From: Thermomucor indicae-seudaticae
Taxonomy: Eukaryota; Mucoromycota; Mucoromycetes; Mucorales; Lichtheimiaceae
Direction of reading: 5' to 3'
DNA length: 49,061 nt
Assembly: GCA_000787465.1 (NCBI GenBank)
Contig: JSYX01000239.1
Coordinates: forward strand, 1-49,061
The notes beneath the pieces were generated by a model that did not search any database, was not told the origin of the DNA, and worked only from the letters and a program-made list of their open reading frames with translations. This document shows, one piece after another, positions 1-49,061 of this stretch. The position numbers were made by a program, and so were the translations under genes. Position 1 is the stretch's first letter. Each line of letters starts with the position of its first letter.

Positions 1-70
1 ACGAAAGCATGAATCCAATATTAGCTTGGTGGAAAAGAAGCAAAGACTGAAACGACTAAAGAAACTCAAG
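1..70 (+). repeat. Left arm of 70-bp inverted repeat at the window ends
   Basis: Bases 1-70 match the reverse complement of 48992-49061 at 68 of 70 positions, with differences at 24 and 62. Similarity stops abruptly after base 70. The repeat is coding-like in both places and gives almost the same peptide. It may be the conserved part of a multicopy gene, a duplicated exon, or a dispersed repeat at which the assembly ended. Confidence 0.9.
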
Positions 71-91
71 GGCGGCCATACTGTCCAATAA
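2..91 (+). CDS. 3' end of a lysine-rich protein, partial
   Basis: The frame is open from the window edge and stops at TAA 89-91, giving 29 residues with the basic stretch VEKKQRLKRLKKLK. The same peptide, with N for S and Q for K at two positions, lies near the visible start of the lysine-rich protein at 48140-49060 on the other strand. There it runs on for about 290 residues; here it diverges after the last LK and stops six residues later. It may be the true end of a paralogue or a copy truncated by rearrangement. The function is not recognised; the basic composition suggests a nucleic-acid-binding or nucleolar protein. Confidence 0.45.
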   Translation, partial: RKHESNISLVEKKQRLKRLKKLKGGHTVQ

Positions 92-1166
92 GTAATTTAT
101 CTATGTCACTTATCGAGCGATTTTAAAGCCTGTAAAATAAATTGAGCCCCCCTGATCCAGTTTTTGAGTTTTAGGCGTTCTATATGTATACCTCTTCGAG
201 ATCAATCACCGGAGGCCATCCTCTTTGCCATCCAAAACACGAGACAAAACCAAATCCAGTGTTTGAAGAAAGATTTCAGATAACTTGAAATCTGTCATGC
301 CGGTGAACCGTTGCTGCTGCCTTGTTTATGATATTGGGGCAGATGTTCCTTTCTTTTGTGCGCCAAAGCTATCTACAAAGTGCATGAGAGTGAGGCGCCA
401 AAAGGGGTTCTTTTTACAAACGCCAATTCCAAGGAAAAGAGTCCTGTAGGTACCGAATACTAGTAAAGAAGTTCAGAGCACTTGTGCAGTCAGATGTTGA
501 CACGTTGTATTCCCCCCCCCCATTGACCGTTCGTTCCGGCTCCTACAGTAACGTTGAGCCATTCACCTGAATGCTGGTCAATCATCTGATACACTGACGC
601 TTTGACCCGAACCTTCAAGATCTTGGTCACGGCGCGCTCCAGTAGAAGATTTTTGTCATTGGTCGTACTTCTTGTGTTAATTGTTTGGACTTGCGCACCT
701 CGAATCTGTGCAACTGACGTAGGTTATTGTCTAATCAACATCTATAGAGTGGCAGTTGCGTTATTAGCGCATGCGTCCAAGAAGGCATATCCATCGAACA
801 TCGTTTGCTGGGCATATGTCGACCTTTTTTTTATTGAACATCGCTTCTTTGTTCATACAGATGGGGTTCCAGAAAAAAAGGGAGGGGGTGGTATCTTAAT
901 ATCCTTCCATAGTGCATATCAGGCGCGGCAGTAGCTTTTCCACGGCGTCTCTATGATATGCTCTCTTTGGTCGCGAGGGATCTTCTTGCAAGAATCCTTC
1001 ATGCTGTGGGCACATCCAATATTTACCTAAATTGGAAGGGAATGCGCGTCAAACTCGTCTTGCAGCAGGTTTTAATAAAGACATTTCATGGCTGATAACA
1101 ATCATGGTCTTTCTTTTCCCTTCCTTTCCGCTCGTTTATTATTATTATTATTATTATTATTAAAGT
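92..1166. other. Intergenic stretch, no convincing gene
   Basis: No frame here has gene-like composition. The longest open frame (602-934, +) begins at TTG and looks like chance. There is a run of nine or more C near 513-522 and a pyrimidine-rich stretch at 1107-1135 that may belong to the promoter of the gene at 1167. Confidence 0.6.
1136..1163 (+). repeat. (TTA)n microsatellite just upstream of a start codon
   Basis: About nine TTA units end only a few bases before the ATG at 1167, so the array probably lies in the 5' UTR or core promoter and could vary in length between strains. Confidence 0.9.
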
Positions 1167-2462
1167 ATGCTCTGTGCATCTGAACAGGTGTTTGCGCCGG
1201 CCGCACACCCTCACCCTCCTTCACCACCACCACAACAAGCAGGCGTCCCATTATTGCAGGATCCTCATGACCCAAACATCGATGTCGAGTACGAAAGGCT
1301 GGTCAATAGTTGGAACTATCAGCTTTTCTCGCACGACACAGACTATGCCAATAGTCCTACTACTACGACCCAAGACGGTAGTTCGGTTAAGACCGGTCAT
1401 TATATGGCGATCGTCGACCGTTATCTGGACGAGCAGTGGCTTGATGCTCAACGGATGCTTCGTTGCGCACAAGCCTGGAGTATGCGTCAAACACTGTGTC
1501 GATCCGAAGCCGTGCACACGATCAACATCCTCAGTCTCCGAATGATGCAGCGATCCATGCATACGCGCCAGGCCCTCTATGGCGGCTGCTGCTCCTTCCC
1601 TCGTTCATCATCACCACCTCTGTCCTCCACACCTTCGCTTTCGAGTCTCCCCAAGACAGCCGCTGTCGTGCAACACGACGCGCCTCATGGCATGGTAGCC
1701 GACCGCGTCGCACTCTCAGACGAAGACGACGACGAGCAGGAGATGCACGCCCCGCTCTTGCGCCGTCATCAGACAAACAGCAGTACCTGGACGCCTGAAA
1801 AGCTCCAAAAGAAGCCCTCGCTTGAGACCCTCGCAGCAGCAGCAGCAGCCGCCAAAGCGGTGCCTTCCTCGCGAGTCGTACGACTTGCACCCTCGCCATC
1901 TGCACCCAATATGCAACACGAACTCTTATCGCATTGCCCGAGCCACTTTATGCCTTTCTACGGGTATTCTCCTCCCTGGCGGCGTCTCGGCACAGACAGT
2001 GCAAGCAATACCAGTAGTATCATGGAAGAAGACGATGGAGAGTGGCGTAGCTGGTTCCATCCAAGCCAAGATGTGTGTGCGTTTTGTCGTCAACCGATGC
2101 CAGCGAAAAGGAGCTTTTCTGCGGGCGACGCGGAGACGACTCGACTGGTGCCGAGTAGTAGTAGTAGCAGTGATGATGAAGAAGAAGGTATGGTTCGTTG
2201 CGAATCGAGCATTTCGGCGTTCCGTCCGATTAGCAAAAACCTGGCGCCCCGATGTGAACCCACGGTCTTGCTCGAAGAAGAAGAAGAAGAAGAAGAAGGG
2301 TTGCCTATGCTTACCAAGAGTCGATCGTTTCCTACCAAAGAAGCAGCAGCAGCTACTAGTGCATCCAACAACAACAACAAAAAGTCACCATCGAATTTTG
2401 TCATGCGCTCTATCGTTAACAAAAAGGCATCTTTAAGCAAACTGTTTAGTGGTAAAAAATAA
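1167..2462 (+). CDS. Uncharacterised low-complexity protein, 431 aa
   Basis: Single-exon model from ATG 1167. I do not recognise the family. The part most likely to be folded is residues ~35-130, with several Trp and Leu (VEYERLVNSWNYQLF, then VDRYLDEQWLDAQRMLRCAQ). The rest is mostly disordered: proline at the N terminus, serine, an Ala run near 225, an eight-Glu run near 375 and an Asn run near 405. A lone CxxC (CAFC) near residue 305 has no partner pair. The C terminus is basic and ends SKLFSGKK. A possible splice acceptor (aacag) follows residue 6, so the true N terminus could come from an upstream exon. It is convergent with the next gene; the stops are 63 bp apart. Confidence 0.7.
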   Translation: MLCASEQVFAPAAHPHPPSPPPQQAGVPLLQDPHDPNIDVEYERLVNSWNYQLFSHDTDYANSPTTTTQDGSSVKTGHYMAIVDRYLDEQWLDAQRMLRCAQAWSMRQTLCRSEAVHTINILSLRMMQRSMHTRQALYGGCCSFPRSSSPPLSSTPSLSSLPKTAAVVQHDAPHGMVADRVALSDEDDDEQEMHAPLLRRHQTNSSTWTPEKLQKKPSLETLAAAAAAAKAVPSSRVVRLAPSPSAPNMQHELLSHCPSHFMPFYGYSPPWRRLGTDSASNTSSIMEEDDGEWRSWFHPSQDVCAFCRQPMPAKRSFSAGDAETTRLVPSSSSSSDDEEEGMVRCESSISAFRPISKNLAPRCEPTVLLEEEEEEEEGLPMLTKSRSFPTKEAAAATSASNNNNKKSPSNFVMRSIVNKKASLSKLFSGKK

Positions 2463-2525
2463 ATGGTTGCCGCCCCCTCCTTTTTCTAGTCGAGCGATCT
2501 TTATTGTGTGATGGGCAGGTTACAA

Positions 2526-3248
2526 TTACAAGTGATTCACGTCAATCTTCCCAACGGGCTGATCTCCAGTCAGGCCTCCTTTGCCTTGCTCTTGTTGTTC
2601 TGCAACGTGCTGCCTGGTCCAACCCGTGTTCTTGTGCTGGGCTTCTTGTTCCTTTCTGGATTCGTCAAAGCGGACGTCCCGGGCCATGAAAGGCGCTTGG
2701 TGTGTCGACTGATCACCCCCCTGAGGCTGCACGTCTTTGGGAGCGCCACCACCACCAACAGAGGAAGCAGCATTGTACGTTGCACCGGGTGCTACGGCCG
2801 TCGAGCCGCCTGCCTTGGCGACTGTCGACTTTTCCGGTTGTCCAACGTTCTGCCTGCGTTGTATTGGCTGGTGGCCAGAAAGTTGCTGTCTCGAAGCATG
2901 GGACGACGACCTTGTCTGAGTCCAGAGCCTCCAGAGTTGATTCGCCTGCTCTCGCGTCTCCAACAACACGTCTGCGCCCTGCTTTCTGTCCGGATGCGCA
3001 TGGTTCCAATCGAGTGCAGCCAACTCGGCCCGGTCCAGGAGCTCGTCGTTCTCAAACAGCGGCTGACTGGTCGGCAGCTCGCCTGGTCCCCGGGGCTCGC
3101 GCTTGTCTCCATGGTATCTTTGCTTCAGCTGCATCAGTGCTCGATACGCAGCGGCTCGCGGAAGTTCCCGCCCGCATGTGCGAGGCGAGCCAGGAGGAGG
3201 ACCCAATGGATCAAAGTAGCGATGATACGCCTCTACGTAGGATTCCAT
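2526..3248 (-). CDS. Uncharacterised protein, 240 aa
   Basis: Single-exon model on the minus strand from ATG at 3248. The family is not recognised. The N-terminal half is the better candidate for a folded region: it starts MESYVEAYHRYFDPLG and has helix-like segments (AAAYRALMQLKQRY; DELLDRAELAALDWNHAHPDRK). The C-terminal half is rich in Gln, Gly and Ser and probably disordered. It shares a 480-bp upstream region with the divergent VMS1 gene, so co-regulation is possible. The gene is G+C-rich like its neighbours and shows no sign of transfer. Confidence 0.65.
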   Translation of the reverse strand: MESYVEAYHRYFDPLGPPPGSPRTCGRELPRAAAYRALMQLKQRYHGDKREPRGPGELPTSQPLFENDELLDRAELAALDWNHAHPDRKQGADVLLETREQANQLWRLWTQTRSSSHASRQQLSGHQPIQRRQNVGQPEKSTVAKAGGSTAVAPGATYNAASSVGGGGAPKDVQPQGGDQSTHQAPFMARDVRFDESRKEQEAQHKNTGWTRQHVAEQQEQGKGGLTGDQPVGKIDVNHL

Positions 3249-3727
3249 CGTGGAAAAGAAAGTATGCAGACAGACAATGGAGGAAATGAAAGAGGGTTTT
3301 TGATAACCATGATGTCATTTATAACCAACCAACGACAAGCCAGTGTGGCTCTTTTTCTAGATTGATTCGTCCTCATACGTGCTTACGCAGACCAATTGGA
3401 AGTTACAAAAGCAGCCTTGCTGAATGACATGGCTTTCTCTCTCGCTCTAACTTTTTTCATGCGAAATATTGGGTTCTCTACTGCGTTTATGAAGATCCTC
3501 TTGATGCTGGTTGATAGGACACCCTTTCGGTTTCTTATTTCATACGCCAGGCTGCTCAAAGAATAACCTGCCTCACTGAACAATTTGTCTTTCTGCTGCA
3601 GTACGCATAACAGACGACCCGGATGATCTTGAGTTGAGTGAGTAAACGTCTGGGCCCGAAATTGGGGAGCATGTGGCCAATAAAATTTCAAAAGAGGGTT
3701 CTGCTTGATGCCAAAAAAAGAGAAACC
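3249..3727. promoter_or_regulatory. Divergent upstream region shared by 2526-3248 and VMS1
   Basis: This 479-bp gap lies between two divergent start codons and should hold both promoters. A minus-strand open frame (3383-3775) crosses into VMS1 but has no family resemblance. In the VMS1 frame two more ATGs lie upstream (near 3638 and 3671), giving weakly coding-like sequence that I treat as 5' UTR. Confidence 0.5.
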
Positions 3728-5773
3728 ATGATCCAGCTCGATACCCTCAGGATACGTCCTCAAAGCATTTTTCATTTACCCGACGAATTACTGAAATGTC
3801 TGCAGCCAGTTGACCGAACCATTGAGCCAGAAGCCGCGGTGGATGTCACTGCGGATCAACTTGAAAAACTCGAGATCCAGCTGGAGAGTTCAGGCAATGC
3901 ATGTCGAACATGCAATATTACCCTTGACGAGGACAGCTTTCGAGAGCACTTTAAGACCGACTGGCACCGGTACAACATTAAACGCAAGCTGGTTCTGCAG
4001 CAACCACCAGTGGCCTTGGCCGAATTCGAGACCATGCTCGAAGGTAAATCCTAAACGGTCTTCTTTTTCATTACGCGAGCCCCACCGACTTTTGGGCTTT
4101 CAGGCATTGCCGAAAGCATTTCTGGATCGGAATCGTCATCCGAAGAAGAACAAGACAGTGACAACCAAGCGTTGACGACGACGAGTGTGTCCAGTCTGAT
4201 CGAAAAGCAAAAGGAGGATATTGCGCCAGAACAAGATGATGATCAAGGGCCGCCTCGGTTGCTACCCATTCAGAAAAAGTTCTCTGCCTTGAGATGGTTC
4301 ATGGCTCCCTCCGTGTCGGATCGAGTCTACTTTGGGGTCTACAAGAGTCTCGTGGATGAGGAGGATCCGGTCGAGTCGCTGGAGCGGATACAGGCTTCTC
4401 GGTTTACGGCGGGAAAACCTCGCCTTTGGACGTTTGTCATGATCGGTGGCGGTCACTTTGCGGGAGCGGTGGTGGATGTTCAGCAGAGTATCAAGAAGCC
4501 AAATGAACTTTTGGAAAGGGAAGTCAAGATGGTTGCGCACAAGACATTCCATCGATATACCAGTAAGGCATACACACACTCTCTCTCACTTTTTCTCTTG
4601 TGATTGAATGCTCATTCTATCCAAGCGCGCAGGAAGCAAGGAGGAGCACAGTCAGCCAATGATATGGCCAAGGGCAAGGCGAATTCGGCGGGCGCACAGA
4701 TTCGACGGTATAATGAGCGGATGTTGCAGCAGGAAGTCCGGCAAGTGCTTAGCCAGTGGAGGGAGCACATTGCGGACAGTGAGTTTATCTTTGTGCATGC
4801 GCCAAGCAACAATCGAAAGGTGGTGTTTGGGTACGAAGAGGCGGTCCTGGATCGGGCCAATCCACGCGTAAAGACGATTCCGTTTCCGACCCGACGCCCC
4901 ACGCTGAACGAGGTCCGCCGGGTGTTCATTGAGCTCAGTTCGCTCAGGGTAGCTGAAATGGACCCTGAGGAAGCGCGGATAGAGAAAAAGGAAAGGGTCC
5001 GAACCCAATTCGAGCAATCGCGCACAAGCAAAGAGTCGGTCGTGGCCGATATCGGCAGGAAATCAATTCCGGAGGTTCAGAAACTGATCCAGCTAGTAGC
5101 AAAACAAGGTAAAGAACATGTGGTGCTGTCGCATATTCGGAAGCACGAGGGGCTGCTATTGTCTATGGCCTGTGGAAAGCTATCGGATGGTGGTGGTGGA
5201 TTGAGCGATGAAGAGCTCAGGCGATACCCTACGTTGCTGCATCTGGCATCGCATCACGGGCATGCAGCTCTGGTGTCTGGCTTGATACGGGAGCTGGGTG
5301 CAGATCCGACCATCAAGAATGATTTCGGCAAGACAGCCTATGAGATGGCCAAGGACAAGGAGACGCGCAATGCGTTTCGACGTTGTATGTGTGACTTGCC
5401 CGATCAATGGGATTGGGTGAACGAGGCGCGCGTCCCGAGTCCGTTGACTCGAGAGGCCGAGCTGGAACAGATCGAAAAAGAGCGTAAGCGCCAGGAGCGT
5501 GAAATGGAGCGGCGACGAAAGATCGAAGAAGGTCGACGAAAGCGTGAGGAAGAACAAGCAGCCAAAGATCAGCAACAGCAGCAACAACAACAACGACAAC
5601 AAAGGGGTAAACATCAGAAATTGGATACAACAGTCAACAGACTGGGTGGCAGCAGCGGCACGAGCACGCCAATGAATATGGCAAATATGTCACCCGAAGC
5701 ACGAATGCGGCTGGAAAGAGAAATGAGAGCCAGGGCAGCAGAGGAGCGACTGCGAAGATTGCAGAATAGATAG
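3728..5773 (+). CDS. VMS1: Vms1/ANKZF1 family peptidyl-tRNA hydrolase of ribosome quality control
   Basis: Exons 3728-4043, 4104-4562 and 4626-5773 give 640 aa. Vms1 cuts the peptidyl-tRNA of stalled nascent chains on 60S subunits and works with Cdc48, notably to protect mitochondria. Seen here: a C2H2 zinc finger (C59, C62, H74, H80); a VLRF1 domain at ~190-345 with the loop RRKQGGAQSANDMAKGKANS, whose Gln (~267) corresponds to the catalytic Gln of the family; an ankyrin repeat (~410-460); a long charged coiled coil; and a C-terminal VCP-interacting motif matching Rx5AAxxR at 623-633. All family parts are present. I chose ATG 3728 because MIQLDTLRIRPQSIFHLPDE starts like homologues; an upstream in-frame ATG would add up to 30 residues. 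Confidence 0.93.
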
Positions 5774-6658
5774 TTTGGAATAGACACGATCGCAGGTCGA
5801 TGTTGAGCAAGAGCAAGAAGAAGGTTGTTCGGTCTCATTTACTGGAGAAGGAGAGAGTGTGTGCCACACTAGGAGAAAGGAAAAGGGGAAAGGTTCATTA
5901 TAGGCTACATCGAGAGAGAGAGAGATCTTTGTAAGTGACAAGGAGCCAAATGATGTGGCTATACAACGAATTTGTTTTTATGTTCCTAGAAAGAGGGGAT
6001 AATAGTCTGTGTGCATAAGACATATAGGTGACACAGGAGATTTATTAAATGAATCTTGGGGTAGGACAGACTTTTAATTGTTAATGCATCCAGAATGCTG
6101 TCAATGATTTACTCAAAGATGATGGAATGACAGGTTGTGTGTGTGAGAATGAAAGGGGAGCTATGAGGAGATGTACGTTAGGGAGCAGTAAGGAGCGAAA
6201 AAGAGAGAGTGACAGAGAAAGAGAGAGAGAGGGGATAGTTTAGAGCGATCTTCCGCATAGGAAATTGGCTGGAGTTTTCGATTAAATGAAGTGCATATAT
6301 ATTCTCCAGGTAACCGGCTCAACGAAAAGGCTTGATAGGGTGCACAAGAAGTGCGTAATCGTTCGGTGTTTGTTTTCTGGGATCAATTTGGCGGGAATAA
6401 AGTGGGAAGAAGAGGAGGAGGCCCTTCCCAAGGAATAGGAACTAGTCTTAAAAGGCAACTACCTGTAGTAAATTTGTTGCGTTTTCAGGGACATGAAAAG
6501 ATTGAAAAGAGAGTAACAATAGCCTTCTTCTTCTTCCCGTCCTCACTTCCTTTCCTTTTCCCCAAAAGTACTGTAATCGTCTTTCTTTCAATACAAATCT
6601 GTCCGACCCTTTTTTATTCTTGTTCATCCTTTTCGTTACGTGGACAGTAAAAAACATC
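5774..6658. other. Intergenic region with purine-rich repeats
   Basis: 885 bp between two co-directional genes. GA-rich tracts lie near 5903-5925 and 6196-6235, and a pyrimidine-rich stretch (6518-6570) precedes the next gene, as is common in fungal promoters. The open frames in this gap lack coding character. Confidence 0.55.
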
Positions 6659-8697
6659 ATGATGATGTCGCCTTCTTCTTCTTCTTCGTCCTTGACCGAG
6701 CTAACCAAACCCTTTGATCGCATGCAAATACGCGAAGACAACAGCGACATGGAGCTTCCCAAAAGTCCACGTGAATGCCTCATCGAGCTGATCCAGCAGG
6801 TCGAGCAGGCCAACCTGCAGCAGGCCTTGAAGAGCGAGTTAAACCGGCTACTGACGGACCACGAACGTCTTGTCACCATGCTTCAGCAACGCACACAGAC
6901 GCTCGAAGAAGAGAACAATCAGCTCAAGCTCATCCACTCTGAACATCAACGGCGTTACGAAAAAGCTGTACGAGAGATGCAGTTCTTCAAGAAAAAGTAC
7001 GATCATTTGCAGAAACGACATCTTCTTCCTGGTGAGCTGGAACCTCCTAGCACTGCCCCACCACCACCACCTCCTCCTTCTTCACACCAATCGCCGCCAC
7101 AGCATCCACCACCTCCGCCTCCGCCTCCTTCTAATAGTACCATCCCACCTAATGCTTACCCACTCACACCGACTAGTCCGCAACACACCACCACGAGGCG
7201 TCAAAGCACCATGTCATCCGAGTCGCACGATTCCCTGTCGTCCTTGCCACAGCAGCGGACTACGACTACGACCACTACAAAGAGGCGGTCCCGTTCCTCC
7301 TCGACATCTACCACTTCATCTTCCGCCACGTCGATCGTGCACCCTTACCAGCAAACCACCACCGCCAACAGCAGCTACTGGTCCGACAACTCCTCACTCC
7401 TGCTGCGGCAGCAACCGCCACCGAATCGGTTCGCAGCCAACACCAACAGTATCTACAGCGTCAGCACCGACGGCTCCTTTCCGGCGACCGACACCCGCAA
7501 GCCTTCGTGGTCCTACTACCACCAAGGGCGGCAGCATACCAACCACTCGTCGTCATCAGCCTCGTCCGTGTACACTTCTGTCACTGCGCCCGCCCGGTCC
7601 ACCACCTCCGCCAACGGGTACACCGGCGCGTCCATGATCCAGCAGCGACGGGTGGACCCCTTGCTGTTTGGCGGCTCGGACGCGCTCTGGGACACGATCG
7701 CCAAGAGCCATGGCAGCGATGTCACGGTCGAGAAGATCATTAGCAACTTTCTGCGGCGCGGCGGGTCCCCGAACACGGCCAAGCAGTCGCCATCGGGCCC
7801 GGTCGTCAAGTACGGCTACGGCATGATTCATGCCTTGATTGTGACCAAGGCACCCGGGTCCCTGGATCTCTTGTTGCAGCAAGGCGCCAATCCCAATGCC
7901 ATGACCTTGAGCCAAAATGAAGAAGACAAGGTATGTTGTTGTGAAATATCATGCTTAGCCCAACCCTCCGGCCCCGTATGTATAACTTTTTGTCAAACCA
8001 CCCTAGGTCACGCCTTGTTATCTGGCAGCCAGTGTGGGCTGGCTTCCGGGACTTCAGAAATTGGTGCAGGCCGGCGGGGATTTGATCCAGGCACGAGGCG
8101 AAGGAGTCAAGAACAAGACCGCCTTGCATGTGGCTGCTGAGCACTGTCACGCGGCCGTGGTCGAGTTTATTGTCGGATACACCCAGGGTGCCTTGAATTA
8201 CCAAGTGGATAGTCAAGGTATGGTTATATAGCAGCCATCCTCTGTCTGTGTGTGCGTGTGTGTGTCTGAACGTCCAATCATCATCATTATTATTAGGTGC
8301 GACTGCGCTGCATTATGCTAGTTTGTCCGGCCACACAGACCTCGTTTGCTTTTTGGCACGCAACTGCCAGATCCCGGTCAACCAACCGGACCGACGCGGC
8401 GAACAACCGATCCATTGGGCAGCAAGACACGGTCGACTCGAAGTCGTGACGCTCCTGGTCGAACGCTTCGGCTGTGATCCGAACGCTTACGTGTCCAAGA
8501 AGGTGCCCACCCCCCTGGATATCGCCAAATCCCAAGGCCATAAACGTCTCGTCGATTACCTCAAGTCCATTGGCGCCTTGACGGCGAAGAAGATGGACAA
8601 GAAACGAGATGAGGAATTGGCGAAACGGATACCGAATCATTTACATTCGACACTCGCCAGAAATGGTCTTTTGGGTGGCGATGATTCTCTATTTTAA
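6659..8697 (+). CDS. Coiled-coil and ankyrin-repeat protein, 627 aa
   Basis: Exons 6659-7930, 8007-8217 and 8297-8697. Order of parts: Ser-rich start; coiled coil at ~35-125 (leucine heptads, then EEENNQLKLIHSEHQRRYEK); a long disordered Pro/Ser/Thr linker (~130-330); and at least four ankyrin repeats at ~340-600, including KTALHVAAEHCHAAVVEFI, ATALHYASLSGHTDLVCFL and EQPIHWAARHGRLEVVTLL. The domain mix suggests an adaptor or scaffold; I do not recognise an orthologue. Three consecutive ATGs begin at 6659 and any could initiate. Both introns (76 and 79 bp) fall within the ankyrin part and splice in phase. It is convergent with the next gene. Confidence 0.85.
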
Positions 8698-9131
8698 TCA
8701 TCATAATTACTTAGTAATGTATATTTTTCGTCCTCGCTTTCTCTTTTTTTTCTTACTGCCTTTATTATAGCCATTGTAATTAATTAGCTAGCCAACTGTC
8801 CATATCCTAATCACTTATATATATATAAAGTGTGGCACACAGAAAAATTGTCCCGCGCGCGATCGAACGCACACTGCAATCGCAACAGCTACCAGCCTTG
8901 ACCGATATGCTCTATTGATCGGTTATTGGTGACGAGTCCAGTTACAGAACGCCCAGTTATCATGACTATTCTCCACCCCCATCATGAACTGACAAGCCTC
9001 GTGCGGTTAGCATGTGGTATTCATACGTAATCGACCGGATGTATCATGGTAGCGAACAGACGCTTCGTGTTTTTTCAAGGCCGTGCCACAAAACGACCTG
9101 CGGCCCAAAAGTTATGGCCTCGTTTATCGTA
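8698..9131. other. 3'-3' intergenic region
   Basis: 434 bp between two convergent genes. An AT-rich stretch with a TATATATATA run (near 8816-8827) probably belongs to the ankyrin gene's 3' UTR. A tRNA-like T-loop string on the minus strand (near 8860-8872) was tested and rejected because no acceptor stem pairs. Confidence 0.5.
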
Positions 9132-9693
9132 CTAGTGGGATTGGTCTATTTGGTACGAGACGATAATTGATTTTTGCTGTCGCAGACAATCGTATTCTTG
9201 AATCAATCGTCGCAGCTCAGAGTGTTCTGGCAGACTGGTGCGTAGCGTCCGCATCGTCTTTTCGACGCCCAGTGCGCCTCCCAATGCCAGACCGGTCAAA
9301 GCGCCAACTATTTTTCTTTTTCGATGAGTGCCAAGTGGTTGCGATAAACCAGAACGAAAGAGGTTCCTACCCATGGTAAAGAGTCTTGATTTCGATTGTC
9401 GCGATTTGCCTATTATGAATGTATATATATACGGCATGTCAATGAGAGGTCCCCCAACCCACGCACGATCGTCAGTACGCACTCCACATGTGACCCGCCA
9501 TGCCGAGCCATCCTGCACCCGCCACGGCTAAGAACAAAACAATAATTGGATCAGTCCATCATGGTGCGGGGGCAAATTGAAATGTCCATTTACTTAGACT
9601 GAAAAAGTTGAGCACGGCCGATTTAATCACGACGGTCTCTTCGGGTGTCGGTTCGTAGTCGCGTAGTTGTTGCTTGATTTCCTCTTTGGACAT
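9132..9693 (-). CDS. Small two-helix membrane protein, possibly OCIA-like
   Basis: Minus-strand exons 9693-9594, 9527-9483 and 9409-9132 give 140 aa; introns are 66 and 73 bp and phases fit. The start MSKEEIKQQLRDYEPTPEE is followed by two short hydrophobic glycine-rich segments (~27-47 and ~80-97, the second KIVGALTGLALGGALG), then a charged C terminus. Acidic start with PTPEE, two Gly-rich helices and a following LP-S-L stretch recall OCIA-domain proteins of endosomes and mitochondria. That is resemblance by layout only; any small mitochondrial membrane protein is an alternative. It shares a 130-bp promoter with the next gene. The second splice is the least certain part of the model. Confidence 0.5.
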
Positions 9694-9823
9694 TTTGTAT
9701 GGGGGCTTCTTTGTTGTATGGATAAAGTAAAAAGTTATGAGAAGCAATAGACGTGACTCTTTTAAAAGGGGCCTTGCCTACCCGACATGACACCACCCAC
9801 TTTTCATCCTAGCGTTATTATCT

Positions 9824-10715
9824 ATGCTTATATCGACGACGACGACGACCGAACTGTGGCAGCATCATCATCAACAACAGGACAAGGATGGCTCAGCACT
9901 TGATATCCAACCGCATTTCGCGGTCCTCGCAAGCGTCTTGATGCTCATCGCGCTCTATCTGTTATCCATCGCCTTTCGTTACTTTATTTATACCATCGCC
10001 GTCGCAGGGTTTTACATTGGAAGTAGGTCGTTGTAAAACTGAGAGTGGCGCGCCAGATCACTCACTCAACGCAATTCAACAACAGGCATTGTGACCTGGG
10101 TTCTCTTGACAGCCGCAGAACCCGATAAAGGATACCCATCCGCGCCGGTCGTCTATCTCTGTTCCTGCTTTGGCGCTGGCATCCTGGTCGCCGTCATCCT
10201 CATGTTCTATTGGCGTATAGGCCTCTATCTCCTGGCAGGCAAGTCGACTTTCTTGACAAAAGACACCACATCACATCAGCATCTAACCGGTGAGGTTTCA
10301 TCATATAGTGGTCGCAGGCTACATCCTTTCGATCTTCATCTTTTCCTGGCGACCCGACCACATCTTGCTCAACGTCTACGCGCGACAGTTCACCGGACTC
10401 GGCTTCGCGATCGCTGGCATCTTGGCCATGTATCTGATCGAATTCGTTACCGTCATCACTTCCATTTCCTTCCTCGGCAGCTACTCGTTCATCATCGCCC
10501 TCGACCTACTCATTCACACGGGCTTCATCAATGGCCCAAGATCCATGCTCGACGCTAACCCGCATCATCATGTCCAGTACCAGCTCTCGACCCGCATTTA
10601 CGCCATGCTCGGTGGCGTCCTGGGTCTCTGGTTGGCCGGTGCCGTATGGCATCTCTGGTTCAACCGTGGCCGCAGATTTGGCCTCGATCTCGTCAAAACC
10701 GAATGTCATTGTTAG
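9824..10715 (+). CDS. TMEM198/TM7S3-like seven-helix membrane protein, 249 aa
   Basis: Exons 9824-10022, 10086-10238 and 10318-10715. About seven hydrophobic segments follow a short polar N terminus (PHFAVLASVLMLIALYLLSI; PVVYLCSCFGAGILVAVIL; GYILSIFIFSW; then four more), with a small loop TAAEPDKGYPS between the second and third. This layout fits the TM7S3/TM198-like family; the molecular role in fungi is unknown. The second intron begins with GC instead of GT; only that splice joins GLYLLA to GYILSIF in frame. The gene is convergent with the RasGEF gene (145 bp apart). Confidence 0.72.
10239..10317 (+). other. GC-AG intron in the TMEM198-like gene
   Basis: The donor reads AG|GCAAGT, the usual consensus for GC-type donors. 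The acceptor is gtcgcag and a ctaac branch-like site lies near 10282. The splice is phase 1 and restores a glycine; no GT donor nearby keeps the frame. Confidence 0.75.
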
Positions 10716-10860
10716 AATAATAAATCATCACGCTTAATAATAATAGTAAAGAGTTTTATAGAGTCGTGTTTTCTCCATTAGCAATGAGGGTATACAAAAA
10801 AAGGGACAAAGGAGAGGAAAGGGTGGGTTTATATATAGAGAGAGAAGGGAAAGAGGGAGG

Positions 10861-11546
10861 TTAAGAAGTGATTTTGGGTACCCAACTGTTGATCGCCTCA
10901 TACGTATCCTTTCGACGTGCCTGTCGAGACTTTTCAAACTCGCCATCCATCATCGTGCTTGAATCCAGTTCATCTTCGTTCAGGGTCTCAAGCGTGTACC
11001 CCTGCCAATCATGATCCTGCACCTTCAGATCGATTTCTCGTTGCCAGGACGCTTCCACTTTGGAAGCATGGTACCCTTTCCATTCCTCGGATTCCTCGGA
11101 CTGGACAGAGCCACGTCGACCGCCTTCCTCCTTGGTCTCCGATGCTGGACTAGGATATCCATACCAAGTTTCTGAGTCGGTATCCGAATCTTCTTTGCCC
11201 GGGTATCCGTGCCACTGTTCCTCAGGATCTTCTTCTTCCTCTTGATTCGTCACAGTAGGCTGCGCTTGTACGGACGATGCTGGGGAAACCACGACAGAAG
11301 ATGGACCCAAACTTGTTGTTGCATTGAGCATCATCAACTTTTTAGACGATGGGATAAATTCGGGCGCGGTCGGTGACAAGGTCGACTTGATCGTCTGCTT
11401 GCTTGCGGCCGATTCCTGCTGCGTCGACGTCGTTGCCGTCGCCGTCGATTGAGTCGCAAGACTCTTTTCACGACTGTGTTCTCCTTCTTCCTTGGTGGCC
11501 CAGATCTTTTGCAAGTCTTCCTCGTTTTCAGTCGTCGCCGTCGTTG

Positions 11547-11579
<33 letters not shown>

Positions 11580-13047
11580 TTGGTTTTTGGGCCTCGGCCA
11601 CAGGCTCGACTACTGGATCGCCTCCATCCTGATCATGATCATCGTCGTCGTCATCATTGTCCGCTGCTTCAAGAGAAACACTGGCACGCCGCGAGTTGGC
11701 TGCTGTCGCTGGTGCCGACTTGAGCAAGGCCAACGTTGCATCCGCTTCTGCCATATCTCTCTCAAGCTGCAGATCCTCTTCCTCGTCATCTGCATCACAA
11801 GCGAGCTGTTCTCCAGGCAGCAGCGGTTCGACCTCGATACTCTCCTCAATCAATTGATCCTTCGTCAAGTACACGCGTGACAAGAGCCAGTGTTGGGCCA
11901 CAAGGTCGCCCGGCAACAGCCTGTTCAAATCCGGTACGGGTGACACAGGCGATCGAAGTCCGTCCAGCTGAATCGGCTTTCTCGTCGCGGACGACAACCG
12001 CTTGCTGTTCAGCAGCGCCTTTTGGCTGTTTGCGATTTCCTCGACCAAGTCCGGCGACTCGCTCGTCGCATTCGTCTGGCACAGCTCCAGCGTCGCCATC
12101 ACCATCGCGAGTTTGCGCGCTCCGGGCGCAGACAGCACCACCTGTCCTCCTCCTCCACTGGCAAGAAACACCGAAGTTGCTGCCGCCGCCGGGTCATTAT
12201 CGCCAGCCGTGTAGGCGCTGATAATGGATCGAATCATGGCCAGGTGCGGCTGGATCCAAGGAATCGCGATCGTCAAGCCCTCAGACGATGATGCGCCCGA
12301 AACTGGACTCGGATGATAGTACAGCTCGAGCTTACGCCGGAGCATCTCATGATACGCCTTGTGGTTGTTGGCCGGCGACATGAGCTGGGCCAGCTCCCGA
12401 TACAGCTCTCTCGTGCGTGAAGGGCAGCCGTGCCACAGTTTGCGAAGCCGACGCACTTCGGGAAACCTCAGCGCACGCATGATCGCCGCAAAGCCCGAAA
12501 AGTCTCGGTATGCATGCACAAGAAGGTAGGCGACACGGACGAGATGGCTAATGAGGTTGTCTTTGGGGTGCACAGTCGGCACGACTCGAGCAGCCATGCC
12601 ACTCTTTTGTTGTGAGAGCTCCGCCCAAAAGATAAGCTGATGAGCAACACTGTGTGTCAAGTAGTGATGAAAATCCAAGAGGTAAACGAGATTCGTCTGT
12701 TTCTTCTCCAGCTGGCAGAACCATTTCTTTTCGAGCACGACTCGGTTGAACAGCTGACAATTGATGGCGGCGACTTGGCGAGCCAGCACGTCTGGGTCCC
12801 AGTTGAAGGCGGTGGCGGATTGGACGGACTGAATTTGCCGCTGGAGATTGTCAAGTCGGCTGCGCTCCACTTTGGTATCCTCAACGAGTCGCCGTAGTGT
12901 GTTGACCGGTACAGCTGGCTGGCTGTTCTTGGCTTCTTTGAGCTTGTCGGTTGCCTGATTGAGTGCATTTGTGCACGTAATGGTCGACTTTATGAGCGGG
13001 GATAGTGGCACAAGTGGAAGCCCGCTCGTACTGCTAGTAGATGCCAT
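10861..13047 (-). CDS. RasGEF (CDC25-type) domain protein, 728 aa
   Basis: Single exon; I use the ATG at 13047 because the frame upstream of it has no ATG. A Ras guanine-nucleotide exchange domain occupies roughly residues 80-320: ARQVAAINCQLFNRVV, then NLISHLVRVAYLLVHAYRDF, GFAAIMRALRFPEVRRLRKLW and a PWIQPHL segment. These match the core helices of CDC25 domains. A RasGEF-N part is not evident. The second half is disordered and acidic, with poly-Asp and poly-Thr runs. Within the last ~130 residues a short motif ending W-x-G-Y occurs four times (EQWHGYP, ETWYGYP, EEWKGYH, HDWQGYT), which may be a repeated docking site. It is divergent from MSM1 across 245 bp. The Ras-family target cannot be read from sequence. 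Confidence 0.88.
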
Positions 13048-13292
13048 CGTGCGTTGAAGGGTTGAAGGCGAGGGGGGTTGCTGGAAGGAGAGGGGAAATA
13101 AGAGAGAAAGGGGGAAAGTGAGTAAAGGCGAGTTTATATGCACAGACGGAAGACTAAAAAGAAGGCAGCAGAAAAAAAAAGGCACACACAGTGAGAAAGC
13201 GAGAGAGAGAGAGAGGTGCGCTTGAGTGATAAACTTTTTTTAAGCTTCCGGTGTATTTTTCTTATTTTTGTGGCCCCCTCACCTTTCTCGAC

Positions 13293-15541
<2,249 letters not shown>

Positions 15542-15672
15542 ATATATTAAACATAGACGCGATTTTTTTGTTGTTGTACCTTGGAAAAGAATAAAGATGT
15601 CATGACAAACCTGTCATCAACCTGGCCATTTTTCCCTGACGACAAAATTTGTTGCCCTGACCACACGATTCC

Positions 15673-15690
15673 AAAAAAAAAAAAAAAAAA
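15673..15690 (+). repeat. Poly-A run of 18
   Basis: An uninterrupted run of 18 A lies just before the TATA box of the chitin-binding protein gene. It could act as a nucleosome-excluding dA:dT tract and is prone to length errors. Confidence 0.85.
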
Positions 15691-15697
15691 TATCAAA

Positions 15698-15703
15698 TAT
15701 AAA
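15698..15703 (+). promoter_or_regulatory. TATA box of the chitin-binding protein gene
   Basis: TATAAA lies 58 bp upstream of the ATG at 15756 and right after the poly-A run, a classic arrangement for a strongly regulated fungal gene. Confidence 0.55.
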
Positions 15704-15755
15704 CAAACGATCGAAGCCCTTCGTTTACATTAGCTTTTTTTGCTTGTGCCTTACG

Positions 15756-16064
15756 ATGAAACTGTTGTTTACTCTTTGGACCGTGCTCGTAGCCGCTACG
15801 ACCCTTACGCAAGCTTTACTGCAGTCATCCAAAGGCGACGATCATTGGGCCAAAGGCAACGATAATGTGGCCAAAGGCAACGACACTGAGGCTATTTGCA
15901 ACGAATTCTCCCTGATCGGCCTCGACTTTGCCCCCGTCCCAGGCAACTGCTCCCAGTACGTCAAATGCAGCCTTCTCGAAATCACGGTGGAAACGTGTCC
16001 GTGGGGCAAACTCTTTGACAAGACGAGCGGCGTTTGCAAGGATGCCAAGCATGTGCACTGCTAA
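15756..16064 (+). CDS. Small secreted protein with a CBM14 (peritrophin-type) chitin-binding domain
   Basis: Single exon, 102 aa from ATG 15756. A signal peptide is clear (MKLLFTLWTVLVAATTLTQA, cleavage near residue 20). Next come three imperfect copies of an A/S-K-G-N/D-D unit. Residues ~48-102 carry six cysteines (C-x17-C-x5-C-x9-C-type spacing, ending VHC) with aromatic and Gly positions typical of CBM14 chitin-binding type 2 domains. Such domains bind chitin and are common in animals; in fungi they occur in a few secreted proteins that shield cell-wall chitin. The product would be extracellular or wall-bound. Its own wall, host defence or competitors' chitin are all possible targets; nothing in the sequence decides. 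Confidence 0.8.
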   Translation: MKLLFTLWTVLVAATTLTQALLQSSKGDDHWAKGNDNVAKGNDTEAICNEFSLIGLDFAPVPGNCSQYVKCSLLEITVETCPWGKLFDKTSGVCKDAKHVHC

Positions 16065-16827
16065 AAACGAAAAAGAGTCGAGCCCTTTCATCCTATATAG
16101 ATTGGCGCGAAATGTCATAGAAATAAAACTGTCATCATATATCTGTCGTATCCGACATGCACTCTCTCTCTCACATCAGTTCCAATCGGGGTAAAAGGTC
16201 CGAGATAAAGACCCCCCCGCGACAGAGCACCGAGTGATCTCTCAGAGTAATGTTATACCTCTTGGACCCTTGTCATTGGTGACAGTTCTCTCTATGGAGC
16301 CGACAGTCCGGGACGGGACGGGACGGGGACTCTGCGAAACCCTGTCCTGACTTGGGTACCCTGGTGGCAACGGCCACTGTAAAGCACGGTGGTTGTGACG
16401 ACAAAGACACCGGACCCCACATGTCTGACTCGCTGCATCATGGCAAGGGAGCCTCCGAACTATGGCCGGAAGAGAGTGACTACGTTTCATAAGCCAGCGA
16501 ATCATGACAATGAGAGCGTAGGAACTTGTAATAAGATCGGTTATATACTTCCTTTAAGCAAGCGCTCTATCGATAGCTCCAATGCTACATTTTATGACTT
16601 CAAATGAGATTGAGAGGTATTAAAGTCGGGAGGGGGGAATCACAAACAATATGGGTTAAACTACTCGGACAGATATCAGCTAGATGGGTGGTGCTCCATG
16701 ACGCGCGTGATGATTATTATCGGCAATACTTGATGCCATCAGCAGTCTCGCCATTGTCTGGTATACAATGAGCTTGGTCATCGGACGAGGACCAACGATC
16801 AATATACAAACCTGTTATTTGTATCTA
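16065..16827. other. 3'-3' intergenic region
   Basis: 763 bp between convergent genes, with no coding-like frame found. It holds four tandem GGGAC-type units near 16309-16330 and a run of C near 16210. A tRNA was looked for and not found. Confidence 0.5.
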
Positions 16828-18386
16828 TCATAATGAATTACCGTTTAGCATTTCTTTCTTGGACACTGCATGCATGCATGCATTCATTGTTTCTTGTACC
16901 TTTCCATCTCCATTCGTCTCACATTTTTCATCGAACGCTTGCTGCTGCTGCTGCTGCTGCTGCTGTGTTTGATGAAGCATGGATCCATCCAACTCTCTTC
17001 TGCGACGATTCTGATTTTCGTCTGGTTTAGTATAATCAAACGGCAGGAACTTTTCGGCCATCAGCTGCTGCTCAGGACTGGCGTCCGGCAGGAATGAATG
17101 ATGCAGGCTCGCTTGACTGTTGTTGGTTGTAATGTTTGTATGCGACGCGCTACGTTTGGGTGCCTTCTTCCGGACCTTTAAGGGGTTCTCTTCGAGTAAG
17201 ATTTCCTCAAGCTCGTGGGTTGGGTCAAAGTTGGCTCGTTTATCCTATCCTAAAGTTGAGCTTCTCCACGAGGAGATCTAAGTTTTTCTTTTGGGGCACA
17301 TACATCCGGTGTGAAGGGTGGGTCGACCTGCTTGGCTTCCAGTTGTTCCCAATCATAACACTTGAACCAGCTGTGCGCCTTTAACCGCTCAAACAGTTCC
17401 GGCGAGGCGCCCAATCTTTGTGAAACATCACGATTCAGTAAGCCTTGGATAAAGTCTTTGGCGTCATCCGAAACCGGAACGTCCTCGGGAAACTCGACAG
17501 GATCGTTCATGATCGCATATTGCAGCGCTTCGTTGGATTTGCCTCGGAAAGGTCTCTATGATGACTATTATTTAGTTCATTCACTACCAGAGCTGTAACA
17601 AAGGACATACCCTTCCGAACAAGAGTTCGTAACACACAATGCCCAAAGACCACCAGTCGACTGAAGCAAAGTAGCCGCGTTTTGTTAATATCTCGGGCGC
17701 CATATAAGCCATGGATCCCGCAACCGACGTCAGCGGTTTGTTGTCACTGTAGCGGATCGCGATATTAAAGTCTGTGAGATGAGCGTGGCCTTTTTCGTTG
17801 AGCAGTATATTGTCCGGCTTCAGGTCTCTAAAGCAGAGAAATTAACCTCGAATGGGGGTATCGATCTGTTCAATAGATGTACCTGTGGACGATACGCTTT
17901 TGATGCAGATACCGCAGAGCCAGTGCTATCTCGGCTGCGTACAATCGCACACAGTCCTCCGGGAAAAGACCCATTCGGTCGAGGTGAAAGCGGAGGTCGC
18001 CACCGAGCATCAGATCAATGACCATAAACAAGTTCTCGTCGTCCTGAAAAGCATAACGCAAGTTGACGATAAACGCATAGTCGATCAATTCCAGTAACCG
18101 TCGTTCTGAAATGATGTTCTCGACCGCTCGCATACTGATACATTTCGCCTTATTGATGTACTTTAAAGCATACAACTCCTTGTTGCCTCGATGCTGGACC
18201 ACCCGCACTTTACCAAACGCACCCTTTCCAACAGACCGTAAAAGGATGAAATGCGAAAGATCAACTAATATATAGAGAACCTAAGCTAGGTTCGATGGCT
18301 GACGTCGCGCCCCGGACGGGGCATGTTCATTTCATACCTTCTCCACTAAAATCGATCTCTTCTTCTTTACAGCATATAGCGCCCAT
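16828..18386 (-). CDS. STK32/YANK-type serine/threonine kinase, 438 aa
   Basis: Minus-strand exons 18386-18338, 18264-17883, 17827-17611, 17555-17304 and 17244-16828. The N terminus MGAICC offers Gly2 for myristoylation and Cys5/Cys6 for palmitoylation, suggesting membrane anchoring. Kinase landmarks: GKGAFG loop (29-34), Lys51, HRDLKPDN (143-150), TDFN (162-165) where most kinases have DFG, and APE. DFN and the tail ANFDPTHELEEILLEENPL are hallmarks of the STK32 (YANK) branch of AGC kinases, conserved in fungi but poorly studied. A Gln run and a C-terminal extension follow. The first exon is only 49 nt. The fourth intron (17303-17245) was chosen because it alone restores the ELEE tail. It is divergent from VRL1. 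Confidence 0.92.
18309..18322. repeat. GC-rich hairpin within kinase intron 1
   Basis: GCCCC-GGAC-GGGGC forms a perfect five-pair stem inside the 73-bp first intron (18337-18265) of the STK32-like gene, unusual in otherwise AT-rich introns. It may affect splicing or be chance. Confidence 0.6.
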
Positions 18387-19649
18387 GTCAATCTGATCTG
18401 ATCACTCTGCGATTGCCCCAGATCAAAAACCTTAACGCATTCCACTAGTGTGCCTGGACTACTAGCGGGGGGGAAGGTGAAGAAAACAACGAAAAAGAAA
18501 AAAGAAAAAAGAAAAAATATATCTTGCATGCACACAAAGACTCCTTTATTTTTCTTTGCCTGTCATCCTATTGTATTGGGACAAAGCCTTTAGCTGCTAA
18601 ACTGCTGCTTTCTCTCTTGTGCAACAGCGAAATTGGGTTCCCATTTTAGGGAGGACGAGGAGTGGGTTGCTGCATCTTTTTTACTGCAAGACCCCTATAT
18701 TCTGGTTTTTTCCCCATTGCCTTGTTCTCTCTCTCTCTCTCTTCTCCTGAGATGTGCCAACACTCTCCTACTAGACAACTTTCTGTAGGCCGTGCTTCTT
18801 GTCAATGACAAGGCCTCGTTTTTGTCCATTAAGAATATATGATAAGGGAGCCAAAATGTTGGTGATTGGTTGGCTCCCAGGATTGCAGCGTGAAATCCAT
18901 CCTCGGTTCTCGCTTCTCCAATACCAAGTCCTTTCATGCCGCGTACGAGCTGGATCCACTCTAAAATTGTCAAAGTAAGCTTCCCGTGGTTATCAGATGC
19001 GACTCGGCGAAAGAAGAGCAGGAAGAGGAAGATGCGTGCTGACGTGCCACTCTGATGGACTCTTTGAAGACTGCATGAGTCTAATGTTGATTTTTCCTCA
19101 CAAAGATGCACTACGTGAAAGAAGTCAAAAGCAGTTCACACGTTTCTTGATTAGAAGCCAGCTTTAGGAAAAGAGTATAAAAGGCGCCTTGGCCCTTATA
19201 TCTCTTTTCTTTCTTTTTCTCTTCAGCTCCGGTGGAGCCCAGGCTGCAAGTAAGTGCCATCGTCTCGAAAGTTGTTAGAGACTATGCTGCGACGCGTCAA
19301 AAGATTGGCGGTTGAGCGATCCAGAGTGAAAGTTTACTTTGCATGGTTCTGACTTTGGATGCTGTATTGCCATGGAAAAGTCATTCCTACTTTGCAGAGT
19401 TTATTGAAGTCCACGCAAATGGGGCATCCCATGTCCTCTGTTGTGGGAGGCTACATCAGCCGTAGAGAGTCTTCTATTGCAATGAAATCAAGCCTAAAGA
19501 AGGTATACACTATTCTATTGCCTGTTGTGTTATTAAACAAAGAGAACAATTACGCGTCGATTCATACTGTAAGCTTTGCGTATTGGTTTCGTCAGCATAA
19601 CAGAGAAATTTGGTCCCCCGTGTGCCGCCTTTTCTCTTGTCCTTTCAAC
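18387..19649. promoter_or_regulatory. Divergent promoter region of the STK32-like kinase and VRL1
   Basis: 1263 bp between two divergent starts. It contains a CT repeat (18726-18744) and a TATA box at 19176, followed by a possible 5' UTR exon end (ctgcaa|gtaagt near 19249). A 22-codon ATG frame at 19284 (MLRRVKRLAVERSRVKVYF...) is basic and could be a uORF. The minus frame 18695-19111 is not convincingly coding. Confidence 0.5.
19176..19182 (+). promoter_or_regulatory. TATA box candidate upstream of VRL1
   Basis: TATAAAA sits in the context gagtataaaaggcgcc, followed by a pyrimidine-rich stretch. It lies 468 bp before the VRL1 ATG, so it implies a long or spliced 5' UTR, or an unannotated short transcript. 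Confidence 0.4.
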
Positions 19650-22600
19650 ATGAACCACCCTCTTTTCTGCGATTTGTCCAAAGAACCACGTCTATCACCT
19701 CCGGACCGGTTGAGGCTGATCCTGCTGCCGCCCTTGGATTCTTTACCGCCCTCGCCTAGGACATTTGATTATCTAGGTGCCTAATGACGTGCGCTTGGGC
19801 TGGATTCGTTCCTTTCGCTCATTTTTATTTCATGATCCCGTAGCCAGCCATGTCGTCATTCTTCAGCAAAAAGCGTCTGATCCTCTCCCTCGCTTTTCAC
19901 TTTCAGCGTCATCGGTGCTGGCGCGTCTATCACCGCGACCACAGCGGGATTATGCAAGCATGTTTCGATCGGGCCATTTGCTCTCGATTCCGCAAACCAG
20001 GCCTCGTTCCAGGAGTATCAACGAGAATGCCGCCCTGGATGATGACGACCAGGAGTCGCTGACAACGGTCAAGGGCCAGTCGATTTCGCTGGGAAGCAAC
20101 GCCGTCACCTTTCGCGATGGAACGCAAGTTTACACAGTAGCCATTACAGAAGACGACATTGTCTACAACGCTAACGATTGCATCAAAGACTTCGTGTTTT
20201 TTCTCGGTGAGCCTCTTATTCAGAGAACGAGTCAAAAAGCAGAACAGGAGGTCAGTCTTTCCCCCACCCGGCCTCTTTTCTAGCTAGACTGCATCCTTTG
20301 CTAATGTTAACGTTGCTTCTAGTCCAATGTGCCTAGTATAAAAGGGTAAGTCTATGTTGGACCAATGGGGGTGGGGCAAGTTTTCCCATCAAACGCTGAG
20401 CATGACATGGCATGTTCAGTCGCTTAAAAGAGGCATTCGGTCAACAAAAAGGGGCCAAGGTCTCTAGGGACATGACCGCGTTGGATCTTATGATCCAGCG
20501 TTTTATTGACAGCATCTTGTCGGAAGACAATATCGGTCGTCTTCAGGAGGCTACAAAGAATCTGGTTGAGGAGTGCGGTACTGTAAGTTGCTGTTTTCGT
20601 TACAATAAACTTGGAAGGGGCGTAGATCTTTTGGGGTTAAAATATATGGAATTAGCTCCTAGACAATGTTGCTTCTGTCAATAGTCAAGCACAGGATGAG
20701 CTATACATCACATTGGAAAAGTATGTTACATGCAACGAAAGAATGGATTTTATCTGTCTCTTAACATGTGTGTGTGCCAGCTATGTTATGGAGCAGACGT
20801 ATGATGTGGTGTTCTTCAAAGTTATACAGACCATGCAACCAATGGATTCAAAAGTAGCAGAGGTGCTAGAATCCATGAGCAGCTTGGATTTTGTACAGGT
20901 TGGGCTACCTGCAACCGCGCCAGCTCGTGGACGGGTTCGAAACGCAATCGGTGCCTTGAATCGAATAGCGTCTTGCCGAACACCAGCTGAGAAACTAGAT
21001 CGCTTAGTTGACGCATTCACGGAGCTATCCCGTTCCGAAGACGAGCAGCAAGGTCAGTACGATGAGCTCAAAAATAGATGACTGTCTGTGGTGTTAATCC
21101 AAAGTCTAAGGTGTTGCTGTCAACTCTGACTCTCTTGTGTCGCTGCTCGTTTTGGCTCTAGTACGAGGACGACCACTGCATCTGATGGCTAACGTAACTT
21201 ACATGAAGGTAAGCTATTATCAGCTATTCACGTACCTTTTGCTTTTGCTCAGTTGTCATTATATAGGAATTTACTTTTGAAAGAAATCTCACGTTGGGTC
21301 AATATGGGTTTGCAGTTAGTACTCTGGAGGCGGTGCTGCAGTATATTCTAGAATCACGGACCTATCTTGCCGAACTGTCGCGTCAAAACGAAGAGCTTTG
21401 GCTGGCTATAAGGCAAGGAAATATTAACCGAGTTTCCAAGTTATGTCGCGAGCGATGTGAACCGAAGGCTTTTGATGATGGGCACCCGTCAGAGCCAAAC
21501 AGCAGAAAGCGCTATTCGGCGGCAATGCGGCTGTCACTAACAAACGTAACCAGCTTGGACGTCCGAACTGTGCTGAGCGATCTTCGGGATGCGGACGGCA
21601 ACAATGCGCTACTTTTAGCAGCAGGGGCTGGGCAGCAAGCCATGGTGGCGTTTATTTTGCAACTTGTGGGAGGATCAAGGAAAACAGATGTTAATGACAG
21701 GCTAGAGACGCCATTAATGCGCGCCATTCGGACTCAGTCGTTATTAACAGTTCAACTGCTGCTGGCAAAAGATCGGGGCACACGCGCATCAGTCGGCAAG
21801 GCTCGGGATATCGATGGCAATACAGCGATGCTTTTGGCATGTCAAACCGGAAACTGGGCTCTGGTGCAGAGTCTTTATGACTCGCACGACATTTTTTGTG
21901 CGCAAGACAACACAGGACAGGGCCCGTTACACGTGGCTCCAGGGAACTTACAAGTACGCCTCCTGAACGTGGTGCCGAGGTCGCTTTTCACATGGCAAAA
22001 CAATCAGGGCGAAACCTTTCTTCACCAATGCGTCGATCGTGCCGTTCTCGAGAATTACCTCGAGCACGGTAACCGGAATGTACTGGATGTGGCGGATAGA
22101 CATGGTCGAACGCCTTTGCATGCATGGGCCGCCCGGGGTCGTTTTGACATGGTTGAGGTTCTGCTGGATCATTCAGAGGACAGAGATAGGTTCGAGAAGC
22201 TTGATAATCATGGTCAGTCGGTACTTTACTTGATGGGTGCCTCAATGGAAGGCACGGTCGTTCTAGGCTCTAAAGGGCTCGGCTACACTCTTGACCGTTT
22301 CAGAAAGCTGATGAACGTACGCGAATGGAGACTTGGTCAGACACCCTTGCATCGAATAGCAAAGACCCAGATATCGGATCGTAATAGATCAATCATTGCT
22401 GAATTTCTGGAGTATCTGATACTGGACATGAACGCTCGCGTCGATGCCCTTGATTTTCGTGGAGCCAGACCCGCCCATGTGACGAATAATCGAGAAATAT
22501 TGGATTTATTGGACGGTAACGATGTTTGTAGATGCGCGCACTACCAAACGATTGACAATAGTCTACAGAATTGTCGCTCAAGGCAATCGAGCAGAAGAAC

Positions 22601-23030
22601 AATACCTCGTGCTCGGTGTGGACTGTCACAAGGGCCACAGTGGCGCATAAAGGAAAAGACGTTCAAATCATGTATACCCTTTGCAGTATGGTTGTAAGTG
22701 AGCATACGACATATATATAGAGCGATAAAGTACTTATGGACAGAGAAAAAAAGAAAGACCAGGATGGTGTATCTAGGAGGAACGTCCGGCGTCGACTGCA
22801 AGACTTTTTGCTGCTCAGAAAGGAGATCATGCACGAGCACCCGGAAACGTTTCTGCCGACTTTGCGGGATCTTGTAGACTTGGATAAAATCAATTTCTGG
22901 CCACCACCGATGGGCTTCGTGGAGGAGACTGTGAGACGCCTCGATCAATTTATGCAGTGCATTTCCAGCCATCCGAATCTTTGGAACCATGACTTGGTGC
23001 GCACGTTCTTGAGATCGGCAGAGCTTCAGG

Positions 23031-23061
<31 letters not shown>

Positions 23062-24170
23062 CGGGTTTCCTGTTTGTGGCGGTTTCCAATCAAAACTTGT
23101 TTTGCAGGTGGATGTCTTGCAAATGGATACTTTTGCTCGCAGAAAGCTGCTGATTGAAAGGATTTGCGAAATGTATCCGTCCAGTGCAACTGACAACGAA
23201 GAGTATTTTTTGACATTTACTCAGAACACAGTTACTGCACTGAGAGACGGGCTGCTGAATGTTGTGCATGCCGGACGCAGAGTGCTGCAGTGTCAACGAG
23301 GTAAAGAAAAAACAGTGGGATGTCGATCGATCGATCGAAGGGGGTTAAGGGGACTGACCATTTTAATAAGGTTTACAAAGAGAAATGGGTCATGTTGCAC
23401 GAAACTACGAGGGAGTTATCGGGCGTTGGAATGGGATGACGAAGACGGCGCACCTGCTAAGCGTCTGTGCCAGTCTAACATGTGATACGACGGTAATGCT
23501 CAATGTAACGCCGATCTTTACCATTTGTAACAATTGAACCGCAGTATGGATCATCTGCTGTGGATGATCTTGTACATGGTTTTCAAACAATGCATGCTAT
23601 GACGGATGGAGTCCTGGTAAAAAGGTAAAATTAGGGTTTTGCTTTTTCATTAATTGACATGAAATTTTCTGGCTGTTTTATAGATGGCCCTGCAGCACCC
23701 TTTTTGGCTCCTAAATCGGCGAAATGAGCTCAAGACGTGCCTCGAACAACAACGGGAAGCGTTACGCCGAGCCAAATCCTGGAATGAGATATTCTCCACC
23801 CAAGACCAGCGGAAACAGATCGATCAGACAAAGGGACAAGTATCCAAGGCAAGTGTTGTTTGCTGTTTTGTGCTATGTATATTAGGCGGTAGTAGGGGTG
23901 GTTGATGTGCACGCCCAGTCTTGCCCTTTTGCACACTCGGAAGTTGGGTTGAGATTGAATTATTTTGATATACAGACGCTTCAGCAAGTAGCGCGAAGCG
24001 GCAGTCAAATTGCCCATTCACATCAAATGATATCGGATGAAATGGCACATTTCCAACGGCTACGCTCCGCTCAGATGATCAAGTTAATGAATACGATGGC
24101 ACGGACACAGCTTGAGAGAGAGCGATCGAAGCTTGTTTGGTTGAAGCAAGCATGGAAAGAGTGTTGCTGA
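19650..24170 (+). CDS. VRL1: VARP-like VPS9/ankyrin/PX/BAR-like endosomal protein (Vrl1)
   Basis: Fifteen exons: 19650-19776, 19844-20250, 20323-20345, 20420-20582, 20656-20720, 20781-21052, 21111-21208, 21267-22523, 22595-22693, 22763-23029, 23108-23300, 23371-23492, 23545-23616, 23684-23848, 23976-24170; 1174 aa. Order of domains: VARP-like N terminus (MNHPLFCDLSKEP...); VPS9 Rab5-family GEF (~260-410, with SLVSLLVLALVRGRPLHLM); ankyrin repeats (~440-800); PX (~805-930, RRRLQDFLLLRKEI); then a helical SNX-BAR-like C terminus. This matches yeast Vrl1, part of an endosomal GEF and sorting-nexin coat. Exon 3 is 23 nt. The intron 22524-22594 (gtttgt donor) rescues what otherwise looks like a frameshift. 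The intron 23849-23975 starts with GC. Confidence 0.88.
23030..23107 (+). repeat. VRL1 intron 10 carrying a (TAA)n array
   Basis: The intron donor itself opens a (TAA)8-9 array (23031-23057): the second base of GT starts the repeat. Length change here would alter the spacing between donor and branch point. Confidence 0.8.
23849..23975 (+). other. GC-AG intron in VRL1
   Basis: AAG|GCAAGT donor with acceptor tatacag. At 127 bp it is longer than most here, so a cryptic tiny exon inside it cannot be excluded. It joins VSK to TLQQVARSG in phase 0. Confidence 0.65.
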
Positions 24171-24565
24171 AAACAGACTTGGGTGGTGGTGTACCAGGGG
24201 CAACCTGCCTAATGAGGTAGAAAACTTGTTGTTTGGGTCCCATCATGGTTGAAGGCTGTCTTTTTGCTCAGAACCCACACCGTGTGTGTGTATGTGTGTC
24301 CTGAGCGAACCCAGGCGATATTTGTGTCTCCATCATATCTTTTATTTTTTTCTTCACTTCTTTCTCTTTTCTTTTTTCCTTCCCTCTTTTTCACCCCCTT
24401 GACGACATATCATTCTTTTTTATACCTGGCAACAAATTACTTATTAATAACGATACCCGGGCAACACACACACTTAAACAATAAATTCGGTGGAAACGTC
24501 CCTTTTTTACCCTTTTTTCGCACTATCAAAAAAAAGGAAGAAAAAAGAGAAAATACATCAACAAA
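24171..24565. promoter_or_regulatory. Upstream region of the G-alpha gene
   Basis: 395 bp with a TG repeat (24282-24299), long pyrimidine tracts (24338-24402) and a purine-rich leader directly before the ATG. This is typical of a well-expressed fungal gene; no clear TATA box is seen. Confidence 0.5.
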
Positions 24566-25798
24566 ATGGGTTGCTGTCAGTCAGCCGAACGTGTGGAAGA
24601 AAAGCAGCGTAATCAAGAGATTGAAGCACAAATCAAGCGTGACCGTGCTAACATGAAGATGGAGATAAAGATGCTGTTGTTAGGTAGGTAACTCGAGGAT
24701 ATATGTCTTTGCGGGGCGGGGATAGGGCTGATGATGATGATGATGATGATGATTGTAGGCGCTGGAGAGTCTGGCAAGTCAACGATTTTGAAGCAGATGA
24801 AGCTTATTCATGACGGCGGATACACACCGGAGGAACGGGAAAGTTTCAAAGAAGTGATATTTAGCAATACGATTCAGTCGATGCGAGTGACGCTTGAAGC
24901 GATGCAGACGTTAGGGATCACTTTCCGCAACCCTGAGAATGAGGTTCATCGACGTCTTGTTCTGGAAGCGCCACCCCAAGTAGACTATTTGGGACACGAA
25001 CTCGTGGAAGCGATTGCGAGCTTATGGGATGACCCCGCGGTCCGTGAATGCGTGGACCGAGCCAATGAATTCCAGCTGAATGACTCGGCGCGATAGTAAG
25101 TAGTACAAGAAAAATTGGGTCCACAACACACAGAAAAAAAAATTTTAGCAGGCTCTTTTTATTTTTTTCTATATAACTCACTTTTTTTTTAAAGTTACTT
25201 TGATTCGATTTTACGTATCGGCCAACCGCATTATATTCCAAGCGATCAGGATGTCCTGCGATCGAGAGTAAAGACGACGGGTATCACAGAGACGACGTTC
25301 GTGATTGGCGATCTCACGTACCGCATGGTCGATGTCGGTGGACAACGGTCGGAGCGCAAGAAATGGATCCACTGCTTTGAAAATGTGACGACGCTCTTGT
25401 TCCTGGTCGCGATCTCCGAATACGATCAGGCCCTGTTTGAAGACGCATCCGTGAACCGGCTGCAGGAATCGCTCACCCTCTTTGACTCGATCTGCAACTC
25501 GCGCTGGTTTATTCAGACCTCCATCATCTTGTTCCTCAACAAGATTGACCTCTTTGCCGAAAAGTTGCCCCGAAGCCCGCTCTCCCGCTACTTTGAGGAT
25601 TACAAGGGCGGCGATCGATACGACTCAGCTTGCCAATACCTCCTGCAAAAGTTTGTATCCCTCAACACTCGAGCGGATACCAAACAGATCTACACTCACT
25701 TTACTTGCGCCACCGACACAAAACAGATCAAGTTCGTTATGAACGCTGTCAACAATATCATTATGCACGAAAACTTGGCAAAGGAAGGCTTGCTATAA
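24566..25798 (+). CDS. Heterotrimeric G-protein alpha subunit, 352 aa
   Basis: Exons 24566-24683, 24759-25095 and 25195-25798. The protein starts MGCC, with Gly2 for myristoylation and Cys3/Cys4 for palmitoylation, so it should sit at the plasma membrane. GTPase motifs are intact: P-loop GAGESGKS (40-47), switch I Arg176 with TTGITET, DVGGQRSERKKW (198-209) with catalytic Gln202, NKID (267-270) and TCATDTKQ. The length is normal for the family. The C terminus, which selects the receptor, ends LAKEGLL; the fourth residue from the end is Glu, not the Cys modified by pertussis toxin in Gαi. The first intron holds eight GAT repeats. I cannot assign it to a named fungal Gα subgroup. It is convergent with the Rap-GAP gene. 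Confidence 0.97.
24730..24753 (+). repeat. (GAT)8 in G-alpha intron 1
   Basis: Eight exact GAT units end five bases before the acceptor AG of intron 24684-24758, occupying the usual place of the branch point and pyrimidine tract. Confidence 0.9.
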
Positions 25799-26169
25799 TC
25801 TGGCCCCCCTTATAATGTAAGCTCTCTCTCTCTCTCAACACACACAACCAACAAAAATATTATTCCAGAGAAAGATAAAGCTTTGGCCTTTCTCTCTCTA
25901 TCATATCTTGCTTTGCATACCTCTCCATCTTGTACACCTCTGTCATTATCGCTTTATTATTCTCTTTTTTCTTCTTCTTTTCTTCTTTAACCTTTTTTTC
26001 TCTCTCTCTATCTGCCTACGTTTTACATACAACGCAACCATACAAGTATTTCCTTTTTTACGTATTTTGGTTTTCTCCCAAAAATATACGCCCTGCCTCA
26101 CATCCCACTTTTTCACCAAAAAGAAATGATAAAGTATCAACGATAATCGACAAGGGGGTGGGTATCTTC
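25799..26169. other. 3'-3' intergenic region
   Basis: 371 bp between convergent G-alpha and Rap-GAP genes, rich in T and CT repeats (25819-25836, 25999-26010). No gene seen. Confidence 0.6.
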
Positions 26170-28936
26170 CTAGTCTCCGCTCTGGATCAGTTTCCCGGTT
26201 GGGTCCATCGTGAATGCCTTTGAACGTATCAGTCCGCCAGCTGCATGCAGGGCAAGCGCAGAAGATGGTGGTGGTGGTGGTGGTGGTTGTTGGTGACGAC
26301 TGGTTCGACGACCCATCACACTCGTGACGAGGTTTTGTGCTCGAGATCGAATACCGCCCGTTACGCTACTCGTTTCGTTTGTGGAATAGTGAGTTGATGG
26401 TCTAGGTAGACTGGTAAACCTGCTCCTCGATCGAGTCATGTTCTTGCAATTTTCGGTGCTGCCGGTGCTTTTGCTGGCCTTGATAGATAAAGGATGCTGG
26501 CTTTTCCCTTCAGCTGAATCAATAGCAGACACAGAACGTGGTGGATGTTCCTCAGCGGTGGTATGTTGTTGGTGTAGAGGAGAAGCCCCACGACTGCTGG
26601 GATTTGAATAGTCCCAGGGCACTGGTGATCCGCTGCCTTGTGGGCTACTCCCTGTATTACTACTCTTCCGCCGTCCTAGGTTTTTCCAATCTCGTAACAT
26701 GCTGGATCGTGAAGAAGTAGGAACAGGCAGTGGACGAATATCAGGTGTCATGGGTCGAGGTGGATGGTCACTCAATGCTGCCCGCAAGCTACGCATATTG
26801 CCTCTGGGTACCCTTTGCGCACCTGCAGACTTGGGACGCTCCAACCGCTTATCATCATCATCATCACTCGCATCGTTTCTGTTGTTGTTATTGTTGCGAT
26901 CCAAGGGTGCTTCCGAAAACTTTAAGCCTATTTCGCCCAAAGCTTGAAGAACGCTTGCACGAGCCCTGCTGTTGGGTACACTGAGCTTCTCTGATGTCTT
27001 GAGTGCTGCATTCTCTGCGTTAATCACTAGGCAGATATGAGTGAATTACAATGATGATAAGCAAATTGCCACATGTATATAAGTACACACATTTGAGCAA
27101 GATAAATTCTCTCAAGTGATGCTCGTCATAGATCACGGATGGGCTTGGTAATAACGGTCTGCATTCCTGAACGTCCTTTTTCGACGCAACCTGGATCCTA
27201 AAGTCCAATCATGCGCATTGAGCTTTTTGGATAGTAAACGCTACTGTTTTGGAGCATCGTATGTACCTCCAGGCTTCTCGTCCATTTACGCTGTCTGGTC
27301 GGATTATGATGTAGACGTGCAAGAACTGGGACCGAATGATATCAGGATCGAATGTAGGTTCATCCCCTTCAACAAAGACAATGCATACGATATCTGCGCA
27401 TGCGATACGGTTACACATGTGGGCTTCTTATTCTTCCCATGCTCGGCTTACCATTGCCAATATACCGTTTGCGGTTCACTTGTTGCTTGTCGTTGTCTCT
27501 CCAAGGCATTAAGGGCGCAACATGGAACATGATTTCACATTCCCGCCAGGATGCAGCATAAGAGGTCTTTCCCGATTCCCCAGCTTTTTGATATCATCAT
27601 AAGTTTTCAATAACTGCTCTTGTCATTCTTGTTTTGGAGCCTTACTTTTTGTATCTAAACCTGCTGCGTATCCTTTGTATCCTTCCAGTTCGACAGGTTT
27701 GCCTAGTATATTCAGGAACCGTTCCAGCGGCGCCGACAGATCAGAGTTGGCAAACCATTCCTCTTCGGTCCTTTGTCCGTTGCGAACAGTCAAGACACCA
27801 AACTTGTAGAACTTTTGAACCTTTGGTTGAAGAAAAGACGCTTATTTCTCAGAAAGCCTGATTCCAGGCGTATATGTTTTACCTCCATTTCGTCGAAACA
27901 CATCAAGTCCTTTTCCAAGCCTGCCAGTATGGTTGCTTCAGCACTCAATTCTCGAAAGTGGCGAAAATCCAGGTCCTCATATGCAGCCTTCACCGCAGCC
28001 CTCATGATCCTTGTCGCATGATGACGGACCTGTGCATGACTGCTCGCGTTCGCACCGCTTATGATGGCAGAGGAGATACTTCGAAGCGGTCGGCGTCGAT
28101 TGCGCTTCTGGTCGCTAACCGGCAAGCCACAATCAAGACTTTGTCCTTTTCCCTGTTGTTCCAAACGCGATTCGGTTTCCTTGGCCGTTTTCTCTTTGAC
28201 AATGTGTCGAGAGCTATGCAGAATATTCTGATGTATTGCCGTCAACAAAAGAAAATTTGAAACGCTCGTTGATTTCTATCTACCTCTATTCCGCGTGCAA
28301 TAATACGGTATCGGTTCGCTTTTGGTTCTTTATCTGCGCGCTCCTTGACGACCGATATGATGACGACGGGGGATGCATTCTCGTCCTGAGAGGAGCGACC
28401 AATGAGGGTGATATAGGGTTTACCGACGAAATAGTGTCGAAACCAGAAAGGCTTTTGATCTGGAAACGTGGATGTATCCAATGTTTTTGTGGGAGGCAGA
28501 ATCCTTGGCTTCTCAAGTTGGAATTCCCGAAACTGGGAACGGACCAAAGACGGTGATTTGGCAATATGAAGCCTGCACTCGTCGCAGATCGCTTGTATCT
28601 GTCGCACCTGTCAATCAATCAACCGGAGTTACCTTGTGTGTGGCTAGAGCGAGCCCACACACTCAGTGGGGTGGGAAATTTTTTTTTACTTGCCACTTGT
28701 TCCGAAGCCTTGCGGGTTCTGAGTGCTTGTATTCGACTTTTGAGATTGTCGGACACGTAAGCAGGCACGTCAAGCGCACCGACGAGGATCGTAATGCTGT
28801 CCAGCGCAATGGCGACATTACGCACCATCTCCTCCTCTTCTACCGAGCCAGTTCCAACAAAAGAGTCAAAGATGGTGGCACAGTGCTCTGACACCCAATC
28901 GCAGCATTCTTGAGCTGTCGGTGGAGGTGTCGTCAT
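26170..28936 (-). CDS. Rap/Ran-GAP domain protein, 762 aa
   Basis: Minus-strand exons 28936-28697, 28607-28284, 28227-27883, 27802-27646, 27583-27452, 27393-27267, 27197-27091 and 27026-26170. Residues ~300-490 form a Rap-GAP domain: FGVLTVRNGQRTEEEWF, GLDTKTGESGKTSY, EIMFHVAPLMPW, RKRYIGND followed by IVCIVFVEGDEPTFDPDII, and REFILLKLINAENAALK. The Asn in IGND (~399) corresponds to the asparagine thumb that drives GTP hydrolysis in Rap1GAP and tuberin. The N-terminal ~290 residues are helical with no named domain; the C-terminal ~270 are Ser/Pro-rich with a Pro run. It probably inactivates a Rap/Rsr1-like GTPase. The first splice uses a weak donor (gtggca, 28696), chosen because it keeps frame. 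Confidence 0.9.
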
Positions 28937-29183
28937 AGTGCTGCCCACAAAGGAAAAGAGAGAGTGTGTGGTCAGCCAGTCGAGGAAGAAGAAAAGGAGA
29001 AGGGTTTGTTCAATTGTAGGGAGAGCATGGTCTTTTACTTGTGATCTTTTTTTGTGTGGTCAATGTAAATTGGCTATAATTGCTGCATAAATCACCGCGT
29101 GCGTATAACTTTATCATCTTCGCGACGTATATTTTCCTTTTTGACTGTACCTAATAGCTTTGAAGTGAAGCGGACCATACGTG

Positions 29184-29414
29184 TTAAAGGATATTCATTG
29201 CTATCATTACAGAGGTGCAATCCAATAGCTGACGACACCGAGCTCTAGCGGTCGCAAAGCTTTTGGGTTGGTCAACCATGGACTGTTTATGGCAATTAAC
29301 ATTCGTTTCCATAACAAGCTTAACCAGGGCAGACGAATTGCCACGGAGTGCACGCTCAACGGCTTCCTGCGAAACTGGCAACAAAGGACTTGTTCCATGC
29401 ATTTGCTGATGCAT
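29184..29414 (-). CDS. Short hypothetical frame, 76 aa, doubtful
   Basis: ATG to stop on the minus strand. The composition is protein-like (VSQEAVERALRGNSSALVKL), with no recognised family. It could be an exon of the same lost or unresolved gene as 29640-29891. Given low as it has no support beyond composition. Confidence 0.2.
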   Translation of the reverse strand: MHQQMHGTSPLLPVSQEAVERALRGNSSALVKLVMETNVNCHKQSMVDQPKSFATARARCRQLLDCTSVMIAMNIL

Positions 29415-29480
29415 GATTCCTGGCAGTTTCGTTATGAGACTTCCTTAAATAAAGCTGTCGCCTGAAAAGGGTGGCCATCT

Positions 29481-29500
29481 AGCACTGCAAAAAAAGTGCT
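29481..29500. repeat. Small hairpin AGCACT/AGTGCT
   Basis: AGCACT-GCAAAAAA-AGTGCT: a six-pair stem with an A-rich loop, 13 bp before a larger two-part hairpin. Confidence 0.6.
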
Positions 29501-29512
29501 GCCTCAATATAC

Positions 29513-29573
29513 TGAGACAGTCTTGGGACAGTATTGAGACGAAAAGTTTCAATACGATTACAGTACTGTCTCA
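29513..29573. repeat. Nested two-stem hairpin, possible mobile-element footprint
   Basis: Outer stem TGAGACAGT (29513-29521) pairs with ACTGTCTCA (29565-29573). Inner stem GTATTGAGAC (29531-29540) pairs with GTTTCAATAC (29546-29555) with one G-T wobble around a GAAAA loop. The two stems share the words TTGAGAC and ACAGTA, so the block is a repeat folded on itself. It may be a MITE remnant or encode a structured RNA. Confidence 0.65.
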
Positions 29574-29639
29574 AGAATTAGGACAGAAATATGAAATTGT
29601 CATCAATGACATGCAAGTGGTGAGCGAAGGGGGTATCCT

Positions 29640-29891
29640 TTATATAGAACGCCGCACAGGCTTTCTCCTACTGTCGAATTTCTGTAACAGACCATTGTCG
29701 TGCAATGGATCGTCTGTGTGAAAGCTAAAGAGCTCATTGGTAGAAGTGAACGTATCTACCGCGATTTGTTTGATTTGGCAGTTCGTTGACAGGAGCTTCC
29801 TCAGATACTCCAAGTTGGTCGTTAAGCCAGCAAAATCAATGCATGCGAGACAGATGTCGCACTTAGCCGCCTGGATATAGTGGCAAAATAT
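29640..29891 (-). pseudogene. Exon-like open frame, orphan or relic
   Basis: Minus-strand frame of 83 codons with no ATG, bounded by TAG upstream (itself a plausible acceptor, atcatag) and TAA at 29640-29642. The composition is convincingly protein-like: CDICLACIDFAGL, then LEYLRKLLSTNCQIKQIAVD and ELFSFHTDD. The LEYLRKLL part recalls leucine-rich repeat or F-box proteins, without proof. No upstream exon with an ATG could be joined, so it is either the last exon of an unresolved gene or a decayed fragment. Confidence 0.35.
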
Positions 29892-29938
29892 CTATGATGG
29901 TCACGTTTAATTAATAAGGGAAGACAGTTTTTCCTGCT

Positions 29939-29971
29939 GTCCAACATTGGACCAAAAGTCCAATTTTGGAC
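29939..29971. repeat. Alternating GTCCAA/TTGGAC inverted repeats
   Basis: GTCCAA-CA-TTGGAC-CAAAA-GTCCAA-TT-TTGGAC: two copies of each half-site alternate, so three different hairpins can form. It lies 128 bp upstream of the mL44 ATG and could be a paired binding site or a repeat end. Confidence 0.65.
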
Positions 29972-30098
29972 CGGTCGGAATAGTACCCATTAAAAACAGT
30001 AAACCTCTACTGCAGGACGTCACAGACCATTTTGGAGAGCTTGCCTGGTGGCTGATTTACCTGGAGTCCCGAAATTTATAAAGTTACCTCAAAAGAAC

Positions 30099-31331
30099 AT
30101 GTCCAGGGCATTGAGCCAATTTCGGTGCAATGTGCTGAACAGCACGCTTATGCGCAGTAATTATGAGCAGCCGCGACTGTGTCCTACAAAGGGGGAGGTT
30201 TTACTGAGGCGAATTCCTGTTGTCTTTTTGTTAGCCGCGTATTCCCCTGCTGAATCGGTAGCCTTCTTCCACTCGAGCATTGTACGACGAGCCGCATACG
30301 AAGCAGAGCATGCCGAGAATGCATCCAAAAACCCAGCACTGTCTGCGTTTGGTGCACGACTAGGACTCGGCAGCCTTAGCCCTACCACCCTTCAACAGGC
30401 GGTAACACACATGTCAAAGAACGATCTTAAGAACAATGCAAAGCTGGTTCACCTTGGTACGGCAGCCATATGCGATCCTTGTTTGTTGGACGGACCAACT
30501 GAGCGCATATTCGTTAGGCAAGCGTGCGGCCGGCTTGTTTGTCTGTGAATACTTTTATAGCAAATATCCGGTGATGCACGCTGATGCGATTCAGAGTGCG
30601 GCACACGCATATCTCCGGACCGCATCCTTGGCGCGTATGGCCCAGGAAGCTGGAATACAAGACGTCATGCTTTTTGAGCGAGAGGTAAGAGAGGGAAAAC
30701 TTTTGCTGACATGTGGTACCAGGGCTGACCTTGGATATGTAAAGTACTGCAATCAACGCAGAGCCTTGTCCGAATGCTTTTTTGCTCTGATTGGTGCAGT
30801 CTATCAAGAGAAAGGTCCTGAAGCAGCCAAGGAGTTTATACACGGTCATATTCTATCACGGCCTTGCGACCTTACACGGGTATTTAAGGTCGATAACCCC
30901 AAGCATCGGCTTTCGACTCTGTTACGAAACCTGAAAAAGGAACCGGCCACATCACGGTTGCTTTCAGAAACAGGTCGTTTATCAGCGTCCCCCGTCTTTG
31001 TCGTTGGCGTGTTTTCTGGACAAGAAAAATTGGGAGAAGGTACGCTCAGATTGCCCCCCTTGTTCATTTGTATTTGGCTGTTTTGACTGGTAATGTATGG
31101 TTGTATATAGGATTTGGAAGCTCGCTCAAGATGGCGGAACATCGGGTATGTACAGAACGATAAATCATGAGTGTGTCCTGTGATTCTAACCAATTCGGTG
31201 GATAGGCTTGTCAAGATGCATTGAAGAACTATTATGGAAAAGAGGAAAAGGACTTTACGTTGCCGTCGGATGCTGAACGTGTTGAGAATTACAAACCACC
31301 TGCACTGTATTACGCCGAAGGAAACCTTTAG
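30099..31331 (+). CDS. MRPL3: Mitochondrial ribosomal large-subunit protein mL44 (yeast MRPL3 type)
   Basis: Exons 30099-30456, 30518-30684, 30745-31039, 31111-31145 and 31206-31331 give 326 aa. mL44 is a structural protein of the mitochondrial 54S subunit built from an inactive RNase III-like domain and a double-stranded RNA-binding fold. Seen: a basic N terminus for import; NPALSAFGARLGLGSLSPTT; LVHLGKRAAGLFVCEYFYSK; ALSECFFALIGAVYQEKGPE; and the dsRBD-like end SSLKMAEHRACQDALKNYYG. The acidic catalytic signature of true RNase III is not seen, as expected. The 60-bp intron 30685-30744 is inferred from its gtaaga donor; reading through it would add 20 residues. It is convergent with the SDF2-like gene. 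Confidence 0.88.
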
Positions 31332-31440
31332 ATTCCTTTAATGAACCGCATATAGGCCATGTAACCTGAATGGAAAAAAAGTTGTTTATAAAGAGAACTC
31401 TTGACTTTCTGTAAATCTATGCGATGAGGCTAATAGCCAG

Positions 31441-32367
31441 TTAGTCGAGGTCTTGCGGTGGGGCATAATAGACACCTTCCTGTATCGAATTCATTATTAA
31501 ATTGGGACATGGCGAAGGGCCTGAAGCAATATGCATTACATACCTGCGCTGCCCATCGGGTATTGGTTGATGTGGATTTTGTCGCTGCAACTTCCAGCTG
31601 ACCGGGGATAGGGTGGCCGTATTTGTGGTTTAGGCTGGATGTCAAGTATGCTTTGCTGTCGACGTGCATCAGTTGTACGGGGTCTTCTCGTAGCCAGTAT
31701 TTTCGAGCGCTGTTGACACATTCGACAACCCAGTTGTCTCCTGCTCGTTGACTTTTTCAGCCCAAGCAACACGGCTATCTGTTTCGCGTCCTTCTTTACC
31801 TGAATCTTGTCCGTCAAAGCAGCTGACCTCCTGCTGACGTGATAATGGAGAAGGATGAAGGTGACTATGTAGATAGCCCTTTGTGTTCACGTGCCGCAAT
31901 CGTATCGTTGATCCACAGGGGATGGGTTCACTACAGTAAGTCTATAAATTACCCTGTCTTTAAAGATTTACGTGTTGCCCATCGCCATTACCCGCGCTTG
32001 CATTGTCTTCCTAAGCCGGCACGCACAAGCCAAAAGCTGTTGCTATCGTCAGCTTCCGGAAACGCGGTGATCGATTGCTGTCCTGAGCCGCTGCCTAGGA
32101 ACTACTTTGTCAGCCTCATACTGACGCATGGGTTACGCGACCATACCATAGGAGACTCCATGAGAATGAAGTTTATAACCAGTAGATTCGCTGGTCAGTT
32201 TGATGGTGCTGCCACAAGTGACCATTTCGAACCCTGTAAGATGTTCTAGATCAGGTGTTCTGCAGAAATCAATAAACAGCGATTTGCTCACCATCTTCGA
32301 GTTCTGGTGCATTTGTTGCAGCCAGAGCAAGAGGTAACAGGAGCCACGTCAGCAAAGTACTTTTCAT
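31441..32367 (-). CDS. SDF2-like secretory-pathway protein with MIR domains, 210 aa
   Basis: Minus-strand exons 32367-32292, 32233-32147, 32094-31992, 31930-31800, 31740-31544 and 31479-31441. A signal peptide (MKSTLLTWLLLPLALAA) is followed by three MIR repeats: GSTIKLTSESTGYKLHSHGV, then GSTIRLRHVNTKGYLHSHLH and LMHVDSKAYLTSSLNHKYG. QEVSCF and the WLREDPV segment match SDF2 family proteins, which act as ER chaperone partners, and related MIR modules of O-mannosyltransferases. It has no transmembrane catalytic part, so it is not a PMT. The C terminus PPQDLD lacks an HDEL-type retrieval signal, so retention must be by binding partners or it is secreted. The five introns of 52-64 bp all fit in phase. 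Confidence 0.93.
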
Positions 32368-32740
32368 ACTGACCCAGACGTGTTCAAGGCACTTTGGTCA
32401 ACTCAGTCTCTTGCAACTATGCTACGGGAGAATGATTATCCAGCCAATAAGAGCTCTTGGTTGCCCAAAGTTCTTAGAGTAACACTTATTCTCCATGCTG
32501 TGTAATTTCCATGAGTGAACTGAAACTTCTGAAACTTGGCTCCCGCAATATTGGATAATATGCAGTGAGACATGTTTAGGGAGTAAGAATAGATCCCTTT
32601 TGGGAATATCTTGAAATTTTTTTTCCAGGCCCATATAAAAAGGGCGTCACAGGGCATTTGTTTCCCAAATCACCTCTCTTTTTCCCTTCCCCTCCTCTTT
32701 TACGCAAGCAGTAAAAGACGGCCTTCTTCTCCCCTTCCAT
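32368..32740. promoter_or_regulatory. Divergent promoter of the SDF2-like and KDM4-like genes
   Basis: 373 bp between divergent starts. A TATA box at 32634-32639 (ccatataaaaaggg) lies 107 bp before the KDM4-like ATG and is followed by a pyrimidine-rich leader. No equally clear TATA box faces the SDF2-like gene. Confidence 0.5.
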
Positions 32741-35416
<2,676 letters not shown>

Positions 35417-35720
35417 AATCCTTGTATACATATAAAACTATTCTTGGCTTCAAGCCATTTGCGGTTGCAAAGCGGCAATCGTGTCAAACTTTAAATAGAT
35501 ATTCGGCCTGCCTGTATTTAGAAAATTCCAATAGTGCATCGTGCGCGAGTCCAAGTGGACAAGGAGCTCCTATTGAGAGCCTATCGCTTGAAACAGTCCA
35601 CCGCAAACGGGCTGGGGGCATAAACCAGATGTATCAGCTTTTGGACAGTAAAAGATCTCTCACCAAATAAAGCCGCTCAACCACTTCTTTTTTATTCAGC
35701 ACACGGGGTCCTGGCCAGCC
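35417..35720. other. Short intergenic region between co-directional genes
   Basis: 304 bp. An open frame (35422-35670, +) starts at TTG and has no recognised content. No clear promoter element was picked out. Confidence 0.4.
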
Positions 35721-36478
35721 ATGACGAACGAGCACCAGCGTCCATTGCATCCTGAACCTCCATTGCCTCAGTCAACCGGTACGCTTTTGACGCCGCCGCC
35801 GCCGCCCATTCCAAACGCCGAGAGCATTCAGTTTACAACGATACTGCCGACACTTCCTGTGCATCATGAAGCTGATCAAGAGGAGCAAACGACACCGACC
35901 AGGGCCGGTTTGCGCACCAAGCCTCGGCTCGTTCTATTAACCACGGTGGGCTGCTTCTGGGGCTTCAGCATTGGCTCATTTCTCGGAGGACGGCAGGCGG
36001 GTCTCCAGTACCTGGCCGAGAACGCTCATCGGCTCCCGACGACGGTGCAGGGCTGGTACTTTTACCACAAGACAAAAAACTACCGTATGATGCTGGGCGG
36101 CATCAAGCGTGGGATGCAGTATGCCGTCCGTACGGGAGGACTTTGTTTGGTCTATGGAGCGATCGAGGCAGGCTTGGACGATATACGAGGAGAGGCGGAT
36201 GTGGCGAATTCGGTGGTGGCCGGCCTGACGACTGGCACCTTGTTTTCAACGCTAGGCAAGTATAAGTTGCTCTTCTTGGTTTTCCCTTATTCACTGAGAG
36301 TTTTGCGTTGCATTACGTAGCCAAATTGACACGAGGCAGTTTCCGGTACTCGATCCTGTTTGGCGCCACTTTTGGACTGGTGGCAGGTGGTCTTTCGGAT
36401 ATCCATCGGTACATTTCTGGTCATCCGCCGTCTTACATTCGATGGCTTCAGTCTCGCATCTCGTCTTCCAAACAATAG
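35721..36478 (+). CDS. TIMMDC1/Tim17-Tim22-like mitochondrial membrane protein, 230 aa
   Basis: Exons 35721-36255 and 36321-36478. After a Pro-rich N terminus of ~70 residues come four hydrophobic, Gly-rich segments in Tim17/22/23 style: LLTTVGCFWGFSIGSFLGG, a second one around GGLCLVYGAIEAGLDDIRGE, SVVAGLTTGTLFST and SILFGATFGLVAGGLSD. The segment MMLGGIKRGMQYAVRTGG fits the loop that precedes helix 2. Among the family it most resembles TIMMDC1, an inner-membrane assembly factor of respiratory complex I. Function here is inferred from fold and length; a preprotein translocase relative is the alternative. The single intron (65 bp) starts with GC. Confidence 0.75.
36256..36320 (+). other. GC-AG intron in the TIMMDC1-like gene
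   Basis: TAG|GCAAGT donor and cgtag acceptor. The phase-1 join gives STLAKLTRGSF. The GT four bases downstream would shift the frame. Confidence 0.75.
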
Positions 36479-36927
36479 ATCATTTGTACAATATTCCATA
36501 TTAAAGCATCCTCTTTTTTTCACTCTAGTCAAATGGCGCCTCAGCTGACGTATAGGTAGGAGTGAATAGAAGAGAAGAAGAGGTGAGCGCAAGACTGTGG
36601 CGCTGCATGCACATAATATAAAAGCCGAGGCTGCTTTTTCTTTTCATATATAACAATCGAACCTTTTGTTCATTGGGTATGTGGATGATTGACTTGGGCC
36701 TTGTGCGTCATCAATCTAAAAGTCGTATTTTTATTTCGCGCATGAATTTCGTTCAGCACAACCCTCACAAAATCGCAGTTTGAGAAAGAGCAAGAGAGAG
36801 TCTCTTTTATTTTTTAAGCTACCATTTTACCCCAGTTTCACAATTATCCGGTGTAACGAGCGACGTTGTTGAAGAAAGAAAAAAAGCATTGGAATAGCAG
36901 TGATTGTGGGTGGGGAATCTTTCCGCC
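36479..36927. promoter_or_regulatory. Upstream region of the adenylyl cyclase homologue
   Basis: 449 bp downstream of the TIMMDC1-like gene. It holds GA-rich (36785-36800) and A-rich (36873-36886) tracts and a TATATAA near 36646-36652. No open frame of interest. Confidence 0.4.
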
Positions 36928-39900
36928 ATGTTCAACATTGCTCCATATATTGCAAAAGCAAGTAATCGAGACTCCTCTCTCTTTTATGTATACGCTTTCA
37001 ACTGAAAACCCCCACCTTTATTGTCTAGTATGTGCGATCGTTGCATGCACTGCGGGACGACCTAACTATTCCTTACAGCCATACGCAGTTTGGAGTCGTT
37101 CTCATGGTCGATGTAGTCGGTAAGGCGATCGATCGAGATCATCTGTTTGTTTCTTTTCTAACGATTGCCTTTAGGTTTCAGCCAAGTAAGTCTGTCTGTC
37201 TTTGCCGAATGAGCGAGTCCAGGCTTTCTGATTCTATTGCCAAGTGGACGACACTCGCTACCGAAAAAGGTGAATCGGGTGCCGAAGCGATTGCATTAGA
37301 AATCGGAGCCTATATGGGTGAAGTAAGGCGCATGTTCGCCCCCGCTCAACGTTTAGGGGACGCTGATCTATATTCTATTTTTCAATAGTGCATCCAGATC
37401 ATTGAATTCTTCGGTGGAGACGTCGTCAAGGTACTTTGTGGATTGCCATTTGTTCCTATGGTTACAAATTGAACCAGTCTTGTTAGTTCCTGGGCGATGC
37501 TGTTCTGGTCAGCTTTCAGCCGCCGCTCGAGGAAAGCATGGCATCCGGTCAGAACTCAGAAACGGATGACACCAACACCAAGCGGAAAACGTCTCGACGA
37601 CAGAAGGGTGTCTTGGTGCGGCGTGCGATCGAGTGCAGCTTACAGTTACTTGCTCGGCTATCGCATTATCGCGTTTATTTGACAGCCGAGGAGCGCAGTA
37701 AACATAGAACATCGTCAGGGGATATTGATAGACATCCGGTGCGCGGACGTAAAGCACAGCGGTTTTTCCTATTCGACGCACCGGGAACGCGCAACGACGA
37801 AGCGCACGGTCGGTCGTCTTCGTCTTCTTCGTCAGGCGAAGACACAATACCTAAGCCCGAGGGGTTTGAATACCCTGATGAATATACCATGGCGTTTGGC
37901 ATATGGAACTGTTTTCCATTCATGCGCCGGAGACATAAGCATAGCAGAGTGTATGCACGGAGGTCCAGCGAATCCAGCGATTCGTCCAGTGGCAGCAACA
38001 CCATCGATCTGGAGCTTCATATCGCCATATCCTGTGGCGATATCACGAATATCGTGATTGGCGAAATGAACCCTCGAAACAATAGTCGACGACTCGAATG
38101 GTTCCCGCCTACAGCAACTCTGAACAACAACAACGACGATAATACAAACCGTGCGAGTCAGCGATTTTCTAGCATGAGCGCGTACGAAACCAATGAACTC
38201 GATAGTTACTTTATGGAGTATACGGGTCGTCTGGAGTATGCCATTTGCGGGCCAGCGGTGGAGTCACTTGAGGATGCCTTAGCGGCAGCCAAAGCAGGCG
38301 AGATGAGCATGACGCCCGAAGTATATGATCTGGCGCTTAAGCAGTCGCTTGAATTGACGTATGAGCGCCGAAGGCAGTTTTATATCGTGAAGGGATACGA
38401 AGAGCAGCCTCGGAGGGGCAGCAACTCGGGTCGTCACCACGGTAATCTATCGAATCATTCCAAAAATACCCAGAGCGCGAGCTACTTGGCGAGTCGACCT
38501 GAGCTTCGGAAGCAGGCGTCCAAGTTAAACATCGAGCCGCTCGTGCCGCGTATCCGGAACAAATCACAGATGCAGCTATCCAGCGAGGAATCGAGCCCGC
38601 ATTATTTTAAATACGTGAACAGGAGTGCTCTTTATCGATTAGAGCATAGCCCTGACGGCAATTTTCCTGCTCAGTTTCGCGACGTGACGATCATGTTCGT
38701 CAGTCTAGGCAAGCTGAATTGCGCTTCGCCCGAAGGCTTGGAGACGGCACAGAAAGCCGCTGTACTTGCGATGCAGATTTTGGTCAAGTATGAAGGTACG
38801 ATGACATCGTATGGAAAAAAAAGATATCATGCAGGATTCTCAACCCTTTGATGCAGGTATGCTGCAACAGTTTGCAGTGGATGACAAAGGTAAATGTCAA
38901 CATGTTCTTGTATCTATTTCGATCCTTAGAGTTTGTCTGCAGGTGCCACTCTACTCGCCGTCTTTGGACTTCCTCCTTTATCACATGAAAGAGAAGCTGT
39001 GTTTGGCGCCAAGGCCGCGATCGAGCTTCGTGATGCGTATCGGCAACTGCAGCTTCCGGATTTTGCTATCGCGCTGTCAACAGGAATTATCTTTAATGCT
39101 GTGCTTCCTCAAGGCAACCCCTATCGTCGTGATCCAAGCATATCCGGGGACGCTATCATTCTGGCAGTCCGCATGCTAAAGTTTCCTTTCTCGAAGAAGA
39201 ACGTGGTTTGCGATTCTGCGACCAAACATCAGATCGGTGGTCTCTGTGAATTCCAAGATCTAGGCGAAAACTTTGTGAAGGGAAAAGTAAAGCCAGTGCA
39301 GATGTATGGCATACAACGATTCGGACAAAGCAGCCGACCAAAGAGAATATCCCAGCATAATGCCGAACATAGCACTACGGATTTCATTGGCTATCGCTCC
39401 GAGATGGACGCGGCAACGCGTATGATTGATGATTGGAACGAGGCACAAAATCATCACGCGCTCGTGATCTCCGGGCCTTCAGGTGTCGGTAAAAGTTTCT
39501 TTTGCAGTGCGTTGAATAAGAGCCTGCTATCGCAAGGTGTTGTGACATGGTGAGTGAATGACCCAAGAGCATTGCCATAAGCCCATCTCACTCATTATTT
39601 CTCGGTTGTTGTTTAGCTGGTCCACAGCTGCAGAAGGTAAGCAGCAGCCAAGAAAACATGGGGATCGCGTATGTTGGACTAACCAGTTATCGCAGTCGAG
39701 AAAAGTACAAAATATTATGTCGTCAGGAATCTACTGTTTGCACTCTTCGAACTTGTTGATTCAGACAAGGTTCCTCCTAATCCAGAAAAGAGATACATAT
39801 CATGTACTGGCAGCAATTTGGCACCACAGACCCTTGGGCCGGGCGAGCGATTATCCACTGGCTCCTCATTGTCAGGAACAAGCAATAGAGAATGGTATCG

Positions 39901-42900
39901 CCAGATAGGGTCTTTTTCATCAGGATCGCCGTCAACATCCGCAAGCAATCATCATGCCGAGGTTAGTAATGAGACGAGTGAGCTCATTATTCGATGTCTT
40001 CAAAAATGCGGTGAAGACGAAGAGATGATGCCTTTGTTCAAGACGGTTTTCCCTGCTCTTGCCAGCGTGGAAGAAAACAAGTTGACGAAGCGACTCGATG
40101 GACGTGCACATGATATCTTGCTGATGGGAGTCATTACGCGTATGGCTCGTTATGCGTCTGAACAAGTCGGTCTCGTGTTCATCTGCGACGACATTCAATG
40201 TAAGGAATGGTATTCAGAGGTAAACCGAAGCAGGAGCTGAATGCAGCGTTGTCTATCGTAGGGGCTGACTCTGCGTCTGTCAGAGTGCTGCAGCAGATAC
40301 ACGAGCAATGTCAGAGGGCTATGCTCATCATGGCTACACGACCCATAAAGGATTACAATGTCACTTTCCTTAAAGATTTCCAGGCCTATGGTTCCTACAA
40401 GGAAATTGCATTGAATGGTCTCAGTGCCGATGAAATTGGCGAGATTATTCTCCAGACCTTACAAACAGCAGTTCATCGGGTGAGTCCCCAGATTGTAAGA
40501 GTGATTCAGGTAAACAAAATAAAAAGAATGCGTTTTGTCGAGTTTAGTCATATTTTTTATACGTGAATAGAGACGAACCGGCGGTAATCCGCTTTATGTA
40601 AAGTGAGTTCAACGGCGCTCAAAGTCGTCTTGACAAAGGTGGGGAACTGATTCCCGGTTTTTCTACTAGAAACATGGCCATCGTTTTGAAGGACTTTAAC
40701 CATGTCACGGTCGTTGACGGCGAGCTTGTTCCGAGCAGCAATGAATTCGACTTGGAGGATCTGCTTGGCAATTTTGATTACAAGCGTATCATCAAGATGC
40801 AATTTGATCGGCTTAACGCGAGCTTTCAGGAATTTCTAACGGTAAGAGCGAGCGCAAAAAGAAAAAGTCGATGGCCATAGGACTGAACCATACCATGATA
40901 TCCATCCAGGTCGCAAGCTTTCTTGACCAGTTTTTCACGATTCAGGAGGTGCAGGCCGTGATCAAAAAGAATAACGCGATTTGCAAAGACGCAGACCCGG
41001 CCAAAATAGCGGATCGTATAAAGAAATGCGACGTGTATCATTTTTTACAACGAGTCGAAAATACCAATGCCTCGGACAACGACCTGATTGTATACACGTT
41101 TACGCACATCACGATACCTCAAAGCATTAATGATATGTTTTCCTATGAAACACGTCTACTATTCCACCAGTTATTGGCACGATATTACGAGAGCCATTTG
41201 CAAGAAAACCCTTCGGGACTTCTCGCTAAGGTGACGCGCCATTACCTGCAGACAGATGCACTTGGAAAGCAGCTCTACTACTTGGAGCAGCTTGCGGATC
41301 TGCACATACGGTCGTATCTGCTGCCAGAGGCCACAGAAAATTTACAGCGCATTGTAAAGATACTGGATGAAAATGAAAATATCGCCGCACAGTTTGGACG
41401 GGTCCATCGTAGCGACATTTATCGGCGTTTAGGCATGTGCTATGCCATGCGAACGCGACTGGACGACGGTGAAAAGTACCTGTTCATGGCACTGGAAGCG
41501 CTTGGAGAGCCATGGCCGCAGACCGAACTGGCTTTTCTGTATAAATTTTGGACTAACCGGCTCGCGCAATACCGGCATCGACGCATGGGTCCTTGGCACA
41601 AGTATACCACCACACGGAAGAAGGTGTTGTGGCAGCGGATTGTAGAAATCATGGTGCAGCTGTCCAACATTTACTTTTACACGGGGAAAGGGCGTGCGTT
41701 CGTTTATACTTGTCTGATTGGATTGAACGCGTGCGAACGACTGGGTGAGAGCGGGCCCAATTATACGCTTTTTCTTGCGCGGAATTCGTTGCTTTGCTGG
41801 TTAAACGACGAAAAAGAGCACAGCATCTTTTACATTACAAAGGCACTACGGCATATGGAAGAGAAGAGTGATCCGGGCACGTTAACGATCTGTGCGTTTC
41901 TCTGCTTTGCTGCGGGCAAATTCAGCAATGCTCGAGAGTTGCTTTACCAGTCGATCCAGGCGGTGAAAACGCTTGACGTGATCACGGACTGTCAGGCGTT
42001 TTATCGGTCTGTGGGACTGGTGATAACGATGCGGATATTCGAAGGAACCTTGGACAGTTCGCCACAAGACTTGCATCTCCTGAAGCAAATGGCGGATACG
42101 GCGCATACCAATGGAGACTACGAAGCTGAGATCTGGCTTGGTGTGTACAATATCGGGAATGCGATTGTCATGGATAAGCTGCGCGACTGCGAACCGTTTG
42201 TGGCATTACTGGAAGCGCACGCTAAACAGGCCGCGGATTATAACAAGATTGCGATTCACGGGACGTTGATAGCGTATTATGCGCGCTCAGGCAATTACGA
42301 GTATGCGCGAAGGCATCTTCGGCATCTGGTCAACATCCTACCAGCCTTGACTGTTACTCGTAAGCATGGATGATGTTTTATTGCGTTTTCGTTTGCGCTA
42401 ACTTTTGTTGTGGTTATAGCCAATATATTCCCTATCTTTGGGTTAATATTTGCAACAATGGGGCTTTATCGGCTGATAGAGGACGAGCAAGTGGATCTTG
42501 TATCAACCAACGATGCCAAGAACTATGACCGGTTCAATCTTGGTGTTGCGCGCATCAACCACGCTTTTCAGCAAGTGAAATTCTGGGAATTCACGCAGCC
42601 ATGCCTTTACCTGGCGAGAGCGCTACCTTACATTAGTACTGGACGCACAGTGGAAGGCTACTTGGTAAGGCCAGTAACAGATAGACAAGAGCAATGGGCC
42701 CGGATCTCATACCAGTTTCAACCCAGGTACTCCGGCATGGTATCTACGAGATGCATTTCATCCAAGAAATCCGGTTCCTAAAGGCATACTACTGGGCGAA
42801 CCTTGGCAAGTATGCTTTTACGCCATCCGACCGTATTGAGTGGACAAAGCAAGCGAGAGCCGACTTTGACAGTCTGGAAATACCTGCTCATATCTATTGC

Positions 42901-42960
42901 AACCCTGACCCAGCACGTTTCTACGCCCGCGGAAGGCCTGCGGATCTCTGTGCAGAGTAA
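36928..42960 (+). CDS. Soluble adenylyl cyclase (ADCY10)-like protein, 1701 aa
   Basis: Sixteen exons: 36928-36957, 37029-37119, 37175-37185, 37245-37322, 37389-37430, 37487-38795, 38857-38889, 38943-39549, 39617-39636, 39696-40199, 40262-40509, 40571-40602, 40670-40841, 40910-42359, 42420-42664, 42727-42960. Two class III cyclase domains, then a P-loop ATPase (GPSGVGKS 709-716; DDIQWAD ~905-911; TGGNPLYVK) and a long TPR-like C terminus: the ADCY10 layout and length. No membrane helix, so soluble. Domain 1 keeps both metal Asp (D38, D88) but carries a ~200-residue disordered insert. In domain 2 the positions of human K334, T405 and N412 read Gln525, Ser597 and Ile604, while Arg608 is kept. 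Cyclase activity is therefore uncertain. The first intron is GC-AG; exon 3 is 11 nt. Confidence 0.92.
36958..37028 (+). other. GC-AG intron, first intron of the cyclase homologue
   Basis: AAA|GCAAGT donor, tctag acceptor and a caactga branch-like site near 37000. It joins MFNIAPYIAK to YVRSLHALRD in phase 0. Confidence 0.65.
37175..37185 (+). other. 11-nt micro-exon of the cyclase homologue
   Basis: GTTTCAGCCAA, between introns 37120-37174 and 37186-37244, supplies Phe-Ser-Gln after the metal-binding VDVVG. Skipping it breaks the frame. The next exon begins at TGG (37245), which restores the length seen in other cyclases. Confidence 0.65.
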
Positions 42961-43088
42961 TCATTTTTTTTTTTTGCCTGTTACATATTGTTTCTATGTG
43001 TCCATTTGACTGGCTCAAGTGGACCCGACCTTGTTTATATTGATGTATGTACATGTAGACCTCCTAATAAGTATCGATTTCTCCCTTT

Positions 43089-43108
43089 AAAAGGCTTATA
43101 AGCCTTTT
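43089..43108. repeat. Perfect 20-bp palindrome
   Basis: AAAAGGCTTATAAGCCTTTT reads the same on both strands. It lies 129 bp after the cyclase homologue's stop and could form a cruciform, mark a 3' end, or be a transposon insertion scar. Confidence 0.8.
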
Positions 43109-43271
43109 CATTACAATTTGCCGTTCTTTTTGCATTGACTTTGAAAAGTTATGCATAATTGTTCGAAATTACTGCATGGTGCACAGTTTTTTAAATAAGC
43201 CAATTTTCATGGGACATTTCAAATTTTTATTTCAAACGCCGCTCTAATGATATCCAAATTCGGAAACTGCA

Positions 43272-43496
43272 CTAGCCACCAAGAACTTTGCAATGGGATT
43301 TGTACCTTTTGTTGATGAACTCCTCTACTTCAATTCCATCCACGTCTTGCGCATAAGCCTCAAGGTACCGCCACGACTTCGCGGAAAAGCGCCGTATCGT
43401 TACCAGCGGTATGTTGTCCAGGATTTTTGGATTCATTCTTTTGCTTTCCACACGTTTCTTCTCGGTCTGTGTAAAAGTTCCAGATATTACTTTACC
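43272..43496 (-). pseudogene. C-terminal fragment of a DDE-type transposase (relic)
   Basis: Minus-strand open frame of 74 codons with no usable start. It reads NIPLVTIRRFSAKSWRYL, then EAYAQDVDG and INKRYKSHCKV. The pattern IP-x3-IRR-F-x2-KSWRY-x2-AY...KKYKSHR is familiar to me from the C termini of DDE transposases common in Mucoromycota genomes. The catalytic DDE core should lie upstream on this strand (43500-43700), but only non-coding sequence is there, so this is a decayed remnant. The exact superfamily is from memory and uncertain. Confidence 0.45.
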
Positions 43497-44195
43497 CTAT
43501 GAGTATTCCTCTAATATCAATGGCGAATCTGATTGGCTATTGCTCATCATATGTAGTACAAAAGTCCCGTATCAAGTAACTTGTACCACATTTCAAATGG
43601 GCGCTCACTTAGTAAACTTTGAACGCCTTCTACTTTTCGTCAAGACAAAATAAAGAAAATGTAAACCATAACTTTTATCCTATATCCCCTCCTTAACATA
43701 TCTTATGGTTTAGTTTGTTGATACCTTCACCTGGGAAGGACTAGATAGCCTTTGAAGTTTGGCCCTCATTTTTGACTATTCAAGTCCCGATGCACCATAG
43801 CTCTTGTGGTCTTGGCTGTAACAACTTTGAGACAATGAAAAGGACAAGCAATAAGACCAGAAATATGTAATAAAGCCTAACACACGTGAGCAATTTAACA
43901 AGGCCTCTCAAATAAGATACTTGCTCCAATACTTAACCAACACGAATCGACGTTACAGACGCTGCTAAATATGTAGTATGTTTGGCTGAGAAACGAACCC
44001 AGGAACAACAAACACATTTTATTTGCAGTGTTCGTGGATGTGATAATACCCATACAGCGATACAGTGATCGCTCCGTCCCACCCGCAGCATTTGACAATA
44101 CACGACATCCGCACTAAATTCGTCTTTTCCGTATTAATCCGTATGTACAGTGAAGATGTATTTACAGCCGTTGCAGTTTGTTCTATGCAAAACGA

Positions 44196-44882
44196 TTAAT
44201 CCATGTCAACGTCCTCGTCTTCTTCAGCTTTGGCTTCTTGTTCTTGTGCTTTTTGAGCCAATAATTCCTGTTCGACAAGGCCTTCATCGTCATAAACAAG
44301 TACACCCTGCTTCCATGCACCATACTTTAAGCCGATTTCCTTGTTGCGCTCGTATTCACGGGCGATATCCTCGGCATTCCCCTTCCAGCCACGATACAAT
44401 TGCAGGTTTTGACGGCCAATGAGTCGAATGCATTTAATGCGTAGATCGTTTGTGGACTATGTACATACATCCCGTTGAGCAAGAAGACATTTTCGCTTGC
44501 GCTTCTTATGGAACATACCCATTTTGGCAGTAATTCCCTCGAGATCTCGCCAAAGTTTCCAATACCATACTTTTCGATACCTTCAATCAACAGCTGTTTC
44601 TCCTTGTCCGTCCATTTTCGCGCTTCCTCAGCCTTGGCACCTTTGGGTGGGCGAAAATAACTGGAATCGGATTCGTCAAATAAGGAGACATGGCGGCCCA
44701 TGTGCAGTAATAACTTACTCTTGATTCAAGGTACCATCGGGGTAAATCATGTTCTTTGTAATATCGAATTCAGGGCGAATGCAAAACTTTAGCCGTAACC
44801 GTTTAACCCATTCCTGTTTCTCTCTTAGCTTTTGCTCTGCTGCGCTAAGTTCTGTAGTTGGATCGGTGTCCATGCTGCTCAT
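44196..44882 (-). CDS. Myb/SANT-domain protein, 188 aa
   Basis: Minus-strand exons 44882-44719, 44660-44519 and 44456-44196. A single SANT/Myb repeat lies at ~66-115: KWTDKEKQLLIEGIEKYGIG, NFGEISRELLPKW, then a third helix TNDLRIKCIRLIGRQNL. The regular Trp spacing of Myb repeats is kept in the first and second positions. The flanks are charged and the C terminus is acidic (EDEDVDMD). A lone SANT-like repeat suggests a chromatin or transcription co-factor rather than a classic activator; I cannot name the orthologue. The first ATG is followed by another three codons later. It is in tandem with ARH1 on the same strand. Confidence 0.85.
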
Positions 44883-45162
44883 TCTAATAGTTTGGGGCGT
44901 TCCTTGAAAAGAGAAACTTGTAAAAATTTCCCGGCCTTGTTCCTTAACGCGTAGCGTCATTGAATACCGCGGTCTCATATCTTAGTTGAACTGTCAGAAG
45001 GCTGAAACCTTGTCTTTAACTGATCCTATCTCTTCTCTTGACTTTTCTTGTTCGTTATGAAAAAGGCAGAGATGGATAAACAAGTATTAAGACGTTGGGC
45101 ACGCCAACCGGGTAGCATGACTGTGAACAGACACTCCAACTGCATCTATCAAGCTATAATCT

Positions 45163-46706
45163 TTATTCCAAAACTGCCAGCATATCTTCTATGCGAGTGA
45201 ATTTCTCGCGCGGCTTTCCAAGTTTTTCGCCCCTGGCAAACTCGGCCGCCTCTATCTTCTTCCAATCAGCATAGCTTACAGGTCGAATCCCGCGAGCCCG
45301 TAGAATATGCTCCAATGCATCAGCGCCGTCCTTTTTATGCGAACCATTCAGCATAGCACGACCTTGTTTTATATCATCCACAATCGTGTCAGTTGTTTCG
45401 TACGCGTCCGTCATGGTCGATACAATCACTCCTGTTGGACCACGTTTAAGCCAGCCTGCCGTGTAAAACCCGGGAACCTTGTTTTGAAGTGCCATTTTTT
45501 GTTTAACAACGCGGCACAGACAACCCTGTTGATCATTTCAGCTTACTTCTTGACCATCATCTCCAAGAACTTTTCCAAACCGGTTGGGGACGCGTCCTTG
45601 GCGTTCATCAAATGGTAAACCTTCCATAGGAAGACTCTTGTAGCCAATACTTCTCAGTACCAGACCGCATTCTTGGTCAACATACTCTCCAGTTCCGACC
45701 GCCCTTCTTTGCTCTGGAGGACCTTCCAGTCGGTTTATTTCCAAGCGTATGCCACGAACGGCCGTTTTGCCCTGGTTGGCAAGGATTTCGGTTGGGCTGC
45801 GTAAGAACTGGAGAGACCAGGATCTGTCTCCATCTTTGGCTGGCGAGCCTTTCTCTAAAATGGCCATCAACCGTTTCAAGGGTCGGTTCTTGGCAAGGAT
45901 ATCCTTGGAAGCCTCAATCTCGGCCTTGACCCAATCGTGATCCGCACGAAACACGACGCCGGGAAGATTCATTTGTTCCCTTAGTTCTTTGGCTGTAAAG
46001 GATACCTGCAATGGCCCCCGACGACCAATGACATGCACATGTCGAATTTTGCTTTTCGATAACGCCTCCAGTGCGTATTCAGTGATATCTGTCTTTGCCA
46101 GCACATCGATCGGGCTCAGCAGGATCCGTGCGACGTCCAAAGCCACGTTGCCTTGACCCACGACGACCGCGGTGTCGGTCGCGTCCAGCGGTAACCGCAA
46201 GTCTCGGAATGCTGGGAGTCCATTGTACCATGCCACAAATGCTCGAGCGGAATCTACGCCGTAAAGATCTTCGTTAGGAATCCCAAGCCGCTTGTCTTGG
46301 CTCGCACCGTACGCAAACAAGATGCCGTCGTAATGTTCCTTCAGCTCGGCGACCGAAACGCCATTCGTCCCGACTGGGACATTGCCCAGGAACCGGAACC
46401 GCTCGTCTTCTGCCACGCGATCAAAGGTGGTCATCACATTCTATCGTAAAGTTACTTTATTGATCCTCCTCCGCACTGGGTCCCCCCTTTTACCTTGACC
46501 TCAGGGTGATCAGGAGCAACACCGAAACGAACCAGTCCGTGCGGTACGGGCAGCATATCATACATGTCTATGCGGCTGTCAGGGTATTCCTTGAGTAACC
46601 GGTGCGAAGCATAAAACCCGGCTGGTCCACTGCCGATAACGGCAAGCCGAAATGGTGTTCGACCAGTCGCTGATGTCGTTAACGATTGACGAAGCGTTCT
46701 TAGCAT
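45163..46706 (-). CDS. ARH1: NADPH:adrenodoxin (ferredoxin) oxidoreductase, mitochondrial
   Basis: Minus-strand exons 46706-46494, 46440-45547 and 45477-45163 give 473 aa. This FAD enzyme passes electrons from NADPH to mitochondrial ferredoxin for Fe-S cluster and heme A synthesis. Seen: an import-type N terminus (MLRTLRQSLTTSATGRTPFR); the FAD loop VIGSGPAGFYAS; VPHGLVRFGVAPDHPEVK, typical of the family; the NADPH-binding VVGQGNVALDVARILL; HVIGRRGPLQVSFT; and the C-terminal FAD contact FYTAGWLKRGPTGVI. Length and order are normal. In-frame sequence upstream of the chosen ATG lacks another ATG. Introns are 53 and 69 bp. Confidence 0.97.
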
Positions 46707-48139
46707 TAGCGATGGAAAACCAACATGCGGTGCTCTCACTCTTATACAGCGCTGTTCCAAAATCCGAGCCGAACGCCCGCGCTTTCCGTCAGTATATAGC
46801 CTGCACTCAACGGATCACACCAGCAAAAGATCTGCCTTGCGAGCAGTAACATGGCTACTTGCACGATAGATCATAACTTCCGTTACATATTCTTGGTAAA
46901 TTTCGTCGATGTCATGAACATAATGTTTCAGCTAGGTAGCAATTTCGACAAGAGCCCATTGTTTAGAGGTCTATCTTGGTTGCAAACACTTGTAGAAAAG
47001 GAGAGACCTTTGATATGAATGATTTATGCGTCTCATATTGACAGGAATCTGGCTGTGGTGAGGACATCCTTAGTGTCAAATAAGGAAAATGGGAGTCAGT
47101 CCAAAAGATTCTTCGCCAGCGACCACTACGGGAAACACTGGTTCTATTTTTCCCTAAATTTCATTGGTTTTCCCTAAAATTCATGTTTTCAGGGGAAAAA
47201 CTTCTGCTTTCTGCGCTACTTTTCACTAATTTCCGGAGTAGGGACGAATCCCCACTTTTCACTGAAATAGGATTGGCTCTTTTATCACGACAAATTTTAC
47301 TCTCACAGCCTATGTAGAACTTTTGAGCGTAATGTATATGACGCGCAAACGTTGCAAAAGTGTCTCCTGTGTATGTTAATGGCAAGAATACCAGCCGTCA
47401 GTGGAAATAGGGAATTTCCGGGAGAGGTAGAGACGACTTGCACTGAAGGCGACACTATACCCTGCTTTTCCCTGAAAACATGAATTTTAGGGAAAACCAG
47501 TGAAATTTAGGGAAAAATAGAATCAAGTTTTCCCGTAGCGTTAACGTCAACCAAAACGAAAAGTAATCGAACAAGAACACACTGCCCTGAATACAGTAAA
47601 TTTAAATACTCCTTCAAACTAGTACGTACAGTAGTTGGTACAAATTGTACAAACGTACAGTACAGCATACTTATTTTTCGAACAAAGCATATGTATTATT
47701 TTGACTTTTAAGAGGTAGTCTTTTAGGGGGATTCTTAGACCAATCAAATCCTTCTAAGCTTAGACGATTCTATTTGACATGTTATTGCCAATTTTATTGC
47801 ATGCAAAACACTTTTTAACTTTTATTGCCATATCGCAGCGATTTCAGATATCCTTCTCAGTATGTATCTTCTAAATGCTCTCTCAGGAACTTTGTCCAAC
47901 CAGGTCACACGCTTCGTTAGCTTTCGATTTCCCCGTTATTTTCAGCGCTCATCCTGGGATCATCACTCAAGCAATGGATCATACTATATAGTTCGTTGTA
48001 ATCGTATCTTTTAATTAATGCTGATGGTAAATTTGCCCGTTAGCGCGGGAGTCTGATATATGCTATAAGATGATGCATAAGCAAGTGTAAATGAGAACTA
48101 CAAGGTGAAAAATCAGACACGGAAATATTTGCTATCGTT
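46707..48139. other. Intergenic region with a MITE-like element
   Basis: 1433 bp upstream of ARH1. A 417-bp inverted-repeat element occupies 47124-47540. A cluster of GTACAGTA and TTGTAC words lies near 47622-47668. No coding-like frame was found in either flank. Confidence 0.6.
47124..47540. mobile_element. MITE-like element with ~75-bp terminal inverted repeats
   Basis: Left arm 47124-47199 and right arm 47466-47540 are inverted copies at about 90% identity, sharing TTTTTCCCTAAATTTCA and TTTTCCCTAAAATTCATG. The left end starts CACTACGGG and the right end (reverse complement) CGCTACGGG, which resembles CACTA-type ends. The ~265-bp interior has no reading frame, so it is non-autonomous. No target-site duplication is visible. 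The element is AT-rich and unlike its surroundings. Confidence 0.8.
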
Positions 48140-49060
48140 CTAATCGTCCCAGCCACCAACGTTCAATCCAGTGCCTGAATCGTCTTCTTCTCTTGCTCCT
48201 TTTAATAGCACGTCAAGCACATCCGACTTGTCATCAGATACAGAGCGTGTTTTCGATTCCACAACTCGATACTTGGGTGGTTTATCGGCGGCAATGGGCT
48301 GTTGTTGTTGCTGCTCGACGTCTTTCTTGGTGATAGTAGATTCAGTCTTTTGTCGCTTCGAAGGCGAACCATTTTCTGCGCCAGTTTCGCTTGCTGCCTC
48401 TTCTTTCCGCTTTGGCTGTTTCTGAGCCTTGTCCTGCTTAAAACCAGATTTTTTCAGAGTCTTTTCTTGTTCAATATTCGAGCCATTGGTTTCGCCTGTT
48501 TTCCGCTTTGGCTGTTTCTTCGCTGTCTCTTGCTTAGCATTCAAGCCATGTCCTGCATTATTTTCGCTTGCTTTCCGTTTCGATTGTTGTTTGGGATGCT
48601 TCTGAGTCATCTTCTCCTGCTTAGCGTCTCCTGCACTGATTTCGTTTGCTGTCTCCGTTGTTGGCCTCGACTCTTTGGCCTGTTTCTTGTCATTACCCTG
48701 CTCGGTCTCATTGGTGTTTGCGTTAGGTAGTTTCACGCTATCTTCCTTTCGTGCCTTTTTCTTTTTCGCAGCAGATGCTTTTTCCTGCATGTCGGCAGAC
48801 GATTTTTCAGTCTCTTCTTGCTGATCTTCTACCTTCTTTCGCTTCACACCAGATGATGCTGAATTGCCGCCGCCCGTCTGCTTGTCATCACCGTGTGTCT
48901 TCTTCTTCTTCATCAGGCTATTATCATTATTGCTCAATTGCTTCTCTATTGTTTTAACACTAGACTCATCGTTCTCCGTTTGTTGGCTTTTCTTGAGTTG
49001 CTTTAGTCGTTTCAGTCTTTGCTTCTTTTCCACCAAGTTAATATTGGATTCATGCTTTCG
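48140..49060 (-). CDS. Lysine-rich nuclear/nucleolar-type protein, 5' end outside window
   Basis: The minus-strand frame is open to the window edge, so the N terminus is missing; 306 residues are visible, ending NVGGWDD with stop TAG at 48140-48142. The visible start, with VEKKQRLKRLKQLKK, matches the fragment at 2-91. The rest is dominated by Lys, Glu, Gln and Ser. An imperfect unit around KKQPKRK recurs about four times (QSKRKASENN, KKQPKRKTGETN, QKQPKRKEEAAS and relatives). This is typical of disordered nucleolar or chromatin proteins; the family is not recognised. No intron is needed in the visible part. Confidence 0.75.
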   Translation of the reverse strand, partial: RKHESNINLVEKKQRLKRLKQLKKSQQTENDESSVKTIEKQLSNNDNSLMKKKKTHGDDKQTGGGNSASSGVKRKKVEDQQEETEKSSADMQEKASAAKKKKARKEDSVKLPNANTNETEQGNDKKQAKESRPTTETANEISAGDAKQEKMTQKHPKQQSKRKASENNAGHGLNAKQETAKKQPKRKTGETNGSNIEQEKTLKKSGFKQDKAQKQPKRKEEAASETGAENGSPSKRQKTESTITKKDVEQQQQQPIAADKPPKYRVVESKTRSVSDDKSDVLDVLLKGAREEDDSGTGLNVGGWDD

Positions 49061-49061
49061 T
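48992..49061 (-). repeat. Right arm of 70-bp inverted repeat at the window ends
   Basis: Reverse complement of 1-70 with two mismatches. Here it is inside a long reading frame that continues after the repeat, unlike the left copy. Confidence 0.9.

Follow-up and report, generated by a model that had tools for sequence, protein, structure and literature searches.

A soluble adenylyl cyclase-like protein of Thermomucor indicae-seudaticae with altered catalytic residues, a predicted pseudo-cyclase

The 49,061-nucleotide stretch of Thermomucor indicae-seudaticae DNA analysed here (the window) encodes a protein related to soluble adenylyl cyclase (sAC, ADCY10) in which Gln525, Ser597 and Ile604 occupy the positions of human Lys334, Thr405 and Asn412, and Arg608 is kept. 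These placements were proposed in a first-pass annotation of the DNA, and profile alignment and individual family rows now agree on them. The altered site is neither chance nor a gene-model error, since Gln recurs at position 525 in 131/132 homologous rows and Ile or Val at position 604 in 135/135. On balance, and with modest confidence, we favour the prediction that the protein is a catalytically crippled sAC-like module, a pseudo-cyclase that would hold metal and nucleotide and control its own ATPase. Because the features looked for, the Lys/Thr pair and the Asn, are absent, the protein is classed on its sequence as sAC-like and is not to be filed as an adenylyl cyclase.

The gene is read through 1701 residues with no internal stop (Table 1). 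Fourteen of its introns are GT-AG, and the first (36958-37028), immediately 3′ of exon 1, is GC-AG. The N-terminus MFNIAPYIAKYVRSLHA is common to P0001 of Phascolomyces articulosus, which is 72% identical to the protein over query residues 1-1700, with both termini matching. Near residue 45, the reading frame is resolved by a standard 59-nt intron that ends at 37244, before exon 4, and gives GFSQ-WTTLATEKGE in alignment with relatives; homologues back this reading of exons 3 and 4 (GFSQ, followed by W/L-TT). An alternative 32-nt intron at this point was rejected, as homologues show the other acceptor. Some searches (one for homologues, and those with human sAC, Pfam and genome copy number) used an earlier model with 9 extra residues, referred to below as model B. 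The 16-exon model reproduces exactly the residue numbers first assigned (D38, D88, Q525, S597, I604 and R608).

Table 1. Coordinates of the sAC-like gene, its exons and its key residues in the window
Feature	Position	Strand	Remarks
sAC-like gene, whole coding span	36928..42960	+	16 exons, 1701 aa
Exon 1	36928..36957	+	aa 1-10
Exon 2	37029..37119	+	aa 11-41; cyclase domain 1 begins
Metal Asp D38 (human D47)	37110-37112	+	exon 2
Exon 3 (11 nt)	37175..37185	+	aa 41-44
Exon 4	37245..37322	+	aa 45-70
Exon 5	37389..37430	+	aa 71-84; last codon is K84 (human K95)
Exon 6	37487..38795	+	aa 85-521; domain 1 low-complexity insert; domain 2 begins
D88 (human D99)	37496-37498	+	exon 6
H262 (human K144)	38018-38020	+	exon 6
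E346 (human R176)	38270-38272	+	exon 6
Exon 7	38857..38889	+	aa 521-532; DDKG motif
Q525 (human K334)	38868-38870	+	exon 7
Exon 8	38943..39549	+	aa 532-734; VKGK 643-646
S597 (human T405)	39137-39139	+	exon 8
I604 (human N412)	39158-39160	+	exon 8
R608 (human R416)	39170-39172	+	exon 8
Walker A GPSGVGKS	from aa 709, exon 8	+	
Exon 9	39617..39636	+	aa 734-741
Exon 10	39696..40199	+	aa 741-909; Walker B ..FICDDIQ
Exon 11	40262..40509	+	aa 909-991
Exon 12	40571..40602	+	aa 992-1002 (RTGGNPLYVK)
Exon 13	40670..40841	+	aa 1002-1059
Exon 14	40910..42359	+	aa 1060-1543; tail, TPR-like by family profile only
Exon 15	42420..42664	+	aa 1543-1624
Exon 16	42727..42960	+	aa 1625-1701 and stop

The full ADCY10 layout that had been proposed is borne out for the two class III cyclase domains in one chain and for the downstream P-loop ATPase, both of which are present; the TPR-like tail emerges weakly, through a family profile. 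The human sAC sequence matched a 48-row family profile with E 2.6e-72 across both cyclase domains, and in that alignment conserved D, D and R lie opposite human D47, D99 and R416, Q opposite Lys334, a small residue opposite Thr405, and Val/Ile opposite Asn412. The window protein alone (model B) matched human sAC with E 2.9e-15, domain 2 carrying most of the match and the domain 1 stretch alone giving a weak one (i-Evalue 0.086, model B). The Pfam scan, also with model B, reported AAA_16 (E 2.7e-12); the Pfam cyclase family PF00211 was not reported, nor was an LRR or PP2C match, a layout unlike that of the Cyr1-type gene L011 described below. The ATPase motifs are well kept, with the Walker A Lys in 132/132 rows and the Walker B Asp in 117/118. 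Kinesin light chain TPR was matched by the family profile, which includes bacterial rows, with E 2.3e-5, and the tail alone gave a chance match only against the PDB (E 0.4). The predicted structure of P0062, a relative approximately 50% identical to the window protein, has a sAC-like fold with both cyclase halves in one chain; the counterpart of I604 lies in the helix after a conserved strand and that of Q525 in a hairpin strand, as the class III fold predicts. Compared to human ADCY10 (PDB 4clf, 4clw), the window protein carries the substitutions Lys334→Gln, Thr405→Ser, Asn412→Ile, Lys144→His and Arg176→Glu, and a long low-complexity insert in domain 1.

Residue counts refer to the rows that cover a position among 137 aligned proteins, namely the window protein, 64 other Mucoromycotina and 72 Mortierellomycotina, with P0017, P0215 and P0279 placed among these rows by similarity. 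The alignment, used as computed, also held 8 chytrid and 8 other relatives, the latter being 8 of 22 non-chytrid proteins (P0068-P0089) chosen before their residues were seen. The homologues are the best 120 of 353 matches, and another search scored only candidates sharing most words; Asn-bearing proteins of Mucoromycotina or Mortierellomycotina could therefore be among the remainder, and Glomeromycotina were absent from the matches listed. Both metal-binding aspartates of domain 1 are kept, as had been claimed for D38 and D88: Asp stands at the human D47 position in 84/84 rows and at the D99 position in 121/122, the lone Ser at the latter belonging to P0040, apparently a broken gene model. 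The adenine-selecting pair Lys334 and Thr405 is absent from the family, being replaced by Gln (131/132) and by small residues (Ala 101, Gly 24 and Ser 10, in 135/135 rows). The Asn/Arg pair constitutes the NxxxR motif of class III cyclases, which is incomplete here: Arg is found at the R416 position in 135/135 rows, and the N412 position holds Val (97) or Ile (38) and never Asn in the 135 covering rows, the window protein included. With neither Lys nor Asn in the site, the claim of altered catalytic residues is upheld. The substitutions nevertheless weigh unequally as signs of inactivity; the loss of Asn412 stands, Thr405→Ser is mild in a family that has Ala, Gly or Ser there, and Lys334→Gln does not count by itself, as chytrid relatives with Gln mostly keep the Asn. 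At the human K144 position, His is found in 131/131 rows. Two other placements of the active site were considered and rejected. An Asn moved to a neighbouring position is not supported, as Asn occurs within residues 597-613 in 3/137 rows, at 611 or 613. The mirror-image site has mostly Ser and Ala at the metal positions of domain 2, and is also ruled out by a domain 1 without NxxxR in the comparison of the family profile with human sAC.

Column entropies were compared for chosen blocks of domain 1 (28-96 and 275-379), domain 2 (466-659) and the ATPase (690-759 and 885-949), a choice that omits the insert of domain 1 and the central, variable part of the ATPase, and averaged 1.17, 1.09 and 1.56, respectively. 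Variation is thus lower in the cyclase blocks than in the ATPase blocks included, which is evidence against decay. Near-invariant columns (78 of the 319 cyclase columns scored) include D38, D88, DDKG, G600, D601, R608 and KGK 644-646, suggesting that the pocket is under selection for something. The I604 and S597 columns rank 138 and 154 of 319, outside the near-invariant set, owing to I/V and A/G/S alternation. Such selection would not by itself distinguish binding from turnover, and near-invariant metal aspartates, Arg and pocket would be expected of an active enzyme as well.

The history of the substitutions can be read from more distant relatives. Chytrid sAC-like proteins have Gln at the Lys334 position in 7/7 covering sequences and keep Asn412 in 6/8, the exceptions being P0282, with Cys, and P0229, whose model is broken there; both Asn and Arg of NxxxR are kept in 8/8 of the other, non-chytrid relatives. 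Because Gln is common to chytrids, most of which keep the Asn, Lys→Gln by this comparison came first and Asn→Ile/Val later. In a tree of 100 rows (2 of 102 dropped as too gappy; 21 of the 72 Mortierellomycotina; the four active-site columns excluded), Mucoromycotina and Mortierellomycotina form a single 84-row branch with SH-aLRT 100, this being the only support measure, in a tree with several long branches. No branch separates the chosen outgroup cleanly from the remainder, as 2 rows fall on the wrong side. The Asn state requires three changes on the tree, fitting the stem of the 84-row branch, P0229 and P0282, and Asn→Ile/Val would most simply be one change on the common stem of Mucoromycotina and Mortierellomycotina. 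Seven of the 8 chytrid proteins examined (which include P0116, P0155 and P0281) form the sister branch (SH-aLRT 94, rooting uncertain). They resemble the window family in His at the Lys144 position (8/8), in the first metal Asp (8/8) and in the second (7/7 covering), and differ in having Gly at the Arg176 position in 6/8. P0116, P0155 and P0189 were found by searching with residues 1-900 of P0067, the record of which is fused to FG-GAP repeats. P0066 (Quaeritorhiza haematococci) keeps Asn412 and has no block with D99, through real loss or model error; it groups with P0072, one of the 8 other relatives, apart from the remaining chytrids. The window protein groups with Phascolomyces, Fennellomyces and Dichotomocladium (SH-aLRT 100) within a 30-row branch, the remaining 35 Mucoromycotina rows being outside this branch or too short for the tree. 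By the same comparisons the gene was later multiplied in Mucorales. Several species of Mucorales and Mortierellomycotina have multiple copies, e.g. Dichotomocladium elegans with P0005, P0032 and P0056; one copy was found in the present draft genome, with the query (model B) or paralogue P0053 alike.

How might such a site be used? The family would go back to a relative that still had the Asn, replaced by Ile/Val in Mucoromycotina and Mortierellomycotina. Retention of Asp, Asp and Arg alongside an aliphatic residue in place of Asn suggests a metal–nucleotide site with crippled chemistry, which would serve as a sensor head. Given that the two Asp, the Arg, DDKG and VKGK are kept, the single composite site may still bind a divalent metal and a nucleoside triphosphate, with very poor turnover or none. 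Nucleotide or ion occupancy of the cyclase head would be relayed to the P-loop ATPase and tail as the output; the sAC-like protein would act as a sensor or regulator, and cAMP would be made by the genome's LRR-type cyclases. The initial suggestion of an inactive cyclase or nucleotide sensor driving the ATPase thus remains the best reading, as a prediction from the altered site. A more specific version is put forward tentatively: the ancestral sAC of Mucoromycotina and Mortierellomycotina might have become a metal–nucleotide, possibly divalent cation, sensor that gates a STAND-like ATPase without cAMP. Turnover would have ceased with the loss of the Asn, and the bicarbonate switch, its charge reversed, would have added a third acidic residue beside the two metal aspartates, all this in fungal lineages to which Mucor belongs.

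The chytrid rhodopsin guanylyl cyclase NeoR offers a parallel, being a fungal class III domain without NxxxR that is inactive alone and thought to be regulatory (PMC12264004). According to that source, absence of NxxxR, with stress on the Arg, may explain the inactivity of NeoR alone, and the degenerate site seems regulatory, a role its authors call unconfirmed. However, NeoR is a heterodimer partner fused to rhodopsin, with neither Arg nor Asn, and is not a tandem sAC with an ATPase (PMC12264004), whereas the window protein is a tandem sAC-like chain with one and keeps the Arg. A bacterial protein, the P. aeruginosa class III adenylyl cyclase-like ATP-binding protein of PDB 6yii, was compared by title and alignment scores. 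Among the open-licence papers listed in the literature searches, none reports on the sAC-like family in fungi. If the pseudo-cyclase prediction is true, a second-messenger enzyme became a non-catalytic regulator across a whole fungal branch, providing a natural experiment on roles of the cyclase head other than cAMP synthesis. The source name 'Adenylate cyclase type 10' for the Mortierellomycotina member P0275 may then mislead as to function.

A working adenylyl cyclase, perhaps slow or tightly regulated, in which the Asp, the Arg and the phosphate-binding loops suffice and the Asn is dispensable, is a possibility that we regard as rather doubtful. It accords with the near-invariance of the metal Asp, Arg, DDKG and KGK, and Gln at the Lys334 position also occurs in Asn-keeping chytrids and in two other relatives. 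Table 1 of PMC12867704 prints Arg414 at the Asn412 position of salmon sAC, which is active; if real, and not a misprint, this Arg would be a precedent for dispensing with the Asn, the role of which is given there as 'product release (steric clash)'. Furthermore, NeoR supplied with both Asn and Arg did not regain activity (PMC12264004), so that the motif alone does not account for activity. These counterpoints are why the pseudo-cyclase prediction is held with no more than modest confidence and an active cyclase keeps some weight. PMC7289801 names the Asn among binding-pocket residues, and the literature search found no direct data on Asn mutants. Authors working on M. lusitanicus suggest that a further adenylyl cyclase gene besides cyr1 could be involved (PMC9226013). 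On the other hand, Asn→aliphatic removes a hydrogen-bonding side chain in 135/135 rows, the few nearby Asn residues at 611 or 613 notwithstanding, and the two LRR-type cyclases in the genome do have the usual residues.

These two genes, L011 and L012, were found in the PF00211 search of the genome, which, like our other searches of this genome, took exons one at a time in a 735-contig draft and scored only the best candidates. We take both to be fungal LRR-PP2C adenylyl cyclases of the Cyr1 type. In L011, adjacent frames that we treat as a single gene encode LRR, PP2C and cyclase domains; the frames scanned in L012 gave LRR and cyclase domains, and it also has a PP2C-like frame. Each carries both Asp residues, a Lys preceding the second of them, and a VVNKASR motif with Asn and Arg. 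They have the class III catalytic fold in common with the window protein, but in them leucine-rich repeats precede the one cyclase domain, in which Asp, Lys, Asn and Arg are all as usual, and no ATPase/TPR tail was seen in the stretches read, whereas the window protein has the ATPase. This genome could accordingly make cAMP without the window gene. The separate cAMP branch envisaged in the first-pass annotation gains no positive support, and with LRR-type cyclases in the same genome the contrast it drew with Dikarya is not either/or.

Cyclisation of another nucleotide, GTP or a pyrimidine, appears improbable. The base-reading pocket is indeed changed, by Lys334→Gln together with Thr405→Ala/Gly/Ser, but the former is common to chytrids and hence predates the Asn loss, which itself touches chemistry and not base choice. 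In addition, the fungal guanylyl cyclase RGC1 uses Glu/Cys (E419/C488) and not Gln/Ala at these positions (PMC12264004).

Still less probable is a bicarbonate/CO2 sensor of Mucor yeast–hypha switching that works through the human-type Lys95/Arg176 site. CO2/bicarbonate drives yeast growth in Mucor and PKA activity is raised, a step ascribed to an adenylyl cyclase whose gene is not named in the available text of either source (PMC3764228; PMC6989107); the latter also cites mammalian sAC work. In human sAC, Lys95 and Arg176 bind bicarbonate, and Arg176 frees Asp99 (PMC12250328). The mammalian pair is incomplete in the family: the Lys95 equivalent is kept in 118/122 rows, but the Arg176 position is Glu or Asp in 126/131 and never Arg, a charge reversal that disfavours a human-type sensor and weakens the earlier proposal of a bicarbonate sensor in that form. 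Many metazoan sACs lack one of the two residues too, and those of sea urchin and salmon, each without one of them, are described as unresponsive to bicarbonate (PMC12867704). The sAC-like family would nonetheless be a deletable candidate for how Mucor reads CO2/bicarbonate, though not through the human-type site. A carotenoid mutant of M. circinelloides, MU264, carries an 11-bp deletion that truncates a 'class 3 adenylyl cyclase' (PMC4897934).

It is very unlikely that the protein is a half-enzyme whose missing Asn comes from a second cyclase-domain protein acting as its partner. Class III cyclases act as dimers, and chytrid NeoR requires a partner (PMC12264004); however, one chain already holds both halves in the sAC-like fold of the P0062 model, the other cyclase domains found in the draft genome are the two LRR-type ones only, and a second family copy was not found there among the best candidates scored. 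An artefact of the gene model or sequencing, or a decaying pseudogene, is scarcely credible: the frame problem near residue 45 of the initial model disappears with the standard 59-nt intron, relatives carry the same residues and conservation is strong.

Several other genes lie in the window. Immediately upstream of the sAC-like gene is a Tim17/Tim22/Tim23 family protein (35652-36317, +), and a heterotrimeric G-protein alpha subunit exon (25193-25795, +; PF00503, E 5.4e-87) lies ~11 kb upstream. An RNase III domain exon (30406-31083, +) and a JmjC domain exon (33945-34586, +) were also recognised, as were an ankyrin-repeat frame followed by a PX-domain frame (21267-23482, +), perhaps one gene, and a RasGEF domain protein with a PAM2 motif (10864-13239, -). 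A VLRF1 release-factor domain (4604-5770, +; PF18826, E 8e-44), with ankyrin-like repeats just below the Pfam cut-off, presumably marks a gene of the Vms1/ANKZF1 type.
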